Below, piece after piece: positions 1-64,000 of a stretch of DNA of 64,000 nt. The stretch covers positions 1 through 64,000 of the forward strand of contig JBBDQS010000136.1 in assembly GCA_040905805.1 (NCBI GenBank), read 5' to 3'. The stretch is from Egibacteraceae bacterium (GTDB taxonomy: Bacteria > Actinomycetota > Nitriliruptoria > Euzebyales > Egibacteraceae). The position numbers and the translations under genes are program-made. The notes beneath the pieces were generated by a model. That model saw only the letters and a program-made list of their open reading frames with translations. It was not told the DNA's origin and did not search any database. How positions within the stretch are numbered: position 1 is the first letter of the stretch; each line of letters begins with the position of its first letter.

Positions 1-116
1 CCTGTGGTGGTCGCGTGGCCCGGCGACTTCCCCGGGTGTGTGGCCGGGCCAGATGGGCCGCCCTGTGGTGGTCGCGTGGCCCGGCGACTTCCCCGGGTGT
101 GTGGCCGGGCCAGATG
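1..116. repeat. Two tandem copies of a 55-bp direct repeat, 61-bp period
   Basis: Bases 1-55 and 62-116 are identical. They are separated by six bases (ggccgc), and the second copy diverges after 116. The array may continue left of the window. It lies just beyond the 3' end of the CDF transporter gene, and I see no convincing coding frame in it. Two copies with a six-base spacer do not resemble a CRISPR array. Confidence 0.85.
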
Positions 117-157
117 ACCCCTCGAAGGTCGCGTGAGCGACCGCCATGGGATGCCGA

Positions 158-1264
158 CTAGGCGTGGTGGGCCGTCTGGTCGTGGGGGTCGCCGCCGGCG
201 TGGTCGCACGGGTTGACGTGCACGAGCGCATCCTCGAGGTGGCGGATCCCGTGCAACAGCGTGTGACGCACCTGTTCGGCGATGTCATGGCCGTCGGCGA
301 CGGTGATGTCGCGGTCCACCGTGACGGTGACGTCGGTCAGGAGGCGGTGCCCCAGCCAGCGGGCGCGCACGTGATCCACGCCCTGCACCCCGTCGACGAC
401 CGTGGTCGCGTCGACGATCTCCTCGATGAGGCCGGGCTCCACCCCGTCCATCAAGCGTCTGAAGACCTGTTTGGCCGTGGAGCGCAGGATGGCGGCGATC
501 ACCACGCAGATGAGCAGACCCACGATCGGGTCGATGATCGGGTATCCCAACCAGGTGCCGCCGACGGCGACCACCACGGCGAACGACGCGAGGGTGTCGC
601 TGCGGGCGTGGTGGCCGTCTGCCACCAGCGCGGCCGAGCCGATCCGCCGGCCCACCCGCAACCGGTAGACGGCCACGAGCTCGTTGCCCGCGACGCCGAT
701 GAGGCCGGCCAGCAGCACCCACCCGAGGTGGTCCATGGGCCGGGGGTCGAGCAGCCGGTGCACCGACTCCCATGCCACGAGCACCAGCGAGGCGGCGATC
801 ATCAGGACGATGAAGACGCCCGCCAGGTCCTCTGCACGCCGGTAGCCGTAGGGGTAGCTCCGGTTCTGCTCGCGCCGGCCCAGAACGAACGCGATCCAGA
901 GCGGGACACTCGTCAACGCGTCCGCGACGTTGTGCAACAGGTCGGCGAAGAGCGCGACGGAACCGCTGAGCACCGCGATGAGCACTTGCGCCAGCGCGGT
1001 GGTGAGGAGGGCCGCCAGGGTGATCTTCGTCGTGCGTATCCCCAGGGTGCTGGCCTCGAGCGCCGTGTCGATCTGGTCCGAGACGTCGTGGCTGTGGGGG
1101 CGCAGCACCGCACGGGCGCGACCCCACAGGCCGGTGGGGTCGTCGTGCTTGTGGTCGTGCACGGGGCTGTGGTCGTGCACGGGGCTGTGGTCGTGCACGG
1201 GGCTGTGGTCGTGCACGGGGCTGTGGTCGTCCTGCGCATCGGCACGGCGGTGGTCGTGGCTCAC
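158..1264 (-). CDS. Cation diffusion facilitator (zinc/divalent metal efflux) with His-rich repeat N-terminus
   Basis: This is a 368-residue CDF-family exporter, expected to exchange cytosolic Zn2+ or a similar divalent metal for protons at the inner membrane. About six membrane segments lie between residues 80 and 265. The two metal-site HxxxD motifs are visible: H111-D115 in TM2 and H219-D223 in TM5. A C-terminal cytoplasmic domain (about 265-350) ends in a His/Asp tail. The N-terminus holds four tandem HDHSPV units (about residues 14-37), probably a metal-binding loop. I chose the GTG at 1264 because a GGAGGGG ribosome-binding site lies just upstream; an ATG at 1333 lacks one. A TTGACG sits about 45 bases upstream of the GTG and could be a -35 element, but I see no clear -10. 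The metal is inferred from the family. Confidence 0.9.
   Translation of the reverse strand: MSHDHRRADAQDDHSPVHDHSPVHDHSPVHDHSPVHDHKHDDPTGLWGRARAVLRPHSHDVSDQIDTALEASTLGIRTTKITLAALLTTALAQVLIAVLSGSVALFADLLHNVADALTSVPLWIAFVLGRREQNRSYPYGYRRAEDLAGVFIVLMIAASLVLVAWESVHRLLDPRPMDHLGWVLLAGLIGVAGNELVAVYRLRVGRRIGSAALVADGHHARSDTLASFAVVVAVGGTWLGYPIIDPIVGLLICVVIAAILRSTAKQVFRRLMDGVEPGLIEEIVDATTVVDGVQGVDHVRARWLGHRLLTDVTVTVDRDITVADGHDIAEQVRHTLLHGIRHLEDALVHVNPCDHAGGDPHDQTAHHA
1151..1222. repeat. Four perfect 18-bp tandem repeats inside the CDF gene
   Basis: The unit gtggtcgtgcacggggct is repeated four times without mismatch, followed by a partial unit at 1223-1230. It encodes the HDHSPV hexapeptide in the N-terminal loop of the transporter. 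Perfect in-frame repeats like this can gain or lose units by slippage without breaking the reading frame. Confidence 0.9.
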
Positions 1265-1396
1265 GGCCCCTCCGGGGGTCGGGTCGTGTCGGACCCACCC
1301 ACGGTACGTCAAGGGGTCGATCAGGCGCCGCACAGGGTTCGCAAGACGCAGTCGTCCGCAACTGCGGGCGCGCTGCTGTTGGCCGCAGGGGCCGGC

Positions 1397-3925
1397 CTAC
1401 TCGGCGGCGATGGCCGCGAGCACGTCCACGCGCGACGCACGGCGCGCCGGCAGCACGCCCGCAACCACGCCCGCCAGCGCCGCGAGCACCACCGCGACGA
1501 GCAGCTGGCCCGCGGGGAAGACGAACCGCAGCGCGAAGTCGTCGGCCAGCGCCTGCACGAGCAGCCAGCCGAAGAAGGCACCGACGACCAAGCCGAGGAC
1601 CACCCCGAGCACGGCGATGAGCATCGACTCCCAGCGCACCATCGCCTTGACCTGCCCGCGGGTCATGCCAACGGCGCGCAGCAGACCGATCTCGCGGATC
1701 CGTTCGAACACGCTCAGCGCGAGCGTGTTGACGATGCCGAAGAACGCGATGACGACCGCCAGGGCGAGCAGCCCGTAGACCAGTCCGAGCAGCTGGTTGA
1801 TCTGGTCGGTCAGCTGTTCACGCACGGCGCTGCGGTCCAGCGCCTGGACGCCGGGGTAGGGGGCCAGCACCTCGTCGATTGCCGTCTGCCCCGCCTCGAG
1901 GTCGACGCTGTCGGCCAGGCGCACCCCCACGGCGAACACCTCCTCGCCCCGGTAGCGCTCCCGGTAGGTCGCGGTATCCACGAAGTAGTCGACGTCCACG
2001 CTGGCGCCGTCGAAGACGCCCACCACCTCCAAGGCCCCCTCACCTGTCGCGGGGAACGTGGCTGTCAACGTGTCGCCCACCGCCAGGTCCTGCCCCTCGG
2101 ACACGATCACGCCGCCGTCCAGCAGGGCGTCCAGGGAGCCGTCCACCATGTCGAGCGCGTAGATCTGGTCGATGCGGTCGGCGTCCGCGCCGATCACGAA
2201 CCGGTCGGCGCCACCGTCGCGGGTGAAGGTCCCCATGCGTTGGGTGACCGCCAGGCGCACCTCGTCGAGCCCGCCCAGCTCGTCGGCGATGTCACCGGAG
2301 ATGGGCTGGAACGTCGTCGACCGGACGTCGAAGTCCAGCAGGTAGACCTCGTCGACCGCGTCGGTGATCGAGGCGGTCATCGAGGCGGCGAAGATGGTGA
2401 CGAAGCTCACCAGACCGACCCCGATCATGAGCGCGGACGCCGTGGTGGCCGTGCGCCGCGGATTGCGCATGGCGTTCTCGCGCGCGAGCTCGCCGCGGAC
2501 CCCGAACCAGCGGGCGACCGGCCAGCCGAGCACCCGCACGATCGGCCGGGCGACGAGGGGGGCGAGAAAGGCGACGCCGAGGAAGACGGCGACAGCGCCG
2601 CCCCCCAACGCGATCAGGTCCGCTGCGCCGAAGAGGCCCAGCAGCAGCAGGGCCACCCCGCCCAGCAGCAGCACGGACCCCACGGCGCTGCGAATCCAGC
2701 CCTGCCGGCCGGTCGGGGGCGCGGCGACGGCCTGCAGCGCCTGCACCGGCGCGATGCGGGTGGCGCGCAGCGCCGGCGCGACCGCTGCCGTGACCGTGAC
2801 CACCAGGCCCACCACGACCGCCACGACCACGGTCCGTACCTGGAACACCAGTCCCTCGGCCGGCAGGTCGAGACCGAACGCGGCCAACATCGCCCGCAGC
2901 GCGATCGCGAGGAGGGCGCCGAGCGCCAGGCCGACGGTGCCCCCCAGCAGCCCGATGACCCCCGCCTCGGTGAGCACGGACACCAGCACCTGCCGGCGGC
3001 TGGCACCGACGGCCCTCAGCAGCGCGAACTCGCGGACGCGCTGCGCGACGATGATCGAGAACGTGTTGACGATGATGAAGACGCCGACGAAGAGCGCCAC
3101 GCCGGCGAAGACGAGCAGGGCGGTCGAGAAGATCCCAAGCACCTGCCCGATGGACTCGGTGTTCTCGTCGATCAGCTGCTGGGCGGTGGCCACCTCGAAG
3201 TCGTCGCTGATCGCCGCAGAGATGCGTTCGGCGAGGACGTCCCCGCTCACACCCTCGGCGGCGAGCACGTCGATGGAGTCGAAGTCACCATCGGGGCTGT
3301 AGCGGGCGACCGCCGTTTCGAGGTCGAACAGGGCCACCGTCGCCCCCGCGAGGTTGTCGGCCTCACCAAAGCCGACCACCCCGACCAGGGTCACCGTCTC
3401 CGCCGCCGCCCCGGCGGCCACACCGATCTCCTCGCCGACCTCGAACCCCTGGGTGCGGGCCGTGAACGCGTCCACGGCCACCTCGCCCTCGCGTTCGGGC
3501 AGCCGACCCTCGCGCACCTCGATGCCGCCGAAACCCGGGTGGCTCGGCGCGTTGAAGCCCAGCGTCGGCGCTCCCGTGCCCCCGACGGGCTCCCCGTCGG
3601 GACGCACGATCTGGGCGATGCCGCCAACGACGGGATCCGCCGCTGTGACGCCCTCCACGACGCGGACCGCTTCGAGCAGGGCCGCGGGCACGCTCGCGCG
3701 CTCCTGGGTGAAGCCCGCGCCGAAGGCGGGGTCGGCACCCGCGGGGCGGACGTTGGCGTCCACGCCGCCGGCCGTCTGCGTGATGACGTCGGCGAACGAT
3801 CGCTCGATGGTGTCGGTGAGGATGAAGCTGCCCGCGACGAACGCGACGCCGAGGACGACGGCCAGGGCCGTCAGGGCCAGGCGCAGCTTGTGGGCCAGCA
3901 GGCCCTTCCAGGTGACGCGCCACAT
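1397..3925 (-). CDS. ABC transporter permease, MacB/FtsX type (two FtsX cores)
   Basis: This 842-residue permease is the membrane partner of the adjacent ATPase. An N-terminal membrane segment (about 14-36) is followed by an extracytoplasmic MacB-like domain. A first FtsX core lies at about 265-410, with the conserved REFALLRAVGAS stretch after its membrane segment. A second periplasmic domain and a second FtsX core (about 725-842, REIGLLRAVGMT) complete it. This layout is typical of Gram-positive ABC systems for lipoprotein release, antimicrobial-peptide resistance or cell-envelope stress. The ATG at 3925 is five bases past the ATPase stop, and upstream in-frame sequence is antisense-like noise. 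The substrate cannot be read from the sequence. Confidence 0.9.
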   Translation of the reverse strand: MWRVTWKGLLAHKLRLALTALAVVLGVAFVAGSFILTDTIERSFADVITQTAGGVDANVRPAGADPAFGAGFTQERASVPAALLEAVRVVEGVTAADPVVGGIAQIVRPDGEPVGGTGAPTLGFNAPSHPGFGGIEVREGRLPEREGEVAVDAFTARTQGFEVGEEIGVAAGAAAETVTLVGVVGFGEADNLAGATVALFDLETAVARYSPDGDFDSIDVLAAEGVSGDVLAERISAAISDDFEVATAQQLIDENTESIGQVLGIFSTALLVFAGVALFVGVFIIVNTFSIIVAQRVREFALLRAVGASRRQVLVSVLTEAGVIGLLGGTVGLALGALLAIALRAMLAAFGLDLPAEGLVFQVRTVVVAVVVGLVVTVTAAVAPALRATRIAPVQALQAVAAPPTGRQGWIRSAVGSVLLLGGVALLLLGLFGAADLIALGGGAVAVFLGVAFLAPLVARPIVRVLGWPVARWFGVRGELARENAMRNPRRTATTASALMIGVGLVSFVTIFAASMTASITDAVDEVYLLDFDVRSTTFQPISGDIADELGGLDEVRLAVTQRMGTFTRDGGADRFVIGADADRIDQIYALDMVDGSLDALLDGGVIVSEGQDLAVGDTLTATFPATGEGALEVVGVFDGASVDVDYFVDTATYRERYRGEEVFAVGVRLADSVDLEAGQTAIDEVLAPYPGVQALDRSAVREQLTDQINQLLGLVYGLLALAVVIAFFGIVNTLALSVFERIREIGLLRAVGMTRGQVKAMVRWESMLIAVLGVVLGLVVGAFFGWLLVQALADDFALRFVFPAGQLLVAVVLAALAGVVAGVLPARRASRVDVLAAIAAE

Positions 3926-3930
3926 GCCGC

Positions 3931-4707
3931 CTAACCCTTCGCATCCGGGGCCGGTGTCGCGGTCTCGAGGTGCTTCAGGTGGTCCAGGACAGCCTCGGCG
4001 GTCGGATCGGCCATGTCGTCGACGACCGCCCCGTCGGCCAGGAAGAGGACGCGGTCGGCGTAGGCGGCCGCTGCTGCGTCGTGGGTGACCATCACGATGG
4101 TCTGGCCGAGCTCGCGCGCAGAACGTTGCAGGAGCTCGAGCAGCTCCGCGCCGGAGCGCGAGTCGAGGTTGCCGGTCGGCTCGTCGCCGAAGACGATCTC
4201 GGGCCGGGTCGCGAGGGCGCGCGCCGCCGCCACCCGTTGCTGCTGCCCGCCGGACAGCTCGGACGGACGGTGGGTCAGCCGGTCGCGGAGCCCGACCTGG
4301 TCGATGAGCGAGTCCACCCATTCGCGGTCCGGGGTGGCGCCCGCGAGGCGGATCGGCAACCAGATGTTCTCCTCGGCCGTCAGGGTCGGGATCAGGTTGA
4401 AGGCCTGGAAGATGAACCCGACGCGGTCGCGCCGCAGGCGCGTGAGGTCGTTCTCCTTCAGGGCGGTGATCTCCGTGTCACCGATGTGCACCGTTCCCGA
4501 TGTCGGCCGGTCGAGCCCGGCCAGGCAGTGCAGGAGGGTCGACTTGCCGGATCCTGAGGGTCCCATCACCGCGGTGAAGCCGCCGACGGGGAACGCCACG
4601 CTGACCCCCGCCAGCGCACGCACCTGGGTGTCACCCGTGCCGTAGGTCTTCACCAGATCGTTCGCCGCTGCCGCAACGCGTGTGCGCAGCCCTGTCTCGT
4701 CAGCCAT
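3931..4707 (-). CDS. ABC transporter ATP-binding protein, LolD/MacB type
   Basis: This 258-residue nucleotide-binding subunit drives the FtsX-type permease encoded directly downstream. Walker A is GPSGSGKST at about 49-57. It also has a Q-loop (FIFQAFNLIP), the signature LSGGQQQR, Walker B with FGDEPTGNLD and the switch histidine in MVTHD. The GNLD ending is characteristic of the LolD/MacB/FtsE branch. The ATG at 4707 has GAGGAG ten bases upstream and was preferred over one at 4761. Five bases separate the stop from the permease start, so the two are co-transcribed. A two-component system lies 124 bases upstream on the same strand, an arrangement common where the regulator controls the transporter. 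Confidence 0.93.
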   Translation of the reverse strand: MADETGLRTRVAAAANDLVKTYGTGDTQVRALAGVSVAFPVGGFTAVMGPSGSGKSTLLHCLAGLDRPTSGTVHIGDTEITALKENDLTRLRRDRVGFIFQAFNLIPTLTAEENIWLPIRLAGATPDREWVDSLIDQVGLRDRLTHRPSELSGGQQQRVAAARALATRPEIVFGDEPTGNLDSRSGAELLELLQRSARELGQTIVMVTHDAAAAAYADRVLFLADGAVVDDMADPTAEAVLDHLKHLETATPAPDAKG

Positions 4708-4831
4708 GTCTGGTCCGCTCCTCGCCTGCGCACCGCTCGTGTGACCGGCGTGCGCGCCCACACTGGCAGGCGTCTTTCCGCGCCGCCTCCTGCGTCCGGC
4801 TGATGTTGGACTCCTCCTGCGGGATGAGGTC

Positions 4832-5497
4832 CTACACGCCGGGCTGGACGAGGCCCGCCTCGTAGGCGAGCACGACCGCCTGCACGCGGTCGCGCAGCCC
4901 GAGCTTGGCGAGGATGTGCCCCACGTGGGTCTTGACCGTCGTCTCGCTCACCACCAGCTCCTCGGCGATCTCCTGGTTCGCGAGGCCGCGGGCGACCAGG
5001 CGCAGCACCTCGAGCTCGCGGTTGGTCAGACGCTCGAGGGCATCGGGGGGCGGTCCGTCGTCCTGTGAGCGTGCCGCGAACTCCTCGAGCATCCGCCGGG
5101 TGATCGCGGGGGCCAGCAGGGCGTCGCCGCGCGCGACGATGCGGACGGCCCGGATGAGATCCTCCGGCGGCGCGTCCTTGAGCAGGAACCCGCTGGCGCC
5201 TGCGCGCAACGACGCGTAGACGTACTCGTCCAGATCGAAGGTCGTGAGGATCAGGACGGCCGGACGGTCTCCGTCGCGGCCCTCCACGATGCGGCGTGTG
5301 GCCTCGACCCCGTCCACGCGCGGCATGCGGATGTCCATGAGGACCACATCGGGGCGCAGCGCCAGTGCCTGCTCGGCCGCCTCCTGGCCATCGCCTGCCT
5401 CGGCGACGACCTCGAGATCGTCCTCCGCCTCGATGATCATCCGAAAACCGGCGCGCATCAACGCCTGGTCGTCGGCGATGAGGATGCGGATGCTCAT
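4832..5497 (-). CDS. NarL/LuxR-family response regulator
   Basis: This 221-residue transcription factor has a receiver domain (1-120) with the acidic pocket ADD at 8-10 and the predicted phosphoacceptor D55 in MDIRMP. A LuxR/GerE helix-turn-helix follows at about 155-205, containing [15 protein letters not shown] and the recognition helix around SETTVKTHV. Its ATG overlaps the TGA of the histidine kinase gene (ATGA, 5494-5497), so the pair is translationally coupled. The likely target is the downstream ABC transporter or its own operon; this is inferred from context. Confidence 0.93.
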
Positions 5498-7581
5498 GGG
5501 GCGGTGGCCGCCGGTTCGACGGTCGATGCGTGCTGGTCGAGGGGGGCTGCGGGCAGGCGGGCGGTGACCTGGAAGCCACCACCCGACCGTGCACCGGTCT
5601 CCAGGCTGCCGCCGACCAGGTGCGCCCGTTCACGCATCCCGAGGATCCCGTGGCTCCCCTCGGCGCCGGGGCGGGGTTCCCGCGGTGGTCCTCGGCCGTC
5701 GTCGGTGATCGCAACGGTCAGGGCCGTATCGCTGTAGTCGAGCCGGACGGCCGCGTGCTCGGTGGCGGCGTGGCGCAGGACGTTCGTGAGGGACTCCTGC
5801 ACGATGCGGTACGTCGAGAGCTCGACGCCGGCCGAGAGGGGTCGGCGTCGGCCGAGGACCTCGATCGTCACCCGCAAGCCGGCCTCGCCGAACTCCTGGA
5901 GGAGGTCGGGAAGGTCGTCCACGGTCGGCTGGGGAGCGAAGGTCCGGTCGGCCCCCAGCAGCCGGAACACCGCGCGCATCCGCGCGAGGCTGTCCCGGCC
6001 GCAGGCGATGATCTGCTCCACCGCCTGGCGCGCGCGTTCGGGGTCCCGGTAGACGAGCCGGCGGGCCCCGCCGGCCTGCACCACCATCACGCCCAGGCTG
6101 TGCGCGACGATGTCGTGCAGCTCCCGGGCGATGCGGGTGCGCTCCTGGGCGACGGCCAGCGCGGCCTCCCGCTGGCGTGCCTGCTCCAGCCCTGTGGAGC
6201 GGTGCTCCAGCTCGTCGGCGTACGCCAACCGGACCCGCTGACGGTCACCGAGCAACCAGGCTGCGCCGATGACCACCATCTGGCTGAGCAGGAATCCGGC
6301 CCCGCCGTGCGCCAGCAGCAGCACGACCGCGAGGCACTGCGTCGCGAGCAACCACGGGACGGAGATGCGCCGCTCCCGGTGCGCCGCCACGGTGTACAGG
6401 GCGATGAGCGGGGCCCACAGCTGGGCGGGCGCCTCCAGCTGGATGATCGTCACGGCGCCGGCCAGCGTGAGGGCCAGCACCAGCTGCGGCAGACGTCGCC
6501 GCAGCACCAGGGCCCCGATCATGGCCGTGAGCGCCAGGACCGCGGGCAGCGTCAGTCCGGTGTAGCCCTCCAGCAGCACGTCCTCCGGGCGGACGACCCA
6601 GTGCAGGGACAGCTCGACAGCCAGCACCACCGCGGCCAGCGCGGCGTCCTGGAGCGCAGCAGGGCCGGACCGGACCACGTGGCGCAGCCGCCTGGCGCGC
6701 CGCGCCATGGACCTCTGCGCCGGTGGCTCCTCGCGCCGTGATGCATCGGTGGAGGCCTCCCCGGATGATGGGTGGGTGTCCCCGGGTGGGTGGGCGGACT
6801 CCCCCTGCCGCAGCAGGCCCACCAGCCGGCGGAGCTCGAGCAGGCCCGCGCGACCGCTCTCCTCGACGGTCAGCAGCGCCGCTGCCGCCCGCTCGGGGGC
6901 CACAGCGAGCGTCCTGCCGGATGCCTGCGCCTGGGTCACCATCGCCGAGATGCTGTGCGCGAGGACGTCGCGGAGCTCTGTGGCGATGCGGTCGCGTTCG
7001 TCGCTGACCGCGAGGCTCGCCCGCTCGGCACGTGCCCGCTCGAGACCACGAGCCCGACTCTCGAGCTCGGTTGTCCTGGCGCGGTCCAGGCGCCGTCGGT
7101 CGCCGAGGAGCCATGCTGCTGCCAGGACGACGACGTTGGTGCCAAGGTGACGGACGGCGTCCGCCAGCACCAGGGCCAGCAGGGTCAGGGCCGCGAAGCC
7201 CGCCAGCGATGCCAGCGCCCGACGTCGGGGCGCCTCTGCGGCGACGGTGTACAGGGCCAACACGGCGGTGAGACCCGGGTTGGGCAGTGACAGGGCTGCC
7301 GCACCGACCATGGCGCACCCGACCGCGAGAAGGGTCGTGACCGGTGCACGGCGGCGCCAGGCGATCGGCACGGTGGTCGCCATGGTGACCGCGACGGCCA
7401 GTGGTGTCGGCCCGCGGTAGCCGGGGAGCAGGGCTTGGGCTTCAGGCACCCAGAGCAGCGGCAACGACACCGCGGTGAGCGCGACAGCCGCGAGGGCGTC
7501 GGCCACGGCAATGCGGGATGTGCGCTCGTCACCCTGGGGCATCACGCGACTGACCGTAGCGGGGGACGATGCCACGGGCAT
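5494..7581 (-). CDS. NarL-type sensor histidine kinase with internally duplicated sensor/DHp half
   Basis: At 695 residues this is far longer than the usual 380-450 for the family. Residues 25-260 and 305-545 are two copies of the same module: membrane segments, an AAWLLGD stretch, a coiled linker and a HisKA_3 helix. Copy two keeps the phosphoacceptor in RELHD (H489) and is followed by an HATPase_c domain with an N-box (about 590-605) and the DDGRG motif (about 627-631). Copy one reads TELRD, so R204 replaces the histidine, and it has no ATPase domain. It should phosphorylate the response regulator encoded downstream (ATGA overlap). The start is uncertain: the ATG at 7581 directly abuts GGGAGG, while a GTG at 7575 and an ATG at 7542 are alternatives; the GTG has the best spacing. 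Confidence 0.88.
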
Positions 7582-7591
7582 CCTCCCACAC

Positions 7592-7633
7592 GACGAGGGC
7601 CGGCTCCTCCCCGAGGAGGAGCCGGCCCTCGTC
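7592..7633. terminator. Perfect 19-bp hairpin ending the OpuC-like operon
   Basis: Bases 7592-7610 pair perfectly with 7615-7633 around a four-base loop. The hairpin lies between the stop of the osmoprotectant-binding protein gene and the histidine kinase start. No T-tract follows on the minus strand, as is common for terminators in GC-rich actinobacteria. Confidence 0.7.
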
Positions 7634-7648
7634 AGCAGTGGAGCGGGT

Positions 7649-8635
7649 CTAGCCGATGAAGCCGTTCTCCTGCAGCCACTCGCGGGCGATGTCCTCCTCG
7701 AACTCGTCCTCGACGTCGCGGCGCGCGTTCAGCTCCTGCATCGTCTCGAGGTCCAGAGCGTTGGCGATCTCAGCGAACAACTCGCTCAGCTGGTCGCCGT
7801 GCTCCTCGTGGGTCTCCTCGCGGACGGTCACCGACGGGTTGTACGGCGGGAAGAAGCCTTGGTCGTCCTCCAGCACCGTCAGGTCGAGGGCGGCGATCCG
7901 GCCGTCGCTGGCGAAGACCTCACCGAAGTTGCAGGGGTCGCGGTCGGCGGTGGCCTGGTAGACCGGGCCGATGTCCAGCACGGTGATGATGTCGGTCGGC
8001 ACGTCGTAGCCGTAGTGCTCCTCCATGCCCGGCAGCCCGTCGTCGCGGCTCTCGAACTCCGACTCGATGCACAGCGTCGCGTCGTCGGGGGAGGACTCGA
8101 CCAGCTCGCCGTACTCGGTGAGATTGGTGACACCGAACTCGTCGGCGGCCTCCTGGCTCTGGGCCAGCGCGTAGGTGTTGTTCAGCGGTGCCGGCTCGTA
8201 CCAGACGATGCCGTTCTCCTCGAGGTCGGCTTCTCTGACCTGCTCGTACAACGCGTCGCCATCGCTGGTCACCTCGGTCTCACCGAGGAACTCGATCCAG
8301 CCGGTGCCGTTGTAGTCCCAGTAGAGGTCGATGTCGCCCGACTCCAGCGCCTGGCGGGCCACGACCGTGCCGCCCAGGTTGGTCTGGTCGGTCACCGAAG
8401 CCCCGGCTGCCTCGAGGGCCGCGATCGCGATCTGGCCCAGGATGAGCTGCTCGGTGAAGTCCTTGGACCCGACCGTGAACGAGGCGCCGGACAGGTCGTA
8501 GTCCGCGGCGATCGAGCCTTCGTCCTCATCGGTCCCACCGCTGCCGCCGACGTCGTCGCCGTCGTCACCACATGCGGTGACAACCAGCGCCAGCACGGCG
8601 AGCAGGGTTGTCAGTCGTACGAATACCGATTTCAT
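7649..8635 (-). CDS. Osmoprotectant (betaine/choline-type) ABC substrate-binding lipoprotein, OpuCC/OsmF family
   Basis: This 328-residue lipoprotein has a signal peptide ending in the lipobox VVTAC (C22), then a low-complexity acidic Asp/Gly linker. A type-II solute-binding domain of the OpuAC (QAT) family follows, with the typical starts VGSKDFTEQ and GDIDLYWDYNGT. It should capture glycine betaine, carnitine or choline outside the membrane and hand it to the permeases encoded upstream. The ATG at 8635 has GGAAGG nine bases upstream; an ATG at 8674 would place 13 extra residues before the signal. The acidic composition fits an extracellular protein working in salt. It is the last gene of a four-gene operon. 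Confidence 0.92.
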   Translation of the reverse strand: MKSVFVRLTTLLAVLALVVTACGDDGDDVGGSGGTDEDEGSIAADYDLSGASFTVGSKDFTEQLILGQIAIAALEAAGASVTDQTNLGGTVVARQALESGDIDLYWDYNGTGWIEFLGETEVTSDGDALYEQVREADLEENGIVWYEPAPLNNTYALAQSQEAADEFGVTNLTEYGELVESSPDDATLCIESEFESRDDGLPGMEEHYGYDVPTDIITVLDIGPVYQATADRDPCNFGEVFASDGRIAALDLTVLEDDQGFFPPYNPSVTVREETHEEHGDQLSELFAEIANALDLETMQELNARRDVEDEFEEDIAREWLQENGFIG

Positions 8636-8715
8636 TGGGAACAACCTTCCGAAACGAACTGGGACCAACGCCAACGGGCGAGATCCATTACGAGCATAGT
8701 AGGTCCACGCCGAGT

Positions 8716-9513
8716 CTACAGACCCCGCGGGCTGAGCACGTCCTCGGCGATCCCGGCGAGCCAGTCGATCATCAGCGCCAGGCCCGCGACGATGACCGCT
8801 CCGGTGAACGCGATGGTCGTCGGGCGGCCGAGCGAGAGGCCCGTGTTGATCAGCCCGCCGAGACCACGGCCGCCGATGAACGTCGCCAGGGTGGCCGTGC
8901 CGGTGTTGATGATCAGCGCCGTGCGCACCCCGGCGAGCATCACGGGGACCGCGAGGGGCAGCTCGATGCCGAACAGGACCTGTGCCTTCGTGAGGCCCAT
9001 CCCGCGCCCGGATTCGATGATGAACTCGTCCACCTGGTGCAGGCCGACCATGGTGTTGCGCAGGATAGGCAGGGCCGAGTAGGCGACGAGGGCGACGATC
9101 GCCGGCTGGGTGCCGAAGCCGATCACCAGCCCGACCAGCACCATGACGCCGAGGGATGGGGTGGCCTGCGCGATGTTGGCCATGCCGACGATCGGGGTGA
9201 CGAAGCGCCGCGCGAAGGGGCGTGTGAGCGCCACGCCGAGCGGCAGCATCAGCGCGAGCACGATCGCCGTGGAGATGCTGACCAGGTAGAGGTGGGTCTC
9301 GATCTGGCGGCGGATGACGGTCGGGTTGAGCCGACGCTGCTCGATGGAGTCCAGGCCGAGGGAGCTCATGTACAGGTACAGGGCGAACATCGCCGCACCC
9401 ACGAGGAGGGGCGTGCCGAGGTAGCGCACGAGGCGGCGCCCCTCGCGCGAGACCGGCTCGGGTGCGTGCGAGGAGCCGGTGTCGACCGGCGCGTTGGCGG
9501 CCGTGCCCGACAC
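8716..9513 (-). CDS. Osmoprotectant ABC transporter permease, OpuCB/OpuCD type
   Basis: This 265-residue inner-membrane permease has about six membrane segments and the BPD_transp_1 coupling loop near residues 145-180, which docks on the ATPase. Its N-terminal 80 residues contain one extra membrane segment and an extracytoplasmic stretch. It starts with GTG at 9513, overlapping the ATPase stop by one base (TAGTG), a sign of translational coupling. Eighty bases separate it from the downstream binding-protein gene. Together with the permease at 10714-11361 it forms the heterodimeric channel usual for OpuC systems. Confidence 0.9.
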   Translation of the reverse strand: MSGTAANAPVDTGSSHAPEPVSREGRRLVRYLGTPLLVGAAMFALYLYMSSLGLDSIEQRRLNPTVIRRQIETHLYLVSISTAIVLALMLPLGVALTRPFARRFVTPIVGMANIAQATPSLGVMVLVGLVIGFGTQPAIVALVAYSALPILRNTMVGLHQVDEFIIESGRGMGLTKAQVLFGIELPLAVPVMLAGVRTALIINTGTATLATFIGGRGLGGLINTGLSLGRPTTIAFTGAVIVAGLALMIDWLAGIAEDVLSPRGL

Positions 9514-10721
9514 TAGGTGCTCGTCCCCTGGTGCTCCGTGCCGACCCGCTTGGCCCGCTCGACCTCGGCCGCGGCCGAACGCATGGACTTGATCGCCTCG
9601 GTGATGGTCTCGATGGTGACCACCCCCTGGAACGCCCCGGTCTTGTCCACCACCACCGAGCAGCCCCCGTAGGAGGTGAGCATCTCGTTCAACGCGTCAG
9701 CCAGGGTGGCCTGCGGTTCCACGATCGCGCGCACGGGCGTACCGATCTGGTCGACCGGCAGGTTGGAGGCGGTGTCCTTGGCGTTGACCCACCGGGTCGG
9801 TTTGCGTTCGCCGTCGAGCAGCAGCACGAAGTTGCGGTCGTTGTCGTCGAGGGTTCGCCGTAGGTCGGCGTGTGTGGCCTCGGGCCCCCCGGTCGGGTAG
9901 TCCTCGAGCTCGACATCGCGGACCCGGCTGAGGTTGAGGCGTTTCAGGGAGGCGCCGGAACCGATGAAGTCCGCGACGAAGTCGTCGGCCGGGGCCGTCA
10001 GGATGGTCTCTGGGGTGTCGAACTGGGCGATGCGCGCGCTCTGGCGGAGAATGGCAATCCGGTCGCCCATCTTGATGGCCTCGTCGATGTCGTGTGTGAC
10101 GAAGATGATGGTCTTCTTGATCTCGGCTTGCAGCCGGAGGAACTCGTTCTGCAAGCGCTCGCGGGTGATGGGGTCGATGGCGCCGAAGGGCTCGTCCATC
10201 AGCATGACCGGCGGGTCTCCGGCCATGGCACGGGCGACACCGATGCGCTGGCGCTGTCCGCCCGACAGCTCCTTCGGGTAGCGGTTGCGGTACGCCCCGG
10301 GGTCCATGCCCACGGTCTCGAGCAGCTCGTCGACCCGCGCCGTGACCCGCTGCTTGTCCCAACCGAGCAGCTTCGGCACGGTGGCGATGTTGTCGGCGAT
10401 GGTCTTGTGGGGGAACAACCCGATCTGCTGGATGACGTAGCCGATGCGCCGGCGCAGGTCGTCCGGGTTGATCCTGGTGACGTCCTTGCCCTCGAGGAAG
10501 ATCGAGCCCGAGGTCGGCTCGATGATGCGGTTGATCATCTTCATGGTGGTGGTCTTGCCACACCCCGACGGGCCGACCAGGACCACGATCTCGCCCTTGG
10601 GGATCGCCATGGTCACCCGGTCCACCGCCGGGTCCTCCAGACCGGGGTAGCGCTTGGTCAGCTCCTCCAGCCGGATCATCGGTTCGCCTGAGGTGGGCGT
10701 GGTGCGTGCGGTCTCAGTCAC
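9513..10721 (-). CDS. Osmoprotectant ABC transporter ATPase with C-terminal CBS pair, OpuCA type
   Basis: This 402-residue ATPase powers betaine-type uptake. Residues 15-260 form the nucleotide-binding domain: Walker A GPSGCGKTT, signature LSGGQRQR, Walker B VMLMDEPFGAID and the switch FVTHDIDEA. Residues 265-395 hold two CBS-type repeats, the regulatory domain of OpuCA/ProV proteins. In Listeria and Staphylococcus OpuCA this domain binds cyclic di-AMP; whether it does here is unknown. Translation starts at GTG 10721, and the gene overlaps the upstream permease by eight bases. Its own stop overlaps the next permease start by one base, so three consecutive genes are coupled. Confidence 0.93.
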   Translation of the reverse strand: MTETARTTPTSGEPMIRLEELTKRYPGLEDPAVDRVTMAIPKGEIVVLVGPSGCGKTTTMKMINRIIEPTSGSIFLEGKDVTRINPDDLRRRIGYVIQQIGLFPHKTIADNIATVPKLLGWDKQRVTARVDELLETVGMDPGAYRNRYPKELSGGQRQRIGVARAMAGDPPVMLMDEPFGAIDPITRERLQNEFLRLQAEIKKTIIFVTHDIDEAIKMGDRIAILRQSARIAQFDTPETILTAPADDFVADFIGSGASLKRLNLSRVRDVELEDYPTGGPEATHADLRRTLDDNDRNFVLLLDGERKPTRWVNAKDTASNLPVDQIGTPVRAIVEPQATLADALNEMLTSYGGCSVVVDKTGAFQGVVTIETITEAIKSMRSAAAEVERAKRVGTEHQGTST

Positions 10722-11361
10722 GGAGCCCTCGCGAGGTCGTGAGCTTCTGGATCAGGAACAGGAACGCGTCGAAGATCAGGGCGATGACGACGATGCCGAC
10801 GGTGCCACCCAGGGTGATGTTGACAGCCTGCGCGCTGCCCAGGCGCGACAGTCCGCCCATGATGTCCTCACCCAGGCCACCGGCGTTGACGAACACGCCG
10901 ATCGCGGCGATGCCAACGGTGATCTGGGTGGCGACTCGGATGCCCGTGATGATGACCGGCCAAGCCAGGGGCAGCTCGATGCGCAGCAGCCGCTGGCGGG
11001 CGTTCAGGCCCATGCCCTTGGCCGACTCGACGACTGCCTGATCCACGCCCCGGAGCCCCGCGATGGTGTTGCGGGTGATCGGCAGGAGGCAGTACATGGT
11101 CAGGCCGATCATCGCGGGCGTGGCACCGATGCCCACGAACGGGATGAAGAGCACAAACAGTGCGAAGGAGGGGATCGTCAGGAACGTCGATGTCACCGAG
11201 ATCGTGACGCTGCGAAACCAGTTGCTGTGGTAGCTCACGATGCCGAGCAGCAAGGAGATGACGGTGCCGACGATGACGGGGACAGCGACGAGGTAGGCGT
11301 GTTCGATGCCCTGTTCCACCAGATTCGGCCAGCGATTGCCCAGGTAGTTCAGGAATTCCAC
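10714..11361 (-). CDS. Osmoprotectant ABC transporter permease, OpuCB type (first gene of operon)
   Basis: This 215-residue permease has five to six membrane segments and the BPD_transp_1 fold; the loop after residue 120 (VVESAKGMGL) is the typical ATPase-contact EAA-like motif. It starts at GTG 11361 and is the first gene of the four-gene OpuC-like operon (permease, ATPase, permease, binding protein). The 136 bases upstream, before the preceding terminator hairpin, must hold the operon promoter, but I could not pick out a convincing -10/-35 pair there. Confidence 0.9.
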   Translation of the reverse strand: MEFLNYLGNRWPNLVEQGIEHAYLVAVPVIVGTVISLLLGIVSYHSNWFRSVTISVTSTFLTIPSFALFVLFIPFVGIGATPAMIGLTMYCLLPITRNTIAGLRGVDQAVVESAKGMGLNARQRLLRIELPLAWPVIITGIRVATQITVGIAAIGVFVNAGGLGEDIMGGLSRLGSAQAVNITLGGTVGIVVIALIFDAFLFLIQKLTTSRGLRD

Positions 11362-11497
11362 GTCAGTCCGCTCGTCGGCACGGTCGCGCAGCGCTGTGGG
11401 CCGACCCTGGGGAAGGGATCAGCGTCGATCTTTTGGAGGACCGTATCCAGGCCTCCCCGCGGCTGCAAGGGACGGGCCGGAGACCGGGCCCCGTCGC

Positions 11498-11528
11498 GAG
11501 AGGGCCCGCGCGCTGCGCAGGCCCTCTC
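11498..11528. terminator. Hairpin terminator after proX
   Basis: GAGAGGGCC at 11498-11506 pairs with GGCCCTCTC at 11520-11528. The loop is 13 bases, partly self-complementary. It lies 19 bases past the proX stop on the minus strand and separates the ProVWX operon from the OpuC-like operon. Confidence 0.55.
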
Positions 11529-11547
11529 AGCCGATGTCAGTGCGGAG

Positions 11548-12501
11548 CTAGCCGATCCACTCATCGACGGTCTCGCGGTTGTCCTCGATCCAGCTCGCGG
11601 CCGCCTCCTGCCAGTTCTCCCTCTCGTCGCCGGGCTCATCGCCCGCTTCCTCGACGGCGGCGTTGAGGCTCGAGAGCTCCTCATCGCTCATCTCCCACGT
11701 GGAAATCCACTCGGCGACCTCGGGGAAGTCGTCGGCGAACCCGGTCCGGGAAATCGCGTGCAGCTGCTCCTCGTCGCCCCAGGCGTTCTCCGGGTCCTCC
11801 AGGCGCTTGAGGTCCTTCAGCCCGTACTCGGGGTGGGGAGTCCACAGCGTCACGACGATCGGCTCCTCGGCGTCGTACGCCCGCTGGAGCTCGGCCCGCA
11901 TGGCGGCGGTGCTCGACGACTCGAGGGTGAACGCCTCGTCGAGGCCGTAGGTGGGAATGACGTCGTCCTCGAGGATCTGCATCATGCCGGCGCCGGACTC
12001 GATGCCGGTGATCGTGCCGTCGAACAGGTCGGCGTTCTCCGCGAGATCCTCGAGGGAGTCGACTTCCTCGACGTAGGCGGGGACGGTCAACTCGAGCGTC
12101 GCGGAGTCGTACCACACGCCGAGGTCCTCGATGTCCTCGCCGAACTCCTCCTGATAGGGAGCGTGCGTGTTCGGCAGCCACATGTCGAGCATGAGGTCGA
12201 CGTCGCCGCCCGCCACCGCGGCGAAGACCGGCGCGACGTCGAGCTGGCGCTCGGTGACCTCGTAGCCCTCCTGCTCAAGAAGCTCCTTCCACATGAAGGT
12301 CGCGGCGATGTTCTCCTCCCACGGGATCCACCCGAGGGCGACCTCACCGCCGGATTCGGGGGTTTCTTCGCCGCTGACGTCCTCGCCCTCGCCGCCGTCA
12401 TCGCCTTCGTCCGTGGTTCCGCACGCCGTCATGACGAGCGCCATCACCATCAGGGCGACCAGGCCACGCCAGCGGGTGTGCATATGGGGTGCGGTGCTCA
12501 T
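11548..12501 (-). CDS. proX: Glycine betaine-binding lipoprotein, ProX/OpuAC family
   Basis: This 317-residue lipoprotein has its signal peptide ending in the lipobox VMTAC (C27), followed by an acidic Asp/Glu/Gly linker. The OpuAC-type binding domain contains the aromatic stretches GWIPWEE and MLDMWLPN, whose tryptophans would form the cation-pi box around the betaine trimethylammonium group. The ATG at 12501 has AGGAG six bases upstream; an upstream ATG at 12546 is less likely. It is the last gene of a proV-proW-proX operon and strongly acidic. It is not closely similar to the binding protein at 7649, so the two importers are different types rather than a recent duplication. Confidence 0.93.
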   Translation of the reverse strand: MSTAPHMHTRWRGLVALMVMALVMTACGTTDEGDDGGEGEDVSGEETPESGGEVALGWIPWEENIAATFMWKELLEQEGYEVTERQLDVAPVFAAVAGGDVDLMLDMWLPNTHAPYQEEFGEDIEDLGVWYDSATLELTVPAYVEEVDSLEDLAENADLFDGTITGIESGAGMMQILEDDVIPTYGLDEAFTLESSSTAAMRAELQRAYDAEEPIVVTLWTPHPEYGLKDLKRLEDPENAWGDEEQLHAISRTGFADDFPEVAEWISTWEMSDEELSSLNAAVEEAGDEPGDERENWQEAAASWIEDNRETVDEWIG

Positions 12502-12567
12502 GTATTGCTCCTCTCTGGGATCAATGGGTCCTACTATCGTCTCCATAGCACCCTAACGTTTTCGCTG

Positions 12568-13410
12568 CTACTCGTCCGGAGCCGCGCGGTCCTTCATGAA
12601 GCTCGTGATGCGGTCGAGGAATATGGCGATGATCACCACCGCAAGCCCGCTCTCGACGCCGAGCCCGATCTGCAGACGCGTGATCCCCCGGAAGACGTCT
12701 TCGCCGAGGCCCCCGGCGCCGATCATCCCGGCGACGACGACCATGGACAGGGCCAGCATGATGACCTGGTTGACCCCCTGCATGATCGTCGGCATCGCCA
12801 GGGGGATCTGGACCCGGGTGAGGACCTGGTTGTTCGTGGCACCGAACGCGCGCGCCGCCTCGACCACCTCCGGGTCGACCTGGCGGATGCCGAGCGCGGT
12901 GAGGCGTACTCCGGGCGGGATGGCGAACACGAGTGTGGCGACGAGCCCGGGCGGGGTCCCTGTGCCGAACAGCAGGACGGCGGGGATGAGGTAGACGAAC
13001 ACGGGCAGGGTCTGCATGAGGTCGAGGACGGGTCGCACCGCCGCACCGAGCAGATGATTTCGCGCGGCCATGATGCCGGTCGGCACACCGATCGCCACGG
13101 CGAGAATCGTGGCGACCAGGACCAGCGCGAGGGTGTCCATCGTCGAGTTCCAGAAGCCCATCGACTGGATGAGCAGGAAGGCCAGGAGGGAGAACCCCCC
13201 GAAGCGCCACCCGCGCAGCCAGAAGCCGAGCACGCCCGCCAGCAGGGCGAACAGCAGCGGGTGGGGCCACGTCAGCGCGGTCTCGAGCCAGCCGATGGAT
13301 GTCTCGAGGATGCGCCGGATGAAGTCGAAGAACGCGGACATCTCCCGTACGAGAAACCGCACGAAGGCGGCCGCCCATTCGCCGATCGGGACGCGGGGAA
13401 GATCAGGCAC
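12568..13410 (-). CDS. proW: Glycine betaine/proline ABC permease, ProW type
   Basis: This 280-residue permease has about seven membrane segments. A hydrophilic N-terminal region holds an amphipathic stretch before the first helix, as in ProW proteins. The BPD_transp_1 contact loop VVEAARAFGAT near residue 185 faces the ATPase. The start is GTG 13410, which overlaps the last eight bases of proV and has GAGGAGG six bases upstream; sequence further upstream in this frame is only the shadow of proV. A single ProW subunit normally forms the homodimeric channel, unlike the two-permease OpuC-like system next door. Confidence 0.92.
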   Translation of the reverse strand: MPDLPRVPIGEWAAAFVRFLVREMSAFFDFIRRILETSIGWLETALTWPHPLLFALLAGVLGFWLRGWRFGGFSLLAFLLIQSMGFWNSTMDTLALVLVATILAVAIGVPTGIMAARNHLLGAAVRPVLDLMQTLPVFVYLIPAVLLFGTGTPPGLVATLVFAIPPGVRLTALGIRQVDPEVVEAARAFGATNNQVLTRVQIPLAMPTIMQGVNQVIMLALSMVVVAGMIGAGGLGEDVFRGITRLQIGLGVESGLAVVIIAIFLDRITSFMKDRAAPDE

Positions 13411-14593
13411 CGGAGGCCTCCTCGGGTGTGCCGAGCGCGCCGAGCAGCAGGGCACGCGGCACCACGCCGACGAACCGGTCGCCCTCCACGACAGCGACCG
13501 GGATCTCGTACCTGGCTGCGGGCTGCAGGAGCTCGGCGATGGGGGTCTCGGGCGTAGCGCAGGGATAGTCCTCATGGAGACACCCCTCGATCGTGGTATC
13601 CCCGCGGGACGCGGCCTCGGCGAGCTCCCGGTCGCGGACGGCGCCGAGCAGACGGTGTTGGTCAACGACGTAGAGCTCGGTGCGCTGGTGCTCCTTGAGC
13701 TCCATCAGGGCCACCTTGGGGCCGTGGCGCGGTGACAGCGTAGCCACGGGCTCTCGCATCACGGCGGAGGCGGTCAAGATCCGCGAGCGGTCGACGTCCT
13801 GGATGAAATCCGCGACGTAGTCGTCGGCGGGCTTGTGCAGGATCGCCTCGGGCGTGTCGTTCTGCACGATCGCTCCCGCCTTCATCACCGCGACACGGTC
13901 GCCGAGGCGCATGGCCTCGTTCAGGTCGTGGGTGATGAACACGATCGTGCGCCGCAGCTCTTGCTGGAGCTCGATGAGCTGACCCTGCATGTCGCGGCGG
14001 ATGAGCGGGTCCAGCGCGCTGAACGGCTCGTCCATGAGCATGATGTCGGCCTCCGTGGCCAGAGCCCGGGCAAGACCGACCCGCTGGCGCATCCCCCCGG
14101 ACAATTGCTTGGGCATACGCTCGCCCCAGTCGGACAGCCCCACCATGTCCAGGGCCTTGGCGGCTCGTTCCCGTCGCTCGGCCTTGTCGACGCGTTGCAC
14201 CTCCAGCCCGTACGCGGCGTTGTCGAGCACGGAGCGATGGGGGAACAGCGCGAACGTCTGGAAGACCATGCTGATCTTGCGGGCCCGCAAGGCCCGGAGC
14301 GCCTTGTTGTCGAGGGTGCTGATGTCCTCGTCGTCGATGAAGACCTTGCCGCTCGTGGGATCGTGCAGACGGTTGATGGTCCGGACCAGCGTCGACTTGC
14401 CGGACCCGGACAGGCCCATGATCACGAACAGCTCCCCGGCCTCCACCGTGAACGAGACGTCGTTGACGGCGCAGAACTGCCCGGTGCTTTCGTAGACGGC
14501 GTCACGATCCTCGCCGGAGCGCAGCGCCTCCAGCGCCCGTTCCGGGTGGTTGCCAAAGATCTTGAACAGGTGATCGGCCTGTATCGCGCTCAT
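13403..14593 (-). CDS. proV: Glycine betaine/proline ABC ATPase, ProV type with CBS domains
   Basis: This 396-residue ATPase has the ProV-specific N-terminal extension around FKIFGNHPERALEAL. Then come Walker A GLSGSGKST, the Q-loop VFQTFALFPH, the signature LSGGMRQR, Walker B IMLMDEPFSALD and the switch FITHDLNEA. A C-terminal CBS pair spans about residues 275-390 and may sense ionic strength or cyclic di-AMP, as in related transporters. ATG 14593 is the first gene of the operon. ProW begins inside the proV stop region, so the pair is coupled. Confidence 0.94.
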   Translation of the reverse strand: MSAIQADHLFKIFGNHPERALEALRSGEDRDAVYESTGQFCAVNDVSFTVEAGELFVIMGLSGSGKSTLVRTINRLHDPTSGKVFIDDEDISTLDNKALRALRARKISMVFQTFALFPHRSVLDNAAYGLEVQRVDKAERRERAAKALDMVGLSDWGERMPKQLSGGMRQRVGLARALATEADIMLMDEPFSALDPLIRRDMQGQLIELQQELRRTIVFITHDLNEAMRLGDRVAVMKAGAIVQNDTPEAILHKPADDYVADFIQDVDRSRILTASAVMREPVATLSPRHGPKVALMELKEHQRTELYVVDQHRLLGAVRDRELAEAASRGDTTIEGCLHEDYPCATPETPIAELLQPAARYEIPVAVVEGDRFVGVVPRALLLGALGTPEEASGA

Positions 14594-14660
14594 CGACTTC
14601 CTGACTACGGGGCAGCTGCGCGCTCCCCTCCACGGAGTCAGCCTGCCGCTCCTGCTCCGC

Positions 14661-14690
14661 CATATGCGCTGGTAGGGAGGCTATGAACAA
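14661..14690 (-). promoter_or_regulatory. Possible promoter of proVWX
   Basis: On the minus strand TTGTTC (14690-14685) is followed after 18 bases by CATATG (14666-14661), giving a leader of about 60 bases before proV. Both hexamers match the sigma-70 consensus only partly. Confidence 0.3.
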
Positions 14691-14726
14691 CCCTACAGGA
14701 GGGCCGGCGGCCTGCAAGGCTGCGGG

Positions 14727-16562
14727 TTACCGGCCGTCAGGGCCTGCCCACAGTGCGGCGCTGTGCGGAGGCAGGGTGAGCACGCCGTCGCCCGCGCTGA
14801 CCTCCCCGCCGGCACCCCCGTACCGTGGTGCATCGGTGGAGACGAGCAGCGGCCATCTGCCTGGGGGCGCCGCGATCCTTGCCGGGCTCGCGGAGAGGTT
14901 GGCCGCCAGCAGCACAGGCGCGCCGCGTGGATCACCTCGGCGCAGGGACAGCTGATGGGCGTTCGGCGCGCCGGCGACCTCCACGAGGTCGCGGCGACCG
15001 TTGCCCAGGGCCGGGTGCTCTCGGCGCAGCCGGAGCAGCTCTGCCCACAGGGCGCGGCGGGAGGCCCCCTCGGGGGTCTCGGCCGCCGACCAGTCCAAGA
15101 CGCTCGCGTCCCGGGTGGCGGGGTCCTGCGGATCGGGCACGTCGACCCCCGAGAAGGCCGCGAACGCGGTGAACTCCTCGGCGCGGCCGGTCCGGACCGC
15201 CGCGGCGAGCTCGGGTTCGGGGTGGCTCGTGAAGTACTGGAAGGGGCGGGTCTCGCCGTACTCCTCGCCCATGAACAGCATCGGGGTGGTCGGGGACGCG
15301 CAGAGCAGCAGGATCGCCACCCGGACGAGCGCCGGCTCGACCAGCGTCGTGAGCCGCTCACCGGCGGCGCGGTTCCCGACCTGGTCGTGGTTCTGCACGC
15401 AGGTCACGAGCCGGTGTCCGGGCACGTCGCCGAGCGGCGCGCCCACGGTGCGCTGCCGGTACTGCGAGTAGCGGCCGTCGAACAGGAACCCCCGGCGGTA
15501 CGCCTGCGCCACGTCGGGCAAGCCCGCGTAGTCGATGTAGTAGCCCTCCCGCTCCCCGGTGACCGCGGTGTGGATCGCGTGGTGCAGGTCGTCGGACCAC
15601 TGGGCGTGCATCCCCATCCCACCTGCCTCGGGCGGGCGGACGGTGGCCGGGTCGCAGCGGTCGGACTCGGCGATCAGCTGGCGGGGCCGCCCGGTGGCGA
15701 CCTCGACGGCCTCGGCCGTGGCGGCGAGCTCGGCCAGGATGTGCACCGCCGACGTGTCGACCAGGCCGTGGACGGCATCCAGTCGCAGGGCGTCGACGTG
15801 GTAGTCGAGCAGCCAGGACCGCGCGCACTCAAGGATGAACGCCCGCACCGGGTCGCTGTGTGGCCCGTCCAGGTTGAGCGCGTCGCCCCACGGGGTGGCG
15901 TAGTGGTCGGTGAGGTAGGGGCCGAACTCGGGCAGGTAGTTGCCCGATGGACCGAGGTGGTTGAAGACGACGTCGAGCGTGACGGCCAGTCCGGCCCCGT
16001 GGGCCGCGTCGACGAAGCGCGCGAAGCCGGCCGGGCCGCCGTAGGGCTCGTGCACGGCCCACCAGGCCACCCCGTCGTAGCCCCACCCGCGCTCGCCGTT
16101 GAAGGCGTTGACGGGCATGACCTCGACGTGTGTGGCCCCGAGAGCCGCGAGCGCGGGCAGCCGTGGGATGGCCGCGTCGAAGGTGCCCGCGGCGGTGAAC
16201 GTCCCGATGTGCAGCTCGTAGACCACGGCAGCCGATACCGGAGGCGCCCGCCAACCGGCGTCGGTCCACGCGAAGCGCCGGGGGTCGAGCACCCGGGCCG
16301 CCTCGTGCACCCCATGCGGCAGCCATCGAGCCGCCGGATCGGGCCGCGGCGCCCCACCGTCGAGTCGGAACCGGTAGTCGTGGCCGTGCGCGGCCTCGGC
16401 GCGTGCGGCGAACCATCCCTGTGCACCCGCCATCGCGATCTCGTGGCCACCGGTCAGCAGCGCCACGCGCTCGGCATGGGGGGCCCACAGCCGGAAAGTG
16501 GTGGTGTGGTCGTCGTGGGGCGTCGGTCCATGCCGGTGGGGGACGGAGGGCTGCTCGGTCAT
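14727..16562 (-). CDS. treZ: Malto-oligosyltrehalose trehalohydrolase
   Basis: This 611-residue GH13 enzyme hydrolyses the bond that releases trehalose from maltooligosyl-trehalose. An N-terminal CBM48-like sandwich (about 20-100) precedes the barrel. The barrel has DVVFNHLGPSGNYL, the nucleophile region LRLDAVHGLVD, the acid/base region LIAESDRCDP and VQNHDQVGN. The VFNHLGPSGNY and DAVHGLVD signatures are typical of TreZ rather than branching enzyme. I chose the ATG at 16562, 16 bases past the upstream stop, with AAGGAG nine bases ahead. Its partner TreY (and TreX) is not in the window, so the substrate must come from elsewhere in the genome. It is probably the last gene of a long operon. 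Confidence 0.92.
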   Translation of the reverse strand: MTEQPSVPHRHGPTPHDDHTTTFRLWAPHAERVALLTGGHEIAMAGAQGWFAARAEAAHGHDYRFRLDGGAPRPDPAARWLPHGVHEAARVLDPRRFAWTDAGWRAPPVSAAVVYELHIGTFTAAGTFDAAIPRLPALAALGATHVEVMPVNAFNGERGWGYDGVAWWAVHEPYGGPAGFARFVDAAHGAGLAVTLDVVFNHLGPSGNYLPEFGPYLTDHYATPWGDALNLDGPHSDPVRAFILECARSWLLDYHVDALRLDAVHGLVDTSAVHILAELAATAEAVEVATGRPRQLIAESDRCDPATVRPPEAGGMGMHAQWSDDLHHAIHTAVTGEREGYYIDYAGLPDVAQAYRRGFLFDGRYSQYRQRTVGAPLGDVPGHRLVTCVQNHDQVGNRAAGERLTTLVEPALVRVAILLLCASPTTPMLFMGEEYGETRPFQYFTSHPEPELAAAVRTGRAEEFTAFAAFSGVDVPDPQDPATRDASVLDWSAAETPEGASRRALWAELLRLRREHPALGNGRRDLVEVAGAPNAHQLSLRRGDPRGAPVLLAANLSASPARIAAPPGRWPLLVSTDAPRYGGAGGEVSAGDGVLTLPPHSAALWAGPDGR

Positions 16563-16578
16563 GAGGGTCGTCTCCTTG

Positions 16579-17274
16579 CTACCGGTCGGAACGCCGGGCG
16601 GCACGGGTCATGGCGATCGCCGCGGCGCCCAGCAGGAGCGCGACGGCGATGCGGACGGGGGTCACCCGCCGGGTCACGGGCCGGCCGACGGCGAGGATCT
16701 CCACGGAGTCGGCGTGGACCGCTGGGCCGCCGGCGTCCGCGGGGTGGGCGCGCAGGAACCTACCTCGGACACGGACGCGGTCACCGGCGCTGTGGGCCCC
16801 GCCCACGAGGCTGACGCGGTCGGCGTCGGCGGTCGGGATGGACACCGCCATGCCGGAGTTGGCGCCCCTGGGGCTGTGGTGGCTGGGGAGCGGGCCGATC
16901 GCCACGCCGTACGCGTCGTCGTTCAGCTGCACCCAGGCGCGCTCGCCGCGACGCAGCACCGCGCGCACGACCTCCCCGTCGAAGGTCACCGCCCGCCCGT
17001 CGAAGGCCGACGGGCACGCCAGGAGCTCGGCTGAGGTCACCGGCACGGGGCTGGCTCCCACGGCTACGGACGGGCGCGGCCGCTGGATCGTCTCGCTGGG
17101 CGTCGGGCACGGTGGCGCCGCCCGGCCCGGCACGGCCTCGGCGCGGAGGGCGGGGTGGTCGGGCTCGGGCACCAGGGCGTGCGCGCCCATCACCACCGCG
17201 CCCAGCGCGAGCACGATGACCAGCACGCCCAGCAGCGCCTCACGGGTCCTCACCTGTCCGGCCGCACGGCTCAT
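16579..17274 (-). CDS. Membrane-anchored protein with predicted OB-fold-like domain, unknown function
   Basis: I do not recognise this 231-residue protein. It has one membrane segment near each end (about 12-33 and 204-222). The middle is Pro-rich (about 50-75) and then a beta-rich domain (about 82-195). Stretches such as GRAVTFDGEVVRAV and GDRVRVRGRFL resemble OB folds of nucleic-acid or tRNA-binding type. Two membrane anchors would put this domain outside the cell. It lies ten bases after trkH and 16 bases before treZ, so it is co-expressed with ion-transport and trehalose genes. Confidence 0.75.
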   Translation of the reverse strand: MSRAAGQVRTREALLGVLVIVLALGAVVMGAHALVPEPDHPALRAEAVPGRAAPPCPTPSETIQRPRPSVAVGASPVPVTSAELLACPSAFDGRAVTFDGEVVRAVLRRGERAWVQLNDDAYGVAIGPLPSHHSPRGANSGMAVSIPTADADRVSLVGGAHSAGDRVRVRGRFLRAHPADAGGPAVHADSVEILAVGRPVTRRVTPVRIAVALLLGAAAIAMTRAARRSDR

Positions 17275-17284
17275 GGTGGGCGCC

Positions 17285-18763
17285 TCACGTCTTGCCCCGC
17301 ACGGTCGAGTAGAGGTAGCCGAACAGCGCGAACACGGAGACGAACTCCAAGCGCCCGACCCACATCTGCAGGATGTAGACGATCTTGAGTCCCGTCTCCA
17401 TCTCGGGTCTGACGAGCCCGACGGACAGCCCGACGGCCGCCGCGGCCGACGTGCTCTCGAACAGCGCCTCCTGGAGGCTGTAGCCGTAGAACAGGCCCGT
17501 CACCGCGCCCGTGAGATACAGCCCGATGTAGAGCAGCAGCACCATGGCAGCGGAGCGGGCCAGCTCGTTGCTGACGATGCGGTTGCCCCCGGTGGCGTAG
17601 TAGTGCTCGACCACGACCGCGTTGCGCGGCAGCAGCATCCGCCGCAGGTCGGCGCGCACGGACTTGTACAGCAGGGCGACGCGCAGCGCCTTGATGCCGC
17701 CGGAGGTCGAGCCGGCCATCCCGCCGAGCGCCATGGCGATCACCAGCATCCCGGGCGCGAGCGTCCCCCAGTCCGTCTCGAACAGCTGCCCGGGCACCGT
17801 GTTGAACCCGGTGCCCGAGTGCGCGGACAGGATCTGGAAGAACCCACGCCGAAAGAGCATCTCGGCGCTGTCGAACGTGCCGCTGCGCGCCAGGCCGACC
17901 ATCGCCACCGCGGACAACCCCGTCATGGTGAGCGCCAGCGTCCGGGTCTCGACGTTGCGGACGATCTCCCAGGGCCGGCGGTCCCACAGGTGGTGGTGGA
18001 CGGCGAACGACAAGCTGCCGGCCACCATCAAGACGGCGGCGGCGGCCTCCACCCAGCCCGAGTGGTAGAAGGCCAGGTTGGCTGACGTCGGGGCGAATCC
18101 CCCGGTGTCGAACGCCGCCATGAAGAGGGTGACCGCGTGGAACAGGCCGGTGCCGAGCGGCATGCCCGCCACGAGCAGCGCGGCCCACAGCAGGCTGGTG
18201 CCGACCACCCCGTAGAACAGCGCGACCCGCCAGATGAAGCGGGCGGAGTGCACGACGTTCGGCAGGACCCGCTCCTCGCGCCCCTCACCGACGTACAGCC
18301 CCGTGAGCCCACCGCCGCCGGCGAACATGCTGAGGGCCACCAGGACGAGTCCCTGCCCACCGAGGAAGTGCATGAGGTGTCGCCACAGGTTCACGCTGTC
18401 CGACAGGTGGTCGAGGTCGTTGATGACGGCGAGCCCCGCGGTCGCGAAACCGCTCATCGCGTCGAAGTAGGCGTCGAGGAAGCTCGCGTAGTGGCCGGAC
18501 AGGAACAGGGGGATCGCGCCGACGAACGCCGCCGCCAGCCAGGCCAGCGCCACCACCGCCATGGCGTGGCTCCACTGCATGTCCCGACGGATGTGCAGCC
18601 GCCACTCGGCTGTCTGTCCCACCAGCACGGCGAGAGCGGCGGCGATCACGAAGCCCAGCGCGTCGTCGACCTCGCCGCGCGCGGCGCCCAGCGACGCGGG
18701 CACCAGCATCGTGACGCCGAGGCCCGTCAGGATCCGACCGGTGTAGAGGCCGATGATCCTCAT
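17285..18763 (-). CDS. TrkH/KtrB-family potassium uptake channel subunit
   Basis: This 492-residue membrane protein shows the four-fold membrane-pore-membrane design of TrkH. Recognisable pore segments are SGFATAGLAV, SAHSGTGFNTV, GSTSGGIKALR and the last one near SAAAAVGLS. The HFLGGQGLV stretch corresponds to the family's HWLGGMGI motif. It imports K+, and it needs a cytosolic RCK ring (TrkA/KtrA) that is not encoded in the window. The start is uncertain: ATG 18763 begins at the first hydrophobic segment but lacks a good ribosome site, and the frame stays open to 18856 with GTG choices. It follows an NhaP-type antiporter and precedes the OB-fold protein by ten bases. Confidence 0.9.
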   Translation of the reverse strand: MRIIGLYTGRILTGLGVTMLVPASLGAARGEVDDALGFVIAAALAVLVGQTAEWRLHIRRDMQWSHAMAVVALAWLAAAFVGAIPLFLSGHYASFLDAYFDAMSGFATAGLAVINDLDHLSDSVNLWRHLMHFLGGQGLVLVALSMFAGGGGLTGLYVGEGREERVLPNVVHSARFIWRVALFYGVVGTSLLWAALLVAGMPLGTGLFHAVTLFMAAFDTGGFAPTSANLAFYHSGWVEAAAAVLMVAGSLSFAVHHHLWDRRPWEIVRNVETRTLALTMTGLSAVAMVGLARSGTFDSAEMLFRRGFFQILSAHSGTGFNTVPGQLFETDWGTLAPGMLVIAMALGGMAGSTSGGIKALRVALLYKSVRADLRRMLLPRNAVVVEHYYATGGNRIVSNELARSAAMVLLLYIGLYLTGAVTGLFYGYSLQEALFESTSAAAAVGLSVGLVRPEMETGLKIVYILQMWVGRLEFVSVFALFGYLYSTVRGKT

Positions 18764-18886
18764 GTCCGTGCGGTCCGGCCGTACCAGCACCGTGATGTCG
18801 CCCCGATCTCCTCTGTGTGCGGCACGGTCTGGTCCGTGCCCCGCGAGGCGGATCACCGCGCCCGACGGCGCCGCGCCCCGTGGCCA

Positions 18887-20425
18887 TCAGTCTGCCTGCT
18901 CCACTCGGGGCCGACGATCCGGTGACCGACGCATCCTGCGCCGCTGTGGGCCGGCACGCGCGTCCGGGGGTGGCTCGCCGCGGGCCCACGCGACGACCTC
19001 CTCGGTCATCGTGGGTCGCCGCGAGGCGGTGATCAGCGCCATGTCGCCGGGGCGCAGACGGGTGCCGCCCGTGGGCACGATCGCTTGGGAGCCGTGCACC
19101 AGGGCGGTCAAGAGGGCTCCGGCAGGCAGGGGCACGTCCCGGATCCGCTGCCCGGCCACGGACAGGTCGTCGGTGATGTCCACCTCGATGAGATCCACCT
19201 CGACGCCGTCCAGGGGCAGGGCCTCGGCGACGGGCGCCCAGACGCGTGCGCCCTCGCGCAGCCCGAGCAGCCGCGCGACCACACCGACCGTGGAGCCCTG
19301 GACCGCCGTCGAGGCGAGCACTACGAAGAAGACGATGTTGAAGACCGCGGCCCCCTGCGGGTATCCGGCGGTGAGGGGAAAGGTCGCGAGCACGATGGGC
19401 ACCGCACCGCGCAGGCCCGCCCACGCCACCAGGGTCTTCTCCTGCCAGGTGAACGACTGGCGGGCCGTGCACAGCGCGACGGCCAGGGGACGGGCGAGAA
19501 GGATGAGGACGACCGTGATCGCCAGGGCGGGCGGGGTCACCGGCGGCAGGCTGGTGGGCACCACGAGCAGGCCGAGCACGAGGAACAACCCGATCTCGGC
19601 GACGTTGGCCAGACCCTCGTGGAAGACCCGGATGCTGCGCCGGTGGCGGGGGACCCTGACCCCGACGAGCAGGCCGGCGACGTAGACGGCCAAGAATCCG
19701 GAGGCGCCGAGCTCGGCAGCGACGCCGTAGGCCAGTCCGGCCAGGCCGAGCGCCAGGATCGGGAAGAGGCTCTCGCCGCTGAGCTCGAGCCGGTGGATCG
19801 CAGCGCTGCCGACCCATCCGGCGACCAGACCGACCGCCAGTCCGCCGCCGAGCTGCAGCACGCCGAACGCCACCCAATCCAGCGGGCCCGGCTGGGACAG
19901 CCAGGCCTCCAGCACACCCAGGGTGAGCATGATGGCCACCGGGTCGTTGGTCCCCGACTCGACCTCGAGCACGGACATGAGTCGCCGGGGCAAGGGAGCC
20001 TTGCGGACCACGGCGAACACCGCGGCCGCGTCCGTCGACGAGACCACCGCCCCGATGAGCGCAGCCGTCAGGGGCGTGACGCCGAGCAGGAAGAACACCG
20101 CGACCGCCACCACCGCGGCCGTCATCAGCACCCCGACGGTGGCCAGCAGCAGACCCGGCACGGCGGCGCGCCGGAGGTCGCTGGGTTTGGTCGTGAGGCC
20201 GCCGGAGAAGAGGATGACCAGGAGCGCGACGATGCCCGCGTGCTGGGCGACCTCGGGCTCGTCCAGGTCGATCCACCCCAGGGCGCCGATCGCCATCCCG
20301 AGCCCGAGGAACAGCAGCAGGCCCGGCACCCGCAGGCGCGCGGCGAAGCCGGCGGCCAGCACCCCCGCGACGAGCAGGGCGGCCGCCGCGAGCACGCCCG
20401 GGTCGGTGATGAGGTCGGTCGTCAC
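18887..20425 (-). CDS. Cation/proton antiporter, NhaP2 (CPA1) type with C-terminal RCK_C domain
   Basis: This 512-residue protein has about twelve membrane segments (residues 10-390). The ion-binding region contains SSTDAAAVFAVV and VESGTNDPVAI, whose paired acidic residues are typical of CPA1 Na+(K+)/H+ antiporters. Residues about 405-480 form an RCK_C (TrkA_C) domain, as in NhaP2/CvrA. RCK_C domains of several antiporters bind cyclic di-AMP; that is unproven here. GTG 20425 has GGAGGG eight bases upstream and lies 24 bases after the glgB stop, implying read-through from the glucan genes. It probably removes Na+ or excess K+. Confidence 0.92.
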   Translation of the reverse strand: MTTDLITDPGVLAAAALLVAGVLAAGFAARLRVPGLLLFLGLGMAIGALGWIDLDEPEVAQHAGIVALLVILFSGGLTTKPSDLRRAAVPGLLLATVGVLMTAAVVAVAVFFLLGVTPLTAALIGAVVSSTDAAAVFAVVRKAPLPRRLMSVLEVESGTNDPVAIMLTLGVLEAWLSQPGPLDWVAFGVLQLGGGLAVGLVAGWVGSAAIHRLELSGESLFPILALGLAGLAYGVAAELGASGFLAVYVAGLLVGVRVPRHRRSIRVFHEGLANVAEIGLFLVLGLLVVPTSLPPVTPPALAITVVLILLARPLAVALCTARQSFTWQEKTLVAWAGLRGAVPIVLATFPLTAGYPQGAAVFNIVFFVVLASTAVQGSTVGVVARLLGLREGARVWAPVAEALPLDGVEVDLIEVDITDDLSVAGQRIRDVPLPAGALLTALVHGSQAIVPTGGTRLRPGDMALITASRRPTMTEEVVAWARGEPPPDARAGPQRRRMRRSPDRRPRVEQAD

Positions 20426-20449
20426 CCCGCGACCCTCCGGCTCAGCCCG

Positions 20450-22666
20450 TCACACCGGGCGCAGCCAGAGGGTTGCCAGGGGCGGGACCGTGATCTCGGC
20501 GGAGGCCGGCAGCCCGTGCCAGGCCACGTCCTCGGCGACCACCCCACCGAGGTTGCCGACGTTGCTGCCCGCGTAGCGCTCACCGTCGGTGTTCAGGACC
20601 TCGGCGTACTCCCCGGCGACGGGCAGACCGAGCCGCAGACCGTGGCGGGGGACGGGGGCGAAGTTGCCGACGCACACCAGCGGGGGCACACCCTCGCGGC
20701 CCCATCGGACGAAGGACAGCAGGTTGTCGTCGGTGTTGTTCGCATCGATCCACGTGAACCCGCTGGGCTCGGTGTCGCGCTGCCACAGCGCCGGCTGCTC
20801 CCGGTAGACGGCGTTCAGGTCGCCGACCAGGCGCTGCAGACCGGCATGGTCCTGCTCGCCGAGCAGGTACCAGTCGAGCTGGCGCTCCTCCGCCCACTCG
20901 CGCCACTGCCCGAACTCGCCGCCCATGAACAGCAGCTGCTTGCCCGGGTGCGCCCACATGTAGCCGTACAGCGCCCGCAGGTTGGCGAACTTCTGCCAGC
21001 GGTCGCCGGGCATCTTGTCGAGCAGGCTGCGCTTGCCGTGCACCACCTCGTCGTGCGACAGGGGCAGGATGTAGTTCTCGCTCCAGGCGTAGAGCAGGCC
21101 GAAGGTCAGCTGGTGGTGGTGGTAGCGCCGGTGGATGCTGTCGCGCGAGAAGTAGTCCAGCGTGTCGTGCATCCAGCCCATGTTCCACTTGAACCCGAAC
21201 CCGAGCCCCCCGAGGTGCACCGGGCGGCTGACCCCGGGCCACGCCGTGGACTCCTCGGCGACCATGAGCGCGTCGGGGTTGCGGCCGTACACCGTCTTGT
21301 TGAGCTCGGCGAGGAAGCTGACCGCCTCGAGGTTCTCGCGTCCCCCGAAGGCGTTGGGCACCCATTGGTCCTCCTCCCGCGAGTAGTCGAGGTACAGCAT
21401 CGATGCCACGGCGTCGACGCGCAGACCGTCGATGTGCAGATCCTCGATCCAGAACAGCGCGTTGGCGATCAGGAAGTTGCGGACCTCGTTGCGGCCGAAG
21501 TTGAAGACCAGCGTGCCCCAGTCAGGATGCTCGCCCTGGCGGGGGTCGGCATGCTCGTACAGGGCGGTGCCGTCGAAGCGGGCGAGGGCCCACTCGTCCT
21601 TCGGGAAGTGCGCAGGAACCCAGTCGACGATCACCCCGATACCGCGCTGGTGCAGGTGGTCGACCATGAACCGGAAGTCGTCGGGATCGCCGAAGCGCGC
21701 CGTGGGCGCGAAGTACCCGGTGACCTGGTATCCCCACGACCCGCCGAACGGATGCTCGGCGACGGGCAGGAGCTCGATGTGGGTGAAGCCGAGCTCGGTG
21801 ACGTGGTCGGCGAGGGGTCCGGCGATCTCCCGGTAGGTCATGGGACGGCCGTCGTCCCCGTGACGCCACGAGCCGAGGTGCACCTCGTAGATCGAGACGG
21901 GCGCATCGGACGCCCGGCGCTCGCGGCGCGTCGCGAGCCACTCGTTGTCCTCCCACCGGTAGCTCGACTGGTGGACGCGGCTGGCGGTGCCCGGAGGCAC
22001 GTCGGTGGCGAACGCATAGGGGTCGGCGCGGGTCACGAGGTGGCCCTCGGCCGTGACGATCTCGTACTTGTAGTAGGCGCCGGAGCCGACCTCGGGCAGG
22101 AACAGCTCCCAGGTCCCCGAGCTGCCCAGCAGGCGCATCGGGTGCAGGCGGCCATCCCAGCTGTTGAAGTCCCCGATGACCCGCACGCCCTGGGCCGCGG
22201 GGGCCCACACCGCGAACGCCGTGCCCTCGACGCCGTCGACCGTGGTGGTGTGCGCCCCCATGCGCCGCCACAGCTCCTCGTGACGTCCCTCACCGGCGAG
22301 GTGCAGATCGACATCGCCCAGCGTCGGCCAGAACCCGTAGGGGTCCTGCAGGTCGTACGCGGTCCCGTCAGCGTAGGTCACCCGCAGGCGGTACGCGCCG
22401 GCGGTCGGCGGCTCGGGGAGCGCGACCTCGAAGAACCCCGCATCGACGCGCCGTTCGGCCGCCACGGGGTCGGAACCGTCGACGACCACCTCGACGCCCT
22501 CCGCGTCGGGGCGCCACGCGCGCACGACGCCCTTGCCGTCCACGGTGTGGAGGCCGAGCACCCGGTGCGGTTCGCGGTGCGTGCCGGCGACGATGGCGTC
22601 CACGTCGGCCTGGGCGGCTCGCCAATCGGGGGATTGCGAGACTCGGGACGTGCGGGATTTAGCCAT
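20450..22666 (-). CDS. glgB: 1,4-alpha-glucan branching enzyme (internal-start form)
   Basis: This 738-residue GH13 enzyme cuts alpha-1,4 chains and rejoins them through alpha-1,6 bonds, branching the polymer made by GlgE. It has two N-terminal sandwich domains (the first about 20-105, with [12 protein letters not shown]; then CBM48 about 110-210). The barrel contains [16 protein letters not shown], the nucleophile region [17 protein letters not shown] (Asp near 417), the acid/base [11 protein letters not shown] and [10 protein letters not shown]. Length and N1 domain match actinobacterial GlgB. The start is ATG 22666, which has AGGAG seven bases upstream. The upstream maltokinase frame runs into this start without a stop. 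Confidence 0.9.
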
Positions 22667-24049
22667 ATCGGGACTCCTACCCGAAGTCGGGCGGTTCAGC
22701 ACGCGTTGGATGCCGCCGATGGGGATCGGCACCCACGCGGGACGGTTCGCGAGCTCGTAGCCGAGCTCGTAGACAGCCTTGTCGAGCTCGAAGGCCGCGA
22801 GCTGGTTCCACACCTCGACGTCCTCGGGCAGCAGGTCCTGGCGGACCAGCGCCCCGAGGTAGCCGTCGAGGAAGCGCCGGCGCGCTTCGTCGCGCCATGC
22901 GACGGACTCGGGCGTCAGCGGACCCCCGATGTTGCCGGTCGCCGCGGCGTAGTCGAACGAGCGCAGCATGCCCGCCACGTCGCGCAGCGGCGGATTGGGT
23001 CTGCGGCGCTCTGCCAACGACCGGCTCGGCTCGCCCTCGAAGTCCAGGAGCTGCCACCGTCCCTGGGCGTCGGCCAGGACCTGGCCGAGGTGCAGGTCGC
23101 CGTGGATGCGGATCGCCATGCCCGATGCGGCAGCGGGCCCCAGGTCGTGCAGGCGTGCGCGCAGCTCCTCCTGGCGCTCCAGCACCGGCGCTGCGACAGC
23201 GGATGCGACCCGGCTCGCGGTGTCGAGCACCCGCTCCGCCTGCGCGCGCATGTCGGTGACCCACGAACCCGCACCATCGGTGGCGGGGACCGCGCCGAAG
23301 GCCGCGGCCAGGGTGTCGTGCATCGCCGCGATCGCCGCCCCCAGGGTTTCCACGGCCGGCAGGACGGTCGACCTCTGGGGGTCGGCCCGTGCGACGTCAT
23401 CGACCGCCAGCGCCCACCCCTCGCGCCCGCCCGCCACGAAGTCCGACAGCACCGTGAGGGCGGTCCCCATGCCCCCCGCGCCGACCAGCTCCAGAGCCCC
23501 GTGCTGGCGCGGGACCCCGGTGAACCCCCGTTCGGTCAGCGCGCGGGTCACCTCGACGTCGGGGTTCACGCCGGTCTCGATGCGCCGGAAGACCTTGAGG
23601 ATCAGCTCCTCGCCGAAGACGATGGAGGTGTTGGACTGCTCGGCCGACATCCGCCGCGGCTCGCCGATCGTGACCGCGCCGCCCTCGACCGGCCTGCCGA
23701 CGACCCCCGCACTGCTGCCGCCGCCCGGATGCTGGGCAGTCGAGAGGCTGAGCTCGGCCAGGAGCCGGGCCGCGGCGGGGACCGCGGTGGCGTCGGCGAG
23801 GCCGGTGCCCTCCACGTGTAGGGCGAGCGGGGTGCCGGACGCGGGTGCGGCGAGCGGCACCTGGTAGCGCTCGGCGTGCCCGTCGGCGAACGCGACATCG
23901 ACCAGCGCGTCGAGCACCTGGGTGCCGTCGCCACCGGTGAGCTCGATGAGGTCGGCCACGCGCATGGAGCGCACGGTGCGCGCCTTGCCCGCGAACCACC
24001 GTTGGGCGGGAATCCATGCCGCCAGGCCGGCGGTCAGCTCGGCCGTCAT
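20450..24049 (-). CDS. Maltokinase-branching enzyme: one open frame encoding Mak fused to GlgB
   Basis: A single 1199-codon frame has no stop between two complete enzymes. Residues 1-461 are maltokinase (Pep2/Mak), which makes maltose-1-phosphate from maltose and ATP. Visible features are the N-terminal cap with [10 protein letters not shown], the nucleotide-binding stretch [18 protein letters not shown], catalytic [12 protein letters not shown] and metal-binding [11 protein letters not shown]; the domain ends in the normal Mak terminus around GIQRVLN. The remaining 738 residues are GlgB. The start codon overlaps the treS stop (ATGA, 24046-24049). An ATG at 22666 with its own AGGAG could also start GlgB alone, so both a fusion and a free enzyme are possible. 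TreS-Mak fusions are well known; Mak-GlgB is less familiar to me. Confidence 0.85.
22674..22678 (-). promoter_or_regulatory. glgB: Internal ribosome-binding site before glgB
   Basis: AGGAG lies seven bases upstream of ATG 22666, inside the open maltokinase frame. Such an exact match at good spacing favours independent initiation of glgB even though the two genes are in one frame. Confidence 0.6.
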
Positions 24050-25692
24050 TCCATGGTCTCCACGAGCTCGAACCAGTAGAAGCCGTGCTGGCCCAGGGTG
24101 AGCAGGTAGGGCCACTCGCCGATCGCCGGGAAGGGGGTGCGTCCCAGCAGCTCCACGGGCGTTCGCCCGGCGAAGCGGGAGAGGTCGAGCTCCACGGGCT
24201 GCGCCGTGGCGGCCAGGTTCGCCACGACCAGCACCGTGTCGTCCTCGGACTCCCGCAGGAACCCGAGGATCTTGTCGTTGGAGGACGTCAACGGCGTGAA
24301 CTTCCCCAGGCCGAACACCGGGTGCTGCTTGCGCACGTTCACCAGGTTGCGGACCCAGTGCAGCAGGGAGTTGGGGTGACGCTGCTGCGCCTCGACGTTC
24401 ACCGAGGGGAAGCCGTAGACGGGGTCGAGCACGGGGGGCGCGTACAGAGCCGCGAAATCCGCCCGGGAGAAGCCCGCATTGCGGTCGGGGTTCCACTGCA
24501 TCGGCGTGCGGACCCCGTCGCGGTCACCGAGGTAGATGTTGTCGCCCATGAGGATCTCGTCGCCGTAGTACATGATCGGCGAGCCCGGGAGGCTGTAGAG
24601 CAGGGCGTGGAACAGCTCGGCCACCCTCCGGTCGTTGTCGAGCAACGGCGCGAGCCGGCGCCGGATCCCCACGTTGATCTTCATGCGGGGGTCGTTCGCG
24701 TACTCGGCGTACATGTAGTCCCGCTCCTCGTCCGTCACCATCTCGAGCGTGAGCTCGTCGTGGTTCCGCAAGAAGATGCCCCACTGGCAGTTCTCGGGGA
24801 TCGTTGGCGTCTGGGCGAGGATCTCGGTGATGGGATGGCGTTCCTCGCGCCGCAGCGCCATGTACATGCGGGGCATGAGCGGGAAGTGGAAGCACATGTG
24901 GCACTCGTCGCCGTCCTCGCCGAAGTAGTCGACGACGTCGGCGGGCCACTGGTTCGCCTCTGCGAGCAGGACCTTGCCGGGGTGGGTGGCGTCGACCTCC
25001 TTGCGGAGCAGGCGCAGGTAGTCGTGGGTCTCCTTGAGGTTCTCCCCGTCGGTCCCGTCCCGCTCGAAGAGGTACGGGACGGCGTCGAGGCGGAAGCCGT
25101 CGAGGCCCAGATCGAGCCAGAACCGCACGACGTCGAGCATCGCCTGCGCGACCTCGGGGTTGTCGTAGTTGAGGTCGGGCTGGTGGTGGAAGAACCGGTG
25201 CCAGTAGTACGCCCCCGCCTCGTGGTCCCACGTCCAGTTGGAGTGCTCGGTGTCCACGAAGATGATCCGGGCGTCGCTGAAGCGCTCATCGGTGTCGCTC
25301 CAGACGTACCAGTCCCGCTTGTCCGACCCGGGCTGGCGGGCCTCCTGGAACCACTGGTGCTGGTCGCTCGTGTGGTTCATGACCATGTCGGCGATGATGC
25401 GGATGCCGCGGGCGTGGGCGGCCTCGAGCAGCTCGCGCACGTCATCGACCGTGCCGTACTCGGGCAGCACCGCGTAGAAGTCGGCGATGTCGTAGCCGCC
25501 GTCGCGCAACGGCGAGTCGTAGAACGGCACCAGCCAGATGCAGTCGACGCCGAGCCACTCGATGTAGTCGAGACGGTCGATGAGGCCCTGGATGTCGCCG
25601 GTCCCATCGTGGTTGGAATCGTTGAAGCCCCGGATCAGTGCCTCGTAGAAGATCGCTGTCTGGTACCAGAGAGCATTGGCTTCGACGGTCAC
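24046..25692 (-). CDS. treS: Trehalose synthase (trehalose-maltose isomerase)
   Basis: This 548-residue GH13 enzyme interconverts trehalose and maltose. Its barrel carries [18 protein letters not shown], the nucleophile in FRLDAVPYL (about D203), the acid/base in LLAEANQWP (about E244) and [12 protein letters not shown]. The [11 protein letters not shown] and [12 protein letters not shown] segments are TreS signatures. There is no C-terminal kinase; that activity is in the next gene, whose ATG overlaps this stop (ATGA). GTG 25692 has GAGGAG four bases upstream and lies 43 bases after the glgE stop. In the GlgE route TreS supplies maltose from trehalose. Confidence 0.94.
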
Positions 25693-25735
25693 GGGTCTCC
25701 TCGCCGGGGTGAGCCTGGTCGTGCGGCCGCGTGGA

Positions 25736-27685
25736 CTAGAGCGACCGCAGTCGCAGGACGTGGGCGGATTCGATGGCAGGGTCGAGCCGGACGTAGTTCT
25801 CCGCACCGTGCCAGATGTAGGTGGTCTCCGTCAGCAGGTCGTGCGCCTCGAAGGGCCCGGCGTGCTCCAGCCCGAGCTGCCACAGGTCCAGCCAGGTGAG
25901 GCCCTCCTGGGGATGGTGGGGGTCGAGGTTGACGATCGCAAGGATCGCCCCCTGCCGGTGCTCGTCGACCTTGGAGAAGCACAGCAGCGCGTCGTTGCCG
26001 ATGTGGTGGAACCAGATGTTGCGCAGCTGCGCGAACACCGGGTGGGCGCGGCGGATGCGGTTGATGCGGGCGATGTAGGGCGCGAGGGAGTCCGTCCGCT
26101 CCCAGTCACGCGGCCTGAAGCGGTACTTCTCCGACTCGAAGTACTCCTCGCTGCCGGGCTCCAGTGGCTCGGCCTCGCACAGCTCGTAGCCGGAGTAGAT
26201 GCCGTAGGCGGGGGAGAGCAGTGCGGCCAGCACGAGCCGCAGCTTGAACGCCGCACGCCCCCCCGTCTGCAGGAACTCGGTGAGGATGTCGGGGGTGTTC
26301 GGCCAGAAGTTCGGACGATAGTAGTCCGCCATGTCGGTGTGGGCGAGCTCGGTCAGGTACGCCGTCAGCTCCTGCTTCGTGTTGCGCCAGGCGAAGTAGG
26401 TGTAGCTCTGGCTGAAACCGAGCTTCGCCAGGGTCTGCATCATCTTGGGACGCGTGAACGCCTCGGCGAGGAAGATCACCTCGGGGTGCTCGGTGCGGAT
26501 CTCGTCGATGACCCACGCCCAGAACGGCAGGGCCTTGGTGTGGGGGTTGTCCACGCGGAAGATCGTCACGCCGTGGGCGATCCAGTGGTCCAGGATGCGT
26601 TTGAGCTCGGCCCAGAGCCCTTCCCGGTCCTCGGTGCCGAAGTTGATCGGGAAGATGTCCTGGTACTTCTTGGGGGGGTTCTCGGCGTACTGGATCGAGC
26701 CGTCGGCACGGTGCTTGAACCAGTCCGGGTGCTCGGTCACCCACGGGTGGTCCGGCGAGCACTGGATGGCGTAGTCCAGGGAGACCTCCAGGTCGTTCGC
26801 GGCGGCCTCGGCCACGAAGCGGTCGAAGTCCTCGATCGTCCCGAGCTCGGGATGGACCGCATCGTGCCCGCCCTCCTCGCTGCCGATGGCCCAGGGCACG
26901 CCAGGGTCGTCGGGCCCGGGCTCCAGGTCGTGCGGGCCTTGGCGCCCCTTGCGGTTCGTGCGGCCGATCGGGTGGATCGGCGGGAGGTACACCACGTCGA
27001 AGCCCATCTCGGCGATGGCGGGCAGGCGCTTGGCCGCTTCGGCGAAGGTGCCGCTGCGGGTCTCCGTGGCCCCCTCCGAGCGGGGGAACATCTCGTACCA
27101 CGCACCGAAGCTGGCCGCCGGCCGGTCCACCCACAGAGGCAGGTCCGGCGCGCTGACGCTCTGGTCCAGACGCTCCGGGTGGCGCTCCAGGACCGCCAGG
27201 GTGTCCGGCTCGCCGGCGGCGTCCACCCGCTCCCGCAGGCCGGCGTCGCCGCGCAGGGCCGCCACGGTCTCGTTGAGGAGCTCCCGGGCGGCCTTGGAGG
27301 CGCCCTTGAGGCGACGCTCGAGGAGCGCGGCCCCTTCGAGCAGCTCCACCTCGAGGTCGCGCTGCCCGGCGGCGTGCTTCTTCTGGAGCCCGTCGAGCCA
27401 GGTCACGTAGTGGTCGGTCCAGCCCATCACCTGGTAGCGCCACGCGCCCATCCGGTCCACGGGGAAGTCCCCGTACCACCGGTCGTTGGTGTCCAGGCGC
27501 ATCGGCATCTCGCGCCACCGGGTGTCCCCGGGCCCGCGGTAGCGCACCGCGGCGGCGATCTTGTCGTGCCCCTCGCGGAAGATGTCGGCCCCGACGATCA
27601 CGTCGTCGCCCACCACCGCCTTGGCCGCGTACCGCCCACAGTCCACGGACGGCGTGACGTGTTGGATCTCGACGCGTCCCTTCAC
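25736..27685 (-). CDS. glgE: Alpha-1,4-glucan:maltose-1-phosphate maltosyltransferase
   Basis: This 649-residue GH13 enzyme transfers maltose from maltose-1-phosphate to growing alpha-1,4-glucan. Features include the N-terminal sandwich, a helical insert (about 120-200), the WYEMFPRSEG stretch, PPIHPIGRTNRKG and the nucleophile in FRVDNPHTK (about D378). The general acid lies in FLAEAFTRP (about E408), and the C-terminal sandwich starts after about residue 570. GTG 27685 is preceded by AAGGG at usable spacing; the length agrees with Streptomyces-type GlgE. It is the first gene of the glgE-treS-mak-glgB set and possibly of the longer run to treZ. A TATAAG hexamer lies 56 bases upstream. Confidence 0.94.
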   Translation of the reverse strand: MKGRVEIQHVTPSVDCGRYAAKAVVGDDVIVGADIFREGHDKIAAAVRYRGPGDTRWREMPMRLDTNDRWYGDFPVDRMGAWRYQVMGWTDHYVTWLDGLQKKHAAGQRDLEVELLEGAALLERRLKGASKAARELLNETVAALRGDAGLRERVDAAGEPDTLAVLERHPERLDQSVSAPDLPLWVDRPAASFGAWYEMFPRSEGATETRSGTFAEAAKRLPAIAEMGFDVVYLPPIHPIGRTNRKGRQGPHDLEPGPDDPGVPWAIGSEEGGHDAVHPELGTIEDFDRFVAEAAANDLEVSLDYAIQCSPDHPWVTEHPDWFKHRADGSIQYAENPPKKYQDIFPINFGTEDREGLWAELKRILDHWIAHGVTIFRVDNPHTKALPFWAWVIDEIRTEHPEVIFLAEAFTRPKMMQTLAKLGFSQSYTYFAWRNTKQELTAYLTELAHTDMADYYRPNFWPNTPDILTEFLQTGGRAAFKLRLVLAALLSPAYGIYSGYELCEAEPLEPGSEEYFESEKYRFRPRDWERTDSLAPYIARINRIRRAHPVFAQLRNIWFHHIGNDALLCFSKVDEHRQGAILAIVNLDPHHPQEGLTWLDLWQLGLEHAGPFEAHDLLTETTYIWHGAENYVRLDPAIESAHVLRLRSL

Positions 27686-27740
27686 CCCAAGCCCTTCGAT
27701 GGTCGTGGTCTCCTGCGTGGGTCTACCCGGGTGCGCAGAC

Positions 27741-27746
27741 CTTATA
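27741..27746 (-). promoter_or_regulatory. Possible -10 element of the glgE operon
   Basis: On the minus strand the sequence reads GTATAAGGT, with a TATAAG hexamer 56 bases upstream of the glgE GTG. It is one of the few AT-rich hexamers in the region. No good -35 match sits 16-19 bases upstream. Confidence 0.35.
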
Positions 27747-27854
27747 CGTGGCGACCCGCCCGACCCGACCCGCTGTTCCCAGGGCGACCGGCCGTCCTGC
27801 ACCGACTTGCGCGCCGGCTGCGCGCCGCCGGCGCCGACCTCGACGCCATCGATG

Positions 27855-28592
27855 CTACGCGGCACCGCGCTCGAGTCGGGCAAGCAGGTGGCGGGCGGAC
27901 AGGGCCACCAGGACCGCGAGGTAGGCGGAGCCGGCCAGCACGACCGGCCAGACCGCCGTCCCGGCGTCCGCCCGCCACAGGGTCTCGGCCGGCCAGAACG
28001 TCGGCACGACCGCGAAGACCCAGCGCCACGGGGCGTCGACGATGCCGGCGAGCAGCGGGGAGAACAGCGGCAGGCCCATCGCCTTCAGCACGGCCATCCC
28101 CTCGACCTTGTTGGTGGCGAGTCCGGCGAGCAGCAGGGCCGGCAACGGCGCGAGCAGCGCGGACAGGGCGATCGCCGGCAGGGTGGCAGCCAGCGCGACG
28201 GTGAGCAGCCCGGAGGCGGGCAACGCGATCAGCAGCGTCCCGCCCGTCAGCGTCATGGCCAGGACACTGCGGTAGGCGGTGTAGCCCCGCAGCGAGACGG
28301 GGGTGACGCGCAGCGCCGTGAGCACGCCCTCGTCGCGCTGGTCGAGGATCAACAGCCCCATCAGTGAGCCGACCAGGAACGGGAACACCATCAGCAGGAG
28401 GAAGGCGGCGGCCACCGCGTGGTGGTCGGCGGCACGGACGCCGGCCTCGGCGGCCGCCCACCGGGCGACCACCGGCTCGGCGAGGCGGACGATGACGACC
28501 AGCAGCAGCGGTCCGGCGAGCAGCAGGCGGGTGAAGGGGTCGCGCCAGACCGACCGCAGGTCGGCGGAGGCGTACGCCGCCAGGGCGTTCAC
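27855..28592 (-). CDS. ABC-2 type exporter permease, second subunit
   Basis: This 245-residue membrane protein has six predicted segments and an ABC-2-like layout, with QRDEGVLTALRVTPVS after the second segment as the typical cytoplasmic contact. GTG 28592 overlaps the stop of the upstream permease (GTGA). With the permease at 28589 and the ATPase at 29284 it forms a three-gene exporter. The organisation (one ATPase, two unequal permeases) resembles the mycobacterial Rv2686c-Rv2688c fluoroquinolone exporter; the substrate here is unknown. The 169 bases between its stop and the glgE start contain only the possible glgE -10. Confidence 0.85.
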   Translation of the reverse strand: MNALAAYASADLRSVWRDPFTRLLLAGPLLLVVIVRLAEPVVARWAAAEAGVRAADHHAVAAAFLLLMVFPFLVGSLMGLLILDQRDEGVLTALRVTPVSLRGYTAYRSVLAMTLTGGTLLIALPASGLLTVALAATLPAIALSALLAPLPALLLAGLATNKVEGMAVLKAMGLPLFSPLLAGIVDAPWRWVFAVVPTFWPAETLWRADAGTAVWPVVLAGSAYLAVLVALSARHLLARLERGAA

Positions 28593-29287
28593 CGCTCACC
28601 GCGCACGTAGCGGCGGTGCGCGCGGGCGGCGGGCGGCACGAGCGCCAGCACCCAGGCGGCTTGGACCAGTATCGCCACGGCCACCAAGCGCCCACCGATC
28701 CCGTTGACGGCACCGTCGATCAGCACCATCGCCCCGTTGGTTGGCGCCAGCCACCAGGCCGGGTGCGCGACCGCCTCGACCAGGTAGGGCACCAGGGGCA
28801 GCGCCAGGGGCAGCAGCGGCGCCTGTACACCGACGATGTAGTCGGTGATCGAGTCGAAGCGCACCGCGGTGGCGTAGGCGACGAGCAGCACGGCGAGCGA
28901 CAGCAGGCCGACGCCCACCGCGATCAGCCCCGGAGCCGCGCTCCCTCCTGCCGCGGCGGTCGTGATGACCAGCGCGACGGCGATCGAGAGGACCGCCAGG
29001 GGCGCGAGCTTGGCGGTGAGGTACTCCCAGTCACGCAGCGGTGTGACCACGAGGGCGGCCTGGGTGCCCTCGTCCTTCTCGAACAAGACCGCTCCGGCCA
29101 GGAAGAACAGACCGATCACCGCCGAATCCGCGAAGACCACGACGGGGATCGCCGTGGGCATCACCGCGGCCGGAAGGGCACGCAAGACACCGACCCACAC
29201 CGCCGTCACGAAGACCGCAGCGGCGAGGATCCCGTACCGCCACTGGAGTCGGATCTCGTGGGCCGCGGCGACACCCAGACGCGTCAC
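28589..29287 (-). CDS. ABC-2 type exporter permease, first subunit
   Basis: This 232-residue protein has six predicted membrane segments and the stretch FEKDEGTQAALVVTPLRDWE, the ABC-2 contact segment parallel to QRDEG in its partner. The start is GTG 29287, four-base overlap (GTGA) with the ATPase stop. The long in-frame extension upstream is only the antisense shadow of the ATPase and glgP. The two permeases share layout but little sequence, suggesting a heterodimeric channel. Confidence 0.88.
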   Translation of the reverse strand: MTRLGVAAAHEIRLQWRYGILAAAVFVTAVWVGVLRALPAAVMPTAIPVVVFADSAVIGLFFLAGAVLFEKDEGTQAALVVTPLRDWEYLTAKLAPLAVLSIAVALVITTAAAGGSAAPGLIAVGVGLLSLAVLLVAYATAVRFDSITDYIVGVQAPLLPLALPLVPYLVEAVAHPAWWLAPTNGAMVLIDGAVNGIGGRLVAVAILVQAAWVLALVPPAARAHRRYVRGER

Positions 29288-30147
29288 GTCAGGGCCCGGC
29301 CGGTCACCTGCACGAAGACGTCCTCCAGGCTGGCCTCGGTGGTGTGGATGGTCTCGACCGCGCCCGAGCGCAGCAGGGCCCGGAACGCCGAGTCGTCGGC
29401 GAGACCCTCGAGGGCGAACTCGTGGGTGGCGAGACCGCCGTCCGGCTGGGCCACGGCGACCCGCACCCGCCGTGCGCCTGCGCGCAGCGTCAGCGCCGTG
29501 GGGGTGCCCAGGGCCGCGATGCGCCCCTCGACCACGAACGCCACGCGGTCGCAGAGCTGCTCCGCCACCCCGAGGTCGTGTGTGGTGAGGAACACCGTGC
29601 GGCCGGCCTGGCGCTGCTCTCCCACGAGCTCCTTGACCGTGCGGGCGTTCGCCGGGTCCAGGCCTGCCGTGGGTTCGTCGAGGAACAGCAGGTCCGGGCG
29701 GTGCAGGAGGGCACGGGCCAGGTTCAGCCGCATCTTCATGCCCTTGGAGAACGTGGAGACGCGCTGGTCGGCGGCCTGCGCAAGTCCGAGTCGCTCCATG
29801 AGCAGGGCCGGCTCCTGGCCGCCGGCGGCGTAGAGCCGCCCGAAGAACGCCAGGTTCTCCCGAGCGGTCAGCTTCCCGAAGTGGTTCGGCAGCTCGAAGC
29901 CGACGCCCACCCGTTCGTAGTAGCCCGGCCCCCATGAACCGAGCGGGCGGCCGAGCACCGCCACCTCCCCGGACCACCCCTTGAGCAGCCCGACCAGGAT
30001 CCTCTGGGTCGTGGACTTGCCCGCACCGCTCGGCCCGAGGAAGCCGAAGATCTCGCCTTCCTCCACGGTGAAGTCCATGCCCTCCACCGCGGAGGAGACC
30101 GCCTTGGGGTAGGTGAAGTGCAGGTGGCGGACCGCGATGGCAGGCAT
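29284..30147 (-). CDS. ABC-2 type exporter ATP-binding protein
   Basis: This 287-residue ATPase contains Walker A GPSGAGKST, a Q-loop around GVGFELPNHFG, the signature region TFSKGMKMR in place of the usual LSGGQ (common in drug and polysaccharide exporters), Walker B LLFLDEPTAGLD and the switch LTTHDLGVA. A C-terminal extension (about 215-287) ends in LEDVFVQVTGRAL, typical of DrrA/CcmA-like ATPases. ATG 30147 is the first gene of the exporter operon, divergent from glgP with a 109-base spacer. It exports an unknown compound. Confidence 0.92.
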   Translation of the reverse strand: MPAIAVRHLHFTYPKAVSSAVEGMDFTVEEGEIFGFLGPSGAGKSTTQRILVGLLKGWSGEVAVLGRPLGSWGPGYYERVGVGFELPNHFGKLTARENLAFFGRLYAAGGQEPALLMERLGLAQAADQRVSTFSKGMKMRLNLARALLHRPDLLFLDEPTAGLDPANARTVKELVGEQRQAGRTVFLTTHDLGVAEQLCDRVAFVVEGRIAALGTPTALTLRAGARRVRVAVAQPDGGLATHEFALEGLADDSAFRALLRSGAVETIHTTEASLEDVFVQVTGRALT

Positions 30148-30256
30148 GCGACGCCGGGACTATACCGGTTGGCCGTGCCCGTCGGGTGATTTCGGGGGCA
30201 CGTCCGGCGGTAGAGTGCACGACACCCGAGCCCCCGGCGGAAAGTCCGACAGACCC

Positions 30257-32830
30257 GTGATCGCTGCACTGCGCACCTTCCGCGTCCGTCCGTCCTTGCC
30301 CCCTCAGCTCGAGACCCTCGGGGAGCTGGCGGCGAACCTGCGATGGGCATGGCATCCGCCCACCCAGGAGCTCTTCCGGTGGGCCGACACCACGCTCTGG
30401 GACGCTGTGGGCGGCAACCCTGCGGAGCTGATCGGACGGCTCTCGCCCGAGCGCCTGGCCGCGCTGGCCGGTGACGCGACCTTCGTGGCACGAGTCGGAG
30501 AGCTGCACGCCGACCTGGAGCGGTACCGCACCCAGCCGCGGTGGGCCCAGTCGCAGCCGGTCACCCCCCCGCGCGTGGCCTACTTCTCCCCGGAGTTCGG
30601 CCTGTCGCACGCGATGCAGACCTACTCGGGTGGCCTCGGGGTCCTGGCAGGCGATCACCTCAAGGCGGCCAGCGACCTGGGGCTGGACCTGGTGGGCGTC
30701 GGTCTGCTCTACCGTCACGGGTACTTCCGCCAGCGCCTGGACGCCGACGGGTGGCAGCAGGAGCAGTACCCGGACCTCAACCCGTATCGGCTGCCCCTGC
30801 GCCGGCTGGAGAGCGACGACCAGGCCGTGGTCGTCGAGGTGGAGCTCGCGGGCCGCACCGTCGGCTGCCAGGTCTGGTGCACCGAGGTCGGCCGGGTGGC
30901 GCTGCTGCTGCTCGACACCGACCTGTCTTCCAACGCCCCCGCCGACCGCACGGTCACCGACAAGCTGTACGGCGGCGACGTGGAGCACCGGCTGCGCCAG
31001 GAGATCGTCCTCGGCATCGGCGGCGTGCGCGCGCTCGACGCCGCCCGGGACGCCGGGTTGCTCGGCGAGCCCCCCGAGGTCTTCCACTCCAACGAGGGCC
31101 ACGCCGGCTTCCTGCAGCTGGAGCGCATCCGCCGCCTGGTCACCACGGAGGGCCTGTCCTTCGACGAGGCGGTGGAGAGCAGCCGGGCATCCGTGCTGTT
31201 CACCACGCACACCCCCGTGCCCGCGGGGATCGATGTGTTCGCCCGGACCCTGATGGACCGCTACTTCGGCTGGTTGGCCAGCGAGTGCGGCATCTCCATG
31301 GACCGGCTGATGGCCGTTGGTCAGACCCAGGACACCCCCCCCGAGCACGACTTCAACATGGCTTTGATGGGGCTGCGCCTCTCGGCACGCGCCAACGGCG
31401 TGTCCCAGCTGCACGGACGCGTCGCCCGGAGGATGTTCAAGCCGCTCTGGCCCGGCATCGGCGAGGACGAGATCCCGATCACGTCGGTGACCAACGGCGT
31501 GCACGCCGGTACGTGGGTCGGGCCCGAGATGACCGCGGTCTACGACCGCTACCTCGCTCCGGACTGGGCTCACAACCCCACCGCGTGGGACCGCGTGCGC
31601 GAGATCAGCGACGACGCCCTCTGGCGGGCGCGGGGTCGCGCCAGGGAGCGCTTCGTGCAGCGGGTGCGTGGCTGGGTCCGCGAGCAGGGCGAGCGCCGGG
31701 GGGAGGCCCCCACGTCCCTGGCGTGGGCCGCCGAGGTGTTCGACCCCGACGCGCTGACCATCGGGTTCGCGCGCCGGTTCGCCGAGTACAAGCGCGGCAC
31801 CCTGCTGCTGCGCCAGCCCCAGCGACTGCGGGCGCTGCTCACCGCCACCGACCGTCCCGTGCAGATCGTCTTCGCCGGGAAGGCCCACCCGCGCGACGAG
31901 CTCGGCAAGGACATCATCCGCCAGCTCGTGCACTTCTCCGGCGACGAGGAGCTGCGCGGGCGTGTGGTGTTCGTCGAGGACTACGACATGGACCTCGCGG
32001 CCGTGCTCGTCCAGGGTGTGGACCTGTGGCTCAACAACCCGCGGCGCCCCCACGAGGCCTGCGGTACGTCCGGCCAGAAGGCGGTGCTGAACGGCGCGTT
32101 GCACTGCTCCACGCTGGATGGCTGGTGGGACGAGATGTACGACCGCGAGAACGGCTTCGCGATCGGGTCGGCCGACAGCCACCCCGACGCCGCGCAGCAG
32201 GACGCCGCGGACGCGCAAGCCCTGTTCGACCTGCTGGAGCGCACCGTCGTCCCCACGTTCTACGACCGGACCGAGGGTCCGCTGCCCAGGCGCTGGCTCG
32301 CGCGGGTGCGCCGCTCCCTGGCGACGCTGGCGCCGCAGGTGCAGGCCACCCGGATGGTCGCCGAGTACACCCAACGGCTGTACATCCCCATCGCCGAGCG
32401 CGGCGGCCGTCTTGCGGTCGGCGATCACAAGCGCGCTCGTCAGCTCGCGGCATGGCGGTCGCACGTGGACGGCGCATGGGCCGGCGTGCGCTGCGAGGAG
32501 GTGGTGGACGACCAGGGGACCGCCCGCATCGGCGAGCGTCGGGAGGTATCGGTGCTGGCGCAGCTCGGGGAGCTGACCCCCGAGGACGTCCAGGTTGAGC
32601 TGCTGCACGGGGCGGTGCACGCGGACGGCAGTCTGGCCGAGGCATCCACCGTGGTGCTGGACCCGGTCGGCCAGGACGCGGGCGGCACGCACCGCTACAC
32701 CGGCGCCTTCACGTGCACCGTGGCCGGCGAGTACGGTTTCACCGTGCGGATCGTCCCGCGCCACGACGACCTGGCGACCTGGACCTCGACGGGCTTGGTC
32801 GCCTGGGCGGGGCAGGACGCCCGGTCCTGA
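30257..32830 (+). CDS. glgP: Alpha-glucan (glycogen/maltodextrin) phosphorylase
   Basis: This 857-residue GT35 enzyme releases glucose-1-phosphate from alpha-1,4-glucan using pyridoxal phosphate. The N-terminal about 110 residues form the DUF3417 domain of the shorter bacterial phosphorylases. YFSPEFGLS, VFHSNEGHAGF and TTHTPVPAG follow. The cofactor region reads EACGTSGQKAVLNGAL, where the PLP lysine follows Gln rather than the common Met. GTG 30257 was chosen from alignment with the normal N-terminus (AALRTFRVRPSLP); its ribosome site is weak. TAGAGT at 30211 may be a -10. It degrades the polymer made by the divergently placed GlgE operon. Confidence 0.92.
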   Translation: MIAALRTFRVRPSLPPQLETLGELAANLRWAWHPPTQELFRWADTTLWDAVGGNPAELIGRLSPERLAALAGDATFVARVGELHADLERYRTQPRWAQSQPVTPPRVAYFSPEFGLSHAMQTYSGGLGVLAGDHLKAASDLGLDLVGVGLLYRHGYFRQRLDADGWQQEQYPDLNPYRLPLRRLESDDQAVVVEVELAGRTVGCQVWCTEVGRVALLLLDTDLSSNAPADRTVTDKLYGGDVEHRLRQEIVLGIGGVRALDAARDAGLLGEPPEVFHSNEGHAGFLQLERIRRLVTTEGLSFDEAVESSRASVLFTTHTPVPAGIDVFARTLMDRYFGWLASECGISMDRLMAVGQTQDTPPEHDFNMALMGLRLSARANGVSQLHGRVARRMFKPLWPGIGEDEIPITSVTNGVHAGTWVGPEMTAVYDRYLAPDWAHNPTAWDRVREISDDALWRARGRARERFVQRVRGWVREQGERRGEAPTSLAWAAEVFDPDALTIGFARRFAEYKRGTLLLRQPQRLRALLTATDRPVQIVFAGKAHPRDELGKDIIRQLVHFSGDEELRGRVVFVEDYDMDLAAVLVQGVDLWLNNPRRPHEACGTSGQKAVLNGALHCSTLDGWWDEMYDRENGFAIGSADSHPDAAQQDAADAQALFDLLERTVVPTFYDRTEGPLPRRWLARVRRSLATLAPQVQATRMVAEYTQRLYIPIAERGGRLAVGDHKRARQLAAWRSHVDGAWAGVRCEEVVDDQGTARIGERREVSVLAQLGELTPEDVQVELLHGAVHADGSLAEASTVVLDPVGQDAGGTHRYTGAFTCTVAGEYGFTVRIVPRHDDLATWTSTGLVAWAGQDARS

Positions 32831-32910
32831 TCCAGCGCCGTGGCCAGAGCCCCTCCGTGCACGCGCGGTAGGTTGGGCGCGACGCCCAGACCCTGGAGAC
32901 GATCAGCCCG

Positions 32911-34287
32911 ATGTCCGACGACAGCGCACGACTCCTGCCCGACCAAGAGGTCCCGAGCTTCGACGACTACGTCGCGTCAGGGGGCGGCGAGGGGCTGCGC
33001 CGCGCGCTGGAGATGTCACCGCAGGAGGTCGCCAAGCAGGTCCTCGACTCGGGCTTGCGCGGCCGGGGCGGCGCGGGCTTTCCCACCGGCATGAAGTGGT
33101 CATCGGTGGCCGACGCCGCCGAGGACGGCTCGACGGTCTACCTGGTCTGCAACGCCGCCGAGGGCGAGCCGGGCACCTTCAAGGACCGGGTCCTGATGGC
33201 CCGCAACCCCTACCAGCTCATCGAGGGCGTGCTCATCGGCATGTACGCGAGCAATGCCGAGCGGGCGTTCATCGGCATGAAGGCGAAGATGCACCACGAG
33301 CTCGAGCGCGTGGCGGACGCCCGGGACTCCATGATCGAGGCCGGGTGGCGCAGCGCGGAGCACATCGACATCATCCCCGGCCCAGACGAGTACCTGTACG
33401 GCGAGGAGTCGGCGATGCTCGAGGTGATCGAGGGCAAGCTCCCGATGCCCCGTATCCTGCCGCCGTACCAGGTGGGGCTGTTCGCGACGATGCAGTCACC
33501 GAACCCGACGGTGGTCAACAACGTCGAGACCCTGTCCCACGTCACCCACATCCTGGCCAAGGGGGTGGACTGGTTCCGGGAGATGGGCACCGAGGAGACG
33601 CCGGGGACCATGATCTTCACCGTGCTGGGCGACGTGGAGAACGAAGGCCTGTTCGAGCTGCCGATGGGCACACCCTTTCGTACCCTCATCGAGGACATCG
33701 CTGGCGCGACGGACGTCATGGCCATCCACAGCGGCACCTCCAACACGGTCATCACGCCCAACCTGCTGGACCTGCCGATGGACTTCGACTCCTTCAACGA
33801 GGCAGGCACCGGTCTGGGCAGCGGCGGGTTCATCGTCTACGACTCGACGCGTGACATCGTCCAGGTCACCGCCGTCCTGGCACGCTTCCTGGCCGTGGAG
33901 TCGTGCGGGCAGTGCAACGCCTGCAAGATCGGCACCCGCGAGCTCTTCAAGCGCCTCGAGCGGCTGGTGCAGGGCATGGGCACCCACGGCGACATCGAGG
34001 AGATCCGCAAGTTCTGCGTCTCCGTCACCGACCTGAACCGCTGCTACCTCCCGGTCGGGGCGTCACTGCTGGTCGCCAGCTCGCTCGAGGCGTTCCCGCA
34101 GGCCTTCGCCGACCATGTCGGGGTGGCCAGCGATCCCGCCGTGGCCGTCGAGGTCCCGAAGATCGACCGTGTCGACGAGGAGACGGGTCGGGTCGTCCTC
34201 GACGACCAGTACTACCGCAAGCGTCGTGACTGGTCCTACGCCCCTCCGGGCGTGGCCGCCGAGGTGGCCGACGACCCCAAGCCCTAG
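32911..34287 (+). CDS. Orphan NuoF-like NADH-binding flavoprotein (complex I 51-kDa family)
   Basis: This 458-residue protein keeps all the NuoF hallmarks. The NADH/FMN glycine-rich segment RGRGGAGFPTGMKW is at 50-63, CNAAEGEPGTFKDR at 80-93 and a GEESAMLEVIEGK stretch near 164-176. An SLBB-like domain follows, and the N3-type iron-sulphur motif ESCGQCNACKIGT has C332, C335 and C338, with C378 at the right spacing for a fourth ligand. It would pass electrons from NADH via FMN to a cluster. No other complex I, hydrogenase or formate dehydrogenase gene is nearby, so its partner is unknown. ATG 32911 has GGAG 12 bases upstream; TAGGTT at 32869 may be a -10. Confidence 0.88.
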   Translation: MSDDSARLLPDQEVPSFDDYVASGGGEGLRRALEMSPQEVAKQVLDSGLRGRGGAGFPTGMKWSSVADAAEDGSTVYLVCNAAEGEPGTFKDRVLMARNPYQLIEGVLIGMYASNAERAFIGMKAKMHHELERVADARDSMIEAGWRSAEHIDIIPGPDEYLYGEESAMLEVIEGKLPMPRILPPYQVGLFATMQSPNPTVVNNVETLSHVTHILAKGVDWFREMGTEETPGTMIFTVLGDVENEGLFELPMGTPFRTLIEDIAGATDVMAIHSGTSNTVITPNLLDLPMDFDSFNEAGTGLGSGGFIVYDSTRDIVQVTAVLARFLAVESCGQCNACKIGTRELFKRLERLVQGMGTHGDIEEIRKFCVSVTDLNRCYLPVGASLLVASSLEAFPQAFADHVGVASDPAVAVEVPKIDRVDEETGRVVLDDQYYRKRRDWSYAPPGVAAEVADDPKP

Positions 34288-34336
34288 CCGACGTCGCTAG
34301 CGAGCAATCACGAGACATCGAGCGCCGGATCCCAGG

Positions 34337-34342
34337 TATAGT
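34337..34342 (+). promoter_or_regulatory. Probable -10 element of the small membrane protein gene
   Basis: The sequence GTATAGT contains TATAGT 52 bases before the ATG at 34394. GAGACA at 34312-34317 matches four of six -35 positions but with a 19-base spacer. The 106-base gap after the NuoF-like gene supports a separate promoter. Confidence 0.4.
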
Positions 34343-34393
34343 CGTGGCCCCGCTTTTCGACCGACTGGCGGGTCTGGACAGGAGGTATGCCCC

Positions 34394-34708
34394 ATGGGTC
34401 TTGTCATGTTCGCCATCCTCGGTGCGTTGGTCGGGCTCCTCATCGGTGCCAGCCTGGAGATGGCACCGCGCGGATCGCTGCCCGCCGTCATCGGCCTCAC
34501 CGGGGGCGTGTTCGGCGGCACCGGCGTCGCCTTCCTCGTCGGCATGGACCCCCTCGCACAGGCCTGGAGCCTGCTGGCCTGGGTGGGTGCCCTGGCCGGC
34601 GCCGTCGTCGTGATGGCGCTCTACGCCCTGATCGTCGCCCCCGGCTCCAACCCGGCGCAGAGCGCGACCGGCAGCGGCGACCGAACGACCGGCGCCGGTT
34701 CCCACTGA
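34394..34708 (+). CDS. Small membrane protein, Gly-rich, GlsB/YeaQ-like
   Basis: This 104-residue protein consists of three glycine-rich hydrophobic segments (about 2-19, 28-50, 58-84) and a polar Ser/Thr/Gly tail. The pattern of a short first helix, Gly-Gly pairs and a final helix resembles the YeaQ/YmgE/GlsB (transglycosylase-associated) stress proteins, but the similarity is by pattern only. AGGAGG lies eight bases before ATG 34394, one of the strongest ribosome sites in the window. It faces the methyltransferase gene with 12 bases between stops. Confidence 0.75.
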   Translation: MGLVMFAILGALVGLLIGASLEMAPRGSLPAVIGLTGGVFGGTGVAFLVGMDPLAQAWSLLAWVGALAGAVVVMALYALIVAPGSNPAQSATGSGDRTTGAGSH

Positions 34709-34720
34709 TGTCGGGCTCGT

Positions 34721-35329
34721 CTAGGCCGGCGGCTCCGCCGGCCTGGCCGAGACCGTGACCGCGTAGTCGCCGCCGTCGTAGGGCGCACGATCCCAGGTGG
34801 CGTAGCGCTCCACGGTGACCAGCCCCGCGGCGCGGCAGTGCTCGTCGTGGAGCGCCAGGGGCAGGCGGTCCTCGGACAGCTGGAACCCGGCGACCAGCCG
34901 GCCGGCGGGGGCGAGGTGGCGCGCCAGGTTGGCCACCACTGCCGCCTCGGTCCCCGGCGTCAGGAAGATCAGCACGTTTCCCGCCGCCACCGCGACGTCG
35001 AAGCGCCGGCCCAGATCGACCGTGGCGAGGTCCCACTCGACCCAGCGCAGCTCGGGCGCCTTGCCGCGGGCCACCTCCAGCATGCCGGGGTCGAGGTCCA
35101 CCCCGACCACGTCGACGCCCCGTCGGGCGAGCTCGATGGCCACGCGCCCGGTCCCGCACCCGGCGTCGAGCACCGTGGCGGGACCCAGGCCATCGACGAA
35201 CGACGCCTCCCCGTGGACGTCGGCGCCGGTGGCGGCCAGGCGCTCCCAGCTCGCGTCGTAACCCTCCGCTCGCGAGCCGGCGTCGGAAGACGCGGAAAGC
35301 CAGCGGTTGGTGGGCCCGGGATCGGTCAC
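34721..35329 (-). CDS. Class I SAM-dependent methyltransferase
   Basis: This 202-residue enzyme has the SAM-binding motif VLDAGCGTGRVAIELAR, the acidic ribose contact GVDLDPGML and VAAGNVLIFL at strand 4. The substrate is not identifiable. GTG 35329 lies ten bases after the stop of the HD-domain gene, so the two are probably co-transcribed. Upstream in-frame sequence is antisense to the HD gene and was excluded. The C-terminal codons form one arm of an inverted repeat that may be the terminator. Confidence 0.88.
   Translation of the reverse strand: MTDPGPTNRWLSASSDAGSRAEGYDASWERLAATGADVHGEASFVDGLGPATVLDAGCGTGRVAIELARRGVDVVGVDLDPGMLEVARGKAPELRWVEWDLATVDLGRRFDVAVAAGNVLIFLTPGTEAAVVANLARHLAPAGRLVAGFQLSEDRLPLALHDEHCRAAGLVTVERYATWDRAPYDGGDYAVTVSARPAEPPA
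34723..34744. terminator. Inverted repeat between convergent genes
   Basis: AGGCCGGCGG at 34723-34732 pairs with CCGCCGGCCT at 34735-34744 around a two-base centre. It overlaps the last codons of the methyltransferase gene and lies just past the small membrane protein gene, so it could stop transcription from both sides. There is no T-tract. Confidence 0.45.
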
Positions 35330-35339
35330 GGCGTCACGC

Positions 35340-37445
35340 TCACCGCTCGACGGCTGCGGCGTCGCCGATCTGCTCGGCCTCATCCTCGGGACGGGCGACC
35401 GCGCGCTCGACCTCCTTCGGCTGCGGGTAGGCGATGCGCGGGTGGTACACCCCGACCAGCGTCTCGGTGAAGGTCTCCTGGACGATCGCCAGCTCGCGGA
35501 ACGTGAGCGACGACTCATCGAGCTGGCCGTCCTCGACCCGGTCCGCCACCAGCGTGCGGACGATCTCGGCCAGGTCCTCGCGGCTCAAGTTGCGGTTGTG
35601 TTGGGCCGCGGCTCGGCTGGCGCCCTCACAGCAGTCGGCGAGCATGAGGATCGCCATCTCCCGCGACGACGGCTTGCGGCCCTTGTAGCGGAAGTGCGCC
35701 TCGTCGACCTCGTGGCCGTTGGACGCCTGGTTGATGGCCTCCTGGTAGAAGTAGGAGACGCGCGTCGTGCCGTGATGGGTGGCGATGCCCTCGACCACCT
35801 CGGCCGGCAGCCGGTAGGTGCGCCCCATCTCCAGCCCGTCGGTCACGTGGCGCTGGATGATGACCGCCGAGGTCATGGGATCGAGCTCGTCGTGCGGGTT
35901 GGCGATACCGTACTGGTTCTCCACGAAGAAGTAGGGCTGCGCGACCTTGCCGATGTCGTGGTAGAGCGCGGCGACGCTGGCCAGCAGGCTGTCAGCGCCG
36001 ATCCGGCGGGCGGTGCGCTCGACCAGCGTGGACACCATGATCGAGTGGTTGTAGCTGCCCAGGGCCTTCTGCTCCAGCTCGCGCAGGAGGGGATGGTTGC
36101 GGTCGGCGAGGTCCAGCAGGCTCGTGGCGGTGAGGATGCCGAACACCGACTCCAGGAACGGCAGGCTGCCGTTGACGATCACCGCGGTCGCGACCCCGTT
36201 GGCCAGCCCCGCGGCGAGTGCGGTCGGCACGGTCTCGGGCGTGGAGAAGATCAGCGCGAAGGCCCCGGCCAGGACGGTGTAGCCCAGAGTGGACTGCCAC
36301 GCCGCACGGCGCAGGTCACCCCGGGCCGACAGGCGTGAGACCAGCGGCACGCTGGCGAGCGAGGCCACCGCCACGAAGGCCACGATGCCGACCTCGCCGG
36401 GCACGGTGTAGGCCACGAGCGACGTCATGGGGATCGTCACGAGCACGCCGACGGGCGGGTCGAACAGGATGGTGGCGAGCATCGCCACCGAACCGATCGG
36501 CACCGCGTACAGCCACGCGGACGACGGGGCGGTGAGGACCACCGCTTGCAGCGTCCCCGCGAACAGCACGGCGAGCACGCCGAGCAGCACCAGGCGCTTG
36601 CCCGATTCCCACACCTGCGGCCGGTAGACGCGCAGGTAGGCGCCGACGGCCACGGTCAGCAGCGCCGACAGCAGCAGGCCCCGCAGCAGCCCGTCCCACG
36701 GCTCCCTGCCCTCCAGGCCACGGCGCTGCAACGCGGCGAGCTGCAGCTCGTCGACGACGTCGCCGGCGCGCACGATGACGCTGTCGCCGAGGTATACGCG
36801 CTCGACGTCAGCGACGGCCCTCGCGGCCTCCCTGCGCGCCTCCTCGGTGGCCGCCGGGTCCACGCGGACGGTGGGACGCAGGGCGTGGCGGATGATCGGG
36901 GCCACCACCTGCTCGTCCACCCCGTCGGGGAACGACCGCACGACCAGCTCCGTCGGCAGCTGCTCGTCGAGGGCCTCGTCGACGCGGTCCTCGGTGATCT
37001 GCTGCCGCGCGAACTGCTGCGCGATCTGGGTCGACTCGGCAGCGACCCGCTCGAGCTGGTCGGCCGTCAGCCCGACCAGCAGGGACAGCCCGTCCTCGTC
37101 GAGCATCGGCAACCCGTCCTGCAACGCCTCGATCTGCTCGTCGCGGCTCGGTGCGGGTTCGTCCTCGCTTTGCTCCCGGGCGGCTGCCGCGCGCGCGAAG
37201 ACATCGCTGACCTGCGCGACGATCGCGGCCTTGGCCTCTTCGTCGTCGTCGAAGACGGGCTGGACCGCCTCCGCGGCGTCACGCTGGGCGCGCGCGGTCG
37301 CCGCCAGGTCCACGATCCGGATGGTGTCGGGGGCCACGATGGTGCGGGGGGAGGGCTCCCCGACCCGCACGGGGGTGTCCTGCAGGAACTCGGACACGCC
37401 GAGTATGGCCGGGACGCCGAGCACCATGATGGCGAGCGCCAGCAC
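35340..37445 (-). CDS. 7TM-HD membrane phosphohydrolase, PgpH type (probable cyclic di-AMP phosphodiesterase)
   Basis: This 701-residue protein has an N-terminal membrane segment, a large extracytoplasmic 7TMR-HDED domain (about 25-245), seven membrane segments (about 250-430) and a cytosolic HD domain. The HD domain shows YNHSIMVSTL, ALYHDIGK, a GIATHHG motif and MLADCCEGASRA. In Listeria this architecture (PgpH) hydrolyses cyclic di-AMP, which controls K+ and osmolyte uptake. No better start than GTG 37445 exists: the frame is open to about 37590 with no ATG, GTG or TTG, and the N-terminus is therefore unusually short before the first helix. It lies ten bases upstream of the methyltransferase gene. 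The nucleotide specificity is inferred from the family. Confidence 0.88.
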   Translation of the reverse strand: MLALAIMVLGVPAILGVSEFLQDTPVRVGEPSPRTIVAPDTIRIVDLAATARAQRDAAEAVQPVFDDDEEAKAAIVAQVSDVFARAAAAREQSEDEPAPSRDEQIEALQDGLPMLDEDGLSLLVGLTADQLERVAAESTQIAQQFARQQITEDRVDEALDEQLPTELVVRSFPDGVDEQVVAPIIRHALRPTVRVDPAATEEARREAARAVADVERVYLGDSVIVRAGDVVDELQLAALQRRGLEGREPWDGLLRGLLLSALLTVAVGAYLRVYRPQVWESGKRLVLLGVLAVLFAGTLQAVVLTAPSSAWLYAVPIGSVAMLATILFDPPVGVLVTIPMTSLVAYTVPGEVGIVAFVAVASLASVPLVSRLSARGDLRRAAWQSTLGYTVLAGAFALIFSTPETVPTALAAGLANGVATAVIVNGSLPFLESVFGILTATSLLDLADRNHPLLRELEQKALGSYNHSIMVSTLVERTARRIGADSLLASVAALYHDIGKVAQPYFFVENQYGIANPHDELDPMTSAVIIQRHVTDGLEMGRTYRLPAEVVEGIATHHGTTRVSYFYQEAINQASNGHEVDEAHFRYKGRKPSSREMAILMLADCCEGASRAAAQHNRNLSREDLAEIVRTLVADRVEDGQLDESSLTFRELAIVQETFTETLVGVYHPRIAYPQPKEVERAVARPEDEAEQIGDAAAVER

Positions 37446-37601
37446 GCGGGGCAGCCAGCTCGAAGCGGTCGAAGCCAGGAGGTCACCCCCCTCCGTCGGC
37501 GAGGGCCCAGGGCGGGCATGGGTCTCCCGCCACGGTACACCTGCGGGCCGGGCCCCGCGGAGCGGCTCGTCCGCCCGGGTCGGCGTCGGAATCCCAGTCC
37601 G

Positions 37602-37997
37602 TCATGTGCCGTGGATGCCCACCAGGTACCCCCGCAGGGCAAGCGCGAAGATGACCAGCCCCACCACACTGAAGATGGTGTGGGGGTTGTACCGGCCGTC
37701 GCGGGACCACTTGTGGCCCACGATGAGGACGATCAACGGGAAGCCGGCGCCGTACAAGAGGTGGAAGCTCACGTTGAAGGCCCCCCCGCCGCCCGGGCGG
37801 CGGCCCATGGCGAGCAGGACCAGACCGATCACCAACTGCACGACCAACAGGATCTGCGCGACCGAGACGGCCCGCCAGAAGGTGGGGGTCTCCTCCCGAC
37901 GGGCCAGTCGCAGCACGAGCGCCCAGAGGGCGACGACCGCCCAGATCCCGATGGAGGCGATGCCGATGATGTAGCCGTGCAGGGCGGTCAGATCCAT
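37602..37997 (-). CDS. Four-helix membrane protein, unknown
   Basis: This 131-residue protein has four predicted membrane segments (about 7-30, 43-64, 76-96, 106-127). Loops contain Arg clusters (LRLARREE, GHKWSRDGRYNPH). The His and Tyr residues near the membrane ends (HGY, HLLYG, GHKW) could bind a cofactor, but there is no family I can name. It lies upstream of the PgpH-like gene with a 156-base gap, divergent from the ABC-F gene. ATG 37997 has only a weak ribosome site. Confidence 0.7.
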   Translation of the reverse strand: MDLTALHGYIIGIASIGIWAVVALWALVLRLARREETPTFWRAVSVAQILLVVQLVIGLVLLAMGRRPGGGGAFNVSFHLLYGAGFPLIVLIVGHKWSRDGRYNPHTIFSVVGLVIFALALRGYLVGIHGT

Positions 37998-38063
37998 CCC
38001 GGCACCCTACCGCCGGTTGCCACGAACGGTCAGCCGGGTTCGGAAGGGGCCGCCGTCCGGCGC

Positions 38064-38069
38064 TACGCT
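38064..38069 (+). promoter_or_regulatory. Possible -10 for a leaderless ABC-F transcript
   Basis: TACGCT ends seven bases before the ATG at 38077, the position expected when transcription starts at the initiation codon. There is no Shine-Dalgarno sequence in the gap. Confidence 0.45.
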
Positions 38070-38076
38070 CCGGGGT

Positions 38077-40038
38077 ATGCTCACCCTCTCAGGCGTCAGC
38101 AAGTCGCATGGTCTGCGCACGCTGTTCAGCGATGTGTCCCTGCAGGTCACGGGGGGTCGGCGCATCGCGCTGGTCGGGCCCAACGGAGCCGGCAAGACCA
38201 CCTTGCTGGAGATCCTCTCGGGGGACCAGCGCGCCGACGACGGCCAGGTGACCCGAGCCAAGGGCACCGTCGTCGGCTACCTGCCCCAGGACGTCGCGGA
38301 CATGGCCGGGCGGCCCATCATCGCGGAGGTGCTGGCCTCCGCCGGGGACGTCACCAACCTGGAGCAGCGGCTGCGCACCCTGGAGGTCGAGGTCGCCGAG
38401 GCCCCGCCCGGGAAGGCGCAGGAGGAGCTGCTCGCCGAGTACGCGTGGGTGCACGAGCGCTTCGAGCACCTCGGTGGCTACGGGCTCGAGTCGGAGGCGC
38501 GGCGGGTGCTCGGCGGTCTCGGCTTCGCCGACGCGGATCTCGAGCGTGACATCGGCGAGCTGTCCGGTGGCTGGATGATGCGGGTGGCGCTGGCCAAGCT
38601 GCTGCTCGCCGGTCCGGACGTGCTGCTGCTGGACGAGCCGACCAACCACCTCGACCTGGCCAGCGTCTCCTGGCTCGAGGGCTTCCTCGGTGACTACGGC
38701 GGAGCGCTCGTGCTGGTCAGCCATGACCGCGACTTCATGAACAGCACGGCCAACCGGATCGTGGAGCTCGCCCACGGGACGGCAACGGAGTACGTCGGCG
38801 ACTACGCCGACTTCGTCGAGGCCCGGGCCCTGCGGATGGAGCAGCTCGAGGCGGCCGCACGCAACCAGCAGCGCAAGATCGCCCACACCGAGCAGTTCAT
38901 CGAGCGGTTTCGCTACAAGGCGTCCAAGGCCCGACAGGTCCAGAGCCGGGTCAAGCAGCTCGAACGCCTCGACCGGGTCGAGACCCTCGACGACGCGCCC
39001 CGGGCCATGCGCTTTCGGTTCCCGGCGCCGCCCCGCTCCGGACGCGACGTCGTGCGCCTCGAGCAGATCGTCAAGCGCTACGGGGACCACACCGTCTACG
39101 ACGGCCTCGACCTCGTGCTGGAACGCGGGCAGAAGGTCGCCCTGGTCGGCCCGAACGGCGCGGGCAAGTCGACGCTGCTGAAGGTCCTCGCCGGGGTGCT
39201 CCCCCTCGACGGCGGCGAGCGGGTGCTCGGCCACAACGTGTCCGTGGCCTACTTCGCCCAGCACCAGGTCGAGGCGCTGGACGCCGAGAAGACCGTCCTG
39301 GCCGAGATGTCCGACGCCGTGGACACCGCGCGGGTCAACCCCCGCAGCATGCTCGGGGCGTTCCTGTTCTCCGGGGATGACGCCGACAAGCGCGTGGGGG
39401 TGCTCTCCGGGGGCGAGCAGAGCCGCCTGGCCCTGGCCAAGCTGCTGGCCCACCCCGCCAACCTGCTGTGCATGGACGAGCCGACCAACCACCTGGACAT
39501 CGCCAGCCGCGACGTGCTGGAGGACGCCTTGCTGGAGTATCCCGGCACGGTGGTGCTGATCACCCACGACCGCCACCTGATCCGCTCGGTGGCCGACACC
39601 GTCGTCGAGGTGGCGGATGGGACCGCGACGGTCTACCCGGGCGACTACGAGTACTACCTCGGCAAGGTCGGCACCGAACCGGGCGCCGGACCCGAGCCGG
39701 CGCCCGCCGCCCCCCCGCCCACGGGCGGCAAGGCGGCGCGCAAGGCCGGCGCCGACAAGCGCGCCGACGCGGAGCGCCGTGACCGCCTGTACCGCCGGAC
39801 CGGCGACCTGCGCAAGCGGCTCGCACGGGCCGAGACCGACCTCGCCACCGCCGAGAAGGAGGTTGCCGAGCTGAACCGCCTCCTGGCTGACCCGGAGGTC
39901 TACGAGGACAGCGAGCGCGTGACGGCCCTGATCCTCGCGCACAGCACGGCCAAGGACCGCGCCGCCGCGCTCACCACGGAGTGGGAGCGGCTCTACCTGG
40001 AGGTCGAGGCGGCCACGGAGCAGGCCGAGTCGGCGTAG
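38077..40038 (+). CDS. ABC-F family ATPase (ribosome-associated)
   Basis: This 653-residue protein has two ABC domains without membrane segments. Walker A motifs are GPNGAGKTT and GPNGAGKST, the signatures LSGGWMMR and LSGGEQSR, and both Walker B motifs end in DEPTNHLD. A charged linker (about 240-320) carries the P-site tRNA interaction motif region. A Pro/Ala-rich segment then leads to a C-terminal coiled coil (about 570-653), as in Uup-type and long ABC-F proteins. Such proteins act on the ribosome in translation quality control or antibiotic protection. The start at ATG 38077 probably gives a leaderless mRNA. Which ABC-F subclass it belongs to I cannot tell. Confidence 0.92.
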   Translation: MLTLSGVSKSHGLRTLFSDVSLQVTGGRRIALVGPNGAGKTTLLEILSGDQRADDGQVTRAKGTVVGYLPQDVADMAGRPIIAEVLASAGDVTNLEQRLRTLEVEVAEAPPGKAQEELLAEYAWVHERFEHLGGYGLESEARRVLGGLGFADADLERDIGELSGGWMMRVALAKLLLAGPDVLLLDEPTNHLDLASVSWLEGFLGDYGGALVLVSHDRDFMNSTANRIVELAHGTATEYVGDYADFVEARALRMEQLEAAARNQQRKIAHTEQFIERFRYKASKARQVQSRVKQLERLDRVETLDDAPRAMRFRFPAPPRSGRDVVRLEQIVKRYGDHTVYDGLDLVLERGQKVALVGPNGAGKSTLLKVLAGVLPLDGGERVLGHNVSVAYFAQHQVEALDAEKTVLAEMSDAVDTARVNPRSMLGAFLFSGDDADKRVGVLSGGEQSRLALAKLLAHPANLLCMDEPTNHLDIASRDVLEDALLEYPGTVVLITHDRHLIRSVADTVVEVADGTATVYPGDYEYYLGKVGTEPGAGPEPAPAAPPPTGGKAARKAGADKRADAERRDRLYRRTGDLRKRLARAETDLATAEKEVAELNRLLADPEVYEDSERVTALILAHSTAKDRAAALTTEWERLYLEVEAATEQAESA

Positions 40039-40086
40039 GAGGCCGCGCGCCGCCCGTGCCGCGGGGGGGCGTGCGATGCTGGTCGG

Positions 40087-41997
40087 GTGAGCATGCACGG
40101 TATCGGCGGGCACGGGATGGGTGGCCACGGCATGATGACCGGGACCCGCCTGGTGCGCGAGGGTGCGCGGCTTCCGGAGGGCGGGAAGCTGCCGAAGGGG
40201 CTGATCGCGCGGGTCTGGCGGGAGTTCGCGCGGCCGTACCGCCGGCGGCTGCTGCTCCTGCTCCTCGCGATCGGCGGGGCCTCGGCGGTGACCGTGGTCC
40301 CGGCGCTGATCTTCCGGGGGATCGTCAACGTGATCTCCGCGCCCGGACCGGCCGCCGCACGTGATCTGAACCTGCTCGCGTTGGCCGCGCTGGTGGCTGC
40401 CGTGGTCGCGGCCGGTTTCAACCTGTGCCAGCGATACCTGACCTCCTGGATCGGCGAGCACCTGGTCTTCGACCTGCGCAGCACGCTGTTCGACCACGTC
40501 CAGCGCATGCCCCTGGCCTTCTTCACCCGCACGCAGACCGGCGCGTTGATGAGCCGGCTGAACAACGACGTGCAGGGCGCGCAGCGCGCGTTGACGGGCA
40601 CCTTCGGCACGCTGGCCGCGAACGTCGTGCAGGTGGTGGTGGCGGTCGGGGTGATGTTCGCGCTCGAGTGGCGTCTCACCCTGCTGGTCTTGTCGGTGCT
40701 GCCGGTGTTCGTCCTGCTCGCCAAGCAGGTCGGTCGGCGGCTGCAAGACCTCACCCGTCAGCAGATGGGGCTGAGCGCCGACATGCACACGGTCATGAGC
40801 GAGCGCTTGAACGTGGCGGGTGCGATGCTCGTCAAGCTCTTCGGCGATCCCCGCGAGGAGTCGTCGGGCTTCGCCGAGACCGCCCGGGAGCTGGCCGAGG
40901 TGGGGGTACGCACCTCGGTCGTGAGCCGCCTGTTCTTCATCACACTCACGCTGATGGGTGCCATCGGGACCGGCGCCGCCTACTGGCTCGGGGGGCACTT
41001 CGTCCTGGCGGGGGACTTCCAGCCCGGCGACGTCGTGGGGTTCGCGCTGCTCGTCGGACAGGCCTACGGGCCGCTGTCGGCGCTCAGCAACGCGCCCGTG
41101 GAGGTGCTGACGGCTCTGGTCAGCTTCGACCGCGTCTTCGAGATCCTGGACGCCAACCAGCCGATCGCCGACACGAAGGACGCCGTCGAGCTGACCGACC
41201 CGCGCGGCGAGGTCATCTTCGACGACGTCACCTTCGCGTACCCCTCCGCGGCCGACTCCTCGATCGCGTCGCTCGAGCGCGGGTTCGGTGAGGTGCTCGA
41301 CACGGCCGCGGGCGCCACGGTGCTGCAAGGCGTGTCGTTCACCGTGCGCCCGGGCGAGACGGTCGCGCTGGTCGGCCCGTCCGGGGCTGGCAAGACGACC
41401 ATCTGCTACCTCGTACCGCGGCTGTACGACGTGACCACGGGGGCGGTGCGCATCGATGGGCACGACGTCCGCGATCTCGCGCTGGAGTCGCTGGCCGCTG
41501 CCGTCGGCGTCGTCTCGCAGGACACCCACCTCTTCCATGACACCGTCCTCGCGAACCTGCGCTACGCCCGCGGGGACGCGACCGACGCCGAGATCGCGGC
41601 GGCGTGCAAGGCCGCGCACATCGACGGGGTCATCGCGGGGCTCCCCGAGGGGTACGACACCCTGGTCGGGGAGCGGGGATACCGGTTGTCGGGCGGGGAG
41701 AAGCAGCGCCTGGCGATCGCACGGGTGCTGCTGAAGGACCCGGCGATCGTGGTCCTCGACGAGGCCACGGCCCACCTCGACAGCGGCTCGGAGGCGGCGG
41801 TGCAGCAGGCGCTGGCCACCGCGCTGGCCGGACGGACCTCCCTGGTGATCGCCCACCGCCTGTCGACGATCGTCGGTGCCGATGTGATCCTCGTCGTCGA
41901 CGAGGGCCGCATCGTGCAGCGCGGCACGCACGCCCACCTCGTGGATGACGGCGGTCTGTACGGCGAGCTCTACCGCACCCAGTTCGCGCGCGCCTGA
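40087..41997 (+). CDS. ABC exporter, fused membrane and ATPase domains, His/Met/Gly-rich N-terminus
   Basis: This 636-residue half-transporter has six membrane segments (about 55-330) and a nucleotide-binding domain. It shows Walker A GPSGAGKTT, signature LSGGEKQR, Walker B IVVLDEATAHLD and the switch VIAHRLSTI. Between the first NBD strand and Walker A is an insert of about 25 residues seen in many actinobacterial exporters of this type. The first 20 residues are rich in His, Gly and Met and could bind metal. GTG 40087 or ATG 40093 may be the start. It follows the ABC-F gene by 48 bases. The substrate is unknown; lipids or drugs are usual. Confidence 0.9.
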   Translation: MSMHGIGGHGMGGHGMMTGTRLVREGARLPEGGKLPKGLIARVWREFARPYRRRLLLLLLAIGGASAVTVVPALIFRGIVNVISAPGPAAARDLNLLALAALVAAVVAAGFNLCQRYLTSWIGEHLVFDLRSTLFDHVQRMPLAFFTRTQTGALMSRLNNDVQGAQRALTGTFGTLAANVVQVVVAVGVMFALEWRLTLLVLSVLPVFVLLAKQVGRRLQDLTRQQMGLSADMHTVMSERLNVAGAMLVKLFGDPREESSGFAETARELAEVGVRTSVVSRLFFITLTLMGAIGTGAAYWLGGHFVLAGDFQPGDVVGFALLVGQAYGPLSALSNAPVEVLTALVSFDRVFEILDANQPIADTKDAVELTDPRGEVIFDDVTFAYPSAADSSIASLERGFGEVLDTAAGATVLQGVSFTVRPGETVALVGPSGAGKTTICYLVPRLYDVTTGAVRIDGHDVRDLALESLAAAVGVVSQDTHLFHDTVLANLRYARGDATDAEIAAACKAAHIDGVIAGLPEGYDTLVGERGYRLSGGEKQRLAIARVLLKDPAIVVLDEATAHLDSGSEAAVQQALATALAGRTSLVIAHRLSTIVGADVILVVDEGRIVQRGTHAHLVDDGGLYGELYRTQFARA

Positions 41998-42007
41998 TCC
42001 GAGCCGC

Positions 42008-42013
42008 TATCAT
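42008..42013 (+). promoter_or_regulatory. Possible -10 upstream of the gltB leader hairpin
   Basis: TATCAT lies ten bases after the exporter stop and 15 bases before the leader hairpin. TTCGCG at 41983 is a weak -35 with a 19-base spacer. If used, transcription would start near 42020 and the hairpin would sit at the extreme 5' end of the gltB transcript. Confidence 0.3.
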
Positions 42014-42027
42014 GACCGGTCAGAGCG

Positions 42028-42062
42028 ATGGCGCTCCGCACTTGGTGCGGGCGCCATTTTTT
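42028..42062 (+). terminator. Rho-independent terminator or attenuator 18 bases before gltB
   Basis: ATGGCGC-T-CCGCAC pairs with GTGCGG-GCGCCAT (13 pairs, one bulged T, three-base loop) and is followed by six T residues at 42057-42062. It is the only canonical intrinsic terminator with a T-tract that I found. It can end the ABC exporter transcript. But only 18 bases, holding the ribosome site, remain before the gltB ATG, so gltB transcripts must cross it or start within it. Confidence 0.8.
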
Positions 42063-42080
42063 CGTCCCGAGGAGATGGCC

Positions 42081-46709
<4,629 letters not shown>

Positions 46710-46728
46710 CGTCGGCGAGGGGTCTGGG

Positions 46729-46734
46729 TAGGAT
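46729..46734 (+). promoter_or_regulatory. Probable -10 for leaderless mycoredoxin mRNA
   Basis: TAGGAT ends eight bases before ATG 46743 and no Shine-Dalgarno sequence intervenes, the arrangement of actinobacterial leaderless transcripts. The gap from the gltB stop is only 33 bases. Confidence 0.5.
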
Positions 46735-46742
46735 GGCTTCCA

Positions 46743-46982
46743 ATGCATCCCATCGTCATCTACTGGCGCCCCATGTGCGGGTACTGCGAGGTCCTCAAGG
46801 CGGATCTCACCGCGCGTGGCGTGGCCTTCACCGACGTGGACATCTGGCACGATCGCGCGCAGGCCGACATCGTGCGGGACGCCAATGGTGGCGACGAGGT
46901 CGTGCCCACCGTCCAGGTCGGTGACCGCTTCCTGGTCAACCCGACCGCGGACGAGGTGATCGCGGCGACGAAGGCCGCATAG
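46743..46982 (+). CDS. Mycoredoxin/glutaredoxin-like thiol-disulphide protein
   Basis: This 79-residue thioredoxin-fold protein has the active site CGYC (C12, C15) after the first strand IVIYWRPM. A cis-proline segment VVPTVQVG and the conserved FLVNPTADEV follow. Length and motifs fit the Mrx1/NrdH-like group that uses mycothiol to reduce mixed disulphides in the cytosol. This matters for assigning the organism to mycothiol-making actinobacteria. It has its own probable leaderless promoter behind gltB. Confidence 0.88.
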   Translation: MHPIVIYWRPMCGYCEVLKADLTARGVAFTDVDIWHDRAQADIVRDANGGDEVVPTVQVGDRFLVNPTADEVIAATKAA

Positions 46983-46993
46983 CGACCACGGCG

Positions 46994-47137
46994 GTGGCAA
47001 CCGCGGGTGACCCCCCGCTGGTCTACACGGCGTGCCCGCAGGGGGAGTGCGGGCTGTTCGTGCGCGATCCCGAGCCAGACCCAGCGCTTCGACGATGTGC
47101 CCGCGGCCACCACCCACTTCGCCGCGGTCGCCAGTAG
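46994..47137 (+). CDS. Candidate 47-residue zinc-ribbon-like small protein
   Basis: A short open frame starts at GTG 46994, 11 bases after the mycoredoxin stop, and ends at TAG 47137. The peptide contains two Cys in CPQGEC and a later CARGHH cluster, so four Cys/His ligands are available for a small zinc site. The ribosome site is weak and codon use is only mildly gene-like. It fills most of the 197-base gap before the SDR stop. I treat it as a possible gene. Confidence 0.35.
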   Translation: MATAGDPPLVYTACPQGECGLFVRDPEPDPALRRCARGHHPLRRGRQ

Positions 47138-47179
47138 GGGGTCACGTCGCGTCGAGGGCGGGTGGGCACACCCGGTGGG

Positions 47180-47956
47180 TCACGGACCCGGCCGATCCGG
47201 CATGCCCGCACGGGCGACCCTGGTCGCCGACGCCTGTGCGGTAGGCAAGATGACGAGGTCGGTGACCTGCACGTGGGCGGGTCGGTCGGCGACCCACACG
47301 ACCGCGTCGGCGACGTCGTCCGCCGACAGCGGCGTCATGCCGGCGTAGACCCCCTCCGCCCGATCCCGGTCCCCCTGGAAGCGCACGACGCTGAACTCGG
47401 TGTCGACCAGGCCGGGGTCGACGGTGGACACCCGCAGGCCGCTGCCGAGCACGTCCATGCGCAGGCCCGCGGTGATGCGGTCGGCTGCGGCCTTGGACGC
47501 GCAGTACACCGCCCCGGACGGGTAGGTCTCGCGGCCTGCCACCGACCCGATGGTGATCAGGTGGCCCGTGCCGCGTGCGACCATGGCGGGCACGACCGCC
47601 CGGGTCACGTTGAGCAGGCCGCGCACGTTGGTGTCGATCATGCGGTCCCAGTCGTCCGGATCGCCTTCCTGCAGCGGCGCGAGCCCGACGGCCAGCCCCG
47701 CGTTGTTGACCAGCACGTCGACGTCGCGCCATTCGGCGGGGAGCCCGCCGACCGCGGCGTCGACCGCCTCGCGGTCGCGGACGTCGAGAGGGAAGTGGTG
47801 GACCTCGGCATCGAGGTCGCCGGCCAGCCGAGCCAGCCGGTCGTCGCGCCGCGCGCACAGCAGCAGACGGGCGCCAGCCGCGGCGAACGCCCGCGCGCAG
47901 GCCTGCCCGATGCCGCTGGACGCGCCCGTCACGAAGACGGTGGCGTCAACGAGCAT
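47180..47956 (-). CDS. Short-chain dehydrogenase/reductase (classical SDR, YdfG-like)
   Basis: This 258-residue Rossmann enzyme has the cofactor motif VTGASSGIG (9-17), then CARRDDRL, whose arginines favour NADPH. It also has NNAG near 88-91, the catalytic Ser in GSVAGRETYPSG and YCASK with the Tyr-Lys pair. The closest recognisable group is the YdfG-type 3-hydroxy acid/serine dehydrogenases. It converges on the mycoredoxin region and diverges from the ArsC-like gene; 86 bases separate the two starts. Substrate unproven. Confidence 0.9.
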   Translation of the reverse strand: MLVDATVFVTGASSGIGQACARAFAAAGARLLLCARRDDRLARLAGDLDAEVHHFPLDVRDREAVDAAVGGLPAEWRDVDVLVNNAGLAVGLAPLQEGDPDDWDRMIDTNVRGLLNVTRAVVPAMVARGTGHLITIGSVAGRETYPSGAVYCASKAAADRITAGLRMDVLGSGLRVSTVDPGLVDTEFSVVRFQGDRDRAEGVYAGMTPLSADDVADAVVWVADRPAHVQVTDLVILPTAQASATRVARAGMPDRPGP

Positions 47957-48004
47957 GGATGGCCCGCCCGGGCGGGGGGTGTGGGATGGTGTCCATGGCG
48001 CGGG

Positions 48005-48032
48005 TTGTAGCAGACAGGGGGGGGGGTAGGAT
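48005..48032 (+). promoter_or_regulatory. Promoter-like element with G10 tract in the spacer
   Basis: TTGTAG (48005-48010) and TAGGAT (48027-48032) are 16 bases apart, and the spacer ends in ten consecutive G residues (48017-48026) directly abutting the -10. It lies just upstream of the ArsC-like gene. The -35 match is weak. Confidence 0.4.
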
Positions 48033-48042
48033 CGTGCACCCG

Positions 48043-48411
48043 ATGGATGTCCAGCTGTTCGGTCACGCCAAGTCCAAGGCGACGCGCAGCGCGCAGCGCT
48101 TCTTCAGCGAGCGGCGCCTGCCGGTGCACTTCGTGGATGTGCGCAAGCGACACCCGGCGCCGGGGGAGCTGCGCCGGTGGGTCCAGCGGTTCGGCGTGGA
48201 GGGTGTCCTCGACACGGCGTCCAAGGCCTACGTGGAGCAGGGCCTGCGGTACGTATCGGCATCTGACGACGACTGGATCGAGCGGCTGTCGGCGGACCCG
48301 AGAGCCCTGGCCTTCCCCCTTGGCCGGTGCGGCACCGAGCTGACCGTGGGCGAAGACCCCGAGGGCTGGCAGCGGCTCGCGGATGCCGCGACGGGGCGTG
48401 CAGGACGCTGA
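48043..48411 (+). CDS. ArsC/Spx-family protein lacking the catalytic cysteine
   Basis: This 122-residue protein has the arsenate-reductase-like (ArsC/Spx) thioredoxin fold: the opening VQLFGHAKSKATRSAQRFF, then HFVDVRKRHPAPGEL and a C-terminal helix. The position of the ArsC catalytic Cys, in the loop after the first strand, is occupied by AKSKAT, and the only Cys (GRCG) is near residue 95. It is therefore unlikely to reduce arsenate in the classical way. Related Cys-less proteins occur in actinobacteria with unknown role. ATG 48043 or GTG 48034 may be the start. Confidence 0.8.
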   Translation: MDVQLFGHAKSKATRSAQRFFSERRLPVHFVDVRKRHPAPGELRRWVQRFGVEGVLDTASKAYVEQGLRYVSASDDDWIERLSADPRALAFPLGRCGTELTVGEDPEGWQRLADAATGRAGR

Positions 48412-48464
48412 CCGGGCCGGTGTGGTCAGCGCGGCGGGCAGCCCCCGCGGGTCAGCTCATGCGG

Positions 48465-48899
48465 TCAGCTCGTGATGACGGGCAGCTCGCTGTTTCGCGT
48501 CCAGTACTCGGCGACCTGCTGCAGGTGGGCAACCAGCCGTCGGCCGGAGGCCTTGCTCACGTAGGAGTTGGAGCCCAGTGCGTAGGCCGTGTCGATGTCC
48601 TCGCGCTGTCGGGAGGACGTCACCACGATCACCGGGATCGCCGCCAGCTCAGGATGTCCCTGCAACCGCTCCAGCACGTCGAAGCCGCTCGCCTTCGGCA
48701 TCTGCAGGTCGAGGAAGACCAGGTTGGGCGGTGCAGCGTGTGCGTGCGCCCCCCTGCCGAACAGCCAGTCGAGCGTCTCCTCGCCGTCGCGCGCCTCGAG
48801 GATCTCCGTGGACCCCTGCATGGTCCGACGCAGCGCGCGGACAGTCAGGTAGCGGTGGTCATCGTCGTCCTCGGCGACGAGCACGCGCAACGTCGTCAT
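48465..48899 (-). CDS. Single-domain (CheY/Rcp1-like) response regulator
   Basis: This 144-residue protein is a receiver domain only: acidic pocket AEDDDDHR at 9-16, the phosphoacceptor in LVFLDLQMPKASG, Ser/Thr in IVVTSS and Lys in YVSKASG. There is no DNA-binding domain, so it acts through protein contacts. The sequence after strand 3 resembles the Rcp1 type that pairs with phytochrome-like kinases. Its ATG overlaps the stop of the kinase gene (ATGA), so it is the kinase's partner. The divergent PP2C phosphatase and receiver-RsbW genes may be downstream in the same pathway. Confidence 0.92.
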   Translation of the reverse strand: MTTLRVLVAEDDDDHRYLTVRALRRTMQGSTEILEARDGEETLDWLFGRGAHAHAAPPNLVFLDLQMPKASGFDVLERLQGHPELAAIPVIVVTSSRQREDIDTAYALGSNSYVSKASGRRLVAHLQQVAEYWTRNSELPVITS

Positions 48900-50644
48900 G
48901 CGACCTCCCGGGGGTGGGCAGAGTCAGGCGTGACCGGCGGCAACTCTACCCGTACGTGGGTGCCCTCGTCGCTGTCGGTGATCCAGATCCTCCCGGCGGC
49001 GTGCTCGACGATGCGCCGGCACATGGCCAGCCCGATCCCCGTGCCGGTACCGGTCGCGTTCAGGCGCTGGAAGAGACCGAAGACCTTCTCCCGGTCGGCC
49101 GTGGGGATGCCGCGACCGTTGTCGGCGACGGTCACGCCACCGGGCGTGCCTGCCGGGCTCACCCGCACCGTGACGTCGGGCCGGCCACTGTGGACCAGGG
49201 CGTTGCTCAGCAGGTTGGCGAACAGCTGGTGCGCCCGGGTCGGATTCATCATGACCGTCGGCAGGACACCGACCTCCAGGGTGGCCTCGGGATGCTGGCG
49301 AGCGAGCTCCTCGCTCGCGTGGCGGACGACCGCGGTGAGGTCGACGGGTTGGGGCTCCTCGTCGACCTTGCCGACGCGTGACAGCTGCAGGAGGTCGCCG
49401 ATGAGCTCGTCCATGTGCTCCACGTTGCGGCGCAGCCGGGCGAGGAAGTGCGCGCCGTCGCCCTCCAGGACGAGCCCGTAGTCCTCCGCGAGGCAGTCGG
49501 CGTACCCGAGGACCGACACGATCGGGCGGCGCAGGTCGTGGGAGAGGCCGTACACGAGCGCCTCGAGCTCGGCGGCGCTCTCCTCGGCCTGCGCCCGCGC
49601 GGCCTTTTCGCGATCGAATGCCTCGCTGCGGGTCAGCGCCAGGTTCATCATGGTCCCCAGCCGACCGAGCAGCTCGAGCTCGTCCCTGCCGAACAGCGGC
49701 GTGACGGGGGTGACCATGACACCGAGCCGGCCGCCGCGAAGCTCCAGGATGACGAGGTCGTCGGTCTTGGTGACAGCCCCGGGCCCGGGCTCGTCCCGCG
49801 CCATCAGGCGCGCCCGGAGGGCATCGGGGATCGTGCCGTGGGAGAACTCCTCGCCGGACTCGTCCTGGAGGAGCACGGGTCGATCCCCGAGCATCCGGCT
49901 GACGTGGGGCAGCATGGAGGCCGCGATCTCCCGGCTCGTGACCGCAGCCATGAGATCGCCCTCGGCCCGCCACAGGGCCTGCTCGTCCTTGCGGCGCCAC
50001 GCCTGTCGCAGCAGCGCCGGCGGGGCGAAGGCGGCGTAGAAGAGCAGCGCGCTGATGAGCGCGCCGGCCTGGATGGTGGTGGTCAGCGCGGGTGGCGCCT
50101 CGGGGACGCTGAGACCAGCCAGGACCAGGGCGAGGTTCAGCATCGCCACCGCCAGCGCGAGGGTCCGCAGTCGCAGTCGCGCCACGTTGGACTGCGACCG
50201 GCTGGAGCGCCACAGCCGCCACACGACCCAGGACGACAGGAGGGTCCACATGACGAGGACGCCGGCGACGTAGAGCAGGTACCAGGTCGGTGGCGGGCCT
50301 TCAGTCGCTGGCGCGGAGACGACCACGGTGACGGCCAGGACCGCGCCGGCCAGGACGCCGGCCGCTGCCAGGATGCGTCGGCTGACGGGCTGGAAGGAGG
50401 CGGTGAAGCGGAACAACAGGTACGGGAAGGCGACCAGCAGCACCCGTTGCAGTCGCGCGAGGGTGGCACCGACGTCATCGGGCAGGAGCGGGGCGAGGCG
50501 CCCGGTGAACAGGGCGGCACCGAGGGCACCCAACGTCCACGCGAGCCAGGCGGTGGTCGGAGACCGGTTGCGCCACCACAGCCGCACCGCGGTCAGGCCC
50601 AGCAGCATGAACGCCACGGCGACGGCCAGCTGCAGGACATCCAT
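48896..50644 (-). CDS. Membrane sensor histidine kinase (7TM + GAF-like + HisKA + HATPase)
   Basis: This 582-residue kinase has about seven membrane segments in the first 215 residues and then a GAF-like domain (about 225-345). A HisKA domain has GLSHDLRRPIVSVLGY (the His in SHD is phosphorylated), and the HATPase_c domain shows ANLLSNALVHSG, VADNGRGIP and GTGIGLAM. ATG 50644 begins just before the first helix; an upstream ATG at 50716 was rejected. It is coupled to the single-domain regulator by an ATGA overlap and is divergent from the phosphatase gene across 145 bases. Confidence 0.92.
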   Translation of the reverse strand: MDVLQLAVAVAFMLLGLTAVRLWWRNRSPTTAWLAWTLGALGAALFTGRLAPLLPDDVGATLARLQRVLLVAFPYLLFRFTASFQPVSRRILAAAGVLAGAVLAVTVVVSAPATEGPPPTWYLLYVAGVLVMWTLLSSWVVWRLWRSSRSQSNVARLRLRTLALAVAMLNLALVLAGLSVPEAPPALTTTIQAGALISALLFYAAFAPPALLRQAWRRKDEQALWRAEGDLMAAVTSREIAASMLPHVSRMLGDRPVLLQDESGEEFSHGTIPDALRARLMARDEPGPGAVTKTDDLVILELRGGRLGVMVTPVTPLFGRDELELLGRLGTMMNLALTRSEAFDREKAARAQAEESAAELEALVYGLSHDLRRPIVSVLGYADCLAEDYGLVLEGDGAHFLARLRRNVEHMDELIGDLLQLSRVGKVDEEPQPVDLTAVVRHASEELARQHPEATLEVGVLPTVMMNPTRAHQLFANLLSNALVHSGRPDVTVRVSPAGTPGGVTVADNGRGIPTADREKVFGLFQRLNATGTGTGIGLAMCRRIVEHAAGRIWITDSDEGTHVRVELPPVTPDSAHPREVA

Positions 50645-50789
50645 CAGCGCGGTCCGTGACGAAGGGCTGGTATGGGCCGAGCGGATGCTACACAGGCGCC
50701 CCGGCACCGCAACCACTGTGTCCGTCCGGGCGGCCTCCGTGTGATACTGCGGGCGACATGAAGCGCGCCGGAGGGAGGTCGCAGCGCTG

Positions 50790-52691
50790 ATGGGAGCACG
50801 TCATCGCGCACGTGGTGCCGTGCCGCTCTCGCGCATCGAGCGCCTGCAGGAGCTGACCGCGGAGCTGTCCCGCGCGCCCACCGTCGCGGCCGTGACCGAT
50901 GTGGTGGTCACGACCATCACCGAGGAGCTCGGTGCGGGGTCTGCGCTGGTCGCGCTGCTGGAGGGTGACGACACGGCCACATTCGAGATCGTGCGGGCCG
51001 TCGGATATCTGCCCACGACCCTGGAGCAGTGGACGTCGTTCTCGATGGATGCCCCCCTGCCTGCCGGTGATGCCCTGCGGCGGGGCGCCATGGTGGTCTT
51101 CGAGTCCCTGGCCGACCGAGACCAGCAGTACCCGGCGTTGCGGGGGGTGCCCTCCGCCCACGAGGCGTGGGCGATCGTCCCCCTGATCGTCGACGGTGAG
51201 CCGGTGGGCATCGTGTCGTTCGGGTTCGCCAGCCCCCGGCGTCTGGTGGCCGCGGACCGCTCGTTCGTCCAAGCGGTGGTCGACCAGTGCGCGCAGGCTG
51301 TGCACCGGGCGCGGCTGTACGACGAGCAGCGCACGGTCGCCCGCCAGCGGGGCTTCCTCAACCGGGCAGGTGAGGCGTTCGCGGAGGCGAGCTCCTACCG
51401 GGACGTCCAGCAGCTGGTGGTGGAGCTCGCCACCCCGGAGCTGGGTGACGGGGCCGCCCTCTTCCTCGGTGTGCCCGGCGGGCTCAGCTCGGCGGCCTCC
51501 CGACACACCGACCCCGGTGCCGGTGCGGTGCTGAGCGGGCTCGACGGCGGGCGGGCGTTCACGGCCGATCCGCTGCTGCACGAGGTGTTCCGCACGGGGA
51601 CCCCCCGAACGCTGCGGACGGATGAGGCGCTGCCGGACCCAGCGGGTGCCGCCGGCCCTGCGGACAGGGCGGCGGGCGACCTGCTGGTGCTGCCGCTGCA
51701 GTCGCGCGTGTCCACGCTCGGCGTCCTGGTGCTGGTGCAGCGCGGGGCCGGCACCTCGGCCGCGTCTGACTGGTCGCTGGCCGAGAGCTACTGCTCGTTG
51801 GCGGGGTTGCACTGCGACAACGCCCGGTTGCTGGAGGAGCAGACGCGGATCGCCCAGTACCTGCAGGCAAGCCTCCTGCCCCCGATGCTGCCCCACATCC
51901 CGGGCCTGGAGGTCGCGACCGCCTACGTCGCGGGCGGGACGGGCGCGGACGTCGGCGGTGACTTCTACGACCTCTTCGACGCGGGGGAGGGACGGTGGGT
52001 CGCCGTCACCGGCGACGTGCGGGGCAGGGGCGTGGATGCCGCCGCGACGACGGGCCTGGCGCGCCACACGGTTCGGGCCGCCGCCGTGCCGCGGGCCGAC
52101 CCGAGCGCGGTCGTCAGGCGCCTGAACGAGGTGCTGCTCGCACACGAGCCCCTGGGTCTGGAGCCGCGGTTCTGCGCCGTGTGCCTCATGGCCTGCTCGC
52201 TCACCAGCGCCGGAGCGACCATCACGGTGTGCTGCGCCGGGCATCCGCTCCCGTGGCTGGTGCGGGCGGACGGTGTCGCCAGGGAGGTCGGCGTGCCGGG
52301 GACGGTCGCCGGCGTGGTCGCCGACCCCGATCTGGCGGACGAGACGATCGTGCTCGGTGCGGGGGACACGCTGGTGGCCTTCACCGACGGGATCAGCGAG
52401 CGGCGTTGTGAGGGCGTGTTCTTCGAGGACCTGCTGGCCACGGTGCTGTCGGGCACCGCCGACCTCGACGTGCGGGCCGTCGCCGCTCGGGTCCGTGACC
52501 AGGCCACCGCGTTCGGCGCCGAGGAACCCGACGACGACATGGCCGTGCTCGTGCTCCGCGTCGCGGGACGGGCGCCGCCCGCTGGCCGGCCCGCGACGAT
52601 CGGCGAGCGCCTGGACGAGACCGGCTCCGCGGCAGGGACCGTGCTGCCACGCGCCGTCAGGAGCAGCATGCCGGTCGAGGGCAGGCCGTAG
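50790..52691 (+). CDS. GAF-GAF-PP2C serine phosphatase (RsbU/SpoIIE type)
   Basis: This 633-residue protein has two GAF sensor domains (about 30-175 and 190-350) and a SpoIIE/PP2C phosphatase domain (about 360-590). The catalytic metal motifs are GGDFYDLF, GDVRGRGVDAA and the late DGISER and DDDMAVLVL. Proteins of this kind dephosphorylate an anti-sigma antagonist and so release a stress sigma factor. ATG 50790 follows a GATACT hexamer (50743) that could be a -10. Its stop directly abuts the ATG of the receiver-RsbW gene (52691/52692). Confidence 0.92.
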   Translation: MGARHRARGAVPLSRIERLQELTAELSRAPTVAAVTDVVVTTITEELGAGSALVALLEGDDTATFEIVRAVGYLPTTLEQWTSFSMDAPLPAGDALRRGAMVVFESLADRDQQYPALRGVPSAHEAWAIVPLIVDGEPVGIVSFGFASPRRLVAADRSFVQAVVDQCAQAVHRARLYDEQRTVARQRGFLNRAGEAFAEASSYRDVQQLVVELATPELGDGAALFLGVPGGLSSAASRHTDPGAGAVLSGLDGGRAFTADPLLHEVFRTGTPRTLRTDEALPDPAGAAGPADRAAGDLLVLPLQSRVSTLGVLVLVQRGAGTSAASDWSLAESYCSLAGLHCDNARLLEEQTRIAQYLQASLLPPMLPHIPGLEVATAYVAGGTGADVGGDFYDLFDAGEGRWVAVTGDVRGRGVDAAATTGLARHTVRAAAVPRADPSAVVRRLNEVLLAHEPLGLEPRFCAVCLMACSLTSAGATITVCCAGHPLPWLVRADGVAREVGVPGTVAGVVADPDLADETIVLGAGDTLVAFTDGISERRCEGVFFEDLLATVLSGTADLDVRAVAARVRDQATAFGAEEPDDDMAVLVLRVAGRAPPAGRPATIGERLDETGSAAGTVLPRAVRSSMPVEGRP

Positions 52692-53513
52692 ATGGCCACC
52701 CCCCCGTACCGGGTGCTGCTGGTGGACGACGACACCGACGTGCGCACGCTCGCGCGCCGTCACCTCGAGCGGTCCGGCGACTTCTCGGTGATCGCCGAGG
52801 CCGCCGATGGGGACGAGGCGACCAGGGTGGCGGCGGCTCACCAGCCCGACGTCGCCCTCCTCGACCTGAACATGCCCGGCACGGACGGCTTGACGGCGCT
52901 GCCCCGCATCCGGGCGGTGGCGCCGCAGTGCACGGTCGTCGTCCTGTCCGCCATGCAGCGGCCCGAGGCGGAGGAGCAGGCCAAGGCTGCGGGGGCGAGC
53001 GGCTTCCTGGTCAAGCAACGATCGTGGCGCGCTCTGCCGGCTGACCTGATGGACGTGCTGCACCGAGCAGAGGACGCGTCGCCCCACGACACGGGTGTTG
53101 AGCTGCCCGCCTCGCTGACCAGCGGCCGGGAGGCCCGCCGGTTCCTTCGGGCAACGTTGCCCGGCTGGGGTGCGGAAGACCTGCTCGACGATGCGCAGCT
53201 GCTCACCAGCGAGCTGGTCAACAACGCCATCGTGCACGCGTCGTCCGCGGTGCGCGTGCGGCTGCGGTTCGCGGACCGCTGCCTGCGGATCGAGGTCACC
53301 GACGCGGGCGCCGGCGCCCTGCAGCGCCAGCCGGGCAGGCGGGGCGACACCAGCGGTCGCGGGCTGCACCTCGTGGACGTGCTCGCCGCCTCATGGGGCA
53401 CCTCGGCGGACCGGGACGGCAAGGTGGTGTGGTTCGAGCTGGAGGAGCAGGCTGCGGCGGAACCCGGGCACGGGGCAAGCCCGTCCGCGGGTCGTGACGG
53501 GGCGCGCGAGTGA
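52692..53513 (+). CDS. Receiver domain fused to RsbW-type anti-sigma (HATPase) domain
   Basis: This 273-residue protein joins two domains rarely seen together. Residues 1-120 are a receiver: VDDD at 11-14, phosphoacceptor D58 in LLDLNMPG and the Lys in FLVKQRS. Residues about 135-255 are a HATPase_c_2 domain of the RsbW/SpoIIAB kind, with the N-box LTSELVNNAIVHAS, VTDAGAG and GRGLHLVDVLAA. It could let a two-component phosphorelay control a partner-switching anti-sigma kinase. The gene starts one base after the phosphatase stop, so the phosphatase and this protein are expressed together. No STAS antagonist is in the window. Confidence 0.9.
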   Translation: MATPPYRVLLVDDDTDVRTLARRHLERSGDFSVIAEAADGDEATRVAAAHQPDVALLDLNMPGTDGLTALPRIRAVAPQCTVVVLSAMQRPEAEEQAKAAGASGFLVKQRSWRALPADLMDVLHRAEDASPHDTGVELPASLTSGREARRFLRATLPGWGAEDLLDDAQLLTSELVNNAIVHASSAVRVRLRFADRCLRIEVTDAGAGALQRQPGRRGDTSGRGLHLVDVLAASWGTSADRDGKVVWFELEEQAAAEPGHGASPSAGRDGARE

Positions 53514-53538
53514 CGCCGGTGGGTCAGGACGGCGGGTC

Positions 53539-54384
53539 GTGCTCGATGCGGTGATGCCCTACCTGCGGTGCCCGTATTGCGCCGGCGATCTGGACCGGGA
53601 GGGTGGCGTCGTGCGGTGCACCGACGCGCACGCCTTCGACATCGCTCGGCAGGGCTACGTCAACCTGCTCGGGGCGCAGCCCGCGGTCGGCACCGGTGAC
53701 GGCCCGGACATGGTGGCGGCGCGGGAACGGTTCCTCTGCGCCGGACACTACTCGGCCCTGGCCGACGTGGTGGCCGCAGCGTGCGCCGGCGGGGTCGGTG
53801 ACGCGGGGCCCGGGTGTGTGGCGGACGTCGGTGCCGGGACGGGCTATTACCTGCGGCGGGTCGTCGAGCGGCTGCCGGACCGCGCGGGGCTGGCCCTGGA
53901 CCTCTCCCGGTACGCGCTGCGCAGGGCGGCGCGGGCTCACCCGCGCATCGGTGCGGTGGCCTGCGACGTGTGGCAGTCACTGCCGGTCCGCGGCGGCGCG
54001 GTGGTCGCGGCGCTCGGGGTGTTCGCGCCCCGCAACGGCGCCGAGATCCGGCGGGTGCTCGCGCCGGGCGGGGTGCTGGTGGTCGTGACCCCCACGGCCC
54101 GCCATCTGGTCGAGCTCGTCGAGCCGCTGGGCATGTTGACCGTGGACGCGCGCAAGGACGAGCGTCTGCGGATGCATCTGGGGCCCCACCTGGCCGCGGG
54201 CGCTCGCACCACCGTCGAGATAGCGCTCACGCTCGACCGGGACGCCGTCACGGACCTGGTGACCATGAGCCCCACAGCCTGGCACACCCCTTCAGAGGTG
54301 ACCGTCCGCCGGGTCGCCGCGCTGTCCCAGCCCATCTCGGTGACGGCCTCCTTCGTCGTGTCGGTGTTCCATGGAGGGCGGTGA
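53539..54384 (+). CDS. 23S rRNA (guanine-N1)-methyltransferase-like, RlmA/TlrB family
   Basis: This 281-residue protein starts with a zinc site (C11, C14, C27, H31, in CPYC and CTDAH). A conserved RQGYVNLL stretch follows, then a class I SAM domain with VADVGAGTGYYL and a late region ARTTVEIALTLDR. This matches RlmA(I)/(II) enzymes, which modify G745/G748 of 23S rRNA; the II type is also a macrolide-resistance determinant in Streptomyces. GTG 53539 has AGGA about nine bases upstream; GTG 53551 and ATG 53554 are alternatives. The stop overlaps a downstream GTG at 54381. Confidence 0.86.
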   Translation: MLDAVMPYLRCPYCAGDLDREGGVVRCTDAHAFDIARQGYVNLLGAQPAVGTGDGPDMVAARERFLCAGHYSALADVVAAACAGGVGDAGPGCVADVGAGTGYYLRRVVERLPDRAGLALDLSRYALRRAARAHPRIGAVACDVWQSLPVRGGAVVAALGVFAPRNGAEIRRVLAPGGVLVVVTPTARHLVELVEPLGMLTVDARKDERLRMHLGPHLAAGARTTVEIALTLDRDAVTDLVTMSPTAWHTPSEVTVRRVAALSQPISVTASFVVSVFHGGR

Positions 54385-54470
54385 CCCGGCTACCGGGCAT
54401 CGGGCCGCTGGAGGCCGTATCGTGCGGGCCGTCCACCGTCGAGCGGTGGTCGGGACCCGGAGGAGCGCTC

Positions 54471-54812
54471 GTGGGAGACGTGGAGTTCACCGCTGGGATC
54501 ACCCTGCGCAGCGGGGCGGTGCTGACGGCCGACGTGACCACCCTTGACGCGGCGGGGATCGCCTACCGGACGGAGCACGGCAGCGGTTTCGCGTCGTGGG
54601 GCGAGATCACCGCCGTCATGCTCGCCACGACCGACCACATGCTGCAGACCGCCGGCCAGATGCTGTCCGCAGCGGAGGTCCTTCGCCAGCAGGAGGAGCG
54701 TGGCCCCTACGATGCGGAGGCTCTGCGCCAGCGCGCGCTCGGCCTGCTGCGAGAGGTGGCCCCGAGGCTGTGCCCCCAGGGCCAGACGTGTCCCCTCGGC
54801 GCTCCGCGGTAG
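54471..54812 (+). CDS. Hypothetical protein with Cys pair at C-terminus
   Basis: I do not recognise this 113-residue protein. A beta-rich first half (VEFTAGITLRSGAVLTADVT) is followed by helices with Leu/Gln/Glu patterns. The end has two cysteines in CPQGQTC. GTG 54471 has GGAGGAG five bases upstream. An alternative GTG at 54381 overlaps the RlmA-like stop and would add 30 residues. It lies between the rRNA methyltransferase and HU genes. Confidence 0.65.
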   Translation: MGDVEFTAGITLRSGAVLTADVTTLDAAGIAYRTEHGSGFASWGEITAVMLATTDHMLQTAGQMLSAAEVLRQQEERGPYDAEALRQRALGLLREVAPRLCPQGQTCPLGAPR

Positions 54813-54898
54813 GTCCCTGCTTGCCTTCCCCGGCGAAACCAGGCACCGTAACCCGTTGACTTGAGTTCCCCCTTCCCATTCCGAACAGGAGCACACCT

Positions 54899-55174
54899 AT
54901 GAACAAGTCCGAGCTCGTCGATGCTGCCGCCGCCTCCTCCGGCCTGCCCAAGGCCGACATGCAACGCGCCCTGGACTCGGTCCTGGACGAGATCACCGCT
55001 GCGGTGAAGAAGGGCGAGAAGGTCGCCCTCACCGGCTTCGGGAACTTCGAGCTGCGCGAGCGCGCCGCCCGGACCGGCCGCAACCCGCAGACCGGTGCCG
55101 AGATGCAGGTCCCCGCTTCCAAGGCTCCGGCCTTCAAGCCCGGCAAGGCGTTCAAGGACGCCGTCAACGTCTGA
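54899..55174 (+). CDS. HU-family DNA-binding protein
   Basis: This 91-residue histone-like protein shows the whole HU pattern: the opening MNKSELVDAAA, GFGNFELRERAARTGRNPQTG forming the DNA-gripping arm and FKPGKAFKDAVN at the end. It lacks the long Lys-rich tail of mycobacterial HupB, so it is the short bacterial form. AGGAG lies seven bases before ATG 54899, and a perfect hairpin follows 57 bases after the stop. It compacts DNA as a dimer. Confidence 0.96.
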   Translation: MNKSELVDAAAASSGLPKADMQRALDSVLDEITAAVKKGEKVALTGFGNFELRERAARTGRNPQTGAEMQVPASKAPAFKPGKAFKDAVNV

Positions 55175-55231
55175 ACCCGGCGGCAGCGCCGCGGTCCGAT
55201 CGCGGCGCGCCAAGCAGGACTGGAACACGCC

Positions 55232-55262
55232 GCGGCCCCGGGGGTTGTGCCCCCGGGGCCGC
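55232..55262. terminator. Strong 13-bp GC hairpin after HU
   Basis: Bases 55232-55244 pair perfectly with 55250-55262 around a five-base loop. It lies between the HU gene and the convergent membrane protein gene, so it can serve both. No T-tract follows on either strand. Confidence 0.7.
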
Positions 55263-55281
55263 TCGCGCGCTGGGTGGTTGG

Positions 55282-55617
55282 TCAGGCCGCTGCGCGCGCT
55301 GCGCGCTGTGCGGGCACGGCCGGAGCCGCCGGCGTCTCCGCGCGGTGGGCGATCGCGTCCACGATGGCGCGGGTGAACTCGCCGATGGCGACGAGGACGA
55401 GGCCGGTCACGACCGGGTGCATCCACTCGGCGCGCAGCTCCTGGCCGAAGGCCGTGAAGGCCGAGTAGCCGAGCATCCACGCGAGACCGGCGGCCACGGC
55501 GATCGTGACCACGCGGGTGAGCGGGGCGGGGACGGTGACGGGAGCGAGCTCGTCGAGGGCCTGGCGAACGACGGACAGACCCAGCGCGAGCGCGACGAGG
55601 ACGAGGAAGGCGTACAT
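55282..55617 (-). CDS. Three-helix membrane protein, unknown
   Basis: This 111-residue protein has predicted membrane segments at about 1-20, 35-57 and 65-90 and an Ala/Pro-rich polar tail. There is no family motif I can name. ATG 55617 has AGGAG seven bases upstream. The longer frame upstream is antisense to the sigma factor gene. It is divergent from that gene with a 105-base spacer. Confidence 0.75.
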   Translation of the reverse strand: MYAFLVLVALALGLSVVRQALDELAPVTVPAPLTRVVTIAVAAGLAWMLGYSAFTAFGQELRAEWMHPVVTGLVLVAIGEFTRAIVDAIAHRAETPAAPAVPAQRAARAAA

Positions 55618-55722
55618 TGCACCACTCCTGACGGTCGGGCCGGCGAGGCTGTCTGCCTCGCTCACCGGGTTGGACCGCCGCGGACCGCGATCGGTTACAT
55701 CGCCCGCGCGGCTGCCGCGACA

Positions 55723-56292
55723 ATGGCAACCGTGGACGTCGACCCGGAGCTGGTGCGTGCGGTGCAGCGCGGTGCGCCCGGCGCCATGGACGCGCTCATC
55801 CGCGCCACCTACACCAACGTCTACGCGCTCTGCCGCCGCCTGCTCGGCGACCCGGCCGACGCCGCGGACGCGACTCAGGAGGTGTACGTGCGGGTGGTGC
55901 GGTCGGTGCTCGGCTTCCGCGGTGAGGCCGCCTTCGGCACGTGGCTGCACCGGGTCACCCTGAACGTGTGCGCGACCGCGCTCCGCCGCCGCGGGGACGT
56001 CCGGGCCCGCGGGCAGGCGGCGGGGGCGAGTGCGTTCGCGGCACCGGGGTCGGCTGACGTGCTCGCCTCACCCGACGACACCGAGGAGCGGGTGGCCGTG
56101 CTCGACCAGGCCCGCCGCATCGCCGACGCCATCGCGGCGCTTCCCGCGGCCGCCCGGGCGGTCGTGGTGCTCCGCGACGTGCAGGGGTTGTCCACGAAGG
56201 AGGCAGCCGCCATGCTCGGCATCAGCGAGTCCGCGGTGAAGGTGCGCCTGCACCGCGCTCACGCCAAGCTCCGGGAGCAGGTGGCACCGTGA
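55723..56292 (+). CDS. ECF-family RNA polymerase sigma factor
   Basis: This 189-residue sigma factor has region 2 (about 25-95: YALCRRLLGDPADAADATQEVYVRVVR and the FGTWLHRVTLN stretch) and region 4 (about 130-185: LPAAARAVVVLRDVQGLSTKEAA and SESAVKVRLHRA). There is no region 3. Its stop overlaps the GTG of the anti-sigma gene (GTGA), the classical arrangement. ATG 55723 has a weak ribosome site; GTG 55732 is an alternative. It probably responds to envelope or redox stress. Confidence 0.93.
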   Translation: MATVDVDPELVRAVQRGAPGAMDALIRATYTNVYALCRRLLGDPADAADATQEVYVRVVRSVLGFRGEAAFGTWLHRVTLNVCATALRRRGDVRARGQAAGASAFAAPGSADVLASPDDTEERVAVLDQARRIADAIAALPAAARAVVVLRDVQGLSTKEAAAMLGISESAVKVRLHRAHAKLREQVAP

Positions 56293-56780
56293 GGGAGGCA
56301 ACGCGCGTGGGGCGGATCTGCCAGGAGGTGCAGGCGCACCTCCCGGGCCTCGTGGACGGCACGCTGGGGGCGGGTCGGCGGCGGCTCGTCAGCGTCCATC
56401 TCCGCCGGTGCCCCGTCTGCCGTGAGGAGCACGACCGGCAGCATGCGGTGGCCGCGGGCCTCGACCGGCTCGGGACGGCGGCCGCCGAGGATCCGGTCAT
56501 GCCGCCCGACGAGCTGCTCGACGAGCTGCTCGCACAGGCCCGGCGACCCGGCGTGCGGGGACGGGCGGCCGTTCCCGCACGGGGCGCGGTGAGCGGAGCC
56601 CGGCCGGCCCTGTCCGTGGCACTGCTCGCGGCGGGCGCCGTGGCGGGCACTGCTGCCGGCTACGCCGGCTGGCGGGGGATGCGCACGGTCAGCGGGGCGA
56701 TGGGCCACCGGAGGCGGGGAACGCGGGGTGCCGGCCGGGGACGTGGACGTGGCAGCGGTCGCCGGGGAGCAGGTCGGTGA
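56289..56780 (+). CDS. Zinc-binding (ZAS) membrane anti-sigma factor
   Basis: This 163-residue protein carries the zinc anti-sigma motif HxxxCxxC (H37, C41, C44) plus an upstream C11. One membrane segment lies at about 100-120. A Gly/Arg-rich basic tail follows. It should sequester the preceding ECF sigma factor and release it on a signal. GTG 56289 overlaps the sigma stop. The stop is two bases from the convergent ChdC stop. The long Gly-Arg tail is unusual for the family. Confidence 0.9.
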   Translation: MREATRVGRICQEVQAHLPGLVDGTLGAGRRRLVSVHLRRCPVCREEHDRQHAVAAGLDRLGTAAAEDPVMPPDELLDELLAQARRPGVRGRAAVPARGAVSGARPALSVALLAAGAVAGTAAGYAGWRGMRTVSGAMGHRRRGTRGAGRGRGRGSGRRGAGR

Positions 56781-56782
56781 CG

Positions 56783-57583
56783 TCAGCGCAGGCCCAGGTG
56801 GTCCAGCAGGTGGTGCGGCTCCATCACCAGGCCGGTGACGAACGGCCCGAACTCGCCGTAGCGAGCGCTGACCTCGTCGAAGCGCATCTCGTAGACGATG
56901 TCCTTCAGCGCCTTGGGGTCGTCGGCCAGGAGGGTCACCCCCCACTCCCAGTCGTCCAGGCCGACCGAGCCGGTGATGAGCTGCAGCACCCTGCCCCGGT
57001 AGGTGCGGCCCACCCGGGCGTGACCCGCCATGAGCCGCTTGCGGTCAGCCAAACCCAGGACGTACCAGTTGTCGGTCCCCTCACGGCGTTTGCTCATCGG
57101 GTAGAACGACAGCACCCGTCGGGCCGGCAGCTTGGGGTGCAGGCGGTGCTCGGCGTAGTCGGCCATGCGGCGCGTGAAGGCCTCGAGCGCCTCCGCGTGC
57201 TCGGCCGAGCCCTCGACCAGCCCCTCCTCGGCGGCCAGGCGCCGTGCCTCGTCCTCGGGCGTGGAGGTGTACTCGCTCAGCTCTGTGAGCGAGACATAGG
57301 ATGCGGCGGGCAGCAAGGCGGCGCCCAGCGGGGAGGCCGCCAGCTCGATGCTGAGCTGATCGAGCTCCACCAGGTCGGGACCCAGCACCATCAGGCCGAT
57401 GTCCGCCTTCTGTCCCAGGACGCTGAACGCGAGCGCCTGGTAGTCGTCGCGGGCGTTGAACCGCTGGAGCCGACCGATGAAGTCGTCGGCGGCCGCCTCG
57501 GAGTCCTCGAGCATCTCCCGGCGCAGGTGGAAGAACAGGTGGAGGACACCCCAGCCCTCGCCGGACACGACAGGATCGACCAT
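56783..57583 (-). CDS. chdC: Coproheme decarboxylase (HemQ/ChdC)
   Basis: This 266-residue protein belongs to the chlorite-dismutase-like fold and converts coproheme to heme b in the Gram-positive pathway. It shows the N-terminal GVLHLFFHLRR and the heme-propionate and catalytic segment FYPMSKRREGTDNWY, whose Tyr is the catalytic residue of the actinobacterial type. DDWEWGVTLLADDPKALKD and RYGEFGPFVTG follow. It lacks chlorite-dismutase features. The gene is alone in this window without hemH or hemY. Confidence 0.93.
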   Translation of the reverse strand: MVDPVVSGEGWGVLHLFFHLRREMLEDSEAAADDFIGRLQRFNARDDYQALAFSVLGQKADIGLMVLGPDLVELDQLSIELAASPLGAALLPAASYVSLTELSEYTSTPEDEARRLAAEEGLVEGSAEHAEALEAFTRRMADYAEHRLHPKLPARRVLSFYPMSKRREGTDNWYVLGLADRKRLMAGHARVGRTYRGRVLQLITGSVGLDDWEWGVTLLADDPKALKDIVYEMRFDEVSARYGEFGPFVTGLVMEPHHLLDHLGLR

Positions 57584-57613
57584 GCCGACAGCGTAGCGGC
57601 CACGAAGCCCCGG

Positions 57614-57970
57614 TCAGCGCCGGAGGCGCCTGGTCCTGAACGCCGTGAAGACCCGGGGCAGGGCGACCGCGGCCAGCACCAGGACGACGGTGCCGGACAT
57701 CGCAATGGGCGCCCACAGCATGGGGTCGCGCAGGGCCAGCCAGACCCACAGCGCGACCAGCCCGCCCCACGCCACCAGACCGGTGTAGGCGGCGAACCGG
57801 ACGAGGCGGTCGGTGCCCGCTGGCGCCACCGGACGCAGCGACGAGGACGCCTCGCGGGCGTGGCGCGCCGAGACGCTGGTCGCCACCTGCCACCGGGCCT
57901 CCGGGCCGTAGGCGCGCAGGAGCTCGTCGGGGATGTACAGCGGCGTGGTGCTTGACCGTTTCGCACGCAT
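57614..57970 (-). CDS. Two-helix membrane protein, unknown
   Basis: This 118-residue protein has a basic N-terminus and a soluble segment (about 10-55, with YIPDELLRAYGPEARW), then two membrane helices (about 60-80 and 86-106) and an Arg-rich end. I recognise no family. It is read in the same direction as chdC with 30 bases between them. ATG 57970 faces the acyl-CoA ligase promoter region across about 200 bases. Confidence 0.7.
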   Translation of the reverse strand: MRAKRSSTTPLYIPDELLRAYGPEARWQVATSVSARHAREASSSLRPVAPAGTDRLVRFAAYTGLVAWGGLVALWVWLALRDPMLWAPIAMSGTVVLVLAAVALPRVFTAFRTRRLRR

Positions 57971-58172
57971 CGGGACCTCGATGTCAGGAGCAGCCCAGCC
58001 GGGCTTCGGGGTATGCCGCGATCATCGGCCGCTGGCGGGCGCGGCGATACCTGTCCGGTGCACCAGTCCCACGCACGGTGCACCGCTCGACGAGCGGACA
58101 CCATCTCGGGGTCGGGTTGGGTACATTCGGGCCAAGCGCGCACCTGCGCCCCTCGATTTCAGGAGACCCACC

Positions 58173-59969
58173 ATGGCGAAGACGAAGGTTTCGGGACCGG
58201 ATCCGGTCCCGGTCCCCGCCGACCAGCACCTCACGAGCCGACTGTGGGAGCGAGCCGAGTCCGGCAGCGCCCGGGAGGCCCTGCGCTACCACGACGGTGC
58301 AGGCTGGCGGGGGGTGACGTGGACCCAGCTCGGGGAGCGCGTCCGTGGCGTGGCCGCCGGCCTGATCGCGACGGGCATCGAGCCGGGCGATCGGGTGGCG
58401 ATCATGTCCGGCACGCGCCTGGAGTGGACGATCGCCGATCTTGCGATCCTGGCCGTCGGAGGGGTGACGGTCCCGATCTACGAGACGAGCTCTGCCGACC
58501 AGTGCGCGTGGATCCTCCGCGACGCCGGCGTCAAGGTCGCCGTCGTGGAGCTCGCCGACCACGCCAAGACGCTCGACACGGCGCGGGAGCAGGCGCCGGA
58601 CTTCGGGGAGATCTTCGTGCTGGCCGACGGCGGTCTGGAGACGCTGGCTGAGCGCGGCGACGACACGCAGGCGGATCAGGTCACCGTGCGCTCCCAGGCG
58701 CTCACGACCGACCACCTGGCGTCCATCATCTACACCTCCGGCACGACGGGGAACCCAAAGGGGTGCATGCTGACCCACGGCAACCTCGTGTGGACCGCCC
58801 GCCAGGTCGAGGTCAACCTCAAGGCGCTGTTCCACGCCGACGACTCGACGCTGTTGTTCCTGCCGCTGGCCCACGTGTTCGCCCGGCTGATCCAGTTCGC
58901 CTGCCTGGAGGCCGACGTGCAGATGGGCTACGCCCGCTCGGTCGACACCCTGCTGGAAGACCTTGCGTCCTACCAGCCCACGTTCCTGCTGGCGGTCCCG
59001 CGCGTCTTCGAGAAGGTGTTCAATGGTGCGCAGCGCAAGGCGCAGGGCGCCAAGCGCAAGGTCTTCGACTTCGCCGTGGCGACCGGGGAGCAGTGGTCGA
59101 CCGCTGTGGACCAGGGGCGCGACCCCGGCCTGCTCACCAACCTCAAGCGCGGGGTGGTGGACAAGCTCGTGTACGCCAAGCTGAAGGACGCCATGGGCGG
59201 TCGGATCACCTACTGCGTGTCCGGTGGCGCGCCCTTGGCCCCCTACCTCGCCCACTTCTTCCACGCCGCGGGGGTGACCATCCTCGAGGGCTACGGCCTG
59301 ACCGAGACGACCGCGCCCGCCACGGTGAACATGCCAGATGCGATGCGCATCGGCACGGTCGGCCGTCCGCTGTCGGGCGTGGAGATCCAGATCGCCGACG
59401 ACGGCGAGATCATGATCCGGGGCGGCAACGTCTTCACCGGCTACTACCACAACGACGCGGCCACCGCGGAGGTGCTCACCGACGACGGCTGGTTCACCAC
59501 CGGTGACCTCGGTGAGCTCGACGCCGACGGCTTCTTGAAGATCACCGGACGCAAGAAGGAGATCATCGTCACGGCCGGGGGTAAGAACGTGGCTCCAGCC
59601 GTGCTCGAGGAGCGGCTCAAGGCCCACCGGCTCGTGTCGCAGGCGATGGTCGTCGGCGACGACCGGCCGTTCATCGGGGCGTTGCTGACCCTGGACCCCG
59701 AGGAGCTCGCCGCCTACGCGCGGGAGCAGGGGCTGTCGGGCACCAGCGCCGCACAGCTGAGCGAGGACGCGACGGTGCAGACCGAGGTGCAGAAGGCGGT
59801 CGACCATGCCAACGCCGCGGTGAGCAAGGCCGAGTCCATCCGCAAGGTGGTGGTGCTCGACCGCGATTTCACCCAGGACGACGGCGAGCTGACGCCCACG
59901 CTCAAGCTGCGTCGCCGCGACGTGCACCAGCACTTCGCCGCTGAGATCGAAGGGCTCTACGCGAAGTAG
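58173..59969 (+). CDS. Long-chain acyl-CoA synthetase (FadD15-like AMP-forming ligase)
   Basis: This 598-residue enzyme activates fatty acids to acyl-CoA via acyl-AMP. The ATP motif is IIYTSGTTGNPKGCMLTHGN, with GYGLTETTAPATVN at the linker region. TTGDLGELDADGFLKITGRKKEIIV spans the hinge (TGR) and the catalytic Lys region. The C-terminal domain starts after about 490. ATG 58173 has AGGAG seven bases upstream; TACATT at 58122 may be the -10. The 202 bases upstream hold nothing else evident. The protein is close in length to mycobacterial FadD15 (about 600). Confidence 0.92.
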   Translation: MAKTKVSGPDPVPVPADQHLTSRLWERAESGSAREALRYHDGAGWRGVTWTQLGERVRGVAAGLIATGIEPGDRVAIMSGTRLEWTIADLAILAVGGVTVPIYETSSADQCAWILRDAGVKVAVVELADHAKTLDTAREQAPDFGEIFVLADGGLETLAERGDDTQADQVTVRSQALTTDHLASIIYTSGTTGNPKGCMLTHGNLVWTARQVEVNLKALFHADDSTLLFLPLAHVFARLIQFACLEADVQMGYARSVDTLLEDLASYQPTFLLAVPRVFEKVFNGAQRKAQGAKRKVFDFAVATGEQWSTAVDQGRDPGLLTNLKRGVVDKLVYAKLKDAMGGRITYCVSGGAPLAPYLAHFFHAAGVTILEGYGLTETTAPATVNMPDAMRIGTVGRPLSGVEIQIADDGEIMIRGGNVFTGYYHNDAATAEVLTDDGWFTTGDLGELDADGFLKITGRKKEIIVTAGGKNVAPAVLEERLKAHRLVSQAMVVGDDRPFIGALLTLDPEELAAYAREQGLSGTSAAQLSEDATVQTEVQKAVDHANAAVSKAESIRKVVVLDRDFTQDDGELTPTLKLRRRDVHQHFAAEIEGLYAK

Positions 59970-59986
59970 CCGGGCCGGATCCGCGG

Positions 59987-60796
59987 GTGCACAGGCTGCG
60001 GCGTCTCGCGTACGGGGCGGCCCGTGGGGCTGTCAGGCGTGCGCCGCCGGCCGTGCGCGAGGTGGGGCTGGCGCTGGGGGCGCGCGCCGTCGACGGCCCG
60101 GCGCTGCTGCCCGGGCCGCCGCTGGGGCCGGTGCTCGTCGTGGCGCCGCATCCCGACGACGAGTCGATCGGCTGCGGGGGTGCCATCGCCCGCCACGTCG
60201 ACCGCGGCGACGCGGTGACCGTACTCGTAGCCACCAGCGGCGAGGCCACCGCCGGTGGACCGGCGCGGCGCGGCGCGCTCGGTCCGGCCCGGGAAGCGGA
60301 GTGCCGGGCGGCCTGCGGCACGCTGGGGTCCCGGGAGCCCGTGTTCGCCAGGCTGCCGGACGGGGCGCTGTCGGACCACGTCGACGAGCTGGCCGCGGTG
60401 GTACACGACCTCGGCGCCCGCTGCGCTGTCGTCTACGTGCCGGCCGTCCTGGATCCGCACCGCGACCACCGGGCGGCCAACCGCGCGCTCGCGGCGGCGG
60501 GGCTCAGCGCCGACGTCTACGGCTACGAGGTGTGGTCGCCGGCTCCGGTCGACGTCGTCCTGGACGTCACCCAGGTGTATCCGCGCAAGGAAGCGGCGCT
60601 GCGGTGCTACGCCGTGGCGCTCGACTCGGTCGACTACGTCCGCACTGCCGCTGGGCTGGCGGCGTACCGCAGTGCCGTCGGAGGCCTGGGCGGCCAGGGA
60701 TTCGCCGAGGGCTTCGTGCGGTGCAGCGCGGCCGAGCACGCCGCGCTCACCGCCCGCGCCTGCTCGGACGATCCTCCACCGCAACGTCCGCCATGA
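59987..60796 (+). CDS. PIG-L/LmbE-family zinc deacetylase
   Basis: This 269-residue enzyme has the zinc motif PHPDDES near 51-57 and the later HRDH motif (about 162-165), which together bind zinc in the N-acetylglucosaminyl deacetylase family. Mycothiol biosynthesis (MshB) and mycothiol conjugate hydrolysis (Mca) belong here, but the substrate of this one is unclear. GTG 59987 is 17 bases after the acyl-CoA ligase stop, suggesting one transcript. The Arg-rich N-terminus (RLRRLAYGAARGAVRR) may associate with the membrane. Confidence 0.88.
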   Translation: MHRLRRLAYGAARGAVRRAPPAVREVGLALGARAVDGPALLPGPPLGPVLVVAPHPDDESIGCGGAIARHVDRGDAVTVLVATSGEATAGGPARRGALGPAREAECRAACGTLGSREPVFARLPDGALSDHVDELAAVVHDLGARCAVVYVPAVLDPHRDHRAANRALAAAGLSADVYGYEVWSPAPVDVVLDVTQVYPRKEAALRCYAVALDSVDYVRTAAGLAAYRSAVGGLGGQGFAEGFVRCSAAEHAALTARACSDDPPPQRPP

Positions 60797-60841
60797 CGGG
60801 ACCTCGACGGGGGACGTTGAAGGCTGAACGCGGACGCTAAG

Positions 60842-61684
60842 GTGGAGGTGGTGACCGCCAACATCTCGCTGCCGACCTGCTACCGCCATCCCGATCGGGA
60901 GACACGCCTGTCCTGCTCGTCGTGCGCGCGCCCCACCTGTGTGGAGTGCGTGCACCGCGCCGACGTGGGGCAGAAGTGCCGGGATTGCGCCGCCCCGCAG
61001 GGCAACGCCGAGGTCATCACCGCCGACCAGATCCGCACCGGCGCACGCCGGTCGGCGCCGGTGGCGTTCACCCTGCTCGCCGTGAACCTCGTCATCCATG
61101 CCGCGGGCATGTTCGACGCGTCCGTGCAGCAGCAGGTGTTCCAGGTGGGCGCGCAGGTCAACGGGCTGGTGGCCCAAGGCGAGTGGTACCGCCTGTTCAG
61201 CGCCGCGTTCCTGCACTCGCCGCAGATGCTCATGCACATCCTGTTCAACATGTTCGCGCTGTACCTGTTCGGGCCCCAGCTGGAGCGTGACGCGGGCAGC
61301 CTGCCCTTCGCCGGGCTGTACCTGGCGTCGGCCCTGGCCGGTGGTGCGGCGTTCTTCGTCGCCAATCCCGGCGGCGTGGCGGTCGGGGCGTCGGGTGCGA
61401 TCTTCGGGCTCTTCGGGGCGTGGCTCGCCGCGTCGATCCGTAACCGTCACACCCCTGCCGGCCAGGCGGGGCTCCGCCAGCTCCTGGTGCTGCTCGGCAT
61501 CAACCTCGCCCTGCCGCTGTTCGTGCCCGGCATCGCCTGGGAGGCCCACGTGGGCGGTCTTGTCGCCGGGTTCGCCATCGCCGTCCTGTGGTTCCCCTTC
61601 GCGCGGCACCCGCGCGCCGTCATCCTGCGCACGCTCGTCGCCATGCTGGTGGGTGCCGCGGCGCTCGCGTTCGTGCTGGGCTAG
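60842..61684 (+). CDS. Rhomboid-family intramembrane serine protease with N-terminal B-box-like zinc domain
   Basis: This 280-residue protein has a Cys/His-rich N-terminal region (about 12-50: CYRHP, CSSC, CVECVH, CRDC), resembling a B-box zinc finger. Then come six membrane helices. The catalytic Ser is in VGASGAIFGLFG (about residue 183) and the catalytic His in WEAHVGGLVAG (about 239). The first helix ends before a wide periplasmic loop with HSPQMLMHILFNMF. The start may be GTG 60842, 60848 or 60851; the repeats of GTG and a GGTGGAGG sequence make the choice uncertain. Substrates unknown. Confidence 0.9.
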   Translation: MEVVTANISLPTCYRHPDRETRLSCSSCARPTCVECVHRADVGQKCRDCAAPQGNAEVITADQIRTGARRSAPVAFTLLAVNLVIHAAGMFDASVQQQVFQVGAQVNGLVAQGEWYRLFSAAFLHSPQMLMHILFNMFALYLFGPQLERDAGSLPFAGLYLASALAGGAAFFVANPGGVAVGASGAIFGLFGAWLAASIRNRHTPAGQAGLRQLLVLLGINLALPLFVPGIAWEAHVGGLVAGFAIAVLWFPFARHPRAVILRTLVAMLVGAAALAFVLG

Positions 61685-61694
61685 GTGCTCGGCC

Positions 61695-61700
61695 TACCCT
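61695..61700 (+). promoter_or_regulatory. Possible -10 for leaderless SRPBCC transcript
   Basis: TACCCT ends seven bases before ATG 61708 with no Shine-Dalgarno sequence in between, the same geometry as upstream of the ABC-F and mycoredoxin genes. The match to TANNNT is loose by nature. Confidence 0.35.
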
Positions 61701-61707
61701 GGGCAGC

Positions 61708-62226
61708 ATGCGCATCCAGGCCTGGGACTCAGTGTTCGTCCGGGCCCGGCGAACCGACGTCCACCCCATCCTGGCCGACGTCGCCCGGTACGGGCGGTGG
61801 TGGCCTGCCGTGAGCAGTCGGGACCTCGGCACCCGTGTGGCCGTGACGCTCAGCCCACCCGGCATCGCCCGGCGCACGCAGCGCTTCAGGGTCGCGGTCA
61901 CCAAGGAGCGCCCCGCCAAGGGCGTGCGGATGCGCTACACGGGTGACCTGGCGGGCGACGCGGAGTGGTACTACCTGGACGAGCCGGCCGGCACGGTCGT
62001 GCACTACCTGCTCACCGCGGAGGTCGCGGACCGGGGATGGCGCCGACGCCTGACCGATCACCGGGCAGCGATCCGCCAGGGACTCGACACGGTGAAGGAC
62101 CGCCTCGAGGACGGCCGGATCCCCGGGACGGAACCCCATCCGCGGCTGCTCGCCGACCAACGGGCGGCCATCGCGGAGTTCCGCGCGGCCGTCGCCGCGC
62201 ACGCCCGTGCGACGGGGGGCCGGTAG
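61708..62226 (+). CDS. SRPBCC-domain protein (polyketide-cyclase-like), unknown ligand
   Basis: This 172-residue protein fits the START-like SRPBCC fold: the opening VFVRARRTDVHPILADVARYGRWW, then basic strands with RFRVAVTKERPAKGVRMRY and the late GTVVHYLLTAEV. A helix near 115-135 closes the hydrophobic pocket. A charged C-terminal tail is extra. Such proteins carry or modify hydrophobic small molecules; the role here is unknown. Its probable leaderless promoter lies between it and the rhomboid gene. The next gene begins two bases after its stop. Confidence 0.8.
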   Translation: MRIQAWDSVFVRARRTDVHPILADVARYGRWWPAVSSRDLGTRVAVTLSPPGIARRTQRFRVAVTKERPAKGVRMRYTGDLAGDAEWYYLDEPAGTVVHYLLTAEVADRGWRRRLTDHRAAIRQGLDTVKDRLEDGRIPGTEPHPRLLADQRAAIAEFRAAVAAHARATGGR

Positions 62227-62227
62227 G

Positions 62228-62848
62228 GTGCGCTGCGCCGAGTGCGGGACGACCAACGCCGAGACGGCCGACTGGTGCGCCCGGTGCTTCGGGCCCCTGC
62301 GGGCGGCGGCGCCGGCCCAGGAGCCGCAGCCGGCACCGCCTGCGGCACCCGCGGCCGAACCGGTGCTCCCGGCGGGCCTGCGGCGACGCGACGGCGACCT
62401 GGAGTGGGAGTGCCCGCGCTGCGGGCGGTGGGAGTCGGTGGCATCGCTGGACTGTGCCGCGTGCCACGTCACCATCACCCCACAGGGTGACGGTGGGGAC
62501 CCGGCCGCGGCCGCCCGTCGGCTCGCCGAGCCGTGGGTGGCAGCCCTGGCGTTGTCGGCGGTGGTCCCCGGAGCCGGGCACATCGGTCTGGGGCGCTACG
62601 GGGCGGGCCTCACCCGTGCGCTGCTGTTCGCGGCGTGGGTCGTCGGCGGTGCTGCCCTGTGGGTTGCCCGTGGGATGCCGGCCGGCGGACCCTTCGTGCT
62701 GGGCGCAGGACTGCTGTGGGCCGGCACGCTGGTGGACATCGGGGCCTTGCGGCGAGGCCGCCGGGAGGTCCTCGGCCGCCGGTCCCTGCGGTGGCTGGCC
62801 GTGGGGGTCGTGCTCCTCACGGCCGTGGGTGTCCTCGCGACCACGTAG
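62228..62848 (+). CDS. Zinc-ribbon membrane protein, unknown
   Basis: This 206-residue protein begins with a four-Cys zinc ribbon (CAEC at 3-6, CARC at about 17-20). A Pro/Ala-rich linker leads to a second four-Cys ribbon (CPRC and CAAC, about 58-80). The C-terminal half has three or four membrane segments (about 105-205) with the GAGHIGLGRYGAGLTRA pattern of TM2-like small membrane domains. GTG 62228 lies one base past the upstream stop. Double zinc ribbons plus a membrane domain suggest a regulatory or assembly role, but I recognise no family. Confidence 0.78.
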   Translation: MRCAECGTTNAETADWCARCFGPLRAAAPAQEPQPAPPAAPAAEPVLPAGLRRRDGDLEWECPRCGRWESVASLDCAACHVTITPQGDGGDPAAAARRLAEPWVAALALSAVVPGAGHIGLGRYGAGLTRALLFAAWVVGGAALWVARGMPAGGPFVLGAGLLWAGTLVDIGALRRGRREVLGRRSLRWLAVGVVLLTAVGVLATT

Positions 62849-62867
62849 CCTCTGCGGCGTCGCGACG

Positions 62868-62873
62868 TAGGAT
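62868..62873 (+). promoter_or_regulatory. Possible -10 of the second SRPBCC gene
   Basis: TAGGAT lies 47 bases before GTG 62921, the same hexamer as upstream of the mycoredoxin and ArsC-like genes. No clear -35 is present. Confidence 0.3.
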
Positions 62874-62920
62874 GATCAGCGCCACCCGATCGACGATCCG
62901 ACGATCCACAGGAGCGGCGC

Positions 62921-63358
62921 GTGAGCGAAGCGGTGTCCGAGAGCATCACGGTGCAGGCCGTTCCCGATGCGGTCATGGACGTGATCGCCGACTTCGAGGC
63001 GTATCCCGAGTGGCAGCGCGAGATCAAGGCCGTGGAGGTCCTGGAGACCGACGACGACGGGTGGGGCACGGCCGTGCGCTTCACCGTCGACGCCAAGATC
63101 TTCTCGATGACCTACGTGCTGGGGTACACCTACACCGACGACGCGATGCGCTGGACGCTGCTCGAGGGCGACCAGGTCAGCAAGATCGACGGCAGCTACC
63201 TCCTGGCGGACAAGGGCGACGGCACCACGGAGGTCACCTACCATCTCGAGGTCGTCCCGGCGATCTCCCTCCCCAAGATGGTCCGTCGCAAGGCCGCCCA
63301 GCGCATCGTCGAGGGTGCGCTCGCAGGCATGAAGGCGCGCGTCGAGGAACAGGCCTGA
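62921..63358 (+). CDS. SRPBCC/polyketide cyclase-like protein (START fold)
   Basis: This 145-residue protein has the typical opening VSESITVQAVPDAVMDVIADFEAYPEW, where the WQREIK helix leads into strands such as GWGTAVRFTVDA. A C-terminal helix (about 115-143) follows. It matches the coenzyme Q-binding/cyclase group that is widespread in actinobacteria. GTG 62921 has AGGAG six bases upstream. Its stop overlaps the CTG start of the following lipoprotein (CTGA), suggesting coupling. Confidence 0.87.
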   Translation: MSEAVSESITVQAVPDAVMDVIADFEAYPEWQREIKAVEVLETDDDGWGTAVRFTVDAKIFSMTYVLGYTYTDDAMRWTLLEGDQVSKIDGSYLLADKGDGTTEVTYHLEVVPAISLPKMVRRKAAQRIVEGALAGMKARVEEQA

Positions 63359-64000
63359 GCCGCGGCAGCGGGACGCGGATCGCCACCATCGTGCTGGCGG
63401 CGCTCGTGCTGGTGTCGGCGTGTCGCACCGAGGACGAGCCCCCCGCTCCCGAGGGTCGCGATGGTGCCGACGACTCGGCCGAGCCGGTGCCCGCGGGGGA
63501 CCTGGCCTACCTGGAGGGCGACGAGGGGGTGTCGGAGGTGACGGCGTGGTTCCTCCATGCCAACGAACCCGACCTGTGGGTGGCACCCGGAACCGTCCAC
63601 CTCGACGCGCCGACCACGAGCCCGCTGGATGCAGCGATCGACGGGGTCGTGTCGGGTCGGCCCGGCAACCCCGAGGCTGCCCGGCGCCTCGCACCCCCGG
63701 GCACCAGGCTGCTCGGCGTCGATCTCGATGCGGGGGTGGCCACGGTGGACCTGTCCGGCTTCGCCATGCCCGCCGAGCGCACCGCCATCGAGGAGCAGGC
63801 CTTCGCCCAGCAGCTCGCGCACACCGCCACGCAGTTCCACGACGTCGATGCCGTCCGCCTGCATGTCCGCGGGCAGGCGGTGGCCGAGCTCTGGGGTCAC
63901 CTCGACTGGTCGGAGCCCCAGACCGCCGACCCGGGCGCGCTCGCACCGGTCATCGTGGAGTCGCCGCGTTGGGCAGCGGTGCAGCCCGCCGGCTCCGTGA
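63355..64000 (+). CDS. GerMN-domain lipoprotein, CTG start, partial at right edge
   Basis: An open frame runs from CTG 63355 to the window end without a stop (215 codons seen). The N-terminus is a lipoprotein signal: basic SRGSGTRI, hydrophobic IVLAALVLVSAC with lipobox VSAC. An acidic linker follows, then a GerMN domain with VTAWFLHANEPDLW, PPGTRLLGVDLDAGVATVDLSGF and VDAVRLHVRG. No ATG or GTG precedes the signal. CTG overlaps the upstream TGA (CTGA), and GAGGA lies eight bases before it. GerMN lipoproteins occur in spore-forming bacteria and in actinobacteria such as LpqB. The C-terminus is missing. Confidence 0.8.
   Translation, partial: MSRGSGTRIATIVLAALVLVSACRTEDEPPAPEGRDGADDSAEPVPAGDLAYLEGDEGVSEVTAWFLHANEPDLWVAPGTVHLDAPTTSPLDAAIDGVVSGRPGNPEAARRLAPPGTRLLGVDLDAGVATVDLSGFAMPAERTAIEEQAFAQQLAHTATQFHDVDAVRLHVRGQAVAELWGHLDWSEPQTADPGALAPVIVESPRWAAVQPAGSV

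Follow-up and report, generated by a model that had tools for sequence, protein, structure and literature searches.

Two-component signalling usually meets partner switching at the phosphatase (RsfR, RsbY) or within a three-domain protein (HsbR, CrsR, SypE). The joining of a receiver to an RsbW-like domain is already known from TciR and LvrC, and has only recently been described in other bacteria. In LvrC of the spirochaete Leptospira interrogans (PDB 9QIH), an N-terminal receiver is followed directly by a Bergerat domain of the RsbW/SpoIIAB fold; the histidine kinase LvrB, itself receiver-controlled, feeds the protein, and the available portion of the report mentions no phosphatase partner (PMC13269768). 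TciR of Vogesella indigofera, here likened by description, combines a receiver with an RsbW-like domain and is the partner of the histidine kinase TciK; its proteobacterial host is said to lack RsbV, and the accessible text mentions no opposing phosphatase (PMC12826045). The same authors retrieved 100 proteins of TciR architecture, 74 of them in Proteobacteria (PMC12826045). In HsbR (P. aeruginosa) and CrsR (S. oneidensis), a receiver, a PP2C domain and a kinase/anti-sigma domain act on one STAS-type antagonist from a single polypeptide (PMC6482189), and SypE of Vibrio fischeri likewise controls a STAS protein with an RsbW-like kinase, a receiver and a PP2C domain in one chain, the receiver in the middle (PMC12826045). 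The SigF switch of the actinobacterium Mycobacterium smegmatis (components RsfS/RsfR, RsbW2 and RsfB) has a histidine kinase, a PP2C phosphatase and an RsbW-type kinase encoded near each other, together with a distinct anti-sigma, RsbW1 (PMC10950880, PMC7693655); its receiver is carried by the phosphatase RsfR (PMC10950880).

The cluster described here lies in a 64,000-nucleotide stretch of an Egibacteraceae genome (the window). If our reading is right, the meeting point would be the kinase, with the phosphatase staying a separate GAF-sensing gene. The four genes that a sequence-only reading had placed at 48,465-53,513 were all present with the domains it named, based on open reading frames and Pfam:

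48465..48899, minus strand: single-domain response regulator, 144 aa (Pfam Response_reg, PF00072, 3.7e-18)
48896..50644, minus strand: membrane histidine kinase (Pfam HisKA 2.5e-11 and HATPase_c 1.5e-23)
50790..52691, plus strand: GAF-GAF-PP2C (SpoIIE family) phosphatase, 633 aa (Pfam SpoIIE 9.7e-36, GAF_2 2.8e-19, GAF_3 5.6e-9)
52692..53513, plus strand: receiver-HATPase_c_2 fusion, 273 aa (Pfam)
52713..53030, plus strand: receiver domain of the fusion, residues 8-113 (Pfam Response_reg 2e-24)
53103..53435, plus strand: HATPase_c_2 domain of the fusion, residues 138-248 (Pfam HATPase_c_2 2e-11)
52677..52694, plus strand: possible ribosome-binding stretch within the end of the phosphatase gene, then TAG/ATG (read from the sequence)
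48412..53538, no strand given: block missing from a genome of the same genus (G001)

Third-position G+C was 90-91% in all four genes, close to the 94% of two neighbouring genes, so the four reading frames are not chance. The kinase most likely starts at ATG 50644 (the longest ORF opens at GTG 50716) and its gene overlaps that of the regulator, which we take to be Rcp1-like, by 4 bp (ATGA); the phosphatase has an alternative start at 50820. Asp-rich motifs are present in the PP2C region of the phosphatase and presumably represent the metal-site motifs of PP2C. The fusion does directly follow the phosphatase, its ATG abutting the phosphatase TAG with zero gap, and this junction, along with the possible ribosome-binding stretch, makes translational coupling of the two genes probable. 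Besides its PP2C domain the phosphatase has two GAF domains and, in Pfam, matches no receiver, unlike the receiver-PP2C proteins of the RsfR/RsbY type; here the receiver is on the kinase only. Receiver, PP2C and kinase are also not in one polypeptide as they are in HsbR and CrsR, the TAG/ATG junction separating them into two genes. Streptomyces proteins annotated as 'ATP-binding SpoIIE family protein phosphatase' (PP2C-HATPase_c_2), which were among the closest HATPase sequences in the matches listed, have phosphatase and kinase fused and, among those matches, carry no receiver. What is new here is that the receiver-RsbW-like architecture occurs in an actinobacterial form, is paired with a phosphatase encoded separately, and is rare.

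The AlphaFold2 model of the fusion was a confident two-domain structure (mean pLDDT 90.1). The sequence-only reading had named D58 as the residue to receive phosphate, and it does occupy the phospho-acceptor position, with the remaining phosphorylation residues (D12, D13, S86 and K108) intact. With the last receiver helix ending at residue 127 and the first strand of the ATPase starting at 132, too few residues are left between them for a dimerisation/His-phosphotransfer domain. A reading of the fusion as a hybrid histidine kinase was rejected since neither Pfam nor the model placed a HisKA domain between the two parts; the DHp/HisKA that intervenes between receiver and ATPase in LvrB-type receiver-controlled histidine kinases is likewise missing. 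The arrangement, an N-terminal receiver with the RsbW-fold domain directly after it, is that of TciR and LvrC. LvrC was also the best PDB match of the whole model (Foldseek, E 1.6e-12). A separate structural search with the whole model (VIA) was filled with receiver domains and is uninformative on the ATPase.

The ATPase model was closest to SpoIIAB (Z 16.4, 121 aligned, rmsd 2.7) and RsbW (Z 16.3, 109 aligned, rmsd 2.1), followed by Rv1364c (Z 15.6), UsfX (Z 15.4), LvrC (Z 13.8, with approximately 17-21% sequence identity in structural alignments) and SiaB (Z 12.6), while histidine kinases reached at most Z 9.1. Its Bergerat fold is of the RsbW/SpoIIAB variant, N-terminal strand and helix included, and a profile search matched the domain to RsbW at 8.8e-17; phmmer with the ATPase domain alone gave only two weak DevS-like matches. 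The N, G1 and G2 boxes are present (E174/N178, D204-x-G206-x-G208 and G222-R-G224) and are invariant across the three intact fusions found, while the G1 glycines are lost in several stand-alone relatives. R149, E174 and N178 align with SpoIIAB R20, E46 and N50, of which E46 is described as the catalytic base, N50 as the Mg2+ ligand and R20 as a sigma contact in the part of the source available (PMC10345196). The position of SpoIIAB K41 is occupied by Q169; the two further intact fusions have L or A there, and the RsbW-like proteins of this genome K or R. As RsbW K44, this position also contacts RsbV, and its loss means that recognition of RsbV or sigma by the fusion may differ. The description of the domain as an RsbW-type anti-sigma kinase thus stood with respect to fold and kinase motifs, but overstated its membership: it scored 10.9 bits against the RsbW equivalog (NF003144, cut-off 145 bits) and 20.4 bits against that of SpoIIAB (TIGR01925, cut-off 135 bits). 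The genome's own RsbW also fell below both cut-offs (74.2 and 44.4 bits, respectively), with a match over its whole length. On sequence and model, the fusion ATPase is a predicted RsbW-type kinase in function and not a canonical RsbW/SpoIIAB member.

No STAS antagonist occurs in the window, as had been noted; whole-genome searches returned three STAS matches, all on other contigs. The partners that the sequence-only reading proposed to look for were found outside the window, an rsbV on contig C135 and a SigB/F-type sigma, the only one in the genome, on contig C107. Of the STAS genes found, the C135 rsbV alone keeps the DSTG serine, and it adjoins its own rsbW. On C107, a HATPase-like gene without the N/G1/G2 residues overlaps the sigma gene, which has regions 2, 3 and 4. 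PP2C was found at 10 places in the genome, three of them linked to HATPase_c_2, within the same gene on C14 and C16 and in the adjacent gene at this cluster.

We give about an even chance (roughly 0.5) to the reading that the fusion is a receiver-gated STAS kinase which, with its coupled phosphatase, sets the phosphorylation of the C135 RsbV and hence the release of the C107 sigma. The fusion would act as a serine kinase with the RsbW/SpoIIAB fold, gated by its receiver, and the translationally coupled GAF-GAF-PP2C would oppose it on a STAS anti-anti-sigma encoded elsewhere, the most likely candidate being the single serine-bearing RsbV on C135. Phosphorylation of the receiver aspartate by a presumed histidine kinase would change the kinase arm, in a direction that we can only infer, and ligands sensed by the GAF domains would do so for the phosphatase arm. 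Whether the kinase-dead C107 anti-sigma releases the SigB/F-type sigma, with a presumed stress regulon downstream, would then depend on the state of RsbV. By analogy, the best reading of the predicted opposition of fusion and phosphatase on a shared RsbV is that it works as do RsbW2 and RsfR in M. smegmatis. One point against RsbV as the substrate is that this canonical protein is already paired with its own RsbW. More tentatively, the two genes may form a push-pull unit, in which a receiver-set kinase arm and a GAF-set phosphatase arm act as one coupled whole on a distant STAS protein, so that a plug-in cluster acquired or shed as a single block would retune the resident SigB/F-type general stress response.

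The fusion could instead be a receiver-controlled anti-sigma that binds sigma itself and lets it go upon phosphorylation of the receiver, as the sequence-only reading held and as the available part of the LvrC report proposes (PMC13269768). The fold match to SpoIIAB and RsbW and the alignment of R149 with the sigma-contacting R20 are consistent with this, but of the sigma-contact residues only R149 is retained, the second position having changed to Q169; moreover, the window holds no SigB/F-type sigma, the genome's one such sigma already overlaps the anti-sigma-like gene on C107, and kinase-competent RsbW2 of M. smegmatis does not bind SigF according to the text available (PMC7693655). We consider direct sigma binding by the fusion unlikely. 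The suggested link between two-component phosphorylation and partner switching remains plausible (a receiver on an ATPase with kinase motifs, and a STAS protein on C135), but sigma is more likely bound by the separate, kinase-dead RsbW1/UsfX-like protein on C107 than by the fusion.

An intact receiver-HATPase_c_2 fusion was found in 2 of 66 genomes of the class; in one of the candidate scans, 6 candidates were scored per genome and the counts are lower bounds. Two copies in the second genome (G014), 47-48% identical to this fusion, share its catalytic residues, and another copy (G183) is interrupted by a TAG. Rarity and the broken copy could point to a receiver and an ATPase joined by accident in a decayed or non-functional protein, which we regard as very improbable given the confident two-domain model and the catalytic residues, intact and shared with the G014 copies at that identity, which argue for selection on both domains. 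The three intact fusions lie in unrelated neighbourhoods; those of G014 have no STAS gene and no adjoining phosphatase. This variety, the structural match to SiaB and the host of TciR, said in the accessible text to have no RsbV homologue (PMC12826045), fit an ATPase target that is neither RsbV nor sigma, as for SypE/SypA and SiaB/SiaC, for example a STAS-like partner missed by STAS models. Against such a target, which seems improbable to us, stand the full canonical set of RsbV, RsbW, anti-sigma and sigma in this genome and an unfused operon in G108 that pairs a regulator and HATPase with STAS genes, laid out in one run as STAS, histidine kinase, regulator, HATPase_c_2 and STAS. If RsbV is the target, as we prefer, the locus would offer a simple two-gene system for how aspartate phosphorylation controls an RsbW-fold serine kinase, a question left by TciR and LvrC.

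The source of phosphate for the receiver is a separate matter. The N-terminal region of the adjacent kinase has relatives in 15 of the 61 genomes searched, its own included. Among 12 relatives examined, three had the same kind of single-domain regulator beside them, and the flanks seen contained a HATPase_c_2 or PP2C gene in none. The regulator of this cluster is 50% identical to one beside a kinase relative in G014 and 38% identical to the fusion receiver. These neighbourhoods suggest that the kinase probably has its own regulator, and that the kinase-regulator and phosphatase-fusion pairs could be unrelated neighbours, the fusion receiver being fed by another kinase or remaining unphosphorylated. 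We take this as a serious possibility, slightly short of even, which can be combined with any of the other readings. It is countered by a kinase relative (30% identical over 504 aa) that opens the G108 stretch holding the STAS/regulator/HATPase run, and by the absence of all four genes as a single block at the matching place in G001.

In G001 the two genes that flank the block here are only approximately 62 bp apart, which suggests joint gain or loss of the four genes. The absence could be a loss, as the neighbouring methyltransferase gene there has decayed; other genera have different genes at this place, and gain of the block is not proven. Repeats in and around the block were short and imperfect only. 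The closest HATPase relatives among the matches listed were actinobacterial PP2C-linked and stand-alone domains, and a fusion event independent of TciR and LvrC is therefore possible. A tree of 46 ATPase domains, examined for one common origin of the receiver-HATPase fusions, set apart the canonical RsbW-like rows (starred branches) and left the fused rows unresolved among PP2C-linked and stand-alone domains; with bootstrap support not settled, it did not fix the number of fusions. A scan of genome contigs recovered a full-length fusion in at least one locus (L128) among the 80 loci listed. Longer proteins of relatives with a receiver and an ATPase, among them L035, L051, L085 and L094 (∼360-380 aa), were not used as fusions and were taken for receiver-controlled histidine kinases, a class judged from length, ATPase position and a weak ATPase match, with no Pfam scan. 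In the plasmid collection, none of 75 matching records covered ≥80% of the query, and no protein had both domains.

An ECF sigma (Pfam) with an adjoining zinc-type anti-sigma-like ORF (recognized by eye) is located ∼2 kb downstream of the cluster, at 55.3-56.8 kb. The interrupted G183 copy likewise comes after an ECF sigma and its anti-sigma, which made the downstream ECF sigma worth considering as a partner of the fusion; it was dropped since the ECF sigma/anti-sigma pair of G001, in the same genus, lies on a different contig from the rest of the neighbourhood.

The four genes that the sequence-only reading had joined into one cluster were all placed between an ArsC/Spx-like gene and an RlmA-like methyltransferase gene, and their codon-position G+C matched that of ordinary genes of the genome (3.6 Mb in 166 contigs, 95% complete, about 72% G+C); the cluster is upheld as described.

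Genes of the cluster and its edges, in window positions
47959-48411, ArsC/Spx-like gene with weak matches to Spx/MgsR and ArsC models, left edge of the block
48465-48899, minus strand, response regulator
48896-50644, minus strand, histidine kinase
50790-52691, plus strand, GAF-GAF-PP2C phosphatase
52692-53513, plus strand, receiver-HATPase_c_2 fusion
53539 (about)-54384, RlmA-like 23S rRNA methyltransferase, right flank of the cluster

G001, a genome of the same genus, lacks all four genes at the corresponding place: about 62 bp separate the ArsC-like gene from the methyltransferase gene, which is decayed there. In this comparison the four genes thus behave as a single block, either gained by one genome or lost from the other. 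The G001 methyltransferase survives as remnants (L256, about 1500-1726), and the window's own copy lies near the Erm(32), ChrB and MyrA models with scores far under their cut-offs. An ECF sigma factor, with Pfam matches to regions 2 and 4, and an adjoining zinc-type anti-sigma-like ORF occupy 55345-56780; in G001 their counterpart is on a different contig from the rest of the neighbourhood.

The fusion retains the receiver residues D12, D13, D58, S86 and K108, along with E174, N178, D204-x-G206-x-G208 and G222-R-G224 of the ATPase; the latter are identical in all three intact fusions, and the G1 glycines are gone from several stand-alone relatives. AlphaFold2 models had mean pLDDT values of 90.1 (whole fusion) and 91.1 (ATPase alone). 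The closest PDB structure to the whole model in Foldseek was Leptospira LvrC, a response regulator of receiver-Bergerat architecture (1.6e-12), with an rmsd of 18 that indicates a different domain arrangement in the two proteins. The ATPase alone matched RsbW (5.0e-7), SpoIIAB (5.3e-7), UsfX (3.8e-6), LvrC (9.2e-6) and Rv1364c (2.8e-4) ahead of the first histidine kinase (9.4e-4), and VIA Z-scores were 16.4 for SpoIIAB, 16.3 for RsbW and 13.8 for LvrC vs at most 9.1 for histidine kinases. A profile built from 16 relatives found RsbW at 8.8e-17 and aligned R149, E174 and N178 with SpoIIAB R20, E46 and N50. SpoIIAB is described as using E46 as its catalytic base, binding Mg2+ through N50 and contacting sigma through R20 and K41 (PMC10345196); RsbW Glu49 is reported to meet RsbV Ser56 (PMC7340262). 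The K41 position holds Q169 in the fusion; the two G014 fusions have L or A there, and the RsbW-like proteins of the window's genome K or R. Sequence models leave the domain outside the RsbW and SpoIIAB equivalogs, and a poorly resolved tree of 46 ATPase domains grouped it with actinobacterial domains that are PP2C-linked or stand alone, apart from the canonical RsbW-like rows. The earlier designation as RsbW-type thus holds for fold and catalytic residues but not for equivalog status.

The fusion is of an already known kind, given TciR, which combines a receiver with an RsbW-like domain, the 100 TciR-type proteins retrieved with it (74 from Proteobacteria, 13 from Planctomycetes, 5 from Spirochetes, the remainder from other groups) and LvrC. 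TciR-type proteins had, to the knowledge of the TciR authors, no prior functional characterisation (PMC12826045); the structure and phosphotransfer of LvrC were published later, in 2026 (PMC13269768). Full-text searches of open-licence papers turned up no account of a separate GAF-PP2C gene to which a receiver-HATPase_c_2 gene is coupled.

Most likely, the fusion is a receiver-gated STAS kinase that opposes the coupled GAF-GAF-PP2C, both acting on a shared RsbV. Its kinase arm would phosphorylate the STAS protein under control of the receiver, the phosphatase would work against it, and the two arms would converge on that one RsbV. D58, perhaps fed by the adjacent histidine kinase, could on phosphorylation push the kinase activity either way: HsbR is reported to be a kinase when unphosphorylated (PMC6482189), and the LvrC receiver is thought to be released upon phosphorylation (PMC13269768).

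The STAS partner said to be missing from the window is probably encoded elsewhere in the genome: STAS models matched three places, all on other contigs. C135 carries an RsbV with a DSTG serine, accompanied by its own RsbW; in the C85 protein (L026, 1444-1968) the phosphorylatable serine is replaced by alanine (DAAG); and the C109 match is, by eye, part of a SulP-like transporter. The genes flanking the C85 gene look GAF/ANTAR-like by eye. At about 95% completeness, a further STAS gene may be absent from the assembly. PP2C/SpoIIE models matched ten places, but of the STAS proteins found a single one keeps its serine, so this anti-anti-sigma factor may be a target shared by many phosphatases. 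Sigma region 3 occurs at six places; one is a 253-aa sigma factor on C107 with regions 2, 3 and 4, and its gene overlaps that of a small HATPase-like protein lacking N, G1 and G2 residues. This layout, a kinase-dead anti-sigma by the sigma gene and an RsbV-RsbW pair apart on C135, resembles SigF control in M. smegmatis, where RsbW1 is reported to bind SigF and RsbW2 only to phosphorylate RsfB (PMC7693655), and where the receiver is carried by the phosphatase RsfR (PMC10950880).

Among 66 genomes of the class, intact full-length fusions occurred in the window's own genome (one) and in G014 (two). G004 is probably a third class genome with the fusion, since two of its contig ends (L071 and L070) each carry a matching half. 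Among 396 genomes drawn evenly from the phylum, overlapping the class set and with six candidates scored per genome, further rows covering both domains came from G183 and G108. In G183 (C10; L110, 3954-6958), the receiver-HATPase_c_2 gene is broken by an in-frame TAG; it stands directly behind an ECF sigma gene, itself between two RskA-like anti-sigma genes. In G108, regulator and ATPase are separate genes within a consecutive, same-strand run of STAS, PAS-PAS histidine kinase, response regulator, HATPase_c_2 and STAS (C212; L111, 4061-7087), a two-component/partner-switch operon that is the unfused counterpart of the fusion idea. Upstream of this run, L111 6-1754 encodes a protein related to the membrane histidine kinase of the window.

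Neither G014 fusion adjoins a PP2C gene; one lies beside hut-like genes, the other beside a MEDS-HATPase protein. Relatives of the histidine kinase were listed at 24 places, one of them the window's own gene; 12 of the others were inspected. None of the 12 had a HATPase_c_2 or PP2C neighbour, with 1.5 kb visible on each side at most loci, and three (L117, L119, L122) adjoin a single-domain regulator of the same kind. One of three phosphatase relatives examined (G011, L236) adjoins a HATPase-PP2C fusion.
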